Below the pieces are notes generated by a model that saw only the letters and a list, made by a program, of their open reading frames with translations, had not been told where the DNA came from and searched no databases. From NCBI RefSeq assembly GCF_007846085.1, contig NZ_VOEJ01000001.1:1-64000 (forward strand): DNA of 64,000 bases, read 5' to 3'. This document shows positions 1 to 64,000 of this stretch, piece after piece. The stretch's first letter is position 1. Every line of letters starts with the position of its first letter. The stretch is from Mucilaginibacter pallidiroseus. Its GTDB lineage: Bacteria > Bacteroidota > Bacteroidia > Sphingobacteriales > Sphingobacteriaceae. The translations under genes and the position numbers were made by a program.

Positions 1-74
1 AACCGTACAAAAACATCCGCTCTCAGGAGCCTATCTGTACAACAACTTTACTCTCTTTCAAACCCTAACTCAAA

Positions 75-106
75 GGGGTCACTTTAGATTGGCGAAGAGG
101 GGTCAA
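75..106 (+). repeat. Two copies of GGGGTCA; possible insertion-sequence end remnant
   Basis: The octamers GGGGTCAC (75-82) and GGGGTCAA (99-106) lie in direct orientation 24 bp apart. Short spaced GGGGTCA-type repeats of this kind remind me of the terminal region of IS21-family elements. No transposase reading frame is visible beside them, so this would be at most a remnant. The IS21 link is from memory and unverified. Confidence 0.2.
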
Positions 107-177
107 CATCAGTGGTATATCCAATCAAGGTTTGGAAGAAAATCAAAATGTCGGATTTTTTCTGATAGGGTCATGAA

Positions 178-603
178 TCAGGGATTAGGTAATTTTACAA
201 AATCAAAAGCAATTGTCGATAATACTAAAATAGTGTCAGCTGTGGTCTTTGTCAGTATCATACTGATTTTCTGATAGCCTCGATTATATGATTCCGGCGC
301 ATTGAGCAAGGCTGCTCCTTTTATTAAAGCGAACATGCAGTCGTAAGTCATGCCGCCTATTGTTTTCTTTAAAACTTCATAATTTTCGAGTTCTAAAATT
401 ATTTCGTTACCCAAGTCATTTTGTTTAGATCGGTAAGCACAATACCCCTTTAAGGATTGAAGATAATATGCTTCGATAAGGTTAACCGGAAGCTGTAAAA
501 TTTGATCGATGTTTTCAATTATTCCGGCATAGTCTTGGATCTGAATCAGAAACAGTTTTTGTTGGCGCAAATAACAGTGGTAAAACATCGGCCATGGATG
601 CAC
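178..603 (-). pseudogene. 3' part of an unrecognised gene, cut off at a junction
   Basis: This minus-strand frame encodes up to 141 residues. From about residue 20 onward it looks like a real, mostly helical soluble protein, with a continuous Leu/Ile/Glu-rich pattern and no low-complexity sequence. I do not recognise a family. Its first 15-20 codons lie antisense to the Walker A region of the neighbouring nuclease gene, which is clearly coding on the plus strand, so this gene cannot naturally start at 603. The most economical reading is that its 5' part was removed at a DNA junction near 535-555, the same place where the nuclease gene loses its own 5' end. It could also be a chance open frame. 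Confidence 0.35.
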
Positions 604-2714
604 TGATGCTATTCTTAAAACAAAGAAGCTCCATCAGCACCCGCGATTTTACTTTGTCAAACTGGCGCGCAATTAACAAAATCGGTGAAGAGTGGTTGAA
701 AGCAACGACAGAGGTTCCAGCCGATGTCAGTCCGGCGCAATGGCAAGACCTTGTCCCGTCGATAGACGTTTGGTTATCAGCGAACGATAAAGAAGTTCAC
801 TTAATAAGCGATCTGATACCGCGTTTGGATTGGGCCGGGGGAGATATTGGTGTAAGATTGATCTTTGAACCAACAGAAATCTAAAAGCTATATAAAGAAT
901 TCGTCATTCAACACAGCACAGTGAGTGCTATAATTACCTCCACGACGAAAGAAGGGAAGGAAAAGCCAAAGTTGGAATTATGGCCGAAGACCCTATGGGA
1001 TTTTCTGGAGCGCCGCTTACATAGTTTTTTTCATGTCAGTGCATATGTACTTGATGAGGTGAAATTATTAGACCCCATATCTGGCGTAGCTCAATCTCAA
1101 AAATTATTACCTAACGCGGTACCTGTTGAGGGCGATCCTTTCAAAGGTTTGATAAAAGTTGATATCATCAACGCTCAGCGGGGATTTAACGATCCGAATA
1201 GCGAGAAGTCTACAGAGCCGGTCGGACACGGAAATTTGTCGAGTCAGCTGAGGGAATACTATAGCAAACATCTGAACCCTTATGAAACACCTGCGGCAGC
1301 AGATATAGAGGCTTTGGTTGCCCTTGAAGCTGCAAAGGCTGCATTTGACAGTAAATTAACCAGTAGTTTTGAGATCCCCTTAAAAGAATTGGCCGATCTA
1401 AACTATCCGGGATTTGGCGGAAATCCCACCATAAAACTGACAACCAAGCTCGAGGCTATAGATGGACTAAATCATAAATCCGCTGTCCAGTTCGAGTTAT
1501 TGAAATTAGAAGGGGAAAGCGCGAGTTACCCCCTGTCCCTTCCGGAAAAGTATAATGGACTTGGTTATCAAAACCTCATCTCCATGGTCTTTAAACTCAT
1601 CCGCTTTAGAGATGAATGGATGCAGGTCGGGAAATCTGCAAAACCATCTGCGAACGAAGAGCCAGAGTTCGAGCCTTTGCATCTGGTATTAGTAGAAGAA
1701 CCGGAAGCCCATTTGCATGCACAAGTACAACAAGTTTTCATAAAAAAAGCCTATGACGTTCTCCGGAAAAACGCTTACCTGGAGAAATACAGTCATTTCA
1801 AATCCCAGCTCGTTGTCAGTACCCATTCTAATCATATTGCGCATGAGATCGACTTTACCGCTTTGCGCTATTTCAAGCGCAAGCCAGCCGCCGAAGGGGA
1901 GGTCCCGACCTCCACGATCGTGAACCTGTCTGAAACATTCGGAAAGAAAGACGATACAACTAAATTTGCCAAACGCTATTTACGTTCCAATCATGCTGAC
2001 CTGTTTTTTGCAGATGCCGTTATTTTGGTTGAAGGATCGGCTGAACGTATGCTTGTGCCACATTTTCTTCGCCATGCGCATAAAGATCTCTACAGCTGTT
2101 ATATAGCGATTTTGGAGATCGGCGGCAGGCACGGCCATACACTCAGGCCGCTACTTGAACAGTTGGGTATCATCACTTTGATCATAACGGATCTTGACAG
2201 TGTTGATCCTACAAAGAGAAATTCCTCAGTGTACCCTGTTCCTGGCAAAGGATATAATTCAGGCAACACTGTATTACGCACCTGGTTACCCGCTAAGAAG
2301 GGATTGGATGAGTTAATAAAAGTCGCCGCGGCAGGTAAGATTGCTAACGATTTCCCGTTTAGGGTAGCTTACCAGACAGGTATTCAATGTCAGTTTCCAG
2401 GAGATGAAAAACCGGTAACGGCCATTCCTTACACTTTTGAAGTAGCGCTTGCCCTGGAAAATAAAGTGACCTTCTCCACATTCAAAGACCCTCAGGATAT
2501 GATGGCAGATTTCCAGGAAGCGCTTAAACTCAGTACCACCGATGTCGTGAACCGGGCTTTATACGATGCCCTCAAAAGCAAAAAGAAAGCTGAATTCGCA
2601 TTGGATGTATTGTACTTACATGATCCAACAACTTTGATCGTTCCCGAATATATAAAAGAAGGATTGAACTGGTTGAGTGAACAACTAAATGCCCGCCCCA
2701 AAGAAGCGAAATAA
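486..2714 (+). pseudogene. gajA: Gabija GajA-like (class 2 OLD) ATPase-nuclease, disrupted
   Basis: OLD-family protein: an N-terminal ABC-type ATPase followed by a TOPRIM nuclease. In Gabija this is the GajA nuclease that cuts phage DNA with GajB. The frame shows Walker A GANNSGKTS (564-590), Walker B LVLVEEPEAHLH and the H-loop STHS (residues 255-266 and 300-303 counted from 921), then TOPRIM motifs VILVEGSAE (about 367-375) and IITDLDS (421-427). Two lesions are visible. No ATG exists between the stop at 483-485 and the Walker A, so the usual N-terminal strand is missing. An in-frame TAA at 882-884 splits the gene, with the same frame continuing KLYKEF into the GTG at 921. The portion after 921 lacks Walker A and cannot be a working ATPase alone. 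Its stop overlaps the helicase start by 1 nt (TAATG). Family assignment is firm; the Gabija label rests on the helicase partner. Confidence 0.85.
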
Positions 2715-4594
2715 TGATGAGTGCAAATACAACTACAGATATAGAAAGCGCTGACGATATCATCTTCAATTCGATACAGCCACAAGCTTTAAAAAGCTTC
2801 TTTCTTTTTGCCGGGGCAGGGTCCGGGAAGACAAGATCCCTGGTCAATGCCCTGAAGCGTTTCAGAGAAGCGTTTGGGATCGATTACCGTTTGCAGCACC
2901 GTAGAATTGCGGTGATCACTTACACAAAAGCTGCCAGCAATGTCGTTAAAGAGCGGATGGAATTTGATCCTCTGGTATTTGTTTCAACAATACATTCATT
3001 TTGTTGGGAACTGATCCAGCACTTTCAGCATGACATCAGGAAATGGCGCATAGCAGAACTGCAAGTAGAAATTGATACTTTGGAAGCCCAGATCGTAAAT
3101 GGCCGTGCCGGCCGCACACTGGAGGATCGTAAAATTAAACTTGAAAAGGCAAAGCAGCGTCTCGAGCAACTCCCTAACATCAAAAAAATTGTTTACAATC
3201 CAAATGGTGATAACCGTACGAGAGATTCTTTGAGCCACAGCCATGTGATCAAAATTGCAACGGACTTCATAAGGGATCAACCGCTGATGCAACAAATTCT
3301 CATCAATAAATTTCCAATCATCATTATCGACGAAGCGCAGGATACGCGAAAAGAGCTTATCGAAGTTCTATTTGCTCTACAGTCCAAATATAAAGAAAGC
3401 TTTGCTCTTGGTTTATTTGGTGATACTATGCAGCGGATCTATCTTGATGGAAAAGAAAATTTAGGCAACACCTTGCCTGAGGATTGGCTTAAGCCTGAGA
3501 AAACAACCAATTACAGATGTCCGGTTAGGATCATCACTCTTATCAACCAAATCCGATCAAAAGTAGACACTCATCAGCAATGTCCTGCCGAAAATGCCAC
3601 AACTGGTTTTGCCCGGCTTTTTATTGTCGATAACGCTAATAAAGATAAAACTAAAGCAGAAGCCGAGATCAGCTCTATGATGAAGGATCTTGCAGGCGAT
3701 GAGGGCTGGCAAGACGACAAACTTATCAAGAAACTGATCCTCGAACACCACATGGCAGCAAGCCGTTTAGGATTCAAAGAGCTTTACGAAGCCTTGAATG
3801 GACCTGAATCTTATCGCACAGGTCTTTTAGACGGTACATTACCATCGATACAGGTGTTTACTAAATTGGTTGCGCCGCTTGTTTTAGCTCATCAGCACAA
3901 TGACGCCTACGAAGTGATGCGACTGCTGAAAAAGCATTCACCGTTGATGGACCGAACGGCAATGATGGCTTCAGAAAACCAGATCGATTCCATAGGCATT
4001 GTTCACGATAAAGTCAAAAATCTTTTAAGCTTGTGGCAGGAAGGATCGGAGCCATCGGTAAAACAAGTTGCAGAAGTCCTAAAGGCAGAAGGATTATTTC
4101 TTATCCCCGACGTGATCAATGTGATCTTGTCAAGAAAAGAATCTGGGGAGGATGAAGATGCATCCGGTACGGAAACAAATACCGGCGACGATGAAATCAC
4201 CGCTTGGGAAACAGCTTTACAAAGACCTTTCGCAGAAATTATCCATTACAAACTTTATGTCGAAGAATCATCCGGTTTTGGCACACACCAAGGCGTAAAG
4301 GGATTAGAGTTTCCCAGAGTTATGGTGATCCTAGATGATGAGAACGCAAGGGGGAATTTGTTTAAGTATGAACGATTGTTTGGCGTAGAAGAACTATCCG
4401 ACCGTGATCTGGCCAATCAAAAAGAAGGTAAGGAAACAAGTCTGGACAGAACACGGCGCTTATTGTATGTTGCTTGTAGCCGGGCAGAACAAAGCCTGGC
4501 AATAGTAGCCTATACGAGCCGTCCCGAGGTGCTATCAAAGAATGCGATAGATTTCAAATGGTTCGAAAGTTCTGAAATTCATCTTATTAATTAA
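2714..4594 (+). CDS. gajB: Gabija GajB-like UvrD/PcrA-type helicase
   Basis: Superfamily 1A DNA helicase of 626 residues. Motifs in order: Walker A AGAGSGKTR (33-41), motif Ia ITYTKAA (68-74), STIHSF (91-96), Walker B IIIDEAQDT (203-211), motif III GDTMQRIY (236-243), NYRCP (266-270), motif V GTHQGVKGLEFPRV (about 521-534) and motif VI RLLYVACSRAEQ (about 581-592). A charged, coiled-coil-prone stretch occupies roughly 112-152. The start ATG overlaps the upstream stop (TAATG), so expression was probably coupled to the OLD gene. In Gabija, GajB binds DNA ends and, with GajA, responds to phage infection. The frame is intact here although its partner is not. A housekeeping UvrD is unlikely because of the OLD-gene linkage and the divergent sequence. 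Confidence 0.88.
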   Translation: MMSANTTTDIESADDIIFNSIQPQALKSFFLFAGAGSGKTRSLVNALKRFREAFGIDYRLQHRRIAVITYTKAASNVVKERMEFDPLVFVSTIHSFCWELIQHFQHDIRKWRIAELQVEIDTLEAQIVNGRAGRTLEDRKIKLEKAKQRLEQLPNIKKIVYNPNGDNRTRDSLSHSHVIKIATDFIRDQPLMQQILINKFPIIIIDEAQDTRKELIEVLFALQSKYKESFALGLFGDTMQRIYLDGKENLGNTLPEDWLKPEKTTNYRCPVRIITLINQIRSKVDTHQQCPAENATTGFARLFIVDNANKDKTKAEAEISSMMKDLAGDEGWQDDKLIKKLILEHHMAASRLGFKELYEALNGPESYRTGLLDGTLPSIQVFTKLVAPLVLAHQHNDAYEVMRLLKKHSPLMDRTAMMASENQIDSIGIVHDKVKNLLSLWQEGSEPSVKQVAEVLKAEGLFLIPDVINVILSRKESGEDEDASGTETNTGDDEITAWETALQRPFAEIIHYKLYVEESSGFGTHQGVKGLEFPRVMVILDDENARGNLFKYERLFGVEELSDRDLANQKEGKETSLDRTRRLLYVACSRAEQSLAIVAYTSRPEVLSKNAIDFKWFESSEIHLIN

Positions 4595-4644
4595 TTGTCT
4601 TTCTTCAAAGGGGTTTTATAAAAAGTCAGATAATTTATCTTTAA

Positions 4645-5019
4645 GCAAATCCTAACCCATGTACACCCGAAATACTAAAGAAAGAGAAAGCTTACGACGA
4701 CGGGTTCGACTGTCGTTACCACGAAAACGAGAACAGTAACGCCATTGCTGCGGCTGTTAACGCGCTTCACTTCCCTAGGGAATCGATGCAAAGCTTTCTC
4801 GTTCCCCGGAAGTTAAAAGATCCGGATCCGCCTATCCTCCGAGCCCAAAACTCCATCAGGCAGGACCATCAGCTCCACGTGTTGGAACACATGCTCCGGG
4901 CCGGTTCTGTTAAGCTGACCGTACGTCCTTTAAAATCAAAACTGGACCGCGCGATACGGATCATGGATACGCTCGTCAAATTATGGCAACATCGCGGATA
5001 CAGAGCGAAGGTGATCTGA
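4645..5019 (+). pseudogene. Remnant of an unrecognised gene
   Basis: A plus-strand frame is open from the stop at 4642-4644 to the TGA at 5017-5019. It has no in-frame ATG until 4786, yet the sequence upstream of that ATG looks coding. The C-terminal part, KLDRAIRIMDTLVKLWQHRG, resembles a block I associate with an uncharacterised protein family, but I cannot name it. After the stop, 5020-5143 contains no further convincing continuation. I read it as an internal fragment of a longer gene left in the defence island. Confidence 0.3.
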
Positions 5020-5143
5020 CGCATGACATCGAGGCCATGGCGCATACTTTACGATTTGGCGTTCAAGCAAATTATTCGGAAGTGTTCAACATTATTAATC
5101 TTTACTTAGTCAATCTTGTAAGGAACTGAACAACAATTTTTTT

Positions 5144-5706
5144 ATGATGATGAAAGATCCGTTTGAACACAACATGGAAATGCATGCTTCCGGTGTCATC
5201 GTGACCCGTTTCTTCAGTTATGTAAACTATTTATTCATATCACTTTATAGTCAGATGGATTATGTATCAAAAATCTGTTATGAACTTGAGCACTTAAAGA
5301 TGACAGAAAAAAAATATGATATGTTGCAGTCATCTGGCATATTGGTAGGTGATGCCAATCGTCTTTTATTTAAAAAAGCGCAGGGGACTATATTCGAAGA
5401 GTGTCCTAATATGAGCCCAATTCAAGCACTTCGCAATGAGATCATACAAGATGGTTCGTTTGAGAATACCCCTCAAGTGTTTCAATTATTCCAAGACAAC
5501 AACATGGTCGAAAAGTATATTTCCTGCCAGACTATACCAATGGTTTTATTGATTCGATTATAAGTCGCAAACGTTTTTTTAGCAAGGGTATTAAATTGAA
5601 TGACTGCCTTTCTGAATTAATTACAGATTTTTGGAAAAGGATGTTGGCTACATTTACTGCTTCAGAAGTCAACAGGAATCTACTCATGTTAGTTAAGCCC
5701 CTTTGA
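5144..5706 (+). pseudogene. Hypothetical protein with a single frameshift
   Basis: The ATG at 5144 opens a 139-residue frame. Its last six or so residues deteriorate after the run AAAA at 5511-5514. Reading the following bases one frame over gives a sensible continuation, VYFLPDYTNGFIDSIISRK, which stays open to TGA 5704-5706. Restoring one A would give a protein of about 187 residues. I recognise no domain. It sits between the two broken defence pairs, so it could be a third defence component, but nothing in the sequence proves that. A sequencing error in the short A-run is the alternative explanation. Confidence 0.55.
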
Positions 5707-5769
5707 TATTCACGATAAAATAGAGGTTAGACTGATTCAATCATTTTTTATTGTTTAGACACATAGGTA

Positions 5770-8075
5770 TTATCTGATGAATCGCCTTACTGATGTGCGT
5801 TGTTCATCAGGTACCGTAGAAATAGAATCCCGGAATATAATCTGTTCTGCATCTATAGATACGATATGCTGGTCAAGAACCTCTATATCCTCAAAGGACA
5901 TTCCATAACGGAGCATCCATATATCTCGGTCACTTTCCGTTCCGTATCTTACATACATCGCTAATTTCTTCGCACGATCATCTTGATATTTTTCAGCATA
6001 TTTCCAAAATGCGGCGAAAAAAATATCGCTTAATTTAAATCCGATCAGTTTGTCAATATAATCGTAGGTGTCGTACATGATAAGATCGTAAGAAACATCT
6101 TTCGCTTTTGTTCCTAACGGAAACAGACTGAACATTCTCAATTCTTTATCTGGAATTTCTTTATATCCAGTAATGAATGCTGCAGGCAACTGATCAAGCA
6201 ACTGAGGTGACTTTTCTAGTCGGGTCCTCTCCTGAGATTTACTTGCATGCGAATACCTGTACCAGCAGATATTTTTAAAGTTACGGCCGTAGACTCGCCA
6301 CAGCATAATTTTAACTGCGGTATCTAAAACTCGGGCTTCTCCATCGCTAAGGGATCTGCTGAGATAAAGTGTGTATAAGTTCCTGAAATATGCATACAAC
6401 GACAACTTCGCATCAATGTCATCAGTGATTTTCTTGAACGCGATTAGTTGGCCATCTTCAAAGACTGAATTTAAAATTTTTTCAATTATACCATCGATAC
6501 TGTCGGTACTGAGTTTTTCGAGGTCTTTTTCAGTAAGATTATATTCATCCGAATAGGTCCCATTAAGAATAGCCTCCCTAAAGTCATTATAATCATCATT
6601 CTGTAAATCTGTTTTTTCGAGAGAGGAGACGTTGTCGAGTATCTCATCATTGGTCATGATATTTCGGAAAGTAGGAATACGTTGCGGGCTATTCACAATC
6701 ACATATCCATAATCAAACTTTAAATCTCTCGTTGAACGGCCGGCCCTTCCTATAAGGTTTTTAACCGCTAATGGCTTACTGCCCTCTAAGCGGTCAAGAT
6801 AAACAACGTCAAATGGCATATTAATGCCTTGCTCAAGTGTGGAGGTGGCGAAACAGATGCGACAATAGCCAGCTTTGGTAAATTGTTCAATGATGAGTCT
6901 GGTATGTAGAGGGAGTGACCCGTGATGGATAACAATACCCTTGCAAAGTAAGTCTAAAAGCAATGAATAATGGGCATCGTTGCGCTCGGTGTCACCGCCC
7001 GTATATTCTTTAAGTTGACTTAAGTATTGGGAAATCGTTTCAGATGGTAATTCATCGCATAACGCCACGTATTTGGCGAATTTCTCCAGAAATTCCCGTT
7101 ATATATTTTTTGCTTAGATGTATAGATCAGCACTGTACCACCTTTCTGGATGGTCGCTGATAGCGGATCAAATCCGGCAATTGTTTTTTTATGGCCCATT
7201 ATCTGTTGGTCAATGCCGAAGTGTGAAAACTGTCCATCCGGGTTTTGACATAAAAAAAGCTGTCCAACATTTTTCTGAATGTACTGCTTTGCATTAGCAG
7301 TCTGTAGTTCAAAATGATTTTTCTCTATCTGAGATTCGGGATTTTGTACAAAAGGGTGCGCGAAAATAAATTTGGCCTCTGGGTAGGCTTTCTGACATCG
7401 ACGGACGATACTATCGAAATACAATCCCCGCTTAGAATCTTCATCGCTTAACTGGGCCTCATCGAATAAAAATAAATCAACCTTAAACTGCTCACGCTGT
7501 TTAAATAGTTCCCGACAGCGTTCTGGCGTGACGATGAAAATGCTTCTCTTGGCATATCTGGTGTTAATTTTGTCGATAAACGTTAAAATATTAACAGATT
7601 GATCCTTAATCTGCTCAGACAGCTCTAGATAATATTCATTAATTAGGGCCCTTGATGGCACAACAACTACAACATCATTTTGACTCTCCTCAATTTGCTT
7701 TCTGAATACGAAGGACTTACCAGTACTCGTAGGGGCCGAAAAGCTAAAGCAAGCGTTGCCATTGATGCCCTTAATAATATCTGCCTGTACAGGGGTTAAT
7801 GTGTAACTATATGTGTCCCGGATATACTGGCGATACTGGGTAAAGATCACTTCGGCGAGCGTATCCCGCGTTGTCGGCTTGTAGAAAACCGCCATATAGT
7901 TTAAGATGGGGATTTCGTGAAGCTTAAATTCTTCCGGCCGGTAGAGTGCCAAGTAGGAAAGAATTTCCAGATCAGTAATAGAAGTTGGACCATGCATGTA
8001 CAGATTCGCCATGACATACTTGAATATATCTGCCGTGTTTTGGCCTCCTATAATACTTTTAATTGCATTCTTCAT
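5770..8075 (-). pseudogene. hamB: Hachiman HamB-like SF2 helicase, frameshifted
   Basis: Superfamily 2 helicase that pairs with the HamA nuclease in the Hachiman anti-phage system. The N-terminal half has motif I SAPTSTGKS (about residue 105) and a DEAQ box in LFLFDEAQLSDED. The C-terminal half has CFATSTLEQGINMP (motif V region) and IGRAGR (motif VI). The halves are in different frames: the first runs out after TSKQKIY, and the second becomes readable as REFLEKFAKYVALCDELPSE. The switch falls at about 7090-7111. Adding one base in the TATAAC stretch joins them into about 768 residues, a normal HamB size. The preferred start is the ATG at 8075, which overlaps the hamA stop as ATGA. As written the gene gives only an ATPase half without the C-terminal motor lobe. 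Confidence 0.8.
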
Positions 8076-8755
8076 AAGTTGACTGCAACACAAATTAGTT
8101 CTTTGTACTTACTCGCATCAACAAAGTGCTTATTCCGTTGAATACTCTTTACCAGTTGATCGGTAGGAGTGGCCTTGGCCGAAAATGCAGCAATATACCC
8201 TTTGTGGCCTTTTACACAGTTGTTCATGGAGTTTTTGCAGAAGAAATCTTTAATGTCATTCAAATCAGATATATCCTGTTGTTGATTTGCGAATCGGATG
8301 ATCTGTTCTAACGACCTGCCAAAGGCGCTTTGTTTGGCCACATACTTAGCTTCACCGAATAGCAAGATCTCATTTAGATTTCTTGTATAAAAATCAAATC
8401 CCGGATTCAAAATGATGTTCTTCTTAAATAATTCAGCAAGGGGAATGTCTAAGTAATTTAGCTTTTCAACAATAGTTTGCCTTGCTAATTCAGATACTAC
8501 ATATTCAGCTGAACTACTGGTAATCTTATCTGCTTTTGCCTTAATGATAAAATTTGCGATATGGTCTGCGGTCTTTTGGGCTCTAACTTGGTAAGAAACC
8601 CGCTGATATTCGTCATCAAATTGACTTATCCAAGAAAGGTCATTAAACGAAATCAGAATATTTCTAAGCGTTAAGCTAATATCAGTAGGGTCAATTCTGA
8701 TAAAACTAATATGATTTTCAATTTGTATGTGGTCAACAATGGTGTAACCGCTCAT
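8072..8755 (-). CDS. hamA: Hachiman HamA-like nuclease (DUF1837)
   Basis: A protein of 227 residues matching my recollection of HamA/DUF1837, the PD-(D/E)xK effector nuclease of Hachiman. It contains FDFYT and then LLFGEAKYV, giving the expected D...ExK arrangement (E125 and K127 counted from 8755). I chose the ATG at 8755. A TTG 51 nt upstream (8806) keeps the frame open, but the extra residues look unstructured and a promoter-like sequence overlaps them. The stop overlaps the helicase start (ATGA), as expected of a two-gene Hachiman operon. HamA is normally held in check by HamB and released when HamB meets aberrant DNA, so an intact hamA beside a broken hamB is noteworthy. Confidence 0.75.
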   Translation of the reverse strand: MSGYTIVDHIQIENHISFIRIDPTDISLTLRNILISFNDLSWISQFDDEYQRVSYQVRAQKTADHIANFIIKAKADKITSSSAEYVVSELARQTIVEKLNYLDIPLAELFKKNIILNPGFDFYTRNLNEILLFGEAKYVAKQSAFGRSLEQIIRFANQQQDISDLNDIKDFFCKNSMNNCVKGHKGYIAAFSAKATPTDQLVKSIQRNKHFVDASKYKELICVAVNL

Positions 8756-8770
8756 GAATTTAGATAAAGT

Positions 8771-8802
8771 ATAAGGTAATATATTATCGAATTTACGCAA
8801 AA
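8771..8802 (-). promoter_or_regulatory. Possible Bacteroidota-type promoter for hamA-hamB
   Basis: On the minus strand TTTTG (8802-8798) is followed after 19 nt by TACCTTAT (8778-8771), a partial match to the -33 TTTG / -7 TAnnTTTG consensus. It would place transcription just before the ATG at 8755. The match is imperfect and the region is AT-rich. Confidence 0.25.
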
Positions 8803-9071
8803 CCAATCACCAATGCAACGATTTGAAATATAGTTGTTAGCAATAAAAAAAATGCCCCTTTTAGAATAGTTTGTTAACGTCTCGTGAAAAATAATGTTTA
8901 ATATTGCAAAGTTATCCACATTCCAGTAACAGGATAGCACCAGAAATGACCTGAATTCAGGTCAAAAGTTTTGTTTCTAATTTGGTGCTGAAATCTCATA
9001 ACTTGCTGATAATCATTGATTAAGTACTTTCTGTATCGGTAAATAGACTCGAACCGACTTAGTTCAAACTA

Positions 9072-9455
9072 CTACCTTACATTATCAATTATTAAAAGAA
9101 GATGATCATTATATTTTTCAAGCAGTTGTAAATACTTGCCTTTCCAATCCGAGGCATCATCGTCTTTATCTGCAACCACGGTTTGAGTAATGCTTTTGGG
9201 TTGCAGTTTAAATTGGTCGCTCGTGAATTTATGAGGAAGATCTGAAGAAAAGTCATGCCTTAAAATCAAACCTATTTTTATAAAGATAGAGTCATGCACA
9301 TACTTCTGATTAAACCAATTATATAATGTCCTTCTATTTATATTCAGAATTTTGGAAAGCTCGCTCAAATTATAGCCATCTCGCCTAATAATATATTCTA
9401 GCAACTTTCCTTCGTGCTCATGTTTATTATAGATGTAACTTTTGTGAGTGTCCAT
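9072..9455 (-). CDS. Small helix-turn-helix protein (paralog of the gene at 16166)
   Basis: 127 residues. The N-terminal half contains a helix-turn-helix, LSELSKILNINRRTLYNWF (about residues 30-48), and the C-terminus has WKGKYLQLLEKYNDHLL. Both blocks recur in the 16166-16507 protein (ISELARLADINRKCVYNWF and WKDRYIDLLEKYNNLLL), and FNQKY and the HDFS segment are shared as well. It is probably a DNA-binding regulator with a C-terminal oligomerisation helix. The second copy follows a NusG-like gene; this one has no such partner upstream, which may indicate loss or translocation. Target unknown. Confidence 0.7.
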   Translation of the reverse strand: MDTHKSYIYNKHEHEGKLLEYIIRRDGYNLSELSKILNINRRTLYNWFNQKYVHDSIFIKIGLILRHDFSSDLPHKFTSDQFKLQPKSITQTVVADKDDDASDWKGKYLQLLEKYNDHLLLIIDNVR

Positions 9456-10561
9456 ATTTTCCTAATTAATAATTATGATTTTTAATTTGTTTGTTAGTGA
9501 TTTCAAGAGTTCCAAACAATTGTCTTTATTTATATTTAATGGGTAATGCCATAAACCTATATTTATTTGCTTTACCAACAGTCCAATTTGATATTTATCA
9601 AAAATATCTCGCCTGCTAAATCTTAGCTGTTTCTTTTTACGCAAATTGTGTGGTGTAAATACGCATTTTTATTGTATTGTTGTTGGAACAGATTCTTTAA
9701 GTGAAAGTTATGGTCGTTTTATCACGCTTATGCATAAATTAACAAATGCTTTAGCGTGCGCTTTTAAGCCTTGATATTTAATATTTGCTGGTATGGCAGC
9801 ACTTATAATACATATTCATTAAATAGAAGATTTTAAAAAGCGTTAACAATTAACGTATGGCATTATGCTATTTTAAATAGCGTTGTGTGAATGTTTTTAG
9901 CTGTTTTTTCCAACAACTACGCTGTACTGGCTCTTTCCGTATCAGCCCCAACTATAATAAATGTTATGTCCGCAATGCTTTTTAGGTTAATCCCTTTTTG
10001 TTATGCAGGTAGGGGAAAAAGCAGATTTTATACTGAGCTGGCGCATTTTTTAGAAATTATACTTTATTTAAGCTTTTGCTCGCAGTCCACAAGTCTGGTT
10101 TTGGAGCTTAAACTAGTAAAAACGGTCAACCACGCATTGGTTAATCAAAGATTTGGTATAGGATTTGGCTATGTGCGATCAACAGACTTTTCCTCGACAC
10201 CCATTGTAAACAATGGTATCATAGATCTTTTTGTGTTCACTTGGTTTATACTTCACGCAATTTGTGGTTTAAAATTAAAAATACGGTAGTATCAATTTGC
10301 TATAAGTTGGGTTTGCTTTTTGTAGATCTGATAATGATGGCTTCTGTGCCGGAATTTAGCTATTTATCGCTGTGGATTTATATAGCTCTCGGCTTTGTAA
10401 TTCAGCACCTAAAAGTGGAGCCATATAACTATAAAAAGCAAAATACTGCAATAGTCGGACGGATTTTTTCAAAAAGCAACTTAGCTATCTGGGCAAAACT
10501 TCTTTCTGAGGTCTGACATTTCAATAATTTTTAAATTTCAGAAAACTCACTACGCCCTTAA
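9456..10561. other. AT-rich stretch without a convincing gene
   Basis: About 1.1 kb between the helix-turn-helix gene and the terminator of the next gene. Open frames exist (for example 9462-9644 minus, 9891-10289 plus, 10241-10516 plus), but their translations show no domain, no coherent signal peptide and atypical composition. The two plus-strand ones overlap each other. I see no RNA gene or repeat. It may be remnant DNA from a lost partner of the 9072 gene. Confidence 0.5.
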
Positions 10562-10563
10562 AT

Positions 10564-10598
10564 AAAAAAGCCCTTATCAGTAATATACCGATAAGGGC
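10564..10598 (-). terminator. Intrinsic terminator of the glycoside hydrolase gene
   Basis: Perfect 9-bp stem GCCCTTATC (10570-10578) / GATAAGGGC (10590-10598) with an 11-nt loop. On the minus strand it is followed by six T. It lies 20 nt past the stop of the 10619-11728 gene. Confidence 0.9.
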
Positions 10599-10618
10599 CT
10601 CTGTATAATTTTTGTGGT

Positions 10619-11728
10619 TTATTTCAATAAAAGTGCATCAGCTGAAAGCTTATTCTTCCATACCTTAAATGGAGTTGTCCATTTCATTAATCCGTAGTTA
10701 GATTCTTGCCAGCTTTTTACCGGTTCGTCAAATAATTCGTAAGCTATGGCAACTTTAACCTGTGGGTTTCTCTTGCATTTTACTAAAAAGTTTGCTATAA
10801 ACTCTTTCTGCGCCGCCTCATTCTGTGCAGCAGTGAGAGATGATTTGTATCGATAATTAAATTCCGTGAACCAAATAGGTTTGTTAGGGAAAAGACTTGA
10901 TAGTTTTAAGGTGATATCCGGGATGTTATTTGGAGATTTTGGTGCATTGTTTTCCATGTCAGAATACCATTGGTAAGCAACAACATCGTAATTTACTCCA
11001 TACCAATCCAGCATCCTTAAAAACGCATAATGTAACCATCCGGCGCCGATCATCGTTTTTGCGCCAGGGTCTTTAGATTTGATGCCATCATCCATACCCT
11101 TTAAATATGCTGCAGTGACGTTGAACTTAGCACGATCGTAGTGATCCTGGCTTCGTCCGGTGGTTTTAGGCAGTAGCAGATCAAGTTCAAGATCGTTACC
11201 AAGGTTGTAATAGGTAAAATACTTGCCATATTTTGCAGCAAAATTTGCACCCAATGTTTTGCCTTTTTTATAAGACTCTGCCTGGCTATCATTAAAATCC
11301 ATGGTGCGCAAGTATATCATGGGTAAGATGTTAACACTGCCGGCGGCAGCAGCTTCCAGCAAAGGATCAAACAGGTGCGGTACGGTAACTGTTCCGCTAG
11401 ATGTCACCAGTGCGCCAATGCGATACCAGTTCATGCCCATTCCTTTAATAAGTTTAATCTGTGTAGCTGCAGACACATTTTGATAAGGCTCACTTCCGAA
11501 AGGATGGCCAACAACACCGGTTTGCAAGGCAGAGCCGCTAAGAAGATTTTGAATTGAGCCTACGGCCATGGCAGAACCTGAAAGTTCTGATGCTGATCCG
11601 ATAGTTGCCTCAGTTTTGCTACTATCTGAAAGGGGTAAAGTAGCATCTTCTTTTTTGCACGAAAACAGTCCAATCAACGCGGTACACAACAACACTCCGT
11701 GCTTTTTAATTTTGTAAGTTTTAATCAT
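10619..11728 (-). CDS. Lipoprotein, TIM-barrel glycoside hydrolase-like
   Basis: 369 residues with a lipoprotein signal peptide (CTALIGLFSCKK, Cys about 24) and a Ser/Ala-rich linker. The body from about residue 70 looks like a clan GH-A (beta/alpha)8 barrel: MGMNWYRIG near strand 1, YYNLGNDLELD where strand 4 normally carries the Asn-Glu acid/base pair, VVAYQWYSD near strand 6, and IWFTEFNY with the expected strand-7 nucleophile Glu. The strand-4 site reads Asn-Asp rather than Asn-Glu, so activity may be altered or the acid may be the nearby Glu. The substrate cannot be told. It would act at the outer membrane or periplasm. It is monocistronic with its own terminator; an acyltransferase gene follows upstream on the same strand. 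Confidence 0.65.
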   Translation of the reverse strand: MIKTYKIKKHGVLLCTALIGLFSCKKEDATLPLSDSSKTEATIGSASELSGSAMAVGSIQNLLSGSALQTGVVGHPFGSEPYQNVSAATQIKLIKGMGMNWYRIGALVTSSGTVTVPHLFDPLLEAAAAGSVNILPMIYLRTMDFNDSQAESYKKGKTLGANFAAKYGKYFTYYNLGNDLELDLLLPKTTGRSQDHYDRAKFNVTAAYLKGMDDGIKSKDPGAKTMIGAGWLHYAFLRMLDWYGVNYDVVAYQWYSDMENNAPKSPNNIPDITLKLSSLFPNKPIWFTEFNYRYKSSLTAAQNEAAQKEFIANFLVKCKRNPQVKVAIAYELFDEPVKSWQESNYGLMKWTTPFKVWKNKLSADALLLK

Positions 11729-12091
11729 TATAAGGGGTTTTTAAAAAGATTTAACCTTTTAACGGTAAAACTTATAGGAATGATATAGTAGATGACATTT
11801 TAATTAGAAATTACTAAAAGTAAGCACTAAGAAAACATTTACTTACGGCGAATGTATGCTGACGATTGTGATTGGGTGCCAACTTTAATTTAAGACGTCA
11901 TGTGACCACAAGCTGTATGGAGAAGATGTGGCTTGTCTTTAGATTTTTTAAATGTTTTTCAGATAATTGCTTGAGACGGCTGAAATACAACCACATACTT
12001 GTGTGTAGTACACACTAATAAAATTTAACTTAAGTTGCCGGATGCGCTAATAATTCATCCATTGCTATACGCAAACACCCTTACAATGATT
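11729..12091. other. Intergenic region, nothing recognised
   Basis: AT-rich region of 363 bp between two minus-strand genes. It presumably carries the promoter of the glycoside hydrolase gene. I see no open frame, hairpin or repeat worth naming. Confidence 0.5.
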
Positions 12092-13177
12092 TTATACCAC
12101 TGCGGAGCCTGAAGAGGGCTCTTGATGTATTAGTTTATCGTTTTCTTTAGCGCTGATTACTGGCTTGCCGAATTTGAGCTTCTCGCCAAAAAGTAGAGTA
12201 GACAAAAGTTTAAATCTTCCTAAAACCAATTGAAGAGCAACCGGAAACAAAACGCCCGCTGCTACGCCACATGAAACCTGAATAACCATGTTATTTATAT
12301 GAAGCTTATTCATTATCACACGTGATGCAACAGCGCCTAAAATATGAAATAAATATATCCCGTAAGAGAAGCCTCCCAGCCAAATCAACTTTTTATTTGT
12401 CCAATTAAGCCGTATCAATAATATGCATGCCGACGAGCCTACTAAGAATGCCAGTAAACTGTTAATTCTAACATTGTCGGCAATATTAAAAAGGTACAAC
12501 TGATATGTATAACAACATATAAATATCACGACCGCAACGTAAACGGTGCCGGTTTTGAATACGGTGTCATAAAACCTTTTCAATATTAAACCAAGTGTAA
12601 AGAACGTGAGCAAAAACGGAACCTTATTGATGCTGAAATTATTGAACTTATAAGGTAGAAGAATGTAAATGAGTGCCGATATTACCAGGCACAACATAGC
12701 ATACTTAAACGATTTTAGGAGATTGAAATTTTCCAGTATTACAATTATTAAAAACACAATGAGCATACCCTGCAAAAACCAAAAATGTGCATATGGGTAC
12801 AGGTAAATAAAGCGGATATCTGCAAGGTTGGTTTTTGCATTTGTACCAGGGCTAAAGTGTTGTATCAGGTAAAACAGCGTGGAGACGACAATAAGTGGGA
12901 TAAGAAGCCGGTTAATCTTTCCTAAAATAAATTTACCGTTTGACGGAAACTTATATACAGGTTTGTAAGCGTATATATAGCCCGACATTACCGTAAAAAG
13001 TGGCATGCGTATATATTCAAACGCATAGTAAAAAAACCTCCAGGATGAGTTGTCTGCAACTTTTAGCCCATCTGTTGCTTTTGCTCCAATTACATGCCCC
13101 GAAACCATTAATATAATAGCAACGCCACGTAAAGTTTCGATAGCTAAATTTTTGTTTGCTTTACCGGTGTTAAGCAT
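12092..13177 (-). CDS. Membrane acyltransferase family 3
   Basis: 361 residues with about ten hydrophobic segments. The N-terminus, IETLRGVAIILMVSGHVIG, carries the Arg and the His typical of acyltransferase family 3 (OafA/NolL-like), which transfers acetyl or other acyl groups to extracytoplasmic sugars. YIRMPLFTVMSGYIY is a second family block. Acetylation of an exopolysaccharide or lipopolysaccharide is likely but not shown. Neighbours are the glycoside hydrolase-like lipoprotein and, further on, a NusG/UpxY-like regulator, so a role in surface polysaccharide is a reasonable inference. The ATG at 13177 gives a short cytosolic start before the first helix. Confidence 0.85.
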   Translation of the reverse strand: MLNTGKANKNLAIETLRGVAIILMVSGHVIGAKATDGLKVADNSSWRFFYYAFEYIRMPLFTVMSGYIYAYKPVYKFPSNGKFILGKINRLLIPLIVVSTLFYLIQHFSPGTNAKTNLADIRFIYLYPYAHFWFLQGMLIVFLIIVILENFNLLKSFKYAMLCLVISALIYILLPYKFNNFSINKVPFLLTFFTLGLILKRFYDTVFKTGTVYVAVVIFICCYTYQLYLFNIADNVRINSLLAFLVGSSACILLIRLNWTNKKLIWLGGFSYGIYLFHILGAVASRVIMNKLHINNMVIQVSCGVAAGVLFPVALQLVLGRFKLLSTLLFGEKLKFGKPVISAKENDKLIHQEPSSGSAVV

Positions 13178-13258
13178 GTTGTAATTGTTTAAAAAGGTTT
13201 ACGAAGTTTTTACCACTTGCGAATGAATGCGCAATTTTATCTGATCTATAACAGGGAG

Positions 13259-13621
13259 TTACGGAATAACTATTTTGGAATTCCATACCTCATCTTGAGC
13301 GCGCACCGAGGTGTTCAAAAAAACTTGTTTGCCGCTTCGGCTGTAAACGCCGAGCGTAATTGGCTGCTTGGCATCTAACGACTGAATGTTGATGTCCAGG
13401 TTATAGTTTGCTTTGTACCTGATGTAATTTATAGCCGTACTTTCGTTTACTGTAAAGCTGTTAAGCTGGCCGGCAGTTGTGTAACTAACGCTGCAGTTGC
13501 TGCATTTAACAGTAAGTTTTGCATAGCCGTAGTCGCGGTCTGTTCCATCGAATTTCTTACAGCTAAACACCATTAATGATAATGTAAATAATAAAAGGAC
13601 TTTTTTAGTAGAATTAAGCAT
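13259..13621 (-). CDS. Small lipoprotein (paralog of 15647-16054)
   Basis: About 120 residues from the ATG at 13621. I prefer this start over 13666 because it begins directly with a lipoprotein signal peptide (LLLFTLSLMVFSCKK). The mature part has AKLTVKCSNCSVSYTT, a short beta-rich body, GVYSRSGKQVFLN and ends VWNSKIVIP. The protein at 15647 shares KLTVQCAGQC, NVYSREGKQIYHN and IWSAKVLIP, so the two are diverged duplicates on opposite strands 2 kb apart. The paired cysteines are conserved as CxxC here and CxxxC there. Function unknown; a small beta-sandwich on the outer membrane is my guess from the pattern. Confidence 0.75.
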   Translation of the reverse strand: MLNSTKKVLLLFTLSLMVFSCKKFDGTDRDYGYAKLTVKCSNCSVSYTTAGQLNSFTVNESTAINYIRYKANYNLDINIQSLDAKQPITLGVYSRSGKQVFLNTSVRAQDEVWNSKIVIP

Positions 13622-13964
13622 CGTGAGTGTTGGCTGTTTAAGCGATATTGTATTGGTTTGTTCCATAATAAGTTTAATAACCGTAAAGGTATAACAACCA
13701 TAAAGCCCAATATTCTTATTTACAAGGTTGTATAGCCAAATGAGTAGGTGTGTGAAAGTACCGGGAATATGGCTGCAGCTTAATCAGTTTAAAAGCCTGT
13801 TTAAACCCTTAATTCCAAATTTGAGATTATAGTGAGCATACAAGTATTAAGCGGTTTTAAGCGCAGGTGAGAATAATTATCTTGGGGTCTTGATAACTAT
13901 GTGTGCAAAAAGAGTAACTTAATCGTTATCAAAACGTATAAGTTTGTAACCCTAAAATATTTAA
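13622..13964. other. Divergent intergenic region
   Basis: 343 bp of AT-rich DNA between a minus-strand lipoprotein gene and a plus-strand small gene. It should contain promoters for both directions. I could not pick out a convincing -33/-7 pair or any hairpin. Confidence 0.45.
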
Positions 13965-14192
13965 ATGAAAAGAATAGCCACCGCCATAAAAGTATTTATG
14001 CTTCTGATATCCAAAAAGGACATTAGTTTGAGCTTAAGGTATGATGAGAAAGAGCTAATTTTTGAGGAAGGGGCCTATGCCGAGAAAACGGCATTTTTAA
14101 AAGATCTGCAAAAGCGCAATAATCTTCCGGATCACGTTCTTAATCAATACAAGGACGTCCTTTCCGACTTTGATCATAAAAATAAAGTTTGA
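13965..14192 (+). CDS. Small hypothetical protein
   Basis: 75 residues: a hydrophobic Lys-rich N-terminal 15 residues, then a charged helical part (EEGAYAEKTAFLKDLQKRNN). No family recognised. It stands alone between minus-strand genes. It is likely real because composition and codon use look ordinary, but nothing confirms it. Confidence 0.45.
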   Translation: MKRIATAIKVFMLLISKKDISLSLRYDEKELIFEEGAYAEKTAFLKDLQKRNNLPDHVLNQYKDVLSDFDHKNKV

Positions 14193-14233
14193 TTTTTCGA
14201 GCAATCAATTGGTTGTCTGCCCGCATCAAACGC

Positions 14234-14569
14234 TTATTGATTAAATAACAGGCCTTCCAATAAGCCTTTTTTAAAAGTATTTACGTCATTAAACAGCAAA
14301 TCATTTACGTCAAAGCTGCCGTCTAACCATTCTCTTGCATCTAAAGCTGCCCGCCATAAAGGGTTATCCGGGTACTCATGAAATAGTTCGGTAGGCGTCA
14401 AGAAGTTTGAATTTATCCATACAATGGTGCGATTGTTTTTTAGAACATCAATCATTGCAGCAATTCTCTTCTTATTATCATGTCCAAAACAGCAGTATGG
14501 AACGCAAGTAATCAGGTTTTTTTCAAGCTTCAAAATGGCTTCCTGAACATCTTTTAATGCTCTTTGCAT
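14234..14569 (-). CDS. Hypothetical protein, 111 residues
   Basis: Soluble and probably alpha/beta, beginning MQRALKDVQEAILKLEKN. The N-terminal helix is followed by CVPYCCFGHDNKKR, with three cysteines and a His close together, then TIVWINSNFLTP and a Trp-rich C-terminal half. I do not recognise it. The Cys cluster could bind a metal, but it lacks a standard spacing. No operon partner. Confidence 0.5.
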   Translation of the reverse strand: MQRALKDVQEAILKLEKNLITCVPYCCFGHDNKKRIAAMIDVLKNNRTIVWINSNFLTPTELFHEYPDNPLWRAALDAREWLDGSFDVNDLLFNDVNTFKKGLLEGLLFNQ

Positions 14570-15030
14570 ATATTAATCAATAGTTAGGAATGTTTACGTT
14601 GAAAGCCACTTTAAGGTTGCTTAATTTATTAAATTGATTAATATCATTCAAAGAGCTTCGCAGGTAAGGCAGCTTATCCGCTAAATAAGGTTTAATATTT
14701 GTTGATTAAATAAATGTTGTCCTGTATTCATAATTGCTGCCTTTTTCCTAGATAAATCACTGCCGGTTATATAAGTGTCCGTAATGATCACAAGGGCTTC
14801 ATTGACTGCTTTCCACACGCGTATGCCTACTTTTTCAAAATTTATATTCCGGTCGTAAAACTTGGTCCTATCTTAAAGGCAATGTATAGCACCTCAATCA
14901 CCACTTGAAATTGACGCGTGCATGTACAATGTAGTTGGCAGGAGCGTTTGGCCGTTGTATATATCTTTACGTATCACAGGCCGGGTTCGTTTTTTTGCTT
15001 TATAAAATAGTTCGAGGGTGTCAGCGTCAC
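14570..15030. other. Gene-free stretch
   Basis: 461 bp upstream of the 14234 gene and downstream of the pseudogene at 15031. Only short interrupted frames are present. It looks like decayed DNA continuous with the pseudogene. Confidence 0.4.
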
Positions 15031-15399
15031 TTACTTGGCAACATCATGATACGAAGCAATCTTTCTTACTAAAACAGGTAAGTTTTTATCAGCCGTTTCA
15101 AAGTAAGCGGCGGTTATTTCATCTGTACCTTCAATTGTTTCCTCACCATTGATATTATTATCATAATAAGCGAAGCCAACTTTTGTATTAAAATGCAGGG
15201 CTTGCAAAATCATCTGCAACCCTGGCTCCCAGTCATTTTATGCTTCATATTGCCAAATTACGCTTAGCTTCAATTTTTAGCTGTTGCGGATAGTGTCAAC
15301 CTTTAAATTATGTGACAGTGTAAATATTAGGCCTTTAGCTACAGGTTGCAGCCCGAAATCTTCAATAGCTACTCGAACCTTTTCGCTATTCGCTGTATT
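15031..15399 (-). pseudogene. Unrecognised gene with two in-frame stops
   Basis: A single minus-strand frame reads as credible protein from about 15399 down to TAA at 15031, but is broken by TAA at 15279-15277 and TAA at 15240-15238. The pieces are SEKVRVAIEDFGLQPVAKG, then KLKLSVIWQYEA, then NDWEPGLQMILQALHFNTKV onwards through ITAAYFETADKNLPVLVRK. Neither stop shifts the frame, which argues for point mutations rather than indel errors. I cannot assign a family. No start codon is visible, so the 5' end is lost too. Confidence 0.55.
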
Positions 15400-15646
15400 T
15401 CAATTTGATCAGCCTGCCCGTTACCATCTGCCAGTTTTTACTCGTCTATAATTGGGTTAAATGCAAAATTTTGCGTTAGGCCGATTAGCAGGTTTATCAA
15501 CACTAAAGGTTAAATAATGAAAACTTACAACTTTGTAAGATAGCCTCCTGATAATCAATGTTTACATAGTTGCACAACCTGTTATACACTTTAATTGGTA
15601 ACGGCTTTTTATAATACCCAAAGGCTAATTTTATGAAAATTTAAAT

Positions 15647-16054
15647 ATGAAAAAATCATACAATATGCTTTTGCTTCCTGCGTCAAAAAGATCTGTTTTT
15701 AGCTGTTTAGCGTTGCTGGCTTTATCATTCGCGTTTAATTCGGGATGTAAAAAAGACGATGCAAACCCCGACAAGGAGTTTGGCGAGGGTAAATTAACTG
15801 TACAATGTGCCGGGCAGTGTATTGTACGTTACAGTGTTGCAGACAATGTTAATAATGCTATTGTTAATAAAACCCAGGGAGAGTATCGCATAAAATATCA
15901 AAGAAATTATGCCTTAGCTATTGATGTTACACCTGCAGATGTTGACCAAAACATTGTTGTGAACGTTTACAGCCGCGAGGGTAAACAAATATACCATAAC
16001 GAGGCCAACAAAAGTGTTAACAGCATTTGGTCGGCAAAGGTGTTGATACCGTAA
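15647..16054 (+). CDS. Small lipoprotein (paralog of 13259-13621)
   Basis: 135 residues with a signal peptide ending ALSFAFNSGCKKDD (lipid-modified Cys about 34). The mature domain shares three blocks with the 13259 protein: KLTVQCAGQC, NVYSREGKQIYHN and the C-terminal IWSAKVLIP. Length and hydrophobic pattern suggest a single small beta-rich domain. It lies just before, and convergent to, the helix-turn-helix/NusG-like operon. Function unknown. Confidence 0.75.
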   Translation: MKKSYNMLLLPASKRSVFSCLALLALSFAFNSGCKKDDANPDKEFGEGKLTVQCAGQCIVRYSVADNVNNAIVNKTQGEYRIKYQRNYALAIDVTPADVDQNIVVNVYSREGKQIYHNEANKSVNSIWSAKVLIP

Positions 16055-16165
16055 TCAAAGTGAATAATTAATAAGCAGGTTTTTATAGTTCAGTTATAGT
16101 TAGTAAAGGCAGAGCGACGTATGTCAATCTGCCTTTTACCTTTTCGTCCGCTTTTGTAGTGGTTA

Positions 16166-16507
16166 TCATAAGCTTTTATGGTACTGCTCAAGCAAAAGGT
16201 TGTTATATTTTTCTAAAAGATCAATATATCTATCCTTCCATACCGGGCCTCCTTCCACATTATCGGAAGCGAGGTCATCTAATGGCTTGATAAAGTCGTC
16301 GGCGGTAAATAATTCCGGGAATTCTACAGAAAAATCATGATTTATAAAGTGGCCAATGCGGTGTATTATATCAGGCTTAAGATATTTTTGATTAAACCAG
16401 TTATAAACGCACTTTCTGTTAATGTCTGCCAGCCGTGCAAGTTCGCTGATGCTAAAGCCCTTTTTTCTGATAGTAAGTTCAACTATTTGCCCGTAATGTT
16501 TATCCAT
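16166..16507 (-). CDS. Small helix-turn-helix protein, operon partner of a NusG-like factor
   Basis: 113 residues with helix-turn-helix ISELARLADINRKCVYNWF (about 18-36), then a conserved NHDFSVEFPELFT and a C-terminal helix WKDRYIDLLEKYNNLL. It is a clear paralog of the 9072 protein. It starts 18 nt after the NusG-like gene stop, so the two are almost certainly co-transcribed. It may set where or when the antiterminator acts, but this is inference. Confidence 0.72.
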   Translation of the reverse strand: MDKHYGQIVELTIRKKGFSISELARLADINRKCVYNWFNQKYLKPDIIHRIGHFINHDFSVEFPELFTADDFIKPLDDLASDNVEGGPVWKDRYIDLLEKYNNLLLEQYHKSL

Positions 16508-16525
16508 AAGTAATTTGTTGTGATG

Positions 16526-17044
16526 TTATTTTAGTTTGGTTGCAGGTAATATCATATTTGAGTCCACTTTTATAGTTAATGCATAGTTCATGGATTTTAT
16601 CACCATTACAACTGTTTTGCCGTTTATCTGGTCAATAGCACCCATGTAATTGTCCCATAAACCGCCGGTTATTAACGCTTCATCTCCAACTTGAAGACTG
16701 TTTAGCGGCACAGCTTCCAAATCACTGTAACTACTTATAACACGCTTAATGTTTTTAATTTCATTTTCTTGCACAACAGCAGGTTTGCCGCAAAATGTTA
16801 TGTAAGTAACCACGCCCGACGTTTGTACAATTTTTTCTAATTCCCGGGGCGTTGCGTAAACAAACAGGTAAGAATTAAATAAGGGAATTTCGACCGTTTT
16901 ATTCCTGTCTACCCATTTTTTTGTGGTTTTTATGAGCGGACAATACGAAATGATATTTTGATCCTTTAACAACCGATCAACTTTCTTTTCCCATTTTGAT
17001 TTCGTATAAAGCACCATCCAGTTAGGATTGTTGAGGTTTATCAT
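16526..17044 (-). CDS. NusG-like (UpxY/LoaP-type) transcription antiterminator
   Basis: 172 residues. The N-terminal NGN domain shows WMVLYTKSKWEKKVDRLL, SYCPLIKTTKKW and PLFNSYLFVY; a short C-terminal KOW-like part contains LQVGDEALITGGLWDN. This size and the FNSYLFVY block are typical of specialised NusG paralogs, which in Bacteroidota (UpxY) head capsule or exopolysaccharide operons and prevent early termination in the long leader. Here no polysaccharide operon follows: the only downstream partner is a small helix-turn-helix gene. It is therefore an orphan acting in trans, or the remnant of a moved polysaccharide locus. Confidence 0.85.
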   Translation of the reverse strand: MINLNNPNWMVLYTKSKWEKKVDRLLKDQNIISYCPLIKTTKKWVDRNKTVEIPLFNSYLFVYATPRELEKIVQTSGVVTYITFCGKPAVVQENEIKNIKRVISSYSDLEAVPLNSLQVGDEALITGGLWDNYMGAIDQINGKTVVMVIKSMNYALTIKVDSNMILPATKLK

Positions 17045-17740
17045 AATTATTGCCCGCTTTAAGTAAATGGTATCAATTTGTCATTATGGTGAAATAACCA
17101 CACATTTTATCCAAATTAAGGGGAAAGACCTCTTTAATAAGGCAACTAAATTGGTTGTATATGAATTTGTAAAAAGATGTGCATGCATTGCAACTGTTAA
17201 AATAATCCATCTATAGCGTTAATGATAGCCGCCTTAACTAAGAGCACACTTGTCATTTTTCCTTCTACGCTTTATCACCGAGTACTCTTTTATACAGCCT
17301 TTCCCATAAATACACATAAAATGTACAACTGGTCCAAGGCTTAAGCAAGCAGCCTTAATTTGGCTTAAAATTGTATCACATAAAGCTGTATAGCATTTAA
17401 AACTGTAAGCAGACAGGCGAAGCTGTATCTGATGATACGCTTTTACTAGGAAGCCCCGGCAGATTTAAAGAATTAACCGTACCGTAGATGTAAATCATGG
17501 TTTGCTCACCATAGATGACTCTCGCAAATCAAGAATTGTATTGATAAACATAAAGATTTAATCAATTGTAAACCTCGGTGTTAAAGGCTGCCTCTCTCAA
17601 GGGCAGCCTTTTTTAATTTTATGATAGGCTAACTGATAAAGTTCGTTTAATAGATTGTCGCAATCACCGGTTGGTGATGTTACAAGCCGCCGATTATAGG
17701 ATATGTGCAGGTGAGGATGAATTATAGGTACGAATGCAAA
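17045..17740. other. Gene-free region with an orphan terminator
   Basis: Nearly 700 bp without a credible protein. It should hold the promoter and leader of the NusG-like operon at its left end. On the plus strand it ends with a strong terminator (17583-17614) that no plus-strand gene accounts for, so a small RNA or short peptide could be transcribed rightward here. Confidence 0.45.
17583..17614 (+). terminator. Orphan intrinsic terminator
   Basis: 10-bp stem AAAGGCTGCC (17583-17592) / GGCAGCCTTT (17602-17611), 9-nt loop, six T at 17609-17614. The T-run follows on the plus strand only. No plus-strand gene lies in the preceding 1.5 kb. Confidence 0.8.
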
Positions 17741-17992
17741 CTAATCAGGGTTAGTTGACAAGTTGTGTTCCAACAAGTCAATCTGATTGCCAATAGCTTC
17801 CAACTCAGCCATTGAAATGGCCTTCACGCTGCGTGATATAATTTGGTATTTTTTATCAACCCCTTTGTAAATTGTCGCAAGCCAGTTATGCTGATCATAA
17901 ATAAAAATTTGAAGTATAGAAGTTAGCGTATACTTAAAGCTTAGCACGGAACTAGAACCATTGACGTTACATTGAATAGCGGATTTTTTCAT
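17741..17992 (-). CDS. Small hypothetical protein
   Basis: 83 residues, beginning MKKSAIQCNVNG. It alternates beta-prone segments (LQIFIYDQHNWLATIY, KKYQIIS) with a C-terminal helix (AELEAIGNQIDLLEHNL). It resembles in layout, not clearly in sequence, the 101-residue protein upstream on the same strand (37 nt away) and the 91-residue protein at 29370: short beta-sheet then one helix. No known domain. Confidence 0.55.
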   Translation of the reverse strand: MKKSAIQCNVNGSSSVLSFKYTLTSILQIFIYDQHNWLATIYKGVDKKYQIISRSVKAISMAELEAIGNQIDLLEHNLSTNPD

Positions 17993-18029
17993 GGCCTTAC
18001 TTAATTGAACTATATCAGAATTATAAAAT

Positions 18030-18335
18030 TTAGCCTTTATAACTATATTCTTCGCAGGGGACCGACGTAAGTTGCCGACTTGGTTTTAGCGGCCGGCCCT
18101 TACTTTCTACAAGACGCCGGAGCTTTGATATGATAGCCAGTTTTAAATCTGCGCATGGCGTAAAATCAGCTATAAATGTCCAATCCTCTTTGTTATTTAT
18201 TACAACATAGTGAATGGGCGATCCTTGTAAATCATAAATTACGGTACCGTTTTTCTGAGTAAAACGCTTTATTAAAAATAAGATCTTTTTTCCAAAATAG
18301 TAAACATTAAGTCGGTACGTTTTTGGCTTCTTCAT
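18030..18335 (-). CDS. Small hypothetical protein
   Basis: 101 residues, basic, with strands YRLNVYYFGKKILFLIKRF and HYVVINNKEDWTFIADF and a helix DLKLAIISKLRRLVESKG. It is probably co-transcribed with the 17741 gene. The beta-sheet plus terminal helix layout is also seen at 29370. I do not recognise the family. Confidence 0.55.
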   Translation of the reverse strand: MKKPKTYRLNVYYFGKKILFLIKRFTQKNGTVIYDLQGSPIHYVVINNKEDWTFIADFTPCADLKLAIISKLRRLVESKGRPLKPSRQLTSVPCEEYSYKG

Positions 18336-18469
18336 ATATCCAAAATTACTTCATAACAGTTCTTTAACCCGCAAAGCGAAGTACCATGTAGGTATACAAC
18401 TTACGCGTTAATTTCTCACATTTTCCAGATACATCAATAGCTAATTGCAAGCCTAACGCCATTATAAAG

Positions 18470-18500
18470 GCCGGTTGCAAATTTGCTGCAACCGGCTTTT
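18470..18500 (-). terminator. Hairpin terminator after the 18514 lipoprotein gene
   Basis: Perfect 10-bp stem GCCGGTTGCA (18470-18479) / TGCAACCGGC (18487-18496). T-rich flanks occur on both sides (TTTT on the plus strand, CTTTATAAT on the minus), so it may work both ways. It lies 18 nt past the lipoprotein stop. Confidence 0.7.
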
Positions 18501-18513
18501 GAATTATTTATTC

Positions 18514-18750
18514 TTAATGCTTCTGTTTGTGCTCAGAGTCAATGGCGTGCGTTTTCTCGCTCCCCGGCCCTACATTGTTAGCGCTGGTGTCTTCTTTAGT
18601 TTCTTCCGGCCTGCCTACACCGTTGTCGGCACTGTCAAATACCGCACTGTCTGGCTTGTCATTAGTGCCAACGGCACTTGTGGAGGTATCGTCGCAAGCA
18701 GCAAAGGCGATGCTTACAAGTAAGTATAAAATTGCAATTGATTTTTTCAT
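18514..18750 (-). CDS. Small acidic lipoprotein
   Basis: 78 residues: signal peptide LYLLVSIAFAACDD with the lipid-modified Cys at about 19, then a disordered Asp/Ser/Thr/Gly-rich tail ending HKQKH. It has the same style as the 24217 lipoprotein. It is directly downstream of the dehydrogenase gene (11 nt), probably the same transcript, and ends at a strong hairpin. Function unknown. Confidence 0.7.
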   Translation of the reverse strand: MKKSIAILYLLVSIAFAACDDTSTSAVGTNDKPDSAVFDSADNGVGRPEETKEDTSANNVGPGSEKTHAIDSEHKQKH

Positions 18751-18761
18751 AGACCTTTTAT

Positions 18762-19640
18762 TTAAATCGTTGGTGTACCACCGGTTACCTGTATGGTAGC
18801 TCCGGATATATAACTTGCTTCGTCAGATGCTAATAGTACGTAAGATGATGCCAGTTCTACAGGCTGCCCTGCACGCTGCAAAGGAACATCTTGGCCAAAA
18901 GAAGTTACCTCTTCTTCGGTCATTGTAGAGGGGATAAGCGGTGTCCAGATAGGCCCCGGAGCTACGCAGTTTACACGGATTCCTTTTTCACCCCATAACT
19001 GGGCCATGTTTGATGTGAAATTTTGTATAGCGCCTTTTGTTGATGCGTAAGCAATTAATGTAGGCTTGGGTTTATAGGCATTAACAGATGTAGTATTTAT
19101 AACCGAGCTTCCTGGCTTCAGGTGCTCTTCTGCCATTTTGCATAAATAAAACATCGGGTAAATATTAGTTTTGAAAGTGCGTTCCCATTCCTCGGTCGAT
19201 ACCTCCTGTAACGATTGCCTCGACATCTGGAAAGCTGCATTGTTCACCAAAATGTCAATCCCGCCCAATTCGCTAACAGCTGTGTCAATGATTTTTTGGC
19301 AATGGCTTTCGGCGCTTATGTCTCCGCTTACTAATACAGCTCTGCGCCCTGCTGCATCCACATAATGCTTGGTTTCTGCTGCATCTTCATGTTCGTTAAG
19401 ATAAGCGATTAATACATCGGCACCTTCACGCGCAAAAGCAATGGCCACCGCTCTGCCAATGCCAGAGTCGCCACCAGTAATAATGGCTTTTTTTCCTGCC
19501 AGTTTACCACTGCCTTTATATGTATGTTCGCCGTGGTCGGCTTTGGGAGTGAGTTGACTTTCTGTTCCCGGTATGGCCTGTTGTTGTTCAGGAAAAGCGT
19601 TACTGCTGTTTTTTTCTCTTGGGTCGCTATTTGTTGACAT
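18762..19640 (-). CDS. Short-chain dehydrogenase, YghA/YhdF-like
   Basis: 292 residues. A 45-residue polar N-terminal extension precedes the Rossmann fold: TGGDSGIG (55-62), NNAA, and the catalytic YASTK. The long N-terminal extension and the VNCVAPGPIWTPLIPS block are typical of the 'glucose/ribitol dehydrogenase' stress-associated group (YghA, YhdF). Substrate unknown; NADP(H) or NAD(H) cannot be decided safely. It is followed closely by a small lipoprotein gene and preceded by a small hydrophilic-protein gene and another dehydrogenase, all on the minus strand, as in general stress clusters. Confidence 0.9.
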   Translation of the reverse strand: MSTNSDPREKNSSNAFPEQQQAIPGTESQLTPKADHGEHTYKGSGKLAGKKAIITGGDSGIGRAVAIAFAREGADVLIAYLNEHEDAAETKHYVDAAGRRAVLVSGDISAESHCQKIIDTAVSELGGIDILVNNAAFQMSRQSLQEVSTEEWERTFKTNIYPMFYLCKMAEEHLKPGSSVINTTSVNAYKPKPTLIAYASTKGAIQNFTSNMAQLWGEKGIRVNCVAPGPIWTPLIPSTMTEEEVTSFGQDVPLQRAGQPVELASSYVLLASDEASYISGATIQVTGGTPTI

Positions 19641-19694
19641 GTTGCTGTATTTTTCAGTTAAATCGATGTGTTTGAATTATGGGCCAGAGATTGA

Positions 19695-19943
19695 CTATGG
19701 TCTGTTGGTCTTTTGATTTTGATACGCTTTAGGCAGTGCTCCGTTATTTTTGCCTTCTTTAGTCTCCAAAGCCATGTGCCCGTTTTTAGGTGGCGAAAAT
19801 GTTTTTATTTCTTTATTGATATCGTCCTGACCAAGGCTGCTTTTTGCAGATGCATCTGCTGTTTGGGGTTGTTCATAAGCTTCATCAAAACTTAACTGAT
19901 TTGTTTCAGGTGGATGAACGGGCATCTCTTTATGGTTTTTCAT
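19695..19943 (-). CDS. Small hydrophilic protein
   Basis: 82 residues, no hydrophobic segment, rich in Lys, Glu, Asn, Gln and Pro (for example KNHKEMPVHPPETNQLSFDE). Probably intrinsically disordered. Comparable small hydrophilic proteins occur at 22424 and 27424, in the same stress-gene neighbourhood. No family recognised; a desiccation or osmotic-stress role would only be a guess. Confidence 0.55.
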   Translation of the reverse strand: MKNHKEMPVHPPETNQLSFDEAYEQPQTADASAKSSLGQDDINKEIKTFSPPKNGHMALETKEGKNNGALPKAYQNQKTNRP

Positions 19944-20005
19944 GTCTCTTTCTTATTTGCTTAATTTTATAACGCTAATCATAGGTTATTTGAAATGTCT
20001 GCAAA

Positions 20006-20770
20006 TCAAATTATTTGCAGGTGTGGCTTAACCTTTATATCTACAATGTCGCAGCGTTTGGGCTGGCTTAGTGTAAACAATATCACATTGGCAATATCTT
20101 CTGCTTTGAGCATTTCCAGGTTTTTTTGATTGTCTTGCTGGTCGCTTACGGATACGGGTTGCATGTCTGTACCTACAGCTCCGGGCTCTATGAGGGTGAC
20201 CTTTATGCCCTGCTCATTAACCTCCTTACGCAAGCTTTCTGTAAAACCTTGTATGGCCGCTTTAGTTGCCACATAAACAGAGCTGTCTTTCTCGCGCACA
20301 TCGGCACTCATCGAGCCAACGTTTACAATGTGGCCGCTTCCAACATCTTTCATTTTCTGCAGCGCTGTATGCGTGCAAGCAATGTATCCGGTAAGGTTGG
20401 TGTTCACTACTTTGTGCCATTCGCTGTATTCTCCATCAGCAACACCTTGGTAGGCTAGCGCAGCATTATTAATAAACATGTCAACTCCATTTAGATATTT
20501 TCCGGCCTCTTCAAACAGCCCGTTAACACCATCCTCAGTGGCCAGGTCTGCTATGGTGCCTTTTACACTGCCCTTCAAGTTTGAAGAGGCAACATCCGCA
20601 AGTAAATCATCAAGATGTTGCTGATCGGTGCCGTTGACAAATACATTTGCCCCATGCGACGCTAAGAGCAGCGCGGTGGCCCTGCCTATGCCTGTAGTGC
20701 CGCCCGTAATAATTACTGATAAACCGTTTACAACTTCTTGAGTGTAAACATTACTTTCCTGTAGTGCCAT
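20006..20770 (-). CDS. Short-chain dehydrogenase (SDR)
   Basis: 254 residues: nucleotide-binding GGTTGIGRA near the N-terminus, NNAAL, the active-site Ser in NVGSMSADV, and YVATKAAIQ with the catalytic Tyr and Lys. This is a classical SDR of the YdfG-like / clavaldehyde dehydrogenase type. Product specificity cannot be read from the sequence. It is part of a minus-strand run of stress genes; 62 nt separate it from the small hydrophilic gene downstream. Confidence 0.88.
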   Translation of the reverse strand: MALQESNVYTQEVVNGLSVIITGGTTGIGRATALLLASHGANVFVNGTDQQHLDDLLADVASSNLKGSVKGTIADLATEDGVNGLFEEAGKYLNGVDMFINNAALAYQGVADGEYSEWHKVVNTNLTGYIACTHTALQKMKDVGSGHIVNVGSMSADVREKDSSVYVATKAAIQGFTESLRKEVNEQGIKVTLIEPGAVGTDMQPVSVSDQQDNQKNLEMLKAEDIANVILFTLSQPKRCDIVDIKVKPHLQII

Positions 20771-20831
20771 ATTTGTTTTGTTTGTTTTTCATGATATTGT
20801 ACCTACCGGTAGCCACGTTTATTCACTCACG

Positions 20832-20853
20832 GCCATGCTACTAATGGCATGGC
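20832..20853. repeat. Inverted repeat after the DUF421 pair
   Basis: GCCATGC (20832-20838) and GCATGGC (20847-20853) can form a 7-bp stem. T-rich sequence follows on the plus strand, not on the minus strand where the genes lie, so its role as a terminator of the DUF421 operon is doubtful. Confidence 0.4.
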
Positions 20854-20859
20854 GTTTTA

Positions 20860-21564
20860 TTAATTTTGTTTTATTGATACAGCAGTTGTCCATACCTCAT
20901 GGCCACAACTTGGGCAACTGACATTTTTTTCCACCGATTTTTTGTCTTGGGAGAACCCGCAATTTTCGCAAGACACTATAGTATCCGATTTGTAAAACCT
21001 GTCATACATTTCGCTGTCATCCCGGGGTATAATAAAAAGGCCGGTTTGTGGCTCCTCCTCTTCAATAACCGTAAAGGCTCCGTTTGCTTCCATGTAAAGC
21101 CGCTTTACCTGGCCCAGGTGTTTAATCCCCGCAAAACGAAGCTGTGCAACTAAGCGTTCGCGTGTAAGCCGGGCTTTTTTCATTTCGGTTAAGTCCATAA
21201 CCGCGTTTTTTACAAGGATTGAGATATTACCCTGAGAGAGTTTTTCGAACGACTCGCTATAAAAGGCTTTTTTTGAAACCCATCTGCCTGTGAGCACAAC
21301 AATCACAGCAATAACAATGGCCGGAAGTAAACCCCTGTCTGGCGCTTGCAACGGTATACCGATGGTTGCTGCAAGGGTAACCATAGCTACCATATCGTTA
21401 CGCCCAAGCTGCGATGACATCCTTTTACCCAAAAGCCGCATGCAAACCATCAGCAGTAAGTATATCACGGCAGCTCTTATAACAAGTTCTATATAAAATG
21501 AACCCGGTACCTCGCCAACAAGCCAGCGCATCCAATCTGCTATTTTAATGTCGTCGGGCTTCAT
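20860..21564 (-). CDS. YetF/DUF421 membrane protein with C-terminal Cys cluster
   Basis: 234 residues. Three N-terminal transmembrane helices (about 22-110), including LLVMCMRLLGKRMSSQLGRNDM, the family hallmark, are followed by the YetF C-terminal alpha/beta domain with KARLTRERLVAQLRFAGI. After it comes CENCGFSQDKKSVEKNVSCP and then SCGHEVW: four cysteines as two CxxC knuckles, like a zinc ribbon or rubredoxin site. Role unknown; DUF421 genes often sit among stress or sporulation genes. It lies 5 nt from the other DUF421 gene upstream, so one operon. Confidence 0.88.
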   Translation of the reverse strand: MKPDDIKIADWMRWLVGEVPGSFYIELVIRAAVIYLLLMVCMRLLGKRMSSQLGRNDMVAMVTLAATIGIPLQAPDRGLLPAIVIAVIVVLTGRWVSKKAFYSESFEKLSQGNISILVKNAVMDLTEMKKARLTRERLVAQLRFAGIKHLGQVKRLYMEANGAFTVIEEEEPQTGLFIIPRDDSEMYDRFYKSDTIVSCENCGFSQDKKSVEKNVSCPSCGHEVWTTAVSIKQN

Positions 21565-21569
21565 ATAAA

Positions 21570-22265
21570 TTATATTATTGCATGGGTAAAGCTATTTTCG
21601 CCACATATCCTGCACGGCGAATGTTGGTTTTCTTTCGTAACATTTCCGCAATTAACGCAGGCCTTGTAATCGCCGGCTTTTTCTGCGCTTGTCATCTCGC
21701 CGTTCCGGTCTTGTGCATCATCGGGCGGATAAATTGGTAAACCGTATTGAGGCTTGGCGGCGGGGTAAACACTTAATAAGTCGCAAGCCTCCAGGTAAAC
21801 CCTTTCTACAGCACCCAGGTTAAATATCTTTTGGCCGCGCAATACTGAAAAAAGCTGTTGCCTTGATATCCTGTTAGCTACCATTTGCTCCAAATCGATC
21901 AGGCCATCATTAACCAATATATTTGGCTTACCCCGTGTAATGTTTTCAAACTTATGGCTACGAAAACCTATGTAGCTTATTCCGCGTTGAAAACCTACAG
22001 CGCATAGCAACAATGTTAAGCCCTGCAAAACTCCCCTATCCGGCGTTTGCATAGGTACCGAAACAATAGCACCTAAGGTGAGCATTACTGCCATTTCCAT
22101 AATGGTTAGCTGTCCGCTCATGCGTTTGCCCAGCCAGCTAACAACTATCAACAGCAGCACGTAGGTAATTATCGATCTGATCAGCACCTCCAGCAGGAAA
22201 ATTGGCGGTGCTTCGCCAAGTAATATTCTCGTCCAATCGCTTAGGTTAATTTCTTCCTTTTTCAT
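21570..22265 (-). CDS. YetF/DUF421 membrane protein with C-terminal Cys cluster
   Basis: 231 residues with the same layout as its neighbour: three helices, SWLGKRMSGQLTIMEMAVML, the soluble YetF domain (RISRQQLFSVLRGQKI), then CVNCGNVTKENQHSPCRICG. The two proteins are diverged tandem duplicates and may form a heteromer. The shared Cys tail is not a standard part of YetF as I know it. Confidence 0.88.
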   Translation of the reverse strand: MKKEEINLSDWTRILLGEAPPIFLLEVLIRSIITYVLLLIVVSWLGKRMSGQLTIMEMAVMLTLGAIVSVPMQTPDRGVLQGLTLLLCAVGFQRGISYIGFRSHKFENITRGKPNILVNDGLIDLEQMVANRISRQQLFSVLRGQKIFNLGAVERVYLEACDLLSVYPAAKPQYGLPIYPPDDAQDRNGEMTSAEKAGDYKACVNCGNVTKENQHSPCRICGENSFTHAII

Positions 22266-22423
22266 TGTTGATTGAATGCTTAAATTTTAGCTGATTCGGA
22301 AAGTAAGATTATCGTGATTAGCAGAACGATGATTAAAATGTGCGTTGCCGTAACCTTATTTTGGCGGGCTACGCTTCTCTGCCAACGCCTCTTTCTCTTA
22401 AATGAATGCACCTTAGCTCAGTA

Positions 22424-22657
22424 CTATTGGTTCTCGTTTTCGGTTTTACGGTGATATTGGTAGGCTTTTGGTTCAGCACCAATTGTGTTATTCGTGCCAT
22501 CTTCCGGGGCATTTTCCTTCATTTTATCCAACTGGTCTTCCTGCCGTGCTCCCTTAATAATCTCGCTACCGGTCTTTCGGTTCGGGTTACCTTGTGGGTC
22601 TTCATTTGATGGGTAATTTTGCTGTCCGGGAGCCATGTTTCCTTTTTTGTCTTCCAT
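22424..22657 (-). CDS. Small hydrophilic protein
   Basis: 77 residues, Asn/Gln/Glu/Lys/Pro-rich, no hydrophobic core (MEDKKGNMAPGQQNYPSNED at the start). Probably disordered. Similar in kind to 19695. No family known to me. Confidence 0.5.
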   Translation of the reverse strand: MEDKKGNMAPGQQNYPSNEDPQGNPNRKTGSEIIKGARQEDQLDKMKENAPEDGTNNTIGAEPKAYQYHRKTENENQ

Positions 22658-22876
22658 TTTGGCTATGTTTTTTGATTAAATTCCTTGTTATTTTATAGTG
22701 TTGTTGACTGCATATGATAAGCGAGGTTGGTGTTAGCCTGCTAACTCATAAAATAGTGTACACAGGCAATTGTTATTACGTGGTATATGTATGGGGATCG
22801 TCAAGTAAGGCAGTGTATATTTACAACATTTGGTTGTATTATTTGTTTTGAGTTAAAATATTAATTTATAAAGAAA

Positions 22877-23194
22877 CTAATCTATTGGCATTACCTTAAT
22901 ATTTGATGAGTTTAATTTCTTACTCAACATCACCTGGCAGGAAAGCCTGCTATTGGCACCTGCACCCGGCAACATTTCAAGCATAGCCAATTCATCTTTA
23001 GTTGGCGGTGGGAGATTATCGCCGCCTGATTTAAACATGATATGGCAGGTTCCGCATAGTGCGAGGCCTCCGCAGGCTGCAAGCATGCCTATGTCATGGG
23101 TTGACAATATTTCCATCAGGCTCCTGTTTTCGTCGCTATCTATCTTTAATTCAAGGTGCGAGCCATTTGCCGTCTCAACTTTTATATCTATCAT
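22877..23194 (-). CDS. 2Fe-2S ferredoxin
   Basis: 105 residues. The plant/adrenodoxin-type cluster ligands are in CGGLALCGTC (C-x5-C-x2-C) and LSCQV near the C-terminus. The short length and the acidic region before the last Cys fit a soluble electron carrier. It begins 3 nt after the reductase gene upstream, so the two form an electron-transfer pair: reductase reduces ferredoxin with NADPH. The final acceptor is not encoded nearby in an obvious way. Confidence 0.9.
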   Translation of the reverse strand: MIDIKVETANGSHLELKIDSDENRSLMEILSTHDIGMLAACGGLALCGTCHIMFKSGGDNLPPPTKDELAMLEMLPGAGANSRLSCQVMLSKKLNSSNIKVMPID

Positions 23195-23197
23195 CTG

Positions 23198-24203
23198 TCA
23201 AAAGCTATTTATGCCGTAAACCGTAGTGTATTTAAAACTTAACCTTTCATGAGGATACATATACTTAAAAGCACTTTGTGCCATTAGCGCTGCTTCATGA
23301 AACCCGGACAGTATGAGCTTCAACTTACCGGGGTAGGTGTTAATATCACCAATAGCATATATGCCGGGTTGGTTGGTTGAAAAGTCCTCCGGGTTTACCG
23401 TGATTGCCGACTTGTTAATGTTAAGGCCCCAATGCTCGAGCGGCCCTAATTTCGGGCTAAGGCCAAATAATGGCACAAAATGCTCTGTTGTTAATTTAAC
23501 GGTTTGCCCATCGTGCGTGAGTATTTCTGCCGACTGTAAGTGACCGTTGCCATGTAGCGCAACAACGTTAGCATTTAACAGCAAGTCCAACTGGCCGGCA
23601 GCTGCGAGCGCAAAAACCTTACCTGCCGTTTCTGGCGCTCCCCTAAAAGTGTCACCTCTATGAACAAGTACCACGCGTTCGGCCAATTCACTTAAAATCA
23701 CAGCCCAATCAAGAGCCGAATCGCCACCGCCTGCTAAAAGCACTTTTCGGCCACGCAATTTTTCGGGATTTCTGATCATGTACGACACTCCTTTACCCTC
23801 AAAATTCTCCAATCCCGTAATCGGAGGCTTCCTCGGTTCAAAGCAACCTAAGCCACCTGCAATAACCACCGCGCGGCAATGAATGCTGGTTTGGTAGTTG
23901 GTTATCAATACAAAACTGCCATCGCTAAGCCGTTCAAGTAAATCTACCCTTTCGCCTAGTGTATAGCCTGGGTTAAAGGGTGTGATCTGCTCCACAAGCT
24001 TGTTTACCAGATCAAGTGCGTTTATTGCGGGATACCCCGGAATATCATAAATCGGCTTTTGCGGGTACACCTCTGAAAGCTGCCCCCCCACTTGCGGCAA
24101 TGCATCAATTATATGGCACCGCATTTTTAGCAATCCTGCCTCAAACACGGCAAATAACCCTGCCGGGGCCGGCACCTATAACGGCTATATCAGTTTGTAT
24201 CAT
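23198..24203 (-). pseudogene. Ferredoxin-NADP reductase (TrxR-like), 1-nt frameshift at the FAD motif
   Basis: Thioredoxin-reductase-like ferredoxin-NADP(+) reductase, about 334 residues when corrected. The natural N-terminus is at 24203 (MIQTDIAVIGAGP). Directly after this the frame breaks: the DNA reads GGCCCCGGCAGG where GGCCCCGCAGG is needed for GAGPAGLFA. One surplus base lies in the G/C run at 24163-24168 (plus-strand numbering). The rest is intact: VLLAGGGDSALDWAV (NADPH site) and IYAIGDINTYPGKLKL. Starting from the GTG inside the motif (24175) would lose the FAD-binding loop. Because the ferredoxin partner is healthy and the lesion sits in a G/C homopolymer, a sequencing error is quite possible. 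Confidence 0.82.
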
Positions 24204-24216
24204 GTGAAAGACTTTA

Positions 24217-24414
24217 TTATCTACTGGAGCTATTCCCTGCATCGCTTGGTGATGACTGCCGGTTACCTTTAGTTGTATCCCTGTCAAATTTTGATTGCTT
24301 AGCAGTATCGGGGTTTGGCTCGTGGTGGTGCGACGTGCCTTGCGGGCTACCGCCGCCGCATGACATGCATACTAAGCAAATGCATAAGCACGCAATTAAA
24401 TCGAAGCTTTTCAT
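24217..24414 (-). CDS. Small lipoprotein
   Basis: 65 residues: signal peptide LIACLCICLVCMSCGGG with a probable lipidated Cys at about 19, then a His/Asn/Ser/Lys-rich disordered tail (THHHEPN-like). 13 nt upstream of the reductase start, so probably the same operon. Function unknown. Confidence 0.6.
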   Translation of the reverse strand: MKSFDLIACLCICLVCMSCGGGSPQGTSHHHEPNPDTAKQSKFDRDTTKGNRQSSPSDAGNSSSR

Positions 24415-24439
24415 ATAAGTGAATCTTTAAAATGTTGAA

Positions 24440-24826
24440 TCAATAACCCCGTTCATCAAAAAAGCGAACACGGTATAAAGGTGAATTTTGGGTTAACAAG
24501 CCTGCACTTAATGAAAAAATGCCTAGTAGCACATGTGGCCACACCACCAACTGGGCAAAACCATAAATAAAAGGGCTGGCAATTAAAACGCAGCCAGCAA
24601 GCATATCAATAGTTAAATGAAGTTGCATGGGCACGGCTTTGAATAGGCCCAACTGATGTTGGCTAAAAAGCGCCATTACAAGTTGCATTGAGCCGATTAG
24701 TAACGGTATAAAAAGAGGAGCGCCCCCAAGATGGGCAAAACCAAATATCCAGGGAGAAAAGGTAATTAAGGCGCCGGCCAAATAGTCGAGCACAGCGTGG
24801 GTTTTAGTTGAAATAATTGCTTTCAT
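24440..24826 (-). CDS. SPW-repeat membrane protein
   Basis: About 128 residues from the ATG at 24826. A longer frame to 24904 adds an N-terminus that does not look membrane-like or conserved. Four hydrophobic helices in two repeats: LAGALITFSPWIFGFA and LAGCVLIASPFIYGFA, the SPW repeat with SPW/SPF. Such proteins are small inner-membrane proteins of unknown function. Minus strand, near the reductase operon. Confidence 0.75.
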   Translation of the reverse strand: MKAIISTKTHAVLDYLAGALITFSPWIFGFAHLGGAPLFIPLLIGSMQLVMALFSQHQLGLFKAVPMQLHLTIDMLAGCVLIASPFIYGFAQLVVWPHVLLGIFSLSAGLLTQNSPLYRVRFFDERGY

Positions 24827-25174
24827 AACACTGATTCTTTTTAAAGATATATGGGGTCTATAAACCCTATTTAGAATCGGCATGTACGGTATTAGGAACT
24901 TCAAGTAGGTAAATACATAACTTAGGTAGTTGCCTATTGTTTTAACAAATGTATTTTAAATTAATATTGACATCTTTATATTAATTATTAAATAAAAATA
25001 AAAACAATGGATTACAAATTTGTTATATGATTAGCAAAAGCTGATTCTCACGCAATCAGCAGCTGATTTGACTTTATAAGTGCAACGTATTACAAATAAA
25101 ACTTTTAGTTGTGCGCGCAACCAATTAGTTCCGGCGATATAAATACTTCTTAAAATAAACTTTTAGATAATAGG
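24827..25174. other. Divergent intergenic region
   Basis: 348 bp between the minus-strand SPW gene and the plus-strand alcohol dehydrogenase gene, very AT-rich. Promoters for both should lie here. I found no clear operator or hairpin. Confidence 0.45.
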
Positions 25175-26227
25175 ATGAAAGCAGCCTTAAAAAATGAAAG
25201 CGGCGAGTTTGATGTGGAAGAGGTGCAAACACCGGCTATTCCTCATCCCGACTGGGTACTTGTAAGGATTAAAGCTACCGGAATTTGCGGTACAGATTTG
25301 CGGCACTGGAAGAAAGATGAGCCCGAGCTAAACCACAAAATTATGGGGCATGAACTTGCCGCCGAGGTGGTAGATATAGGCAGCCAGGTAACAGGTTACA
25401 AAGCAGGAGACAGGGTGGTGGTTGAAACCCTACTTGGCGATGGAACCTGCGAGTGGTGCAGAGTGCAACAATATAACTTATGCCCTAATTTGTACAAAGT
25501 GCGGATGGAAACGGTATCCCGCGCTTTTGCAGAGTATTTAATAGCGCCGGCCGAAAAACTACATTTATTGCCTGATCATATCAGTTTTGAAGAAGCTACG
25601 GTTTTAGATACATTTTCGGTATCGATGCATGCTATCCAGCTAAGTGGAGTAAAAATAAATGATACTGTTGTTGTAATAGGTGCCGGGCCCATAGGGCTTG
25701 CCCAACTGCAGCTTGCCAAGCTAAGCGGGGCACGAGTTGCCATAGTTGACAAAGTTGAATCGTCGTTACAGATAGCTCACGAGCTGGGTGCCGACCTGGC
25801 TGTTAATTCTAAAACACAAGATGCGCATCAGCAAATCATGAACTTTACTAATGGAAAAGGTGCTGATATAGTATTTGAATGCGCGGGCGGCCCCTCAATG
25901 CCGCAAACCTTGCCACAAGCAATATCATATGTGCGCATCAGCGGTAAAGTTGTAATTGTTGGCGGGTTTGATCCGGGTGATATAGCCATACCGTTACCAT
26001 GGCAGCACATCCAAATGGCCGAAATTAAAATTATTACAAGCGCCAGCTACGCATTTTGGGACATACATTCGGAAATGAAGCTGTGCCTGGACTTGTTAGC
26101 AAATGGTAAAATAAACACAAAAAAAATGATCACCCATACTTTTAACCTTGATGATATTAATCATGCGTTTGAAACTGCGCAGGATAAGGAAAGTAGCGGT
26201 GCCGTTTTTGTAGCCCTACAAGTTTAA
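25175..26227 (+). CDS. Zinc-dependent alcohol/polyol dehydrogenase (MDR)
   Basis: 350 residues. Catalytic zinc site GICGTD and GHELAAEVVDIG. NAD-binding VIGAGPIGLAQLQLAKLSGA (about 168-187). The structural-zinc lobe reads GDGTCEWCRVQQYNLC: three of the usual four Cys, the first replaced by Asp, so that zinc may be bound unusually or not at all. Closest in look to sorbitol/threonine dehydrogenases; the substrate is not decidable. Monocistronic, followed by a manganese catalase gene on the same strand 161 nt away. Confidence 0.88.
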   Translation: MKAALKNESGEFDVEEVQTPAIPHPDWVLVRIKATGICGTDLRHWKKDEPELNHKIMGHELAAEVVDIGSQVTGYKAGDRVVVETLLGDGTCEWCRVQQYNLCPNLYKVRMETVSRAFAEYLIAPAEKLHLLPDHISFEEATVLDTFSVSMHAIQLSGVKINDTVVVIGAGPIGLAQLQLAKLSGARVAIVDKVESSLQIAHELGADLAVNSKTQDAHQQIMNFTNGKGADIVFECAGGPSMPQTLPQAISYVRISGKVVIVGGFDPGDIAIPLPWQHIQMAEIKIITSASYAFWDIHSEMKLCLDLLANGKINTKKMITHTFNLDDINHAFETAQDKESSGAVFVALQV

Positions 26228-26388
26228 AATTTCCGGGTGCATCAAATTATTTATAGCTGTATCTAAGCGATACCATTACGCAATCCGTCTACCGCAGGCA
26301 CTACTAAGGTGCTGTTACTTGCTGATATTTGGCTGGTAGTTTACCAATTAAATAACTAAATATTTATATCTAAAAACAAGGGTAAATT

Positions 26389-27270
26389 ATGTTTTATCAT
26401 GACAAGAAACTACAGTACCAGGTACGTGTAGAAACACCAAATCCGGCGTTTGCGAAATTGTTGCAGCAGGCAATTGGCGGTATCGAGGGCGAAATAAGGG
26501 TATGCTTACAATACCTGTTTCAGGCGTGGGGAAGTCGCGGCCCTGCTAAATACAGGGATATGTTGCTTGACACAGGAACCGAAGAAATCTCCCATATCGA
26601 AATGCTAAGCACTGCCGTAGCACTCAACCTTGAAGGGGCTACCAATGAGTTGAAGGATAAGGTGGCCGGTGAGAACCCGATAGTAAGCAGTATATTAGGC
26701 GGGATGGATCCGCGGCATGTGCTATCATCGGGTTTGGCTGCAATGGCAGTTGATAGTAACGGTGTGCCTTTCAATGGATCATGGGTAGTAGGAAGCGGGA
26801 ACATCGCGGCGGATATGTATGCTAACGTGATGGCCGAGTCGACAGGTAGGGTGTTGGCAACGCGTTTATGGGAGCTTACCGATGACGCCGGCATGAAAGA
26901 TATGCTTGCGTTTTTAATTGCCCGTGATACCATGCACCAAAACCAATGGCTGGCCGTGATTGAGGACTTAGGCGGTGTTGGTAGCAATTTGCCAATACCA
27001 AATACCTTCCCGATGAGCGATCAGGTGCGCGAGTTTGAATATGCTTTTGTTTCCACAAACATTGAACAGCCACCAGCACCGGATGCACGCTGGGCAAGCG
27101 GCCCGTCAATTGACGGCAAAGGCGAATTTAAATATGTTTATGCGTCGCCGCTGGGCCAGGAGCCGGTTTTGGGTCCGCCGGATGTTAAAGGCTATGCGCA
27201 AGAGCAACAAATGACAGGTGGACTTGACAAAGGCATACTCGAGAATATAAAGGACACTATTTTACCATGA
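26389..27270 (+). CDS. Manganese (non-haem) catalase
   Basis: 293 residues, usual length. The dimanganese ligands are visible: E35 (IEGEIRVCLQ), E66 and H69 (TGTEEISHIEM), then E and H in MAESTGRVLATRLWELTDDA and ARDTMHQNQWL. It breaks down hydrogen peroxide in the cytosol. It stands alone with its own terminator. Together with KatG and Ohr downstream, the window carries three independent peroxide-removing enzymes. Confidence 0.95.
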   Translation: MFYHDKKLQYQVRVETPNPAFAKLLQQAIGGIEGEIRVCLQYLFQAWGSRGPAKYRDMLLDTGTEEISHIEMLSTAVALNLEGATNELKDKVAGENPIVSSILGGMDPRHVLSSGLAAMAVDSNGVPFNGSWVVGSGNIAADMYANVMAESTGRVLATRLWELTDDAGMKDMLAFLIARDTMHQNQWLAVIEDLGGVGSNLPIPNTFPMSDQVREFEYAFVSTNIEQPPAPDARWASGPSIDGKGEFKYVYASPLGQEPVLGPPDVKGYAQEQQMTGGLDKGILENIKDTILP

Positions 27271-27279
27271 TAAGCTAAA

Positions 27280-27307
27280 GCCTGCGGCAAATACCGCAGG
27301 CTTTTTT
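27280..27307 (+). terminator. Intrinsic terminator of the Mn-catalase gene
   Basis: 8-bp stem GCCTGCGG (27280-27287) / CCGCAGGC (27294-27301), 6-nt loop, then six T (27302-27307). Confidence 0.9.
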
Positions 27308-27423
27308 ATCTAATTACTCTTTAATTAATTTGGCAAGGCATATCATGATGTCAACACGTAATCATCGCAGCAAATTGCGTATTTACACATCAAGCTACCT
27401 ATTTATTTTCGTGTTAATTAAAT

Positions 27424-27609
27424 ATGAAGCATAAAAGGAAAATTGGAGACGGCTCTGAAGTTCTTAACGGTCCATTAGTAAGTGAATCGATGGAGCAAGG
27501 ATTTACACAGGAAGAACAACGTGCAAAGCAGGACAAAATTAAGGCTCAACTAGCAAAGAACCATCCACTTCAATTGCCAGATAAAAATCGTATTAATGAC
27601 AAACGATAG
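27424..27609 (+). CDS. Small hydrophilic protein
   Basis: 61 residues, charged and without hydrophobic segments (MKHKRKIGDGSEVLNGP at the start; QEEQRAKQDKIKAQLAKN in the middle). Similar in type to 19695 and 22424. It overlaps the next gene by 14 nt, suggesting translational coupling. Function unknown. Confidence 0.5.
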   Translation: MKHKRKIGDGSEVLNGPLVSESMEQGFTQEEQRAKQDKIKAQLAKNHPLQLPDKNRINDKR

Positions 27610-27877
27610 ATGTGATTTCCAGCTTGCGCAGGCTATCTCCACATGCCTCGAAAAGCAGCTCGAAGGGCAGGGAAGAATAAGTTGCCTGCAGGGAAAAGTA
27701 TTCCTTACTTTAAGGCAATCATGCGTCGACTCAACGCTGGGCTCTTTACTGCAGCAGATATATTACTCTATAGATAAGCATTACCCATCAAGGCATGAAG
27801 ATGTTTTGTTATTGATTAAAGATGATACCCAGCAGTTTGATTTGGAAGTTAAAATCTGGAATACAGAAGAGATCTGA
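27596..27877 (+). CDS. Hypothetical protein, 93 residues
   Basis: Starts MTNDRCDFQLAQAISTC and contains alternating strands and helices, ending DDTQQFDLEVKIWNTEEI. Three cysteines. No family recognised. Co-transcribed with the small hydrophilic gene upstream (14-nt overlap in another frame). Confidence 0.5.
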   Translation: MTNDRCDFQLAQAISTCLEKQLEGQGRISCLQGKVFLTLRQSCVDSTLGSLLQQIYYSIDKHYPSRHEDVLLLIKDDTQQFDLEVKIWNTEEI

Positions 27878-28200
27878 TAATGTTTTGTCTTCTTAAAACC
27901 TTTATGTTTAAATGATGTTATAAAATTGCATCAACCTAAATCATTACGTATGCTTTCTAAAAAAATTCCAAAAGTTTACGCCGAATAGAAATTGCGGCAC
28001 CAGTTGTTGAGGTACTGTTTCAATATGCTCGTTTATTGATCAGCACATGTACTCAACAGAAATTACCTCAACGTTTACTAAATTAATGAAGCTCGTTGCC
28101 GTTTTATTTCATAGCTGTGCTTGAATGGCTCAGGCATCTTAGCTGAATTAAGTAAATTAATGCTGAGTTTTTATTTAATGTTTAGTAACTCAAGAAAACT
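27878..28200. other. Intergenic region before the LuxR-type regulator
   Basis: 323 bp without a credible frame. It should contain the promoter of the 28201 response regulator. No hairpin or repeat of note. Confidence 0.45.
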
Positions 28201-28848
28201 ATGATCCGGGTATTATTAGCAGACGACCATCAATTAGTGCGCCGGGGCCTTCGGCAGGTTTTAGCCCAGGAAACTGATCTGAAAGTTACAGGCGAAGGGG
28301 CCAACGGGCAGGAGATTATCGAGTTATTGGACAGTGGGGTAGAAGCTGATGTATTACTTAGCGACCTTAATATGCCCGTAATGAACGGGCTGGAACTGGC
28401 CAAAGTTGTGCAGGATAAATATCCGGAAATTGAAGTGATTTTATTGACTATACAGGAAGAGGATAGTTATATTCAGCAAGCGTTCCAAGCCGGCATAAAA
28501 AGTTACATTTTTAAAACTGCACACGAGGATGAACTTGTATTTGCCATAAGGCAGGTGGCCCGTCACCAGCCCTACTTATGTGCAGGACTATCTAGCAACG
28601 TTATACAGCGCATTGCTACATCCCCCAATGTGCAAAGTGTTACCGCCGAAGAAATCGACTTTTCGGAGCGCGAGATTGAAGTTTTGCGCCTGATTGCTGC
28701 CGGCTTCACCAACGAAGAAGTGGCCGATAAACTATTTACCAGCAAACGCACCGTAGAAGGCTACCGGCAATCAATGATTGATAAAACCGGCAGCCGTAAT
28801 TCGCTTGCATTGATATCATTCGCCATGCGGAATGGATTGCTCGCCTGA
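28201..28848 (+). CDS. NarL/FixJ-family response regulator
   Basis: 215 residues. Receiver domain: LLADDHQLVRRG (acidic pair), phospho-acceptor Asp in VLLSDLNMPVMNG (about residue 58), LTIQ and the Lys in SYIFKTA. C-terminal LuxR helix-turn-helix: FSEREIEVLRLIAAGFTNEE and KRTVEGYRQSMIDKTG. This type normally pairs with a HisKA_3 kinase. The only kinase of that type nearby is the very large PAS/GAF kinase at 29800-34215, about 1 kb away on the opposite strand, so I infer they are cognate. Confidence 0.93.
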   Translation: MIRVLLADDHQLVRRGLRQVLAQETDLKVTGEGANGQEIIELLDSGVEADVLLSDLNMPVMNGLELAKVVQDKYPEIEVILLTIQEEDSYIQQAFQAGIKSYIFKTAHEDELVFAIRQVARHQPYLCAGLSSNVIQRIATSPNVQSVTAEEIDFSEREIEVLRLIAAGFTNEEVADKLFTSKRTVEGYRQSMIDKTGSRNSLALISFAMRNGLLA

Positions 28849-28859
28849 TAGCAACTTTG

Positions 28860-29183
28860 TTATTTTATAACGCTTAGTTTTGTTATCAGCACCTCTGTTT
28901 TGTAGTGCTTTACAAGTTGCTCATCGGTAAAAGTTGTGGTTTTTAGTTTGCCTTCAATGTGCACCAGTTGTCCTAATTCTAGGGCCAACGGCACTTTCTG
29001 TTCGGGCATCTTAATTACATGCTCTTCTGTATGCTCAACAGACACTCCCCGTTGTTGATGCGGTTCGCGCGTTGTTAATGTAAAACATATTTTAGCCCCA
29101 TCCTGCACGCTCTTGTGTAAACGTGGCTGCCTGCTTATTACACCTAACAAAAATACTTTGTTGATTCCTCCCTGGCTGTTCAT
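28860..29183 (-). CDS. Single-stranded DNA-binding protein, short
   Basis: 107 residues with an OB fold: NKVFLLGVISRQPRLHKSVQ, ICFTLTTREPHQ, LALELGQLVHIEGKLKTTTF. It resembles Ssb but lacks the Gly/Pro-rich linker and acidic C-terminal tip used to recruit partners, so it is probably an accessory rather than the essential SSB. It is convergent with the response regulator gene (11 nt between stops). Confidence 0.8.
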   Translation of the reverse strand: MNSQGGINKVFLLGVISRQPRLHKSVQDGAKICFTLTTREPHQQRGVSVEHTEEHVIKMPEQKVPLALELGQLVHIEGKLKTTTFTDEQLVKHYKTEVLITKLSVIK

Positions 29184-29369
29184 AATACAGATATATGCAA
29201 ACTTAGGCCATGAGACTTTTACGCAAGTTGTTTCATTACTTAAATTAGTTGCGACAACTACGTAAGTTGATGCCGGCGCGTTTGCAATAAGTCACCAGTT
29301 GCAAGCCAAAAATTCTGTAATGCACTACTATTGCCCTTTACCACATTAATTTACCCGTGCTAAAGGTGC

Positions 29370-29645
29370 TTAGTTGAGTTTTGATCGAGCTGCCTTAGTA
29401 GTAACGGTATTCGATTTTATATATGAACCGATTTTACGAAAAATTATTTCTTTCAGTTCGCTACATATAGGCATATCGCTAATAAGGCGGCAGGCGTTAT
29501 TTTGCAGTATCAGCCAAAGCCTGATGTGGCCAATTAAAACCTTAGCGGTTATAATATCTGCATAACTGCGGCTCTCCACCGTAACGTTGTAACACTTGCC
29601 ATAATAGCTAAAGCGTATGTGTTTTTTTGAAGCATCACTCATCAT
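29370..29645 (-). CDS. Small hypothetical protein
   Basis: 91 residues with strands IRFSYYGKCYNVTVESRSY and LWLILQNNACRLIS and a helix ELKEIIFRKIGSYIKS. The arrangement recalls the 18030 and 17741 proteins, perhaps one loose family of small regulators. Function unknown. Confidence 0.5.
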   Translation of the reverse strand: MMSDASKKHIRFSYYGKCYNVTVESRSYADIITAKVLIGHIRLWLILQNNACRLISDMPICSELKEIIFRKIGSYIKSNTVTTKAARSKLN

Positions 29646-29799
29646 AATCTCTTCCCCTTATATCGCAAATGTAGGTCAGCGAAAATACACCGGGTAAAGG
29701 CAAATACTAAATTTATAACGCGTTAATACGTAACATGAGTTGATAGCGGCCCATAAAATACTAGTGGTACAAGCTTCTATGCATTGCCATTACTTTATC

Positions 29800-32700
29800 T
29801 TAATTCTCTACTTGCGATTTATACGGAAGAACGATTTTTACATCTGTTCCCTGTGCCGGGCCCGAGATAATTTCTACGTTGCCGTTTAGCAAGTCGACCT
29901 TACTTTTTATAGACGCTAAGCCAATGCCACCCTTGCCGTGTTTAGTTTTATCGATACCCTCGCCGTTATCATATACGCGCAGGTAAACGTTTTTATCATC
30001 AGCGTTTACTTCAACCAGTGCCGCTGTGGCTTTGGCGTGTTTTACAATGTTGGTCATCAGCTCCTGCAAGGTCCTAAATATGGCTAGCTGCATATATTTA
30101 TCCAGTTTAATGCCATTTAAATTAACAATGCAGTTAAATTTTGTGCCGTCGCGCATCAGGCTGCATATATCCTTAATGGCAGCCTCCAGGCCAAACTCAT
30201 TAAGAACGGTAGGCATAAGTTCATGCGAAATCTTACGGGTATCGCGTATCGCGTCTGATAGGAGTTCGCTGGTGTAGCGCCGGGCTTCGTTGAAATCGGC
30301 TTCATTCTCTTTGGCCAGTTTTATACTTAGCTGCGAAAGGCTCATTTTTATACCATAAAGTAATTGCCCCAGGCCATTATGTAAGCTTTCCGAGATTCGG
30401 CGGCGTTCTTCCTCCTGTGTTCTCAACGTTACTTGGAATATCTCCAATTGCTGCTCAACCTCCATATGCTTTATCTTCTCTTCAGCAGCTTTCGTAGCCG
30501 ATATGTCAAGGTCTACTCCCAATACTCTCTCAATTTTTCCGTCACCACCCTTTACAATAGCACCTTTGATATTCAGCACTTTGGTTTTACCGGATATATT
30601 TAATTCCAGTGTTTCCTCAAAATCGGTATCGCCATTTCGTATATGTTCTACAACACTTTCCGCCGCCATGCGGCCGTTTTCTGTTGTATATTTAAGATAG
30701 ATCTCCGGCGCGATCTCCAGCGCGATCTCAAGATCAAACAGATGGTACATACCGTCAGACCATGTAAATTTGCCGGTTAGCGGTTCATAGTCCCAACTGC
30801 CCATAGAAGCTATGGCTTCCGATTGATGTAACAGAACGTAATTCTTGAACCGTTCCTCTTCAGCTTGCTTTCTGGCGCTGATATCCATGTTGGTTGCTAC
30901 TACACCATCGTTCAACTTAACAAACATGCAACTAAACCACTTTTGAAAGCCGTCGTGCGGGTAAAAATATTCTGTACTTTGCGGTTCGCCGGTTTCTATG
31001 GCCTTAATAATCATCCCGAATAAACCGGTTTCTTTAATGCCGGGATATTCTGTAGCGTACAATTTACCAACCAGATCATTTCGCCCAGTTTCCTTTTCAA
31101 GCTCCTGGTTAACTGCTTTTATCCTCAAGTCCGTCAGTACACCGTTGCTGTCACGTACCGCTTCCAGTATTGACATTTGCACCAGTGTAGTGTCTAAAAA
31201 TAATTGGAGCTGATCGCGGTTAGCCAGTAATTCTGCAGTACGATCTCGCACCTGTTGCTCTAATTTAAGCAAGTAGGTAGATTGTACCTGTTTTAATTCC
31301 GTTTCGGCCTGTGCACGAACGATGGCGTTCCAGGTACGTTCGGCAACCTCTTTTAACAATTCAATCTCCTCCGGTGTCCACTCGCGCGGAATGGTGTCTG
31401 CAACAAGCAAAACCGCAAGTAATCTGTCGTCTTTTACCAGCGGAACACCCAATGCCGAGCGCATGCCTAACGATGCATAATGATCAGTAACCGGCTGGTT
31501 GAATAAACCGGATACAGCGATATCCGGCGCTTTTAATATATTTCCTGCACGTACATGGTCAAGAAACTCGGGAACCACAGAAAGATCATGAACGCCCACC
31601 ATTGATGGCAAGCCGTCCCTCACGTCATCAATAAGCACTTTCGAAACTTTTTGAGTTTCGTCAAATTCGTTGTAGTAACACCATCCGGCTTTGAGCCTTT
31701 CGCGCAATAGCCGTGCGGCCGTGCGCTGTATCTTAACAGGGTCAGACACTGTGCGGATCGCGTCAGAAAGTTGCAACAGAAATGTCTGTCGCCGCTCGTT
31801 AGCCAGCGCTTGCTGTTCCGCCAGTTTACGGTCATGTATGTCTGTAGCGGCACCGTACATCTTTATCACTTTTCCGTTGTCATCGGTTACTGGCGACGCG
31901 CTAACTACAAACCATCTGTATTGGCCATCGTATCTTCTTATTCTATGCTCTTGATGCAGATACTTTCCGGCCGTAACAGCCTCGGCGTAGCGCTGAGCAG
32001 AGCCCTGCCGGTCGTCGGGATGAATAGTGTTTATCCAACCCGAGCCTATGGCCTCTTCAAATTTTTGCCCTGTGTATGCAAGCCAACTATAGTTACACCA
32101 GTTTGTTGAACCATTAGGTTCGCTATCCCAAAGCAGGTCAGGTATAAGGTTGGCAATAGATTGGAAACGTTGCTCAGAATACCGGATCATTTCATCGGCC
32201 TTTGCTTTTTCAATAGCCGCCCAGGTTCGCTCTGTAATTTCTTCCAAAAGAAATATATGGCTTTGTAGCCATACACGTGGCTTTGATGATACGGCTACAA
32301 TGCACCATAGCGGGATGTTCTTATGCTTTCGTAATGTAGCAGCAACCAATGCGTTAAAACCAAATGCACCAATATTAATTTTATCATTGTCGGAAAGGCC
32401 TGGCTCGTGCTGAAGGTCATTTATAACAAGCGTGCTGTCAAAAATTACTTTAAGCGCATCTGGGAAATCTGACAATCTTATTTTGTCGGGCATTGGTGGG
32501 ATAGTTTCATTTCCTGTTTGAAATAAAACATCTGCCTTGTCATCATCTAAATTGTATAACGCAATGTAGCAGCGGTCAAGTTTCAGGAAATCTGCAATCA
32601 TTCGAAGCGACTGGTTAGCTATAGCATCTTCACTTGTTTCAACCCGCAAAGCGTCAGAGAACTCAAGTAAAAATTGCTGTTGCATTTCCTGCTGTTTTCG

Positions 32701-34215
32701 GTCAGTGGTGTCATTAAAAACAGCAACTATCACATTACTACCGGGCGCTCCTACCGCAGAGTAGTGTACATCATACCATCGATCAAGGTTAATTACATAG
32801 TCTTCTTTTCTAAATGGGTTCCCGGTATCGGCAACCAATTGCATCTGTTCAAGGAGTGAACTTTCCAACCGTGGCATCAATTCACTGCCTCTAACGCCTA
32901 CGGCCTCCTGCCACCCCGTAAAGCGTTTAAAGGCTTCATTTACTTCTCTGTAAATCAAATCAACAACTAGGCCATCGTTGTTGCGAACCAGTTCCATTAG
33001 TGCGAAGCCTTCGTCAATAGCATTAAACAGCGTTCGGTATTTATCTTCCGCGTGTTGGGCAATATCATCCTTTAATCTGAGAATTTCGTCCTGCGCTTGC
33101 TTCCGTTCGGTAATATTGATGGCGGTTGCAACCAGCCCGTCGCCAAGCTTGGCTGCCATTAAGTGAAACCAATGGTTACGGCCCCTTAAGGAAACTTCAA
33201 CTTCGGTATCAAGGTTGTTGCCGCTTTCCACTACGTTGCAATACTTTTCAAAAACAACGGTGTCTTTTATCCCCGGGTAGGCGTCGGAGTAGCGTTGACC
33301 GGTCCGGTCTTCGAGCGAATATTCCCGTGCTTTCTGATTTTCCAATTGAAATTCGAAATCGATAATCTTATTGTTATGATCCCGAACGGCTTTATGGTAA
33401 GCTATTGGATTGATGGTCACATTAAAAACGGTTTGTACTAATTCTTTACTTTCTACCAGTTGCTGATCTGTCCTTTTTCGTTCACTTATATCAAAGTAGG
33501 TGACCAATATACCGTCGGCGAATTTCAGCGCGAACACCTGGGCCCATACCGGATAGCCATAAGGGTCGATATTAACTTCTCCCTTAAAACCCTCGCCGGT
33601 TTCAGCGACTGTAACATATTTTTTAAAGAGATCTGAATCTTTAACTTCCGGGAATTCTTCAATCATTCTTTTCCCTAAAAGCGAGTCGCGACTTACAGAT
33701 TTTAGCGTCGGATCATTTGCATACTCATATTCAAAATCTATTATATCACCTTTTTTGTCTTGAATAGGTTTAAGCAGCATTATACTGCTTTCAGTATTAT
33801 TCAGCACTGATTCTAACAAAGCCTGTTTCTCAAGGATGTTTTGCTCGGCCCTTTTCAATTGTGTAATATCCTTAGTGGTAGTTGTTAGCCAATCGCCCTG
33901 TTTCACTGCCGATTGCAGGAACCAGCCATCAAATTGCTCGTGTACATAGTGGCGTACAGATTGGTTGGGTTGGCCTGTTTCTACCACCATTTTGAAGGTG
34001 TCAAAAATGCCTTCCTTTATAACACCGGGGTTTAAGGTAAGTAAGCTTTTGCCGATAACGTCGCCATAAAATTTTTCTGACGCATTATTATTTAAAATCC
34101 AAACAAAGTCTGTTATCTCTCCCTTATCATCTCTTACCGTCCGAAACACCTGGATCATATCCAGGGAGCTGTCAATCGTATTTCTGAGCAGCTCGTTGTT
34201 TTCGTTTGGTTCCAT
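29800..34215 (-). CDS. Large soluble PAS/GAF sensor histidine kinase (HisKA_3)
   Basis: About 1471 residues from the ATG at 34215; a TTG 30 nt upstream is also open. No transmembrane segment, so cytosolic. Domain order by eye: PAS x4 (roughly 1-515), GAF (520-680), PAS (690-810), GAF (815-975), coiled coil, PAS x2 (1005-1260), HisKA_3 with EEERRRISESLHNGLGQLLY (phospho-His in SLHNG), HATPase with ELMTNIVKHAKA, VYDNGEGID and GGIGLASIKSKV. Most PAS units end in the DIT(E/Q)RK-type linker, so repeated duplication is evident. Probably signals to the LuxR-type regulator at 28201. Ligands of the individual sensors cannot be read. Confidence 0.92.
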   Translation of the reverse strand: MEPNENNELLRNTIDSSLDMIQVFRTVRDDKGEITDFVWILNNNASEKFYGDVIGKSLLTLNPGVIKEGIFDTFKMVVETGQPNQSVRHYVHEQFDGWFLQSAVKQGDWLTTTTKDITQLKRAEQNILEKQALLESVLNNTESSIMLLKPIQDKKGDIIDFEYEYANDPTLKSVSRDSLLGKRMIEEFPEVKDSDLFKKYVTVAETGEGFKGEVNIDPYGYPVWAQVFALKFADGILVTYFDISERKRTDQQLVESKELVQTVFNVTINPIAYHKAVRDHNNKIIDFEFQLENQKAREYSLEDRTGQRYSDAYPGIKDTVVFEKYCNVVESGNNLDTEVEVSLRGRNHWFHLMAAKLGDGLVATAINITERKQAQDEILRLKDDIAQHAEDKYRTLFNAIDEGFALMELVRNNDGLVVDLIYREVNEAFKRFTGWQEAVGVRGSELMPRLESSLLEQMQLVADTGNPFRKEDYVINLDRWYDVHYSAVGAPGSNVIVAVFNDTTDRKQQEMQQQFLLEFSDALRVETSEDAIANQSLRMIADFLKLDRCYIALYNLDDDKADVLFQTGNETIPPMPDKIRLSDFPDALKVIFDSTLVINDLQHEPGLSDNDKINIGAFGFNALVAATLRKHKNIPLWCIVAVSSKPRVWLQSHIFLLEEITERTWAAIEKAKADEMIRYSEQRFQSIANLIPDLLWDSEPNGSTNWCNYSWLAYTGQKFEEAIGSGWINTIHPDDRQGSAQRYAEAVTAGKYLHQEHRIRRYDGQYRWFVVSASPVTDDNGKVIKMYGAATDIHDRKLAEQQALANERRQTFLLQLSDAIRTVSDPVKIQRTAARLLRERLKAGWCYYNEFDETQKVSKVLIDDVRDGLPSMVGVHDLSVVPEFLDHVRAGNILKAPDIAVSGLFNQPVTDHYASLGMRSALGVPLVKDDRLLAVLLVADTIPREWTPEEIELLKEVAERTWNAIVRAQAETELKQVQSTYLLKLEQQVRDRTAELLANRDQLQLFLDTTLVQMSILEAVRDSNGVLTDLRIKAVNQELEKETGRNDLVGKLYATEYPGIKETGLFGMIIKAIETGEPQSTEYFYPHDGFQKWFSCMFVKLNDGVVATNMDISARKQAEEERFKNYVLLHQSEAIASMGSWDYEPLTGKFTWSDGMYHLFDLEIALEIAPEIYLKYTTENGRMAAESVVEHIRNGDTDFEETLELNISGKTKVLNIKGAIVKGGDGKIERVLGVDLDISATKAAEEKIKHMEVEQQLEIFQVTLRTQEEERRRISESLHNGLGQLLYGIKMSLSQLSIKLAKENEADFNEARRYTSELLSDAIRDTRKISHELMPTVLNEFGLEAAIKDICSLMRDGTKFNCIVNLNGIKLDKYMQLAIFRTLQELMTNIVKHAKATAALVEVNADDKNVYLRVYDNGEGIDKTKHGKGGIGLASIKSKVDLLNGNVEIISGPAQGTDVKIVLPYKSQVEN

Positions 34216-34475
34216 CGTGTCTGGCTTTAGGTATAGCGCAACCAAGATAACAGATTACAACAACAAGTTGTTAGCAAGGCTACTGCTCAATTTAGTATAC
34301 GTATTGCTTTACTTACATGAATTGATTTTTAGTTGCCTGGGCTAAAGTTTGCTATTCGTTAGTTAAATTGTTGACAATGAGCGCAATTTAACGTAAAAAA
34401 ACATTGTTGAATGCGTAAATAACCCAGCTCGAGAAATTCTTATCAAATAGCTTTATTCCCAGAAAGGGAAGGGGT

Positions 34476-35882
34476 ATGGGAAGAAGATCTTTACAAATGC
34501 AAATTATTCAACATCCAATAGCAGTTTATGTATTGCCGGTATTACTGGCCGTATTAGCTACGTATATCAAGCTAATTTGTTTTAAACAAACAAATTACAG
34601 CATACCATTCCTGTTGTACTTTTTAGTATTATTTGCTTCGGGGTTTGCTACAGGTGTAAGGGGTATTACAGCTGCCCTGGTAGCAATAGCTGTATGCACG
34701 TTTAGTTGGCTTATGCCGGTAACAAATACGGTGGGCCGATACACCATTGCCGAATTGGTGCTGTTTTTTAGTGAGGGCGTGGCCCTTATTCTATTGTTTT
34801 GGTGGAATGGCCGCTGGATGCGTAAGCTTGACGAAAGCGAACAAAAATACCGGCGCATTATTGACCAGGGCGCCGAAGCTTTGCTCATGTGCGATGCACA
34901 ATGCAATGTAACGCAAGCCTCGTCGGCAGCATTGCGGTTGTTTGTACGGAGCGGCCAGGAGCTTCATGATTTTTCACTTGCAGAACTTGTGCATCCCGAA
35001 GAAAGGACAGATTTTGAGTTAACCCAGCTTCGCCTGCAAAACCAGGGGCAGGGATCGGCTTTATTGCAGCAACGCATATTGTGCGGAAACGGCGAGTGGC
35101 GGTGGACAGAGTGCTGTATTAACAACTTACTGAACGACCCGATGGTACGCGGATTAATTATACAAGTTAGGGACATAACGCACCGGGTTAACCAACAACG
35201 CCATCAGGAGGATTTTGTAAACATGGCGTCGCACGAGCTTAAGTCGCCCATAACGGCCATACGTGGATTTTTGCAGATTGCAGAAAAGCGCTGGCAGGAT
35301 AATAAACGTGACGACCAGCCCATGTACCTGTCGCGCATAAAGGCGCAAACCGAAAAACTGCTGATCCTGATTGATGACATGCTTAACATGACCCGTATTA
35401 AAGCTGGGGAGTTAAGCTACCATTTCAACCCTATTGATTTAGCTGTATGTGTAAAGGACGCGGCTGTTGCGGTAAGTGCAAGTACTACCGGCCGCGAATT
35501 AATAATGGACATTCCCGAAGGACTTCCGCACGTTAACGCAGATCATGAAAGGATTGGACAAGTGGTTACCAATTTGCTTAGCAACGCATTTAAATATTCT
35601 CCGCCTCATGCTCCTGTTAATCTTTCGTTGGCAAAAGTTGATAACACGCTTGAAGTTACCGTGAGCGATCATGGCATTGGCATTCCGAAAGAAAAACTTC
35701 GCAGGGTTTTCGATCGATTCTATCGTGTAGATACCTTACCAAAAGGGCAATATGAGGGTTTGGGTTTGGGGCTATTCATTGCATCGGAAATAATACGTCA
35801 GCATAAGGGGCACATATCAGTAGAAAGTGAAGAGGGGAAAGGCGCAGTTTTTAAATTTTCGTTACCAATTATAATGCTTTAG
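34476..35882 (+). CDS. Membrane sensor histidine kinase (DUF4118-like, PAS)
   Basis: 468 residues. Four N-terminal helices (about 12-110) resemble the DUF4118 segment of KdpD-type sensors. A PAS domain follows (about 120-235), then HisKA with FVNMASHELKSPITAIRGFL (phospho-His in SHELK) and HATPase with VVTNLLSNAFKYSP, VSDHGIGIPKEK and YEGLGLGLFIASEII. No receiver is encoded next to it, although a CBS-domain protein lies 32 nt downstream on the same strand, likely in the same transcript. Signal unknown. Confidence 0.9.
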   Translation: MGRRSLQMQIIQHPIAVYVLPVLLAVLATYIKLICFKQTNYSIPFLLYFLVLFASGFATGVRGITAALVAIAVCTFSWLMPVTNTVGRYTIAELVLFFSEGVALILLFWWNGRWMRKLDESEQKYRRIIDQGAEALLMCDAQCNVTQASSAALRLFVRSGQELHDFSLAELVHPEERTDFELTQLRLQNQGQGSALLQQRILCGNGEWRWTECCINNLLNDPMVRGLIIQVRDITHRVNQQRHQEDFVNMASHELKSPITAIRGFLQIAEKRWQDNKRDDQPMYLSRIKAQTEKLLILIDDMLNMTRIKAGELSYHFNPIDLAVCVKDAAVAVSASTTGRELIMDIPEGLPHVNADHERIGQVVTNLLSNAFKYSPPHAPVNLSLAKVDNTLEVTVSDHGIGIPKEKLRRVFDRFYRVDTLPKGQYEGLGLGLFIASEIIRQHKGHISVESEEGKGAVFKFSLPIIML

Positions 35883-35914
35883 ACTCAATTTTTTACGATA
35901 GATCACCAATAGAT

Positions 35915-36334
35915 ATGGACATAGCAGCAATAATTACCAGAGACTATACAAGCGTTTCCATTTTGGAAGATACAAGGCAGGTTTTGCAGTGGCTCAAAGT
36001 AAACGAGTTTTTAGTAGTTGTAGACGAAGATTTAAAAACCGTAGGACTAATTACACCTGTTGACATGATCCGTGAAACGGGCTATCAGCTTATTGATTGT
36101 GCGTTCCATAAACCCAGCGTAAGCCCGAAAAATTCTCTAAGCGAAATTTTTAAATTGATGCAAACAGCTTCCACGCCATATCTTCCGGTTTATAACGATG
36201 TGGATTTTTTGGGCGTTATTTCAATGGAGGCTGTTACTGTAACTTTATTTAATCAGTTGGAGCAAACCAAGAACTTAAGTTTGCCTGATAAAGGCCTTCA
36301 AATCAATAATATCAATTTGGCGGTAAAAGTATAA
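35915..36334 (+). CDS. CBS-domain protein
   Basis: 139 residues forming a CBS pair: VLQWLKVNEFLVVVDEDLKTVGLIT in the first repeat, then IFKLMQTASTPYLPVYND and FLGVISMEAV in the second. CBS pairs bind adenine nucleotides in many proteins. It could modulate the upstream kinase; this is inference. The last 37 nt overlap the 3' end of the convergent EnvZ-like kinase gene. Confidence 0.8.
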   Translation: MDIAAIITRDYTSVSILEDTRQVLQWLKVNEFLVVVDEDLKTVGLITPVDMIRETGYQLIDCAFHKPSVSPKNSLSEIFKLMQTASTPYLPVYNDVDFLGVISMEAVTVTLFNQLEQTKNLSLPDKGLQINNINLAVKV

Positions 36335-37626
36335 TCAGCCGACACGAGCTGCAGTTCGCCGCCTTGGGCCGATAGTAATTGATTAGAAAGCCACAAGCCC
36401 ATGCCGTTACCGGATTGGATTGCATCTGCACGGTAAAAGGCATTCTGGAGAAAATCGGTGTTAATTTTTTCATGAGTTGTGGCATTAGTAACACAGATAA
36501 CCAATGCAGGCTTATGGGGGCATTCTTCAACCAGGCAACTTATGCTTCCTGCATCCGGACTGTACTTAATTGCATTCTCGATAACGTTTAGCAGCGTTAT
36601 CCAAATTTTATCTTTATCTGCAGATATGGTAAAGTCGCTGACGTTTTTATTAAAAGTAATTTCAGGTTTCAAATTTTTAGCTGCTAATAGCGGTTGCAAA
36701 TGGTGAAAAGCTTTAACAACAAATGCCGCAATATCAACCGGTTCTTTGTATGCCTTTAATGAGCCGTTCTTAAGTTCGCTTATCATCAGAAATTCCTGCA
36801 CAACCATTTGTAAGCGGTTAATTTCGTCTAATTGGCTGCTTAGCAAAGCTTTCAATTCCGGATCGACCCCCTTTTTTATCAGCCCGAGCTCCAGTTCGGC
36901 TTTCATGATGGCTAATGGCGTTTTTAATTCGTGTGAGGCTGAGGCAAAAAAATTCTGCTGTTGCTGAAGGGATGATTCTATCCGGATAAGCATCCTGTTT
37001 ATAGTCTCGGTTAGCTCCTGCAATTCGTCACCAGTTTCCTCAACAGGGATTAGTTCCTTTAATTGGTTAGTGTTAATTACGTTTGACGCATTAATGATTT
37101 TTTGCACAGGCCTTAGTAGTGAATAGGCCAATATATAAGAGACTAGTGCTGCAATGACTACGCTTGCCAGACTACAGGATATGAGTAGAATTAGCAGATA
37201 ATCAAGGCTTTTATTTAATTGAGTGCCGTCTGTTACCAATACCAGTTCTGCCGGGTTATCTTCGATAACGTTGGTTACAAAAGTTACACGTTGGTTTAAA
37301 GTGTCCGTTACGCCCGTTTTAACGGGCGTTGGAATTTTTCGAATTATACCCGGCGACTCGAACAGGATGTGGTGATTATTACGGGAGTGATTAAGCACCC
37401 GTATCATGGTATTATTGCCTGGCAAAGGTATAATGACAGGAGATACGTCGATCTTGCTGAGATAGCGCTCGGCTCTGTCAAGTAAGTATTTGTTGTTATC
37501 GTTTATGAGCAGGCTTTTGATCCGCTGGTAACAATATAAGTTAAAAACAAGGCTCAGGCTCACAAACACCAGGCTGAAAGCTACAGTAATCTTTAGTTTA
37601 ATGCCCGATATAAACGTTAATTTCAT
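36298..37626 (-). CDS. EnvZ/CpxA-like sensor histidine kinase
   Basis: 442 residues. First membrane helix about 10-30, a periplasmic domain of about 125 residues, second helix about 155-180, HAMP (about 180-235), HisKA with FFASASHELKTPLAIMKAEL, HATPase with LLNVIENAIKYSP and GNGMGLWLSNQLL. Starts 1 nt after its response regulator ends, so the two are translationally linked. The operon begins upstream with two related envelope proteins, which may provide the periplasmic input. Convergent 37-nt overlap with the CBS gene. Confidence 0.92.
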   Translation of the reverse strand: MKLTFISGIKLKITVAFSLVFVSLSLVFNLYCYQRIKSLLINDNNKYLLDRAERYLSKIDVSPVIIPLPGNNTMIRVLNHSRNNHHILFESPGIIRKIPTPVKTGVTDTLNQRVTFVTNVIEDNPAELVLVTDGTQLNKSLDYLLILLISCSLASVVIAALVSYILAYSLLRPVQKIINASNVINTNQLKELIPVEETGDELQELTETINRMLIRIESSLQQQQNFFASASHELKTPLAIMKAELELGLIKKGVDPELKALLSSQLDEINRLQMVVQEFLMISELKNGSLKAYKEPVDIAAFVVKAFHHLQPLLAAKNLKPEITFNKNVSDFTISADKDKIWITLLNVIENAIKYSPDAGSISCLVEECPHKPALVICVTNATTHEKINTDFLQNAFYRADAIQSGNGMGLWLSNQLLSAQGGELQLVSADYTFTAKLILLI

Positions 37627-37627
37627 A

Positions 37628-38311
37628 TCAAGCGCTTACCACATTGCCTTTAAAAATGTAACCCCGGCCAATTACTGTTTGTATCAACTCCTGCGCGTAA
37701 CCGCGGTCCATTTTTTTTCGCAGTTGATAAAGATGCACTTCTACTATATTGCTTCCCGGGTCAAAGTTCATGTCCCAGACTTTTTCAAGTATCTGCGATT
37801 TTGTAAGTACTTTGTTGCTGTTGGTCATCAGGTATTCCAGTAATGCAAACTCACGATTGCTTAACAAAACAGCTTTCCCATCACGGCAAACTTCGCGGCT
37901 TAACAGATCTACAGTCAAGCCTTCAGATTTTAGCTTAAATGTTCCCTGATTTAGCAATCGGCGCTGAGCACTTCTTACCCTTGCTAATAATTCTTCCAGA
38001 TCAAAAGGTTTTTTGAGATAGTCAACTGCACCAAGGTCAAGTCCTTTGATTACGTTTTCGGTATCATTAAGGGCACTTAATATGATAACGCCCACACTCT
38101 TATTAAAGCTTTTTAAATTTTTTAATACGTCAAAGCCATTCATAGATGGCAGCATCAGGTCAAGCAAAACCAAATCGTAGTCGCCCGTCATGATGGCTTC
38201 CAAGCCCTTTGTACCATCCGGTATATGATCACATACGTGGCCCGATTGGCGCAGCGCATCGGCAATAAAACCTGCCAGCTTCAATTCGTCTTCAATCAAC
38301 AAGATTTTCAT
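37628..38311 (-). CDS. OmpR/PhoB-family response regulator
   Basis: 227 residues. Receiver: LLIEDELKLAGFI, phospho-acceptor in LVLLDLMLPSMNGFDVL, VDYLKKPFDLEELLARV. Winged helix: LSNREFALLEYLMTNSNKV and NIVEVHLYQLRKKMD. It overlaps the upstream envelope-protein gene by 4 nt (ATGA) and is followed 1 nt later by its kinase. A single operon of four genes seems certain. Confidence 0.95.
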   Translation of the reverse strand: MKILLIEDELKLAGFIADALRQSGHVCDHIPDGTKGLEAIMTGDYDLVLLDLMLPSMNGFDVLKNLKSFNKSVGVIILSALNDTENVIKGLDLGAVDYLKKPFDLEELLARVRSAQRRLLNQGTFKLKSEGLTVDLLSREVCRDGKAVLLSNREFALLEYLMTNSNKVLTKSQILEKVWDMNFDPGSNIVEVHLYQLRKKMDRGYAQELIQTVIGRGYIFKGNVVSA

Positions 38312-39030
38312 CGTACCAAAAATGTTTTATTATCGATATGAAGACTTAGCACTATATACACCTTGTCATGCTTTACATTCACAAACCCTAACTGATCGCC
38401 TCGCCTAACGGCTTGTATGCCAAATAGTTTGCTGGCCTTAATCTGACCGGCTATATCGTCAACCAGGCCCGGTTTAAAATGAAAGAACAAATCGCCTTTT
38501 CTTAATGCCACTATGCCGCCGTAATTATCAGTTACTACAATTGGATTGGCAATATTGAAGTTTTCGATCAACTGACCGGGTACATCAGGCGGAGGGGGCA
38601 ATTCAGTCATAACAAAAGTAGAATCTGTAGCAGCGTTTTTAATGCTTACCAACCTGTTGCCAACCTGCTCGTCATTTGGCCTGCTGGTAATTGTCAGGTT
38701 TACCAATTGCCCCACAGGACCTGTTTCCATAACTTTTGCAGCGGTGTGCGGTAAAAAGTCTACGGTTATTAAGCCATCGGTCTTGGTTTGCAATTGCAAT
38801 GAATTAATATCGAAATGAGCGTTGTATTTATATGAAATTACCTTCCCCGTTTTTTCTTTAACTACACCAATGTGATGGTCTGGCGGCGGCGGCAGGGTTG
38901 ATGGCCCCGCGGGAGGACCTGGTAACGGCGATTTAAATAGCAGGACCAGGATTATAAGTGTTAACAAAGCAATTACCACCATTAGCGCCGTGTTTGGCTT
39001 GCCGGGTGGTAATAATTGCTGTTGGCTCAT
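38308..39030 (-). CDS. Membrane-anchored envelope protein of the OmpR/EnvZ-like operon
   Basis: 240 residues: one N-terminal membrane anchor (TALMVVIALLTLIILVLLF, about 14-32), a Pro-rich linker and two beta-rich units. The first begins EKTGKVISYKYNAHFDI, the second ends KVYIVLSLHIDNKTFLVR. The 39075 protein has the same two-unit plan (SGKVIAYVANDRNIYDSFNL and a C-terminal QTYLVR). I recognise no named family. The stop overlaps the regulator start by 4 nt, so it is translated together with the two-component system. It could be an accessory sensor or a secreted target. Confidence 0.75.
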   Translation of the reverse strand: MSQQQLLPPGKPNTALMVVIALLTLIILVLLFKSPLPGPPAGPSTLPPPPDHHIGVVKEKTGKVISYKYNAHFDINSLQLQTKTDGLITVDFLPHTAAKVMETGPVGQLVNLTITSRPNDEQVGNRLVSIKNAATDSTFVMTELPPPPDVPGQLIENFNIANPIVVTDNYGGIVALRKGDLFFHFKPGLVDDIAGQIKASKLFGIQAVRRGDQLGFVNVKHDKVYIVLSLHIDNKTFLVR

Positions 39031-39074
39031 TATGATCGACTTTTTACATATAACACAAATGAGTTTGTGCTGTT

Positions 39075-39830
39075 TTAGCGTACCAGGTAGGTTTGGCCGC
39101 CGGCAGTAATAGTTTGAGGCCGAATAACGGTATTTGAACTTGCCATTACCACGCCGGAAGGTGGCATAAATTTAAAACCGGTTAAACTGATTTTTTGGCC
39201 AACTTTTAGGATACCCTGCAGTTGCTCCATGATATGCGGTGGCGTTTCGACGATCTCTTTTGAGTTTAATACGATACCATTAACATTACCCTCCGCATTT
39301 TTTTGGAAACTACTAATGGTACTTTCGTGGTTTTTAAGCTCAGGAGCATTGGTTTTTGCAGGTGCTGCAGGCGGCGCGTCAGTAATTTGATTTCCACTTG
39401 CTGTTGCGCTTACCAAGTGAAATACTGCAACACCACTCGGATCAGTTTGTGAAAAGCCATTAACAACAACGTTTTCACCCTTTTTTGCATCGCGCATTAG
39501 TTGGCTGCCTAAGTGGTCGGGGAATTTAACGTTTACCATCTTGCTACCGCTTTGCAGATTAAAACTGTCATAAATGTTTCGGTCATTTGCAACATAAGCA
39601 ATTACCTTACCGCTAATGGTAGTAATAACTTTAAGGCCTTGTTGTGGCACATTCCGGCTGTTCCTTCCACGTGGAGCCGGATGATCTTTTGGCGGCGTTG
39701 GCGGTAAAGCTGCATGGAATGTAGGCGGTGTTGGCGGCACGGCGCCTGTTTTAGCGTTTTGCGCATATATTGCTGAGCCGGTGAGCAGCATGGCAGCCAA
39801 CAGTGACATTTTCTTAATTTGATTTTTCAT
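39075..39830 (-). CDS. Secreted protein of the OmpR/EnvZ-like operon
   Basis: 251 residues with a cleavable signal peptide (MSLLAAMLLTGSAIYAQ), a Pro-rich segment with repeated PPTPP, then two beta-rich units separated by an Ala/Pro/Asn linker. Shared with the 38308 protein: the GKVI(A/S)Y start of the unit, a central SQTDPSG / TSRPNDE region of similar spacing, and the C-terminal YLVR/FLVR. Probably periplasmic. It is first in the four-gene operon, 44 nt before the next gene. Confidence 0.75.
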   Translation of the reverse strand: MKNQIKKMSLLAAMLLTGSAIYAQNAKTGAVPPTPPTFHAALPPTPPKDHPAPRGRNSRNVPQQGLKVITTISGKVIAYVANDRNIYDSFNLQSGSKMVNVKFPDHLGSQLMRDAKKGENVVVNGFSQTDPSGVAVFHLVSATASGNQITDAPPAAPAKTNAPELKNHESTISSFQKNAEGNVNGIVLNSKEIVETPPHIMEQLQGILKVGQKISLTGFKFMPPSGVVMASSNTVIRPQTITAGGQTYLVR

Positions 39831-39919
39831 TTTTTTTGAATTTAAATTGGATTATCTTATTTATACTCAAAATTACCCAGCTGGCCTGAAGCGGGTATGA
39901 ATAGCAAATTAAGAATACT

Positions 39920-41164
39920 TCATATCCACAGCGAAGCCAGTGTTATTATCAATGCTGCGGTCATCACTACGGCGCCCAACTTTAAAAATTGCCATGCGCC
40001 AACTTCTATTCCCTCGCGCCGCAACGCCACGAGCCACAATAAGGTGGCAAGTGAACCGGTTATGGATAGGTTGGGGCCAAGGTCAATACCAATTAGTACG
40101 GCACTTTTCACCACCTCGGGCACATGCCCTGTTTGCATAACATTACCTACTATTAGCCCGGCGGGTAAATTATTCATGAGGTTACAGGCAGCTGCAACTA
40201 CTGTCCCGCTGAGCCATACAGCACCATAAGTAGATTCAGCTACTGCCTGTTGCAGCAAAGCGCTAAGCTGTTGTGTTAATCCTGTTTTGTTTAGCGCTTC
40301 TACTATCACAAACAACCCTGCAACCAAAGGCAAAACCGCCCATGATATTCCTTTAATAATTATTAACGGGCTTTTCTTCGCACTGATTAATACCACCAGG
40401 CAAGTTAAAATTCCGGCAATGGCAGTAGGCAGGCCAAGGTCTACCGCGTAGGCAGACGAAATTAATAGCAGTACCGCGGTACACACTATTCCAATTAAAG
40501 CTGTTTTGCCGCCGGTAGATAGCGTTGGTATCTCAATATCTGTTGCAATTGTTTGTTTAAGTTCCTCGCGCTGGGTAAAACGCAAAATGAGATAGGTTGC
40601 CACGATTGAGCAGGCAGATGGCAGCAAGTATTGCGGCAGCCATTGTAATAGCGATGGCATGTGCGAACCATAAATAACCAGGTTAGCCGGGTTAGAAATT
40701 GGCAGTAGAAAAGATGCAGCATTAGCAATAAATGCGCAGATAAACAGAAAAGGCAATGGTTTTTTTGCATTAGCCGTTTTCACCGCTGCGGCCACTGCGG
40801 GTGTAAGCACAACTGCGGTAGCATCATTTGATAGGAATGCCGTTACCACAATCCCAACCAGGTAAATTAAAAAAAACAACAGGGCGGCAGATCCCCTGGC
40901 CATTCTGGTGGCATGGGCAGCCAGCCAATCAAATAGCTTCTCTTCACGGGCGGTCTCGGCAAGTAGCATCATGCCTATTAAAAACAAGTACACGTCGAGG
41001 CCTTTTTTAATGCCTGCTAATCCTGCGGAGGGGCTTATCAGGCCGAAAGCAACAAGTGCAACTGCGCCAGATACGGCCCACACCGCCTCGGGTAATTTAA
41101 ATGGACGGGTAATAACGCCCCCAATGGCCAAAATCGAGATAACCCAAATAAAAACAGGCTGCAT
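39920..41164 (-). CDS. ArsB/NhaD-type anion permease (arsenite efflux-like)
   Basis: 414 residues with 10-12 hydrophobic helices. Typical blocks: SNDATAVVLTPAVAAAV, FIANAASFLLPISNPANLVI (the conserved Asn/Pro hairpin of the ion-transporter superfamily) and NNLPAGLIVG. Same fold as ArsB and SLC13-like carriers. ArsB is the best guess, but no arsR or arsC is adjacent, so the ion is open. It starts 12 nt from the metallophosphoesterase stop upstream, probably one transcript. Confidence 0.8.
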   Translation of the reverse strand: MQPVFIWVISILAIGGVITRPFKLPEAVWAVSGAVALVAFGLISPSAGLAGIKKGLDVYLFLIGMMLLAETAREEKLFDWLAAHATRMARGSAALLFFLIYLVGIVVTAFLSNDATAVVLTPAVAAAVKTANAKKPLPFLFICAFIANAASFLLPISNPANLVIYGSHMPSLLQWLPQYLLPSACSIVATYLILRFTQREELKQTIATDIEIPTLSTGGKTALIGIVCTAVLLLISSAYAVDLGLPTAIAGILTCLVVLISAKKSPLIIIKGISWAVLPLVAGLFVIVEALNKTGLTQQLSALLQQAVAESTYGAVWLSGTVVAAACNLMNNLPAGLIVGNVMQTGHVPEVVKSAVLIGIDLGPNLSITGSLATLLWLVALRREGIEVGAWQFLKLGAVVMTAALIITLASLWI

Positions 41165-41175
41165 ATTATGGTTGA

Positions 41176-42294
41176 TTATGATAAGGGTTTTCCATTTTGA
41201 TTTGGCCCCAGTTGTGTACCAAATATGCCATTTTCCGGCCAGCCATCAATAGCATTTCTGTTACTGCCATCTTTAATTTTTCGTTCTATAATAAACAGGG
41301 GAGTAGCTGCACATATTGTGTGCCTGCCCGGCCTGCCGGTTAAATCTTTAGCTTCTACTGTAATGCTTATTTTATCTGCATAAGGTAGATCATATAAAGT
41401 AGCACTGTAAATATTATCCCGCTCTTTAGTCATTTCCAGCCAAGTGTTATTTTCTGTTTTGCACTTTACCTGTTCCAAATCGCGCGATCCAAAAACTATT
41501 GCTTCCACTTCTATCTTGTCAACTATGGTATGATCCTTAGAAGTTAAAAGTCTGTAGTCGGCAGGTTGTGTAATCACAACGAGAGGGAATGGATCATCAA
41601 GCGGCTTAAACCGCCAGCTTACAACCCCATCCTTAATCGTTATTAAGGAATAACCTACCGGCCCTTCCTCTATCTGTCCGGTCGACCGTGTGGCCGAGTA
41701 TATCGTGTGGCCATCATTACTTATCTCATTGTAGTGCGTGTGTCCCATATCTACCAAAACTACCTGATGCTTTGAAATAAGCTGGTTTAGGCGGGCTATT
41801 TCCTTCATGTCGGCCAGGTCGGCTGGGTAAGTATGCATAAACAGCACAATCTTGTTGCTTTCAGTATGGGCAAGGTTAAACTCATTTTCCAGCCAAATGA
41901 GTTGTTCATCTAATAATCTAAAATCAGGGCCGCCTTTGCCACGCCCGCATACGTCAAGAAGCACGCAACGACAACCATTTTTTGTGAACGAGTAGGGTAG
42001 CTTCCGGGTATGACTTAATTGATAGTAGTTTTCCAGGCTACCCTGTTCCATATCATGATCGCCGGGGATGATATGTACCGGTACGCTCAGCATCTTAAGT
42101 GCCGTTTCAACCAACTGATATTGAAAAGGCAATCCATTGTCTGCATTATCTCCTGGTAGAAAAACAAAGTCTAACTGTTTGCTGCACTCAATTTCAATTT
42201 GTGAAATGATGGAAAGGAAATCAATATAATTTTGCTCCCTTGCTTTGGTTATATGCAGGTCGCCGATGTGGGCAAATGTGAGCTGATTTTTCAT
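41176..42294 (-). CDS. Calcineurin-like metallophosphoesterase
   Basis: About 372 residues from the ATG at 42294; the longer frame to 42330 adds a dubious leader. Metal-binding motifs: HIGDLHI, FLPGDNADNG, IIPGDHD (usually GNHD), LFMHTYP and MGHTHYN. A C-terminal immunoglobulin-like part follows (about 230-345: VEAIVFGSRDLEQVKCK, YADKISITVEAKDLTGRPG). Icc/CpdA-like phosphodiesterase fold, substrate unknown. It lies between an ArsB-like permease and an MFS transporter on the same strand. Confidence 0.88.
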   Translation of the reverse strand: MKNQLTFAHIGDLHITKAREQNYIDFLSIISQIEIECSKQLDFVFLPGDNADNGLPFQYQLVETALKMLSVPVHIIPGDHDMEQGSLENYYQLSHTRKLPYSFTKNGCRCVLLDVCGRGKGGPDFRLLDEQLIWLENEFNLAHTESNKIVLFMHTYPADLADMKEIARLNQLISKHQVVLVDMGHTHYNEISNDGHTIYSATRSTGQIEEGPVGYSLITIKDGVVSWRFKPLDDPFPLVVITQPADYRLLTSKDHTIVDKIEVEAIVFGSRDLEQVKCKTENNTWLEMTKERDNIYSATLYDLPYADKISITVEAKDLTGRPGRHTICAATPLFIIERKIKDGSNRNAIDGWPENGIFGTQLGPNQNGKPLS

Positions 42295-42368
42295 AAAATT
42301 GTACGTAACTGTCTTAAACAACAAAAGCAATTATGACAGGGAGGTATGTAAGCAAACAATAAATAGCC

Positions 42369-43595
42369 TTAACAAGCTTCTTTAATACATTTAGAATATA
42401 TGATCCATAGTAATATTGAGCCGGTTGCAAAGCTGCCCAGTATCAGGAATGCAGAATTATAACCAATGCTTTGCGCTATCCAACCACCAATAGCAGGGCT
42501 TAATGCAGCACCCAATCCCTGAACGGTCATCACTGCGCCTTGGCCTATATTTACCCGCCCGGTGCCGTTTAAAATATGCGCAACCAACCCCGGTACCGCA
42601 ACGCTTTGCAGCCCCGCACCAATACCGTCAAGAATTTGAACCGGATAAATACCGGTATTATTAATCATATACGAAGCAATTAGTCCCCTAATGGGCAAGG
42701 CAATAAAGGAGATGAGCATTACCAGCCAGTAACCACTCTTTTCGGCCATGCGCATGGCTATGAGCGATACAACTATCATCACAACTTGCGCAATTACAAT
42801 AGTTTGGGCCACAAAGCCCGATGGGTTACCAACTTTGTTGGCAGCAGCTGCTAAGCCATATAACGGAAGCATTGCGCCGTTGCCCAGATGGAAAAATGCC
42901 AGTGCCGCAGCGAGGATTAGCAGCGGCTTACAATTCAGCAAAACGGCTAAACCACTTGCTTTATCATCTGTATTGTCATCTTTCATTCCCCGGGCAGCAC
43001 GGTCGTCAATTGCATTAGCAGGGATAAATAAGGTTGATATGATGGCTAGTACGCCAAATAATGCCGACAAGGCAAAAATAGCCGGAAGGCCAAACTTATA
43101 GCCAAGGTAACCGGACAATGCAGCGCCTGTTACATTGCCTGCGTGGTTCCATGCCTGGTTATAGCCATTTTGCCTGTTAAAGCCTTTTTGTTTTACAATG
43201 CCTAAAGTGATACCAATTACTGCCGGGCCAATGGCTGATCCGGCTATTGCTGTTGCAACCTGCGATACGGTTACCATCCAAAATTCTTGAGAAAGCAGGA
43301 TGATCCCCGAAGCAAGAATGCTGAAGATTGCCGACAGGATTATGTAATTACGCTTCTTTTTCGTCGCATCAATCAGTGCCCCTGCAGGAATGGTCATGAT
43401 CATGCCCGCAACGCCGCCAATGGTCATGACCGAACCAATCAATCCGCTTTTCCAACCGTGGGCTAAAAGGAAAATGCCCAGGAATGGGCCAACACCTGCC
43501 TGTAAATCGGCCATAAAAAAGTTAAGGCTTTCCAAAGCACGAATGGTGCCTTTTTCAATTCTAACAGGTATCGACGAGTTGCTTGGTGTCATCAT
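42369..43595 (-). CDS. MFS transporter
   Basis: 408 residues, 12 predicted helices. The loop 2-3 signature GALIDATKKKRN and the second-half counterpart fit the major facilitator family. The N-terminus FFMADLQAGVGPFLGIFLLA is like a group of uncharacterised Bacteroidota permeases. Substrate not decidable. 74 nt from the metallophosphoesterase gene downstream. Confidence 0.88.
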   Translation of the reverse strand: MMTPSNSSIPVRIEKGTIRALESLNFFMADLQAGVGPFLGIFLLAHGWKSGLIGSVMTIGGVAGMIMTIPAGALIDATKKKRNYIILSAIFSILASGIILLSQEFWMVTVSQVATAIAGSAIGPAVIGITLGIVKQKGFNRQNGYNQAWNHAGNVTGAALSGYLGYKFGLPAIFALSALFGVLAIISTLFIPANAIDDRAARGMKDDNTDDKASGLAVLLNCKPLLILAAALAFFHLGNGAMLPLYGLAAAANKVGNPSGFVAQTIVIAQVVMIVVSLIAMRMAEKSGYWLVMLISFIALPIRGLIASYMINNTGIYPVQILDGIGAGLQSVAVPGLVAHILNGTGRVNIGQGAVMTVQGLGAALSPAIGGWIAQSIGYNSAFLILGSFATGSILLWIIYSKCIKEAC

Positions 43596-43750
43596 ATAAA
43601 TGGATAATTACAGGTAGATTGATTTTCACTATCCACTGCAAAAGAAACTCCAACTCCATGATTGACTGATGAAAATCAAATTAATTTTTCTTCATATCGC
43701 TAGGGAACAATGCGTGTATATACGCTGTCGCCTTTTCGTATATTCGGTAC

Positions 43751-44908
43751 ATGTATTTCATTTTCGGACGTAACAGTTCACTGTTACTCGCTTTCTTTTT
43801 ACATCTTGTAGTTTACAGCATTCTTTTTCTGGTACGCGGCAAGCGCGATAGCAGGCTTTCCGACCAGCTCCTGGGCTTCTTTTTGATTTTAGCTTCGTTA
43901 TTTATTGTACCGTGGATGACCGGCTTTGGAGGATGGTATGATAAGCAGCCATATCGCGATATTCTGTTTTACACGCCTTTCTTACAACCCTTGTTTTTCG
44001 GGCCGTTATTGTACCTGTACATAAAGGCGTTGACCAACGTAACCTACAAAGTTCGAAAGCAGGAGTTGCTACATTTTTTACCGGGCTTGCTTTATTTAAC
44101 TTGGTGCTTAGTAGTGTTCGTGACAGACAAATTAATACTGAAGCGCTATTATTTAATGAATGGAAGGTCCGACCCTGACTTTGACCGCTGGTATAGTTAT
44201 GCATGGTTGTGCAGCGTTGTTATCTACTTGCTCATAACTTTAAGGTACTATCAAAATTACAAGCAGTTTGCCGGTGTCGAATTGTCTTTTGCAGATGTAG
44301 CGGGCTTTCGTTGGTTACGAAACTTCCTTTGGGTATTTACAGCGCTCACCGTTCTCTTCCTTTTCGAGCAAATCCTTTCCATATTCATCGAGTTGCAGTA
44401 TGCTCGAAACTGGTATTACTTCCTTGCGTTCGCCATCATCTGTTATTATATGGCCATAAGCGCATACAATACGCAACTAGTACGCGATCTTAAACTAACT
44501 TTTGATCCAGATGCAATTACAACTCAACAGAATCCGGTTTTGGTTGATGATGCTGTGAATTTAGTTGATGATACGTGGATGCTGCTATGGAAACATAAAC
44601 TGGACGCAGCGATTGAAGAAAAGATGTTTTTAAAGGCCGACCTTACCCTGTCTGACCTGGCCCTGCATTTGGGCACCAACCCTTCGCTGCTAAGCAAAGT
44701 AATTAATGGCAGCTACGGTTTATCGTTTAATGATTTTATAAACCAACATCGCGTTAAGGAGGCGGTTAGGTTAATGCAACACCCACAGTACATGAATTTC
44801 AGCCTGCTGGCTATAGCGCTCGAGGCAGGTTTTTACTCAAAAGCCACTTTCAACCGGGCCTTTAAAAAGTTTACAGGCGTTAATCCAAGCCAATATTTGA
44901 AGCAATAA
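43751..44908 (+). CDS. Membrane-embedded AraC-family regulator
   Basis: 385 residues: seven N-terminal hydrophobic helices (about 8-245), a short linker, and a C-terminal AraC helix-turn-helix pair (about 285-385: LTLSDLALHLGTNPSLLSKV and ALEAGFYSKATFNRAFKKFT). This 7TM-AraC type is common in Bacteroidota and is thought to sense a membrane or extracellular signal. It faces away from the MFS gene, and DoxX plus a lipoprotein gene follow on the same strand, so these are plausible targets. Confidence 0.9.
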   Translation: MYFIFGRNSSLLLAFFLHLVVYSILFLVRGKRDSRLSDQLLGFFLILASLFIVPWMTGFGGWYDKQPYRDILFYTPFLQPLFFGPLLYLYIKALTNVTYKVRKQELLHFLPGLLYLTWCLVVFVTDKLILKRYYLMNGRSDPDFDRWYSYAWLCSVVIYLLITLRYYQNYKQFAGVELSFADVAGFRWLRNFLWVFTALTVLFLFEQILSIFIELQYARNWYYFLAFAIICYYMAISAYNTQLVRDLKLTFDPDAITTQQNPVLVDDAVNLVDDTWMLLWKHKLDAAIEEKMFLKADLTLSDLALHLGTNPSLLSKVINGSYGLSFNDFINQHRVKEAVRLMQHPQYMNFSLLAIALEAGFYSKATFNRAFKKFTGVNPSQYLKQ

Positions 44909-44994
44909 GTAACAAATCGATAGTTATTGCCTCATAACATGTTTTGAAGCGCAGCGCTGTTTGCATCTGCAGAAATTGCGTCAAAAAACAAACA

Positions 44995-45480
44995 ATGATC
45001 CATTTACTTACACCATTAACCAGGCCGCATTTATTGCCTCACTGGTTTCAAGATCTATTATCAGCAATCCCGAGGATTGTTTGTGGTTACCTGCTTGCAA
45101 CAAACTTCGGCTCGGCAAAGTTTGGTTTGCCATGGAGCCCCGCCGATGCCAACCTGCATTTTTTTGAAGTTGCATTTTGGTTCCCTAATGATGTTGCGCA
45201 TTACGGCGGAATATTTGCAATGTTCCCTGCTTTTTTTGCCTGGATAGGCGCATTCAGCGAGGCTGTGGGCGGCATATTCCTGCTGCTGGGCTTACAGACA
45301 AGATTATTTAGCTTTTTATTACTGCTTACCATGTTGGTGGCCATTTTTATGCAACAGTGGGAAAACGGCTTATGGAACATGTTACCGGCAATGGGATTTT
45401 GCTGGGTGGCCTTGTACACTACCTTACTGGGAAGCGGCAGATTTGGCATAGACTATTTACTAACAAAATCAAGCAAATGA
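44995..45480 (+). CDS. DoxX-family membrane protein
   Basis: 161 residues from the ATG at 44995; a TTG-started frame from 44944 adds a Cys-rich leader I reject. Four helices: AIPRIVCGYLLATNFG, FFAWIGAFSEAVGGIFLLLG, FSFLLLLTMLVAIFM, MLPAMGFCWVALYTTLLG. The GAFSEAVGG block is the DoxX hallmark. Quinone- or thiol-linked redox roles are reported for relatives, but the role here is unknown. The stop overlaps the next start (ATGA). Confidence 0.87.
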   Translation: MIHLLTPLTRPHLLPHWFQDLLSAIPRIVCGYLLATNFGSAKFGLPWSPADANLHFFEVAFWFPNDVAHYGGIFAMFPAFFAWIGAFSEAVGGIFLLLGLQTRLFSFLLLLTMLVAIFMQQWENGLWNMLPAMGFCWVALYTTLLGSGRFGIDYLLTKSSK

Positions 45481-45848
45481 AAACATTATCAATCAGCACC
45501 TTTATTATTTTCGCAGCAATGCTGACTGGTTGCGTACAAAAATCAAGGACGGTTACCGTTAACTTAAAGCTATATGTTACCGGTATTAAAAACATTAAGC
45601 AAGTGGGCGTGCGGGGCGAAGGTAATCCTTTAAGTAGTGACAAAGATTTAGTCATGCAGCCGGTAATTAAAGACTCGATATACACAGTCAGCTTTAACAC
45701 CGTAACGGGGTATAATTTTCTCGAATGTAAATTTGCTATTGACGATAAGGTGGAGCTAAAAGGACAACCTAACCGGCGGATAGACTTTGTTGATAAGGAT
45801 ACAATGAGTTATGAAGCGAAGTACCAAGTGCCCGGAAAAATCAATTGA
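45477..45848 (+). CDS. Lipoprotein, 123 residues
   Basis: Starts at ATG 45477, overlapping the DoxX stop (ATGA); the longer open frame upstream is a shadow of DoxX. Signal peptide FIIFAAMLTGCVQ (Cys 19), then beta-rich TVTVNLKLYVTGIKNIKQVG and YTVSFNTVTGYNFLECKFAI. Probably one immunoglobulin- or starch-binding-like domain. Translationally coupled to DoxX, so the two may work together in the envelope. No family recognised. Confidence 0.72.
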   Translation: MKTLSISTFIIFAAMLTGCVQKSRTVTVNLKLYVTGIKNIKQVGVRGEGNPLSSDKDLVMQPVIKDSIYTVSFNTVTGYNFLECKFAIDDKVELKGQPNRRIDFVDKDTMSYEAKYQVPGKIN

Positions 45849-45998
45849 TAAGTACGGGCTATCTAACCGATTTGTTAATCTCGTCATATGTCTGCTTTAT
45901 TTTCATTTTGTACAAACAAAATATTGGTCTATCTTCATCGACAGGATTTTTGAGGTCAATTTCCGCCTTTTGTTTTTACTGTATTCTTAATTATTACT

Positions 45999-47855
45999 AT
46001 GCTCATTTCTCCGCTAAACAGGGTTTTATTGATTATTTTATTTATAGGCAACTCTTTAAATGTAAAGGCACAGATTAACAGCTTTACTATCAAAAGCCCT
46101 GATAAAAAGGTCTCCGCAACCATATTTACGGATAAGCAAGGCTTGCTGCAATACCGCGTTGACTATAAAAAGATTGCGGTAATCAATCAATCGCGTATGG
46201 GGCTGTTGGTTAACGGTTTTGAAATTGGAAGCGCCAAAAAACTCCGGGCGTCGAAAGCCAAGGTGATACAAAAGCAGTTTGCCTGGCGTGGTGTGCATAG
46301 CAAGGCTATTTATCATGCAACAACAGCAACAGTTTTTACCGGGCCTGTTAATTCAACAAATACGCTTGCTATTGAAGTACAGGCTTTTAATACAGGAATA
46401 GCTTTCCGCTATGTTATGCCAGACCAGGGGCAGGCTAAAATTACCCGTGAGTTAACAACCTTTAACATACCTGAAAAGGCAGAAAACTGGTGGCAGGGCG
46501 ATATACATAATTATGAAGGGACGTACAGTAAGAGTACGGCCGCAGGCATCAAAAGCGGGCAGGTTATTGGTATGCCAATAACAGTAGTATTACCAAATAA
46601 TAAAGGTTTTGCGGCAATCACCGAGGCGAATGTTAACAACTATGCAGGTATGTACCTTGTTGCTACCGGTACCAGTGTTTTTGCAACTGCTTTAGATGGT
46701 GAGGTTAATTTGGACAGAAATGTTACAACGCCCTGGAGGGTGATCAGCATTGGGCCCGATTTAAACTCAGTGGTTAACAACGACATAATTGCCTGCTTGT
46801 CGCCCGAGCCTGACAGCAGGTTGTTTCCAGAAGATTTTGATACGGAATGGATTAAACCTGGCAAAAGTGTATGGTCATGGATGACAGCCGTTCGCGCGGT
46901 AACACCCGAGAACATGCGCAGGTTTACCGACCTTGCAGCACAGTGTGGGATACCTTACAATTTGGTAGATGATGGCTGGGGCCGATGGGAGGCTGCCGGC
47001 AAAGATAACTGGCAGTTATTGAGAGAATTGGTAGATTACTCCGCCGCCAAGAACGTCAAAATATGGGTTTGGGCAGCTTATCCAAACAACAATGGTATTG
47101 CCGGGCTTAAAGACTCCTTTTACATGAAAGAATTCTTTAAAAATTGCCGTCAGGCTGGCGTAGCCGGGGTAAAAATTGATTTCATGAGCAGCGAGTCGCA
47201 AAACCTGGTCGACTTTTACAACAGGGCAAGCCGTGAGGCGGCAAAACAGCACCTCATGATCGATTATCACGGCGCAAGTAAACCGTCGGGGCAAAGCCGT
47301 ACCTGGCCAAATGAGCTATCCCGAGAGGCTGTAAGGGGGCTGGAGTATAGTGACGATACCGACTGGCCAAGCCATAACACCATCATTCCGTTTACGCGTT
47401 ACCTTGCGGGGCATGGTGATTACACGCCGTTGAGTACAGCCAAGTTTGTTTCGTCAACCACGCTTCCTCATCAGGTTGCTACAATGGTTACTTTTACATC
47501 CCCGTTTTTGTGCCTGGGGGTGGATCCTGCTGATTTACTTAAAAGTGAGGCCTTACCTTTTGTACGTGCCATTCCAAGTGTTTGGGATGAGACTGTAGTC
47601 CTTCCCCCAAGTGAAATAGGGGAGGTGTGCGTAATGGCAAGGCGAAGCGGTACAAAATGGTTTTTAGCAGTGCTGAATAATAAACAGGCGCGCAACATAA
47701 GTGTTCCGCTTTCATTTCTATCCTATAAAGCACACAGCTATCAGTTTATGGGTAATAAACAAGCAAACACCTCAGCTAAGGGAACGGTCACCAATAAAGA
47801 CAAGTTTAACATTGATCTCGGCTCAGGTGATGGCTTTATAGCCATGTTCGATTAG
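45999..47855 (+). CDS. Glycoside hydrolase family 97
   Basis: 618 residues: signal peptide (LLIILFIGNSLNVKAQ), N-terminal beta-supersandwich (about 25-280), catalytic barrel (about 285-560), C-terminal beta domain. Family blocks: WWQGDIHNYEGTY, WSWMTAVRAVTPENMRRFTD, LVDDGWGRW, GVKIDFMSSES, GLEYSDDTDWPSHN. Asp394 in VKIDF is where I recall the nucleophile of the retaining alpha-galactosidase type; SusB-like inverting enzymes use Glu instead. I therefore lean to a retaining alpha-galactosidase-like activity, but this is inference. Exported; monocistronic. Confidence 0.9.
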   Translation: MLISPLNRVLLIILFIGNSLNVKAQINSFTIKSPDKKVSATIFTDKQGLLQYRVDYKKIAVINQSRMGLLVNGFEIGSAKKLRASKAKVIQKQFAWRGVHSKAIYHATTATVFTGPVNSTNTLAIEVQAFNTGIAFRYVMPDQGQAKITRELTTFNIPEKAENWWQGDIHNYEGTYSKSTAAGIKSGQVIGMPITVVLPNNKGFAAITEANVNNYAGMYLVATGTSVFATALDGEVNLDRNVTTPWRVISIGPDLNSVVNNDIIACLSPEPDSRLFPEDFDTEWIKPGKSVWSWMTAVRAVTPENMRRFTDLAAQCGIPYNLVDDGWGRWEAAGKDNWQLLRELVDYSAAKNVKIWVWAAYPNNNGIAGLKDSFYMKEFFKNCRQAGVAGVKIDFMSSESQNLVDFYNRASREAAKQHLMIDYHGASKPSGQSRTWPNELSREAVRGLEYSDDTDWPSHNTIIPFTRYLAGHGDYTPLSTAKFVSSTTLPHQVATMVTFTSPFLCLGVDPADLLKSEALPFVRAIPSVWDETVVLPPSEIGEVCVMARRSGTKWFLAVLNNKQARNISVPLSFLSYKAHSYQFMGNKQANTSAKGTVTNKDKFNIDLGSGDGFIAMFD

Positions 47856-48164
47856 TGTTCGCTCTTATAAAGGCATTATGAGTGTAGTTACCTAGTACTC
47901 TTGATGGATTTCCTCATTAATCGGCTCACAGCCTGCTGTTCTTAAATACTAATGGTCAATAAGTATTACCCAATTCGTTCCCGGGCGGTAAAAATGGCTT
48001 TCGTGCATTTTTATAGTAATCCCTATTAATATTTAATTAATCGATTTAAGTACTAATATATTAGACGTCCGGAAATGTATCTGCGTCAGCTTTTTCGAGC
48101 GTCTTGTAGCACTTCTTAGCCTATAATTGCTACTTTTACGTTTAACATATTAGCCCAATACCCC
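47856..48164. other. Intergenic region
   Basis: 309 bp between a GH97 gene and a histidine kinase gene on the same strand. No credible frame or strong terminator; an imperfect hairpin near 47870-47890 is the only structure seen. Confidence 0.4.
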
Positions 48165-50000
48165 TTGAATATTACCCTCATTAGCGACAAGGCAGCCTTG
48201 CTTGCCATCATAAAAAGTTTGCCGGGAAATTTTCTTATTTTATTGCCTGATGCGCCCCGGTTTACAATTGTCGAGGTGAGTGACGAGTATAACCGCGCTA
48301 CCTTTACAAAGCGCGAGGATATCATTGGAAGCGCAATGTTCGAGGTTTTTCCGGATGATCCGGCTGATTTATATGCTGATGGTGTCGCCAATCTTAACGC
48401 ATCTTTTCATACGGTGATTAGTACAAGGCAAAGTCACGAGATGGGTATACAGCGTTATCCTGTGCAGGACGGGGTGTCTAACACTTTTGTTGAGAAATTT
48501 TGGGCACCCGTTAATAAGCCCGTTATTGTTGAGGGCGAGGTTGCCTATATAATTCATTCCGTTACGGATGTTACCGAAAGCAGGTTGCTCAAATCGCGTG
48601 AGCAATATTTTATGGCACTTGCAGAGCAATCTCCATTTATGATTTGGCGAAGCGCGGGAGCATCCTGTATTTATGTAAACAATGCCTGGATGGAAACTAC
48701 TGGTTTGTCTTACGAAGACAGCCTTGGCTCGGGGCACCTCAAGGCGTTTCATCCCGATGATATTCCGGAACAACGTAAGTTATTTGCAGGTGCTTTAGAA
48801 AGCCGTACATCATACGAAACGAAGTATCGCATTTTTGATGCTGAAGGCAAAATAAGGTGGGTTTTTATGAAAGTAACACCTTTGCTAATGGAAGGCGCTA
48901 CCATAGAATTTGTAGGCAGCATGATTGACATTACCGACCAGGAAATAGCAGCGCAAAGGGTAATTGAAAGCGAAACTCAATTCAGGCAAATGGCTGATTC
49001 AATTATCCAGATGATATGGGTAACAGATGCAGAGGGAATGCACGAATACTATAATCAAAGATGGTATGACTTTACGGGCGCAACACACGAGCAAACGGAA
49101 GGTGAGGGGTGGAACCAGGTTTTTCATCCCGACGACCAGGAACGCGCCTGGAAAGTATGGCGCCACTCACTCGATACCGGCGAACCGTATGAAATTGAAT
49201 ACCGTTTAAGAAAATACACAGGCGAATATGTATGGGTGTTGGGCAGGGCCGCACCTTATTATGATAACGATGGCAAAATATTGAAGTGGTTTGGCACTTG
49301 TACCGATATTAACGAGCAAAAGCTTTTACAACAGCAAAAAGACGACTTTATTAATATTGCCAGCCATGAATTAAAAACACCGTTAACAAGCTTAAGTGCC
49401 AATATTCAGTTTCTGCAAAAGATGGTAAGCAATATTGCTGGTGGCAGCCCTATGCTCGAAAAGCTGGTATTGTCATCTGTAACAAACGTTAGGAAACTTA
49501 ATAAGCTGATAGATGAGTTACTTAACGCAAACAGCATTGGCCTGGGGCAGTTAACAATTTGGAAGGAGAATTTTGATCTGGTTGCCTTGGTAAAAGACTC
49601 TGTGGCTTATTTGTCTAACGATAACCAACCGGTTGTGATTACGGGCGAGGAAACCGCCAAGGTGTTTGGCGACCCTGTTAAGGTTGAGCAAATTGTGGTT
49701 AACCTGGTTAACAATGCCCATAAATATGCAAGAGAGTCGAAGTATGTGGAAGTTAACGTACAGTCAACTTCTTCAGGATATATGGTAAGGGTGATTGACC
49801 AAGGGCCTGGTATTAAGGAAGATCAGCAGAAGTTTCTGTTTGACCGTTATTACCAGGCCGAAAATCGGGTTGGGCGTAATTCAGGCATGGGGTTGGGATT
49901 ATTTATCTGCGCAAGTATTGTAAAAGCCCACCATGGCGAAATTGGTGTTGAGAGTGAGCCTGGAAAGGGAAGCATATTTTGGTTTACCCTGCTTAAATAA
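48165..50000 (+). CDS. Soluble triple-PAS sensor histidine kinase
   Basis: 611 residues. I keep the TTG at 48165 because no ATG occurs between the upstream stop and it, and the next ATG (48333) would cut into the first PAS domain. PAS domains at about 5-140, 145-265 and 270-395; HisKA with FINIASHELKTPLTSLSANI; HATPase with VNLVNNAHKYARESK, VIDQGPGIKED and GMGLGLFICASIV. No transmembrane segment. None of its PAS units carries the LOV cysteine motif seen in the 51513 kinase. Its stop is 7 nt from the convergent DUF892 gene; the partner regulator may be one of the two single receivers at 50.6-51.5 kb. Confidence 0.9.
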   Translation: MNITLISDKAALLAIIKSLPGNFLILLPDAPRFTIVEVSDEYNRATFTKREDIIGSAMFEVFPDDPADLYADGVANLNASFHTVISTRQSHEMGIQRYPVQDGVSNTFVEKFWAPVNKPVIVEGEVAYIIHSVTDVTESRLLKSREQYFMALAEQSPFMIWRSAGASCIYVNNAWMETTGLSYEDSLGSGHLKAFHPDDIPEQRKLFAGALESRTSYETKYRIFDAEGKIRWVFMKVTPLLMEGATIEFVGSMIDITDQEIAAQRVIESETQFRQMADSIIQMIWVTDAEGMHEYYNQRWYDFTGATHEQTEGEGWNQVFHPDDQERAWKVWRHSLDTGEPYEIEYRLRKYTGEYVWVLGRAAPYYDNDGKILKWFGTCTDINEQKLLQQQKDDFINIASHELKTPLTSLSANIQFLQKMVSNIAGGSPMLEKLVLSSVTNVRKLNKLIDELLNANSIGLGQLTIWKENFDLVALVKDSVAYLSNDNQPVVITGEETAKVFGDPVKVEQIVVNLVNNAHKYARESKYVEVNVQSTSSGYMVRVIDQGPGIKEDQQKFLFDRYYQAENRVGRNSGMGLGLFICASIVKAHHGEIGVESEPGKGSIFWFTLLK

Positions 50001-50007
50001 TTTGACG

Positions 50008-50538
50008 CTACTTTGCAGTAACATACTTAGCAGTGATCAGCAGTAATAACGTACGGTCAGCCTTAGCCTCATCGTAATTTTCTTTAATCAGTTGCTTTAT
50101 CTGTTTATTCTTAAGCTTAACAGCTGCCATCTCTAATACCTGGAAAGAGGCCATCTCTACACTTTCAATAGTTTGCATATAAAAAGCGATAGACATATCG
50201 CGCAATTCAGGATCATTGCTGTGCAACTTTATGTCTTCAAAAGCGTCGTCAACCAAACCAGCCAAACCGCTGTAATTACCTTTTCCACGGTCGGCATCCA
50301 TTATGGCATAAATGATGTCCATCCTTGCCAGCTGCTTTTCCACATCTTCAAGCGTCTCTAGTATGGCCATCCTAAGATCTGCAAAATGCACTTCGTCTGC
50401 AATTTCAGGAAGGTGTTTTACTAAATGGCTTTTTGCAGCGTATATTTTGTCGAGATTATTTATAAAATACGTCCTTAACTTTTGTGGGCCTAAAGCAATT
50501 TTACCGTTTGGCTTTTGCTGGTTTGATCTTTTTTCCAT
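50008..50538 (-). CDS. DUF892/YciF-like ferritin-fold protein
   Basis: 176 residues, all helical: LRTYFINNLDKIYAAKSHLV, FADLRMAILETLEDVEKQLARM, SIAFYMQTIESVEMASFQVL. The ferritin-like four-helix bundle with Glu/Tyr/Asp at regular spacing fits DUF892 (YciE/YciF), stress-induced proteins of unclear function. It lies among receivers and the LOV kinase on the minus strand, so it may be their regulated target. Confidence 0.75.
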   Translation of the reverse strand: MEKRSNQQKPNGKIALGPQKLRTYFINNLDKIYAAKSHLVKHLPEIADEVHFADLRMAILETLEDVEKQLARMDIIYAIMDADRGKGNYSGLAGLVDDAFEDIKLHSNDPELRDMSIAFYMQTIESVEMASFQVLEMAAVKLKNKQIKQLIKENYDEAKADRTLLLLITAKYVTAK

Positions 50539-50600
50539 TAGGGTCAGTTAACATACAAATATACGACTTAACCACAATCATGGAATTATCGTTTTACTAA

Positions 50601-50963
50601 CTACTTCATGCAGGTTTTTACCTTTAGCAGCAGGTCGTAAATATCAAATGGTTTGGTAATATACAAATCTGCGCCACACTGATTGGCTAGCATTGCCAGG
50701 TCTGTTTCCGCAGAAACTAACACAACAGGTATTTTTTTTCCCGGATAAGATGATTTAATTTCCGCACAAATCTGATCGCCTCTTTTCGCCGATCCCGCTA
50801 TGCGTACGTCTAATAAAATTACGTCGGGGTTTATGATATGTATATTATCGGCTGCTTCGCCTGTGTTTGATACCACCACATTGTATCCTTCGTCCCTAAA
50901 TATGATGTGCAGAATATCCAGGATGTCCTCGTCGTCATCAATTATGAGTATCCGCTTGTTCAT
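50601..50963 (-). CDS. Single-domain response regulator (receiver only)
   Basis: 120 residues from the ATG at 50963; a GTG 9 nt upstream is also open. Contains IDDDEDILDIL, phospho-acceptor Asp in VILLDVRIAGSAKRGD, VSAETD and YITKPFD. There is no output domain, so it acts as a relay or by protein contact. The loop after the Asp is longer than usual (RIAGSAKRGDQ). Same strand as the LOV kinase and second receiver. Confidence 0.92.
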   Translation of the reverse strand: MNKRILIIDDDEDILDILHIIFRDEGYNVVVSNTGEAADNIHIINPDVILLDVRIAGSAKRGDQICAEIKSSYPGKKIPVVLVSAETDLAMLANQCGADLYITKPFDIYDLLLKVKTCMK

Positions 50964-51132
50964 GCCAAGCACACATCAAGATTCATACCTAATGGTTAAT
51001 AAAACCTTGTTTAAGGTTAAATAAATTAAATTGCTCTAATAAATTTCCAATATCTCGGTTTTTTGCAATCGGGTCGTATTCAACATACTGCCCATGTGTT
51101 GGCAAATTCATACTTAATGTCCTGAAAAATTT

Positions 51133-51513
51133 TTAAGACGCAATTTGTTCACCGCCCAACAAATGTCTATTTACTATTGATAGCAGCGCATCAATATCAT
51201 ACGGCTTTTCAAGGAAGTCGTTAGCACCGGCTGCAAAAGCGATTTCGCGGCCATCCCTGCTTGCAGATATCACGATGATGGGTATGCTTTTTACTGCTTC
51301 GTCGCTCCTGAGCTGTCTCGCAACCTGGTCGCCAGAGAGGCCCGGCATCCATAGGTCAAGCAGTACAATATCAGGCTTTTCGCTGGCCACGAGTTCCGTA
51401 ACGGTAAGGCTGTTTATAGTAGGGATAACAGTATAGCCCTCGGCCTCGAGTATCATTGATGTTATATCTAATATTTCCTGTTCGTCGTCGCAAATAATAA
51501 TTTTAGCACTCAT
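51133..51513 (-). CDS. Single-domain response regulator of the LOV kinase
   Basis: 126 residues: ICDDEQEILDI, phospho-acceptor in IVLLDLWMPGLSGDQVA, VISASRDG and DFLEKPYDIDALL. Receiver only. Its ATG overlaps the kinase stop by 1 nt (TAATG), so the pair is translationally coupled and almost certainly cognate. As no DNA-binding domain exists, the output must be through another protein, perhaps the second receiver or a phosphotransfer partner. Confidence 0.94.
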   Translation of the reverse strand: MSAKIIICDDEQEILDITSMILEAEGYTVIPTINSLTVTELVASEKPDIVLLDLWMPGLSGDQVARQLRSDEAVKSIPIIVISASRDGREIAFAAGANDFLEKPYDIDALLSIVNRHLLGGEQIAS

Positions 51514-53042
51514 TATGCTCGATTAATAGGTACAGTAAAGTTGAATACAGAGCCTTTGCCCTCATCGCTATCTACCCAAAGGGTACCTTTATGTTCTTTA
51601 ATAATTTGTTTACTAACGTATAATCCAATGCCTACACCTGGAAACTTTTCGGTGGTGCGTTCCGAGCGATAAAACCGCTCAAATATTTTGCGTTGATCAT
51701 CTGCATTTATGCCGATACCAGTGTCGGCAATGGCAACCTTTACAAATTCATCGTCTTTGGTAACATGTATTTTAACTTCTTTTGCCGCCGGCGAATATTT
51801 TACAGCGTTGCTCAGCAGGTTTATCAGTACCTGTTCAAGGCGGCCAAAGTCGGCAGTAACGTCGGTATTGCATTTACTGGTTATAATGAGCTGATGCGTT
51901 GGTGTGGTTACCTGCACCCCTTTAACAGCCTCCTCAACCAAATGATCAAAATTAAAAGTGGTATAATGAAACTCCACCTTGCCCGATTGTATTTTCGAAA
52001 CATCAAGCAAATCATAAATCAGTCGTTCGAGCCTGGCAATAGATTTTGTTGCCGTAGCAAAACCATTTAAGTAAGCGGTGTCATTGTTTTTTATCGCCTG
52101 GCGCTCCAGCAATTGGATGTTACCTTTAATGCTGGTTAAAGGCGTTTTCATCTCGTGGCTTGCAATGCTTATAAAATCTTCTTTTCGCTGTTCCACTTCC
52201 CGTCGTTCGGTGATATCCTCAATGGCGAGTAATATCCTGTCCTGATATTTACCTTCCAGCACAATTTGGCGGGCATTTAAAACCAGCAGTTTGCGGCCAA
52301 TATCCGGAAATTCGTTCTCGAGTTCGAAACCCTCAAACGGGTTATTATGGGGCAAAACGTTTACCAGGAGATCTTTTAACTCAGGTATATTCCACTGCCC
52401 ATCGCCAAGGCTAAGCAAACCTTTACCAATAACATCCGCACTTTTTACCTGGAAAAACTTACAAAAGTGTTCATTGACGCCCAATATTTTTAAGTCTTCA
52501 TTCAGTACAACTAAACTTTCGCGTATTGTCTCAATTATACTGGCAAGATAATCCTCGCTCTCTTGCAAGTCTTGCGTACGCTCAGTTACCCTCTTCTCCA
52601 AATTAGCCTTTTCATCGGCCAAAGCATTTTCGGCATTTTTGCGCGCAGTAATATCATTCTGGATGCCAATGAAGTGAGTTATCTGGCCGTTGCTGTCCTT
52701 TACCGGCGATATCCTCAGTTCGTTCCAGATCATCTGCCCGTTTTTTTTATAGTTGCGAAGCTCAACTTTGCAATGCTCACCGGCAGTTATTGCACCAAGA
52801 AGTGCTTCACGACCTTTCTGCTCACGATCATTGGCTTGCAAAAAGCGACAGTTACGGCCTATAATCTCGTCTTTGGTGTAACCTGTTATTTGTTCGAAAG
52901 CAGCATTGCAATAAATTATCGGCTGGTCGGGCTGCGTGTTGTCGGTTATCACCACGCCATTGCTTGATGCGTTAACCGCCGCGGCGAATATCCGGATATC
53001 CGCTTGTTCAATATTGGGGAACTGATCGTGAAATTCGTCCAT
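51513..53042 (-). CDS. LOV-domain (blue-light) sensor histidine kinase
   Basis: 509 residues, soluble. Residues 15-140 form a LOV domain: GRNCRFLQ at 62-69 with the photoactive Cys65, flavin-contacting Asn97 and Asn107 (LRNYKKNG, MIWNELRISPV), and Gln128 in HFIGIQND. This is the full LOV signature, so it should bind FMN and form a cysteinyl adduct in blue light. A second PAS (about 155-285, LGDGQWNIPELKDLL), HisKA with FISIASHEMKTPLTSIKGNI and HATPase with LINLLSNAVKYSPAAKE, IADTGIGINADD and GVGIGLYVSKQII follow. It is coupled to the receiver at 51133. Confidence 0.95.
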   Translation of the reverse strand: MDEFHDQFPNIEQADIRIFAAAVNASSNGVVITDNTQPDQPIIYCNAAFEQITGYTKDEIIGRNCRFLQANDREQKGREALLGAITAGEHCKVELRNYKKNGQMIWNELRISPVKDSNGQITHFIGIQNDITARKNAENALADEKANLEKRVTERTQDLQESEDYLASIIETIRESLVVLNEDLKILGVNEHFCKFFQVKSADVIGKGLLSLGDGQWNIPELKDLLVNVLPHNNPFEGFELENEFPDIGRKLLVLNARQIVLEGKYQDRILLAIEDITERREVEQRKEDFISIASHEMKTPLTSIKGNIQLLERQAIKNNDTAYLNGFATATKSIARLERLIYDLLDVSKIQSGKVEFHYTTFNFDHLVEEAVKGVQVTTPTHQLIITSKCNTDVTADFGRLEQVLINLLSNAVKYSPAAKEVKIHVTKDDEFVKVAIADTGIGINADDQRKIFERFYRSERTTEKFPGVGIGLYVSKQIIKEHKGTLWVDSDEGKGSVFNFTVPINRA

Positions 53043-53321
53043 TTATCGGCTAGTTGTTTTTGCTCCTACGTAACAACAATAATTCCGATAAGTTCTACAC
53101 AAGTGATAATAAGGCAGGTGAATAAATTGCGGTACTGTATGTTGGTATACGGCACCCATAATTTTTGTCACTATTATTGCAAATTTGTCAGCCAGTTCTA
53201 TACAATCATTTGTTTTAAAACTGAAAATTTTTCAGACAGCTTAATAGTTTATCGTTTGGTCTGCGATTTGATTTACGGCTGTCGGTTTAATTAATTATAA
53301 GTTTTAATCATTAAAAATTTT

Positions 53322-53328
53322 AAGGAGG
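53322..53328 (+). promoter_or_regulatory. Strong Shine-Dalgarno of the hsp20 gene
   Basis: AAGGAGG lies 8 nt before the ATG at 53337. This near-perfect anti-16S match stands out because the other genes of the window mostly lack one, as is usual in Bacteroidota. Confidence 0.75.
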
Positions 53329-53336
53329 AAAAACCC

Positions 53337-53780
53337 ATGACATTGGTTAAATTTAATTCGGACAGAAAAAACAATGGTTCATTTTTGCCAGGCATTAATG
53401 ACGTTTTTGATTCGATCTTTAACGACACCTTTTTTAACGACCGTATGGCAACACGGGTGCCGGCAGCAAACATCAGCGAATCTGAAGACCATTACCACGT
53501 TGAGTTGGCAGCACCGGGATTAAAAAAGGAAGATTTCAAAATCAGCCTTGATCGTAACATGCTCAATATTTCTGTAGAGCAGCAACACGAAAACAAAGAC
53601 GCGCAGAAAAATTACAGCAAACGCGAGTTCAGTTATAACTCATTTGTGCGCTCGTTTACACTGCCAGATAGCGCGAATTACGAAAATATTGAAGCGTCAT
53701 ACAACGATGGCGTGTTATCGATTGATATTGCCAAACGCGAAGAGGCGAAGATGGTTCGTCGCCAAATAGAGATTAAATAA
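53337..53780 (+). CDS. Small heat-shock protein Hsp20
   Basis: 147 residues. Alpha-crystallin domain about 40-140: ATRVPAANISESEDHYHVEL, APGLKKEDFKISLDRNMLNI, SFTLPDSANYENIEASYNDG, GVLSIDIAKRE. The C-terminal I-x-I-like tail (RRQIEIK) is present. ATP-independent holdase chaperone. It has its own terminator and an exceptional ribosome binding site, indicating high expression under stress. Confidence 0.95.
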   Translation: MTLVKFNSDRKNNGSFLPGINDVFDSIFNDTFFNDRMATRVPAANISESEDHYHVELAAPGLKKEDFKISLDRNMLNISVEQQHENKDAQKNYSKREFSYNSFVRSFTLPDSANYENIEASYNDGVLSIDIAKREEAKMVRRQIEIK

Positions 53781-53800
53781 TTCGTTTAACATCTAATTCC

Positions 53801-53827
53801 AAGGCCCCGGTAAGGGGCCTTATTTTT
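53801..53827 (+). terminator. Intrinsic terminator of hsp20
   Basis: 8-bp stem AAGGCCCC (53801-53808) / GGGGCCTT (53814-53821), 5-nt loop, then a T-rich tract up to the next gene's ATG at 53830. Confidence 0.88.
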
Positions 53828-53829
53828 TT

Positions 53830-54126
53830 ATGAAAACTCAATATTATATTTTGCTTAGCTTAAAAACACCTGCCGGGTTTGAATATTTTGGCCAGTTTGA
53901 ATTGGGCAACGATAAGGATGCTGCAAACACGCTCTTCATCAATCTGGAGGGTGATCCCGAGCCTGACGGCCGTGCAGTTTTGCACATCGATCAAATGGAA
54001 ACGGTAGATGCATTGCCTGTTAAAATAAATACCAAGTGCTGCACGCTTGATGAACTTGCAAGTAACATCAAAATAATAGCCCGTGAAACATTCCGTTTGA
54101 AAAACCTGCGAAACCTTGACGAGTAG
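53830..54126 (+). CDS. Hypothetical protein, 98 residues
   Basis: Starts MKTQYYILLSLKTPAGFEYF and continues FGQFELGNDKDAANTLFINL, with a helical C-terminus (LASNIKIIARETFRLKNLR). It begins 3 nt after the hsp20 terminator T-run, so its promoter must lie within hsp20 or it relies on read-through. No known family; composition looks genuine. Confidence 0.6.
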   Translation: MKTQYYILLSLKTPAGFEYFGQFELGNDKDAANTLFINLEGDPEPDGRAVLHIDQMETVDALPVKINTKCCTLDELASNIKIIARETFRLKNLRNLDE

Positions 54127-54194
54127 TCTTTTAGCGTTGTGGCATGGCAATAGTGGAAATTAATTTTAACGTCTTCCAAAGCTTATAAGTAATA

Positions 54195-54227
54195 TTTGCT
54201 TTTTAAGATGATAGTATAATATCTTTA
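54195..54227 (+). promoter_or_regulatory. Possible katG promoter
   Basis: TTTG (54195-54198) and TATCTTTA (54220-54227) are 21 nt apart, near the Bacteroidota -33/-7 consensus TTTG / TAnnTTTG. It would give a 5' leader of about 145 nt before katG. Confidence 0.3.
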
Positions 54228-54372
54228 TATACACGGCCAAATGTGTTTTGGCTTAATTAGTTCTGTCTATCCGCTATAGAATTAATCGATTGGCGGCGTT
54301 GTTTTAAATCACATACTTTTATACCATCTGCAATAAGTAACAGCAGTCAATTGTTCAATCTATAAAACTTAA

Positions 54373-56658
<2,286 letters not shown>

Positions 56659-56674
56659 CATCAATTTTATGTAA

Positions 56675-56707
56675 CAGCAAAGGCACTCCAACACGGTGCC
56701 TTTGCTG
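56675..56707 (+). terminator. Hairpin after katG
   Basis: 12-bp perfect stem CAGCAAAGGCAC (56675-56686) / GTGCCTTTGCTG (56696-56707), 9-nt loop. The following T-run is short (TTTATAT), so termination may be partial. Confidence 0.7.
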
Positions 56708-56828
56708 TTTATATGCTTAACTGTTAAAAGATTGCCCATCGGTAGATAACAGATTTAACAAGCGCAGTTTTTGCGGACCGGTTAGTTTGTGATTTGTATT
56801 AGATGCATTTTTTATATTTTTATATTAA

Positions 56829-58436
56829 ATGCACTACAACCTTTTACAATATCTGATACTGTTGGCGGCGGCTTTTTTGCTGATTATGCTGGCCAAAAAG
56901 CTAAAAATAGCATATCCGCTTTTCCTGGTGATTGCGGGACTGGTGGTTAGTTTCATTCCCGGCATGCCGCTGGTTGAGATAGATCCCGAACTGATTTTCC
57001 TGATATTTTTACCACCGCTGCTTTACGAGGCAGCATGGTACACCTCATGGAACGAATTTTGGAAATGGAAGCGCCCTATTAGCCTGCTGGCTTTTGGTCT
57101 AGTCATCTTTACATCTACCATTGTTGCCTTCGTATCATCATCAATTATACCGGGTTTTACACTGGCTATGGGCTTTTTATTGGGAGGGATCATTTCTCCG
57201 CCCGATGCGGTTGCTGCCACTTCCGTCCTAAAATTTGTTAAGATACCAAAGCGAATAACAACCATACTGGAAGGCGAAAGCCTTGTAAATGATGCATCAA
57301 GTTTAATTGTATTCAGGTTTGCGCTGGCTGCAGTATTAACAGGGCATTTCTCGGCTCAGGAGGCAGCGGTAGATTTCTTTGTAGTTACGCTGATGGGTAT
57401 TGTTATCGGCCTTGCTGTAGCGCATGTTGCCTACGTTATCCATCGCTTTTTGCCTACAACGCCAAGTATCGATACCGCATTTACACTTATAGCGCCATAC
57501 TTTATGTACCTGGCTGCCGAGCAGTTTCACTTTTCGGGTGTTATGGCTGTGGTGAGCGGTGGGCTTTTCTTGTCTTTCCGCTCGCATGAAGTTTTTACCA
57601 CAGGGCAAAGCCGCCTGCAAACTGTAAACGTATGGGCCACGCTTGCGCTGATATTGAATGGATTGGTTTTTATACTGATAGGGCTGGAGTTGCCTGCCAT
57701 TGTAAATGGCCTTGGCAATTATTCGCTAGCCGAAGCCTGGCGTTACGGGTTGCTTATGAGCATTTTGATTATTGCAATACGCATGGCCTGGATCTTTCCG
57801 GCCGCCTTTATACCAAGGTATTTATTTAAAAACATTCGCAGGCGCGAGGCGCATCCCGGCTGGAAAGGCCCGCTTGTTATTGGTTGGGCAGGCATGAGGG
57901 GAGTGGTTTCATTAGCTGCCGCTTTATCGTTGCCGTTGGTTACGGGGAAAGGCGAACCCTTTCCGCATCGTAACCTAATCATCTTTATCACATTTGTGGT
58001 TATACTTATAACACTGGTATTCCAGGGGTTGACGCTCCCAGCCATAGTGAAGTTTATTAAAATCAGGGAGATAGACCCACTTGTGCCGGATGATCAGCAG
58101 GAACTGGGCGTTAAACTGAGGCTGATGAAAAAATCCATAGAACGATTAAACCAGCATTATGCTACAGAAGTTAAGCAGAGCGAACTGTTGAACAATCTAA
58201 AGATCGACCTGGAAAATAATGTATCTATAATAGGTAAACGGCTGGCCTCCCTTGATTGCGATGCCTCACAACATGCTGAGGTGAAAACCTATAACAAAGT
58301 GTTAAAAGAGCTATACCACGTTCAGCGACAGGAGCTTTACCACATCCGAAAGGAGAAGGCCTTTAGCGATGAAGCCATCCGCAAACAGGAAATGCAGATA
58401 GACCTTGCCGAAACCAGTGTTAACGGGCAGGAGTAA
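56829..58436 (+). CDS. Na+/H+ antiporter, CPA1 (NhaP/YjcE-like)
   Basis: 535 residues: 12 or so helices up to about 420, then a 110-residue cytosolic tail with a coiled-coil look (KLRLMKKSIERLNQHYATEV). Ion-site motifs GGIISPPDAVAATSVLKF and LEGESLVNDASSLIVF. Exports Na+ (or K+) for H+, serving pH and salt balance. A second CPA1 protein lies at 62623 but without such a tail. Confidence 0.92.
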   Translation: MHYNLLQYLILLAAAFLLIMLAKKLKIAYPLFLVIAGLVVSFIPGMPLVEIDPELIFLIFLPPLLYEAAWYTSWNEFWKWKRPISLLAFGLVIFTSTIVAFVSSSIIPGFTLAMGFLLGGIISPPDAVAATSVLKFVKIPKRITTILEGESLVNDASSLIVFRFALAAVLTGHFSAQEAAVDFFVVTLMGIVIGLAVAHVAYVIHRFLPTTPSIDTAFTLIAPYFMYLAAEQFHFSGVMAVVSGGLFLSFRSHEVFTTGQSRLQTVNVWATLALILNGLVFILIGLELPAIVNGLGNYSLAEAWRYGLLMSILIIAIRMAWIFPAAFIPRYLFKNIRRREAHPGWKGPLVIGWAGMRGVVSLAAALSLPLVTGKGEPFPHRNLIIFITFVVILITLVFQGLTLPAIVKFIKIREIDPLVPDDQQELGVKLRLMKKSIERLNQHYATEVKQSELLNNLKIDLENNVSIIGKRLASLDCDASQHAEVKTYNKVLKELYHVQRQELYHIRKEKAFSDEAIRKQEMQIDLAETSVNGQE

Positions 58437-58486
58437 ATATAAACGTGGCAGCAATTAATATGTATTACTAACACGTTGTTTTCTTT

Positions 58487-58774
58487 TTAAGTAAGCTTCT
58501 CCGTCTTGTAAATAATAACGGGACCATCCATCAACGGGCCGCCCTTTTCTACAAACTTTTTGATATGCGGTTCTTGGTTATGCTGATCTAACCCTGCCTG
58601 GTTTGCCCACGTTTCATGGAAAATAAATTGATGTTGCGCTTCATCAAAGTGAAGTTCGTATTGCAGACACGCCTCTTCCCGGTTCGACGCGGCTGACAGT
58701 TCTAACAGGTATTCCTTTAATTCGCTTTCATTTCCCGGCTTTGCTTTTATGAGTGCTGTTAAATAAATTTTCAT
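58487..58774 (-). CDS. ABM-domain monooxygenase-like protein
   Basis: 95 residues from the ATG at 58774; the longer frame from 58822 adds a poor leader. Dimeric ferredoxin-like alpha/beta fold of the antibiotic biosynthesis monooxygenase family: YLTALIKAKPGNESELKEYL, CLQYELHFDEAQHQFIFHET, WANQAGLDQHNQEPHIKKFV. Small quinol or aromatic oxygenase in some relatives; the substrate is not readable. Convergent with the antiporter gene. Confidence 0.85.
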   Translation of the reverse strand: MKIYLTALIKAKPGNESELKEYLLELSAASNREEACLQYELHFDEAQHQFIFHETWANQAGLDQHNQEPHIKKFVEKGGPLMDGPVIIYKTEKLT

Positions 58775-58946
58775 GATAATGCGTTTGTTTGTCTCGATAC
58801 CTATTGATTGTTTCGCTACCAAGTTAAGTTTTTTGATTTAAAAGGTACAGTCCAAAAATAAAACTGATTCCAATCTTAGACGTTTGCTTATCGCATAAAA
58901 AATATTGAGATTTAGGCTGACCACTTGTAAATCACTCTACACTATT

Positions 58947-60095
58947 ATGAACTTCATTGTAAGCCGCTTAAAGGTTGTTACCTTATTGCTTTTTTTTGCA
59001 AATCTTTGCGTTGCTCAGCAAAGCCGACTTCCCGAATGGTCTTTAGGCGGGTTTGAACGCCCGGCTGGTATTAACCCTATTATTTCGCCGGATAGCACAA
59101 CACGATTTTTGGACCCTGTATTAAACAAATATGTTGGTTGGGAATCGAACGATACTTTTAACCCGGGCGCGGCGCTGTATAACGGCAAGATTGTGGTATT
59201 GTACAGGTCGGAAGACAAATCGGGTATAGGAATAGGCTTTCGTACATCAAGGCTTGGCTATGCAGCCAGTGCAGACGGCCTGCATTTTAAAAGAGATAAA
59301 ACGCCCGTATTTTATCCTGCCAATGATAGTCAGAAAAAGTACGAATGGCCCGGTGGTGTGGAGGATCCGCGTGTTGCGGTGACAGTAAACGGCACCTATG
59401 TTGTTTTCTACACGCAATGGAACCGTGATGTGCCACGCTTAGGTGTAGCCACCTCAAAAGATCTGAAGCACTGGACAAAGCACGGGCCTATATTTGAGGA
59501 TGCTTACAAAGGTAAATTTGTAAATATTCCGCATAAGTCGGCATCCATCATCACCAAAATTGTGAACGGCAAACAAGTGGTTGCAAAAATTAAAGGCAAG
59601 TACTGGATGTATTGGGGAGAGCTGCATGTGTATGCGGCTACGTCGACAAACTTGGTTGACTGGAAGCCGGTTGTGAATGCTGACGGTTTGCTCACCGAAC
59701 TATTTTCACCCCGTAAAGGCTATTTTGATAGCGAACTTACCGAATGCGGTCCCCCGGCTATAATGACGGATAAGGGCATTGTATTGCTATACAATGGTAA
59801 AAACAAAGGCAACCAGGACGGCGATCAGCGCTTTACATTAAACAGCTATTGCGCAGGGCAAGCCTTATTTGATAAGAATGACCCTATAAAATTTATTACC
59901 CGTTTAGATGAGCCGTTTATGCGCCCAATGGCATCTTTCGAAAAGAGTGGGCAGTACCCTGCAGGTACCGTATTTTTGGAGGGCATGGTCTATTTTAAAA
60001 AGAAGTGGTTTTTATATTACGGCGCTGCCGATTCCAGAGTATGTGTCGCCGTGTATGATCCGGCAAAACCATCTAAACCCGACCCAATCAATTGA
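58947..60095 (+). CDS. Glycoside hydrolase family 130-like (mannoside-active)
   Basis: 382 residues from ATG 58947, chosen because a signal peptide starts there (LKVVTLLLFFANLCVAQQ). Five-bladed propeller features of GH130: FNPGAALYNGKIVVLYRSED, SRLGYAASADGLHF, GGVEDPRVAV with the proton-donor Asp, and KWFLYYGAADSRVCVAVYD near the end. GH130 includes beta-mannoside phosphorylases and beta-mannosidases. Export suggests a hydrolase, not a cytosolic phosphorylase. Convergent with the DUF1684 gene. Confidence 0.87.
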   Translation: MNFIVSRLKVVTLLLFFANLCVAQQSRLPEWSLGGFERPAGINPIISPDSTTRFLDPVLNKYVGWESNDTFNPGAALYNGKIVVLYRSEDKSGIGIGFRTSRLGYAASADGLHFKRDKTPVFYPANDSQKKYEWPGGVEDPRVAVTVNGTYVVFYTQWNRDVPRLGVATSKDLKHWTKHGPIFEDAYKGKFVNIPHKSASIITKIVNGKQVVAKIKGKYWMYWGELHVYAATSTNLVDWKPVVNADGLLTELFSPRKGYFDSELTECGPPAIMTDKGIVLLYNGKNKGNQDGDQRFTLNSYCAGQALFDKNDPIKFITRLDEPFMRPMASFEKSGQYPAGTVFLEGMVYFKKKWFLYYGAADSRVCVAVYDPAKPSKPDPIN

Positions 60096-60117
60096 TAAAA
60101 CTTGTAAGTATATACCT

Positions 60118-60717
60118 TTAATGTGTTGCGCCAGCAAATAGTTTCTCACCGGCTTTTATGGCAATGTTTAAGTCGTTTTCGGCGGGTGGCTTAGGGCATG
60201 AGTACCCGGCGCTGTAAGCGCAATATGGGTTATACGCTTTGTTAAAATCCAAAGTCAATTTTCCGTCTTTTATGTCGCCTTCGCGCAGGTCAATGTAGCG
60301 GCCGCCGCCGTAAGTTTCGTTGCCGTTTGTAGTATCAGTAAATGGCAGGAACAGGTAATCACGATATTGCGGTACGCTTGCCAGTGCAGTATTTGTGTAT
60401 ACGGTAAGTTGCATAGGCCTGCCGTGTAAGGTAAATTTTAATACGGCATATCTAATATGCTCGCGCCCTTGCCCGCTAAATACAGGCATAACAAAACTGT
60501 TTTGATCCGTTAGCTTTTCTACCGTTGCGGTAACCCTATAAGTGCTGTCGGCATCGTAAAAACGCAGCTTGGGCAAGTCAGCTTCCTTGAGCGGCGAACG
60601 GGCCTCTTTCAAAAAGTCGTCCTTATACGCCCTCCGGTGCTGGGCTAATTGTGTAGAATAGTCTTGTGCATGGCTGCTTATGTATAAAAAGCAAAGCAGA
60701 ACGGTTAGATATTTCAT
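60118..60717 (-). CDS. DUF1684 secreted protein
   Basis: 199 residues with signal peptide (VLLCFLYISSHAQ). Family blocks HRRAYKDDFLKEARSPLKEA, LPFTDTTNGNETYGGGRYID and DFNKAYNPYCAYSAGYSCPK at the C-terminus. DUF1684 function is unknown; the conserved Tyr/Cys end (NPYCAY...CP) may be catalytic or metal-binding. It starts 9 nt after the GDSL gene ends, so the two are co-transcribed. Confidence 0.85.
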   Translation of the reverse strand: MKYLTVLLCFLYISSHAQDYSTQLAQHRRAYKDDFLKEARSPLKEADLPKLRFYDADSTYRVTATVEKLTDQNSFVMPVFSGQGREHIRYAVLKFTLHGRPMQLTVYTNTALASVPQYRDYLFLPFTDTTNGNETYGGGRYIDLREGDIKDGKLTLDFNKAYNPYCAYSAGYSCPKPPAENDLNIAIKAGEKLFAGATH

Positions 60718-60726
60718 TGTACAAAT

Positions 60727-61566
60727 TTAGTAATTGCCTATCGATAACTTTTTAAAAGCTTTAACTATGCCTTCAGCAATTATCGCATTGCCTTTGTCGG
60801 ACGGGTGCAAGCCATCATAAGTTATGTTTACAGCATCCATTGGATTCGGATATTCATCAGCCTTTGGATCAAACGGAATGGTGGTGTACTCTGGGTAACT
60901 GTAATTTTGATATTTGCCCGTAGCCGGATTCTTGAGCCTTTTAAAATTCACCATTTGGTCTACAGAAAGTGCAGAGTTATGATAAAGGTCAACAACTGGG
61001 ATATGTTGGTAGTGGGCAATCGAGTCAATTGCATTGGCAACTGATTCTAAAGACTGTCCGTTTTTTTGTTTATATGAGCCGTAAGCATTATTGTTGGCAT
61101 CGAAGAGGTAAACAAAATCCGTGCGCTGCATGGGTGTGATCAGCACTATTTTAGCTTCAGGGTTTAAGCTTTTAATTTTATTGATAATGATACGAAATGA
61201 GCCATTTATAGTTGCGTTACCGGTTGCCTTGACATAATCATTAAGCGTGCCGACGGGCCGCCCCTGCCACCAATCGTTTGTGCCTAAAAATACGGAGTAA
61301 ACATCTGCTTTAATCAAACCAAGACTGTCTATTTTGTCGGCAATGCCACCAGATGTCCAGCCGTTGTGCCCCTGGTTGATGTATTTGATGTTGGGCAAAG
61401 CATCGGTAACGCGGGTAAGATATCCTTTTTTAACGCGGTTGCCGGTTTCATCGGGATGGTCGTTTAAATAAGTTATCGAATCGCCTATGGCTACCCAGGT
61501 TACATCTTTTTGTTTAAAAGAGCTTACCAATATTAGCGCGAACAATAACACAACTACCTTAATCAT
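60727..61566 (-). CDS. SGNH/GDSL hydrolase
   Basis: 279 residues, signal peptide at the N-terminus (VVLLFALILVSSFKQK). SGNH blocks: block I IGDSITY with the nucleophile Ser, block II around NQGHNGWTSGGI, block III LGTNDWW, block V GLHPSDKGN with the catalytic Asp/His pair. Secreted esterase or lipase, perhaps on acetylated carbohydrate. Upstream of DUF1684 in one operon. Confidence 0.92.
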   Translation of the reverse strand: MIKVVVLLFALILVSSFKQKDVTWVAIGDSITYLNDHPDETGNRVKKGYLTRVTDALPNIKYINQGHNGWTSGGIADKIDSLGLIKADVYSVFLGTNDWWQGRPVGTLNDYVKATGNATINGSFRIIINKIKSLNPEAKIVLITPMQRTDFVYLFDANNNAYGSYKQKNGQSLESVANAIDSIAHYQHIPVVDLYHNSALSVDQMVNFKRLKNPATGKYQNYSYPEYTTIPFDPKADEYPNPMDAVNITYDGLHPSDKGNAIIAEGIVKAFKKLSIGNY

Positions 61567-61612
61567 GCTATAAATTTAAAAAATTACTTCCCGCCAGGGT
61601 AGTCTTTCGATA

Positions 61613-61645
61613 AAAATAAAAGCACCCTGTAATGAGCAGGATGCT
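61613..61645 (-). terminator. Hairpin terminator after ohr
   Basis: Stem AGCACCCTG (61621-61629) / CAGGATGCT (61637-61645), one mismatch. On the minus strand it is followed by TTTATTTT; the plus strand also has a T-run, so it may be bidirectional. Confidence 0.75.
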
Positions 61646-61691
61646 TTTTATCTCGCCTGTTTACAGGCAGATCTTTTAAAGTTGCTGGTGA

Positions 61692-62111
61692 TTAAATTAC
61701 GTTTAGTTCCACCTCAACGTTGCCACGCGTAGCGTTTGAGTATGGGCAAACCTGATGTGCTTTTTTAACCAATTCAAGGGCTTGTTCTTTTTCGATGCCG
61801 GGTACTTCAACATCAAGCTTAACAGCAAGGTTAAAAGCACCTGCATCTGTTTTGCCTATGCTTACCTGCGCATTAACAGCCGTTGTCCCTATACCCTCCA
61901 CCTTTTCGGTGCGGATTACCAGTGCCAATGCACTATCGAAACATGCAGCATAACCGCCTGCAAATAATATTTCCGGGTTCAGGTAATTGCCTGCCGGGCC
62001 GCCCATTTCCTTAGGCATGCGTACTGCTACATCTAACGCACCATCGCTTGATTTTACCTGGCCGTTGCGGCCGCCTGTTGCTGTGGCTTTCGCCGTATAA
62101 AGGATTTCCAT
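61692..62111 (-). CDS. ohr: Organic hydroperoxide resistance protein Ohr
   Basis: 139 residues, OsmC/Ohr fold. Catalytic Cys57 in GGYAACFDSAL and the resolving Cys in HQVCPYSNATRGN; the NPEILFAGG block is Ohr-specific. Reduces organic peroxides with thiols such as lipoyl proteins. 21 nt behind the MarR regulator, one operon with its own terminator. Confidence 0.95.
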   Translation of the reverse strand: MEILYTAKATATGGRNGQVKSSDGALDVAVRMPKEMGGPAGNYLNPEILFAGGYAACFDSALALVIRTEKVEGIGTTAVNAQVSIGKTDAGAFNLAVKLDVEVPGIEKEQALELVKKAHQVCPYSNATRGNVEVELNVI

Positions 62112-62132
62112 GTTTTGATATTATTATGTGAA

Positions 62133-62561
62133 TTATTGTAAGTTTTTAAGAATGGTATGTAATTGATTAATTAGCAAGCAACTTTCATCTTCGGCCAAGG
62201 GCAATTTTTCGATCAAAGCAGCAGGTACTTTCTCAGCTTTTTTACGCAATTCGTTTCCTGCTGTGGTTAGGGTTATAATAACCGAACGTTCATCCAACTC
62301 ATCGCGCCTGCGGCTTAGCAACCCTTGCTTTTCAAGACGTTTTAGCAAAGGAGTAAGCGTACCGCTATCAAGCAGTAATTCCTGACCGATCGCTTTAACC
62401 GTCATGCTGTTATGTTCCCATAGCAGCATCATAACCAGGTACTGCGGGTAAGTTAGCCCTATTGCTTCCAGAAGCGGCCTGTATAGGCCGGTAATCTGCC
62501 TTGACAAGGCATATAACGGAAAACACAATTGTCTATCTAACTTTAATAAATTGGTTGCCAT
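62133..62561 (-). CDS. ohrR: MarR-family peroxide sensor OhrR
   Basis: 142 residues, winged-helix MarR fold. The N-terminus has DRQLCFPLYALSRQI with the reactive Cys13 characteristic of OhrR, and LTYPQYLVMMLLWE with the Tyr that contacts it. DNA-recognition region LDSGTLTPLLKRLEKQGLL and wing SRRRDELDERSVIITLT. Represses ohr until Cys13 is oxidised. It has a single clear sensor Cys; Cys127 near the C-terminus could serve as the partner in a 2-Cys type. Confidence 0.93.
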   Translation of the reverse strand: MATNLLKLDRQLCFPLYALSRQITGLYRPLLEAIGLTYPQYLVMMLLWEHNSMTVKAIGQELLLDSGTLTPLLKRLEKQGLLSRRRDELDERSVIITLTTAGNELRKKAEKVPAALIEKLPLAEDESCLLINQLHTILKNLQ

Positions 62562-62622
62562 AAATTTGATTGTGCAAAACTAAATATTTGGCTCGTATAG
62601 TTTGTCACAAGAACATCAGTTC

Positions 62623-63861
62623 TCAAACTTCAACTAATTTATTTACTACTTTGTTAAGCGTAAGGCCCTGCACAACTACAGAAAATACAACGATAAAGAA
62701 GCTTCCGGCAAGTATCAGTTCGCGGTAGGGCGAGCCGGGTAATGATAGCGCAAGGGCTACGGAGATACCGCCCCGTAAGCCACCCCAGGTTAAAATCAGT
62801 ATACTATTGTATTCCATATTGAGCGACCGGCGCAAAAATACAACGGGTAAAAATATGCTTAGTGCCCGCGCGAGCAGCAATGCTAAAATACCTATCACAC
62901 CTATGAGTATATAGTTATCGCTGAAAGTGATAGTTACCATCTGCAAGCCAATCATTACAAATAATATGGTATTGAGTACATCATCCATTAAACCCCATAT
63001 CTTACCTAACACCTCCTCAACTTTAAAGTCGGTACGTTTGCTGAATGATCTGCTGCCTACAAGTAAGCCCGCAGCAACTTCGGCCAGCGGAATGGAGACA
63101 TGTAATGCGGCACCTACGGCAGTAATAACCATTACCAGGGTTATAGATATTAATACAATGGTTTGAAAATCATCTATAGCACGCATCATGCGGTAAGCCA
63201 GCCAACCAAACCCTGCACCAAGGGCAAGGCCGCCAAACACCTCGTGCGCAAAAAGCTTGCCTGCCTCGGCTATAGAGAAGCCTTTATCGGGCGTATTAGC
63301 AATTTCAAGGAAGGTTATAAAAAGTACCAGGCCAATGCCATCATTGAATAACGATTCGCCGGATATGATCGTTTCCAGCCTCTTTGGCATCCTGGTTTTC
63401 TTGAGCAGGGCGGCAACAGCTACCGCATCGGTAGGAGATATGAGCGCGCCAAACAGCAGGCAATAAATAACAGGCAGATCAATGTGCAGCCAATTGGTTA
63501 CGTAGTATAAAACGCCTGCAAAGATCAGGGTAGACAACAGCACGCCTATTGTGCTGATAATTAGCACCCCACGAATGCCCTCCTTTAATTTATTAATATC
63601 AAAGTGCAGTGCACTGGCAAACAAGAGAAAGCCAAGCATTACATCAAGCAGGGCTTTTGAAAAATCGATAGACCCAGACAGGCTAATAATGAAGGCGCTA
63701 AAGCCCGGCATTGTTTTACCTGCAAAAAGCGTAATTAACGCCGTTAACATTGCTAATACCATTACCCCAATAACCCCGGGAAGCTTTATAAAACGCGCAT
63801 TTATAAAGCTGAATATCGAGCTTACGGCAAATAAACTTGTGGCTATGGCAAATACATTCAT
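62623..63861 (-). CDS. Na+/H+ antiporter, CPA1
   Basis: 412 residues, about 12 helices, no cytosolic tail. Ion-binding motifs GALISPTDAVAVAALLKK and ISGESLFNDGIGLVLF; GGLRGGISVALALSLPGSP near the C-terminus. Na+(or K+)/H+ exchange. It resembles the 56829 antiporter only at family level. 62 nt upstream of ohrR on the same strand. Confidence 0.92.
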   Translation of the reverse strand: MNVFAIATSLFAVSSIFSFINARFIKLPGVIGVMVLAMLTALITLFAGKTMPGFSAFIISLSGSIDFSKALLDVMLGFLLFASALHFDINKLKEGIRGVLIISTIGVLLSTLIFAGVLYYVTNWLHIDLPVIYCLLFGALISPTDAVAVAALLKKTRMPKRLETIISGESLFNDGIGLVLFITFLEIANTPDKGFSIAEAGKLFAHEVFGGLALGAGFGWLAYRMMRAIDDFQTIVLISITLVMVITAVGAALHVSIPLAEVAAGLLVGSRSFSKRTDFKVEEVLGKIWGLMDDVLNTILFVMIGLQMVTITFSDNYILIGVIGILALLLARALSIFLPVVFLRRSLNMEYNSILILTWGGLRGGISVALALSLPGSPYRELILAGSFFIVVFSVVVQGLTLNKVVNKLVEV

Positions 63862-63899
63862 TAGTCAGAAACGATACAAAAGACTAATTGTTGACTTTT

Positions 63900-64000
63900 T
63901 TACAACAACGGCGATAGCAGGCGTGCAAGCTTCTCGGGCAGTTGGCGGTAAAGCTGGCGTTTTTGCCAGGCGTCCTGGTTCAATTTTTCGGCGTCTTCAA
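63900..64000 (-). CDS. Probable cardiolipin synthase, C-terminal end only
   Basis: The minus-strand frame runs in from the window edge and stops at 63902-63900. The visible 32 codons end WQKRQLYRQLPEKLARLLSPLL, the usual tail of bacterial cardiolipin synthases (phospholipase D family). The active-site HKD motifs lie outside the window, so the call rests on the tail alone. Confidence 0.5.
   Translation of the reverse strand, partial: EDAEKLNQDAWQKRQLYRQLPEKLARLLSPLL

Follow-up and report, generated by a model that had tools for sequence, protein, structure and literature searches.

The 64,000-nucleotide window of Mucilaginibacter pallidiroseus DNA analysed in this study carries genes for a LOV histidine kinase (LOVK) and a receiver-only protein (RR1). 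The two probably form a LovK-LovR-like blue-light two-component pair based on a HisKA-type kinase, with RR1 serving as phospho-acceptor, either as a sink or as an adaptor. As judged from the sequence, the photosensor and the catalytic HisKA/HATPase core of LOVK are intact, and RR1 appears to be phosphorylation-competent and has no output domain.

LOVK (positions 51513 to 53042, minus strand) is a soluble LOV-PAS-HisKA-HATPase histidine kinase of 509 amino acids, consisting of a LOV domain (residues 17-135, with Cys65), a signalling helix (132-172), a PAS domain (176-276), the DHp (278-353), and the CA part (to residue 505). In Pfam, the LOV domain is recognized as PAS (28-133), followed by a second PAS, by HisKA (PF00512, 287-354, 5.8e-16), and by HATPase (PF02518, 400-506, 6.4e-30), the latter two marking LOVK as a HisKA kinase; the PAS_9 match has an E-value of 1.6e-33. 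The complete LOV signature with Cys65 and the Asn/Asn/Gln set described in the earlier note was confirmed: GRNCRFLQ, in agreement with (G)xNCRFLQ, covers residues 62-69, residue 65 in LOVK's own numbering is the reactive cysteine, and the flavin contacts N97, N107, and Q128 are all present. Homologues were aligned in sets of 17 genus members, 34 members, and 93 rows, a few of these rows being one locus twice. N64, C65, R66, Q69, N97, N107, and Q128 are invariant in 93/93 rows, and in the homologue alignments also H296, E297, T300, D440, and the kinase G boxes are invariant. The phospho-acceptor His296 is part of HEMKT (H296 to T300), a HExxT motif. This motif is associated with kinase/phosphatase HisKA proteins and suggests that LOVK may have both kinase and phosphatase activity. 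The spacing between LOV and the phospho-acceptor histidine shows almost no length variation across the aligned homologues, which is to be expected if the signal passes along coiled-coil helices.

A PDB search with the whole protein returned LOV proteins with E-values down to 5.8e-46. Residues 1-140 matched chimeric LOV histidine kinases, short LOV proteins of P. putida, YtvA, the Brucella LOV histidine kinase, and phototropins, and the matches to LOV photoreceptors and HisKA kinases together span the full length of LOVK. This sequence evidence for a LOV domain far exceeds what chance would give. An AlphaFold2 model (mean pLDDT 81.5, pTM 0.43; domain packing unreliable) has the order A'alpha-LOV-helix-PAS-DHp-CA, in which helix 132-172 bridges LOV and PAS, and the DHp helices comprise residues 278-318 and 322-353. 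Among the nearest folds found with Foldseek are the chimeric LOV histidine kinases 8a6x and 4gcz and the Brucella LOV-PAS-HK structures 6ph4 and 6pps.

Of the two arginines expected at the FMN phosphate, the C+1 arginine is present (R66). The C+17 arginine (R79 in YtvA) corresponds to Leu82 in LOVK, a point against the photoreceptor reading, although R66, R73, and R78 remain; among the 93 homologue rows, 45 have Arg and 31 have Lys at C+17. The slow-recovering PpSB1-LOV has four such arginines, R54, R61, R66, and R70 (PMC5314338; cluster also in PMC13322254), and mutation of R61 and R66 made its recovery 280-fold faster (PMC5314338). R73 and R78 of LOVK align with PpSB1 R61 and R66. Because three of the four PpSB1 arginines thus have counterparts in LOVK (R66, R73, R78; the fourth being Leu82) and the R61/R66 mutation accelerates recovery of PpSB1, slow dark recovery of LOVK is a reasonable prediction.

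RR1 (positions 51133 to 51513, minus strand; 126 amino acids) starts within the LOVK stop codon, as had been noted earlier: stop TAA and start ATG have one base in common (TAATG; CATAATGAG), an arrangement of translational coupling. Response_reg is its sole Pfam domain, making it a single-domain response regulator, and the acidic pair D9 and D10 as well as D53, S83, and K103 are kept. Receiver-only proteins are numerous in this genome, with about 21 of 61 receiver hits located in frames of less than 150 amino acids; therefore, the mere presence of RR1 or of the second receiver, RR2, is not special. Evidence for a pair comes from the conserved arrangement. Of 82 distinct LOVK homologues from Mucilaginibacter, Pedobacter, Daejeonella, Sphingobacterium, and Chryseobacterium, 76 have RR1 directly downstream, as a rule with overlapping or almost overlapping genes; a LOV kinase paired genetically with a receiver-only protein is also the arrangement of LovK/LOVHK-type systems. 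Also, the LOVK and RR1 tree distances correlate with r = 0.75 (maximum of 0.22 in 1000 permutations), a correlation that may partly reflect shared species history. That LOVK has RR1 as its cognate receiver is the best-supported inference of this analysis. The six homologues without adjacent RR1 indicate that the kinase is able to use other receivers. On one branch without RR1 (L042:2317-3885 and L044:9262-10830), LOVK is followed by a 522-amino-acid protein, the one in L042 having no Pfam match.

Within the genus, 36 of 121 genomes encode a LOVK-type kinase (E ≤ 1e-100). Of 395 genomes sampled across the phylum, 9 encode one at E ≤ 1e-120, and 61 contain a LOV-like domain at E ≤ 1e-22 (best hits alone checked for the Cys motif). 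A scan of named genomes found LOVK in Mucilaginibacter, Pedobacter, Daejeonella, Sphingobacterium, Chryseobacterium, Epilithonimonas, and Niabella. Taken together, the genus, phylum, and named-genome scans place the system mainly in Sphingobacteriaceae and Weeksellaceae, where it is common, with sparse occurrence in other groups. The genome of M. pallidiroseus itself encodes a second LOVK (C1:805313, 50% identical), again with a receiver gene after it.

The closest known counterpart is LovK-LovR of Caulobacter crescentus, with which LOVK-RR1 has in common the operon of LOV kinase and receiver-only partner, the soluble sensor, the lack of a DNA-binding output, and a stress-type setting (general stress response and adhesion in Caulobacter). 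In contrast to the HWE-type kinase of Caulobacter, LOVK has HisKA (PF00512) and an extra PAS domain; the HWE-type systems are linked to PhyR/EcfG and are described as alphaproteobacterial. In Caulobacter, LovK moves phosphate from the shared single-domain receiver MrrA to LovR, thereby draining MrrA (PMC5964349). Brucella abortus LOVHK has the same LOV-PAS-HK domain order and fold (6ph4 and 6pps matches) and likewise a receiver-only LovR, a proposed phosphate sink, but is an HWE kinase (both PMC4438053), and its partner PhyR controls an anti-sigma switch, whereas LOVK is of the HisKA type and its gene overlaps that of RR1. The best PDB matches of LOVK, the YtvA-FixL chimera YF1 and SB1F1/SB2F1, also combine LOV, a coiled-coil helix, and a histidine kinase; unlike LOVK, they are engineered, lack a second PAS, and act on the DNA-binding partner FixJ.

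Since LovK and LovHK use HWE kinases, LOVK was placed outside their family: no HWE/HisKA_2 core was found in LOVK, for which Pfam gives HisKA only, and NCBIfam BluLightHisKinLov matches the LOV part only with 128 bits, far below the cut-off of 450. Membership in the YtvA family was likewise rejected, as NF052652 (YtvA_fam) yields 157 bits on the LOV part only (cut-off 250 over the full protein). The earlier note had called this layout little described in Bacteroidota. This is correct insofar as no functional paper on a LOV kinase-receiver pair in the phylum was found, in a search mostly outside the subscription literature, although LovK-LovR of Alphaproteobacteria is arranged in a closely similar way. 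No literature on LOV in Mucilaginibacter, Pedobacter, or Chryseobacterium was found in this search, and for Bacteroidetes/Bacteroidota it gave only a phylum-listing review and off-topic papers; LOV proteins in Bacteroidetes/Chlorobi are, however, included in the counts of a 2014 review. LOVK-RR1 offers a candidate blue-light pair that is testable and widely conserved in Bacteroidota associated with plants and soil. A LovK-LovR-like layout on another kinase type would suggest that the combination of a light-sensing kinase and a receiver lacking an output arose more than once. Also, the natural LOV-PAS-HisKA scaffold of LOVK is close to engineered optogenetic LOV kinases.

We infer a light response of LOVK and phosphotransfer between LOVK and RR1. 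Blue light would generate a Cys65-FMN adduct, and the resulting change would pass via the coiled-coil helix 132-172 and the PAS domain to the DHp helices, where it would shift the balance of kinase and phosphatase activity. LOVK would then exchange phosphate with RR1, which, having no effector of its own, would act as a phosphate sink or shuttle or as a protein adaptor, its probable targets being other histidine kinases, for instance the one encoded at 48165. No DNA-binding response regulator is encoded among the genes around LOVK, the nearest one of OmpR length being located about 13 kb away (C1:37973). The earlier statement that a local DNA-binding output is missing is therefore correct, and its suggestion that the signal leaves through protein contacts is supported. 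Pfam recognizes Response_reg alone in both RR1 and RR2.

RR2 (positions 50601 to 50972, minus strand), for which ATG at 50963 is a likelier start than GTG at 50972 and gives a protein of 120 amino acids, is also receiver-only. It is followed by a DUF892/YciF-fold protein (positions 50008 to 50538, minus strand) just outside the interval 50601-53042. Both genes had been described as following LOVK, which is true for strand and position, but they are not a continuation of LOVK-RR1: RR1 and RR2 are separated by 160 bp, and the RR2/DUF892 intergenic stretch contains, upstream of DUF892, a sequence that matches the -7 promoter element of Bacteroidota (TATATTTG, positions 50556 to 50563, minus strand; pattern match only). 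DUF892 follows RR2 in 26 of 28 loci, most of them without an adjacent LOV kinase, and 13 of the 31 genomes with RR2 have no LOVK at E ≤ 1e-100. RR2-DUF892 is thus a module separate from LOVK-RR1, and the two receivers, previously taken as one LOVK-coupled set, are not equivalent, as RR1 goes with LOVK and RR2 with DUF892.

The DUF892 protein of the window (PF05974, 2e-19) has the DUF892 fold; its model (pLDDT 91) matches 2gs4 with a TM-score of 0.84 (query)/0.92. This is the fold of the YciF/YciE stress proteins, from which the RR2-linked subfamily differs by the loss of several conserved acidic/His positions. Compared with unlinked DUF892 proteins (alignment A3), the changes are E36K, H62T, H126S, and E158A; the K/T/S/A residues are common to most RR2-linked members, and the rest of the protein is highly conserved. 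Several of the conserved acidic/His helix residues, the presumed metal site, are accordingly lacking in the window protein. The sequences suggest that the RR2-linked proteins have lost this putative site and may act as pseudo-ferritin-like partner proteins. The module suggests an uncharacterised form of receiver output and is probably a stress-type unit forming a second branch of the LOVK network. In M. conchicola (L163:28-860), the LOV kinase beside RR2-DUF892 is split into two frames by a frameshift or an assembly error.

Whether LOVK itself controls this branch has to be weighed. Phosphorylation of RR2 as well as RR1 by LOVK, with RR2 signalling through the DUF892 protein in a four-gene unit, is a possibility with somewhat less than even chances. 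RR2 is associated with LOVK, being present in 18 of 36 genomes with and 13 of 85 without the kinase (Fisher 1.7e-4), and in 10 of the 18 genomes holding both, the genes are less than 10 kb apart (0.13 expected for random placement), although these genomes are related and the counts not independent. At least three gene orders occur, namely LOVK-RR1-RR2-DUF892, RR2-DUF892-LOVK-RR1, and a convergent one. The window, genome G046, and Daejeonella lutea all have the first order with a convergent histidine kinase gene behind it, and in M. pineti a different kinase takes this place. The many genomes and loci with RR2-DUF892 and without any LOVK, the gap behind RR1, and the promoter-like box argue against a four-gene unit. 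Receiver specificity residues did not discriminate, since by eye RR1, RR2, and unrelated receivers of the genome have I14/I17/I21-type residues in common. An alternative in which LOVK is not a physiological photoreceptor, but chiefly senses redox or flavin state or acts as a light-independent phosphatase/phosphotransferase, is unlikely. The stress-type genes close by in the window (DUF892, Hsp20, KatG) would fit such a role, and the apparent light independence of some LovK-LovR effects in Caulobacter (PMC4844311) counts against the photoreceptor reading. However, every homologue row retains the adduct cysteine and each of the flavin contacts, a strict conservation that selection for a flavin sensor without light activity would not demand.

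A classical phosphorelay from RR1 via an Hpt protein to a DNA-binding regulator elsewhere is quite improbable. The genome does encode one free-standing Hpt protein (C13:343482), but this single Hpt would have to suffice for about 21 receiver-only proteins and is encoded away from the cluster, which makes the relay less likely; in an unsystematic look at the loci examined, no conserved Hpt neighbour was noticed. The PAS-PAS-HisKA-HATPase kinase at positions 48165 to 50000 (plus strand), which has no receiver gene of its own, is transcribed towards the LOVK cluster, tail-to-tail with DUF892. Its involvement, proposed before as a possibility, may apply, as the same or a similar kinase is found at this place in several relatives: it is the same neighbour in G046, has a 613-amino-acid homologue in Daejeonella lutea, and adjoins LOVK in G069. 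In 38 of 74 loci, a further histidine kinase gene is present no more than about 4 kb from LOVK, whereas a genome with about 50 kinases in 4.25 Mb would lead one to expect roughly 0.1 per locus; the kinases are of several types and include GAF-PAS kinases, long PAS kinases, a bacteriophytochrome in Sphingobacterium griseoflavum, and the PAS kinase of the window. This proximity fits several sensors sharing RR1, but is only suggestive because many of the loci are related. An extended scheme of a blue-light stress network in Bacteroidota, in which LOVK and neighbouring non-light kinases share RR1, while RR2 binds a YciF-fold protein devoid of its presumed metal site as a phosphorylation-controlled effector, all without a DNA-binding regulator, is speculative and rather unlikely as a whole.

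Further neighbours were inspected. Hsp20 and/or a 98-amino-acid gene without Pfam match recur near the LOV kinase or RR2-DUF892 (window 53337-54126; L040, L098, L121, L165, L174), hinting at a stress-gene neighbourhood; in the window, KatG is located at 54379. A photolyase/cryptochrome neighbour was rejected, as one of the 500-530-amino-acid neighbours has no Pfam match and the others are a mannosyltransferase-like protein, a phytochrome core, and a PAS protein. Phytochrome as regular upstream partner was also rejected: the upstream genes for about 700 amino acids in Chryseobacterium and Sphingobacterium encode GAF-PAS kinases, and true phytochromes near LOVK were found in L039 and L139 only. 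In G046 (L039), the gene for a phytochrome-like protein, with a long kinase gene behind it, is oriented divergently from the LOV kinase gene. The same type is encoded in the M. pallidiroseus genome (L141:2041-8899; C1 at about 782-789 kb) as a PAS-GAF-PHY protein with a degenerate N-terminal motif and no kinase domain, next to a 1483-amino-acid kinase with a CheB-like start and two receiver-only proteins. This genome also encodes a typical bacteriophytochrome kinase of 737 amino acids (L142:4028-6241), so that red- and blue-light sensors coexist in it.
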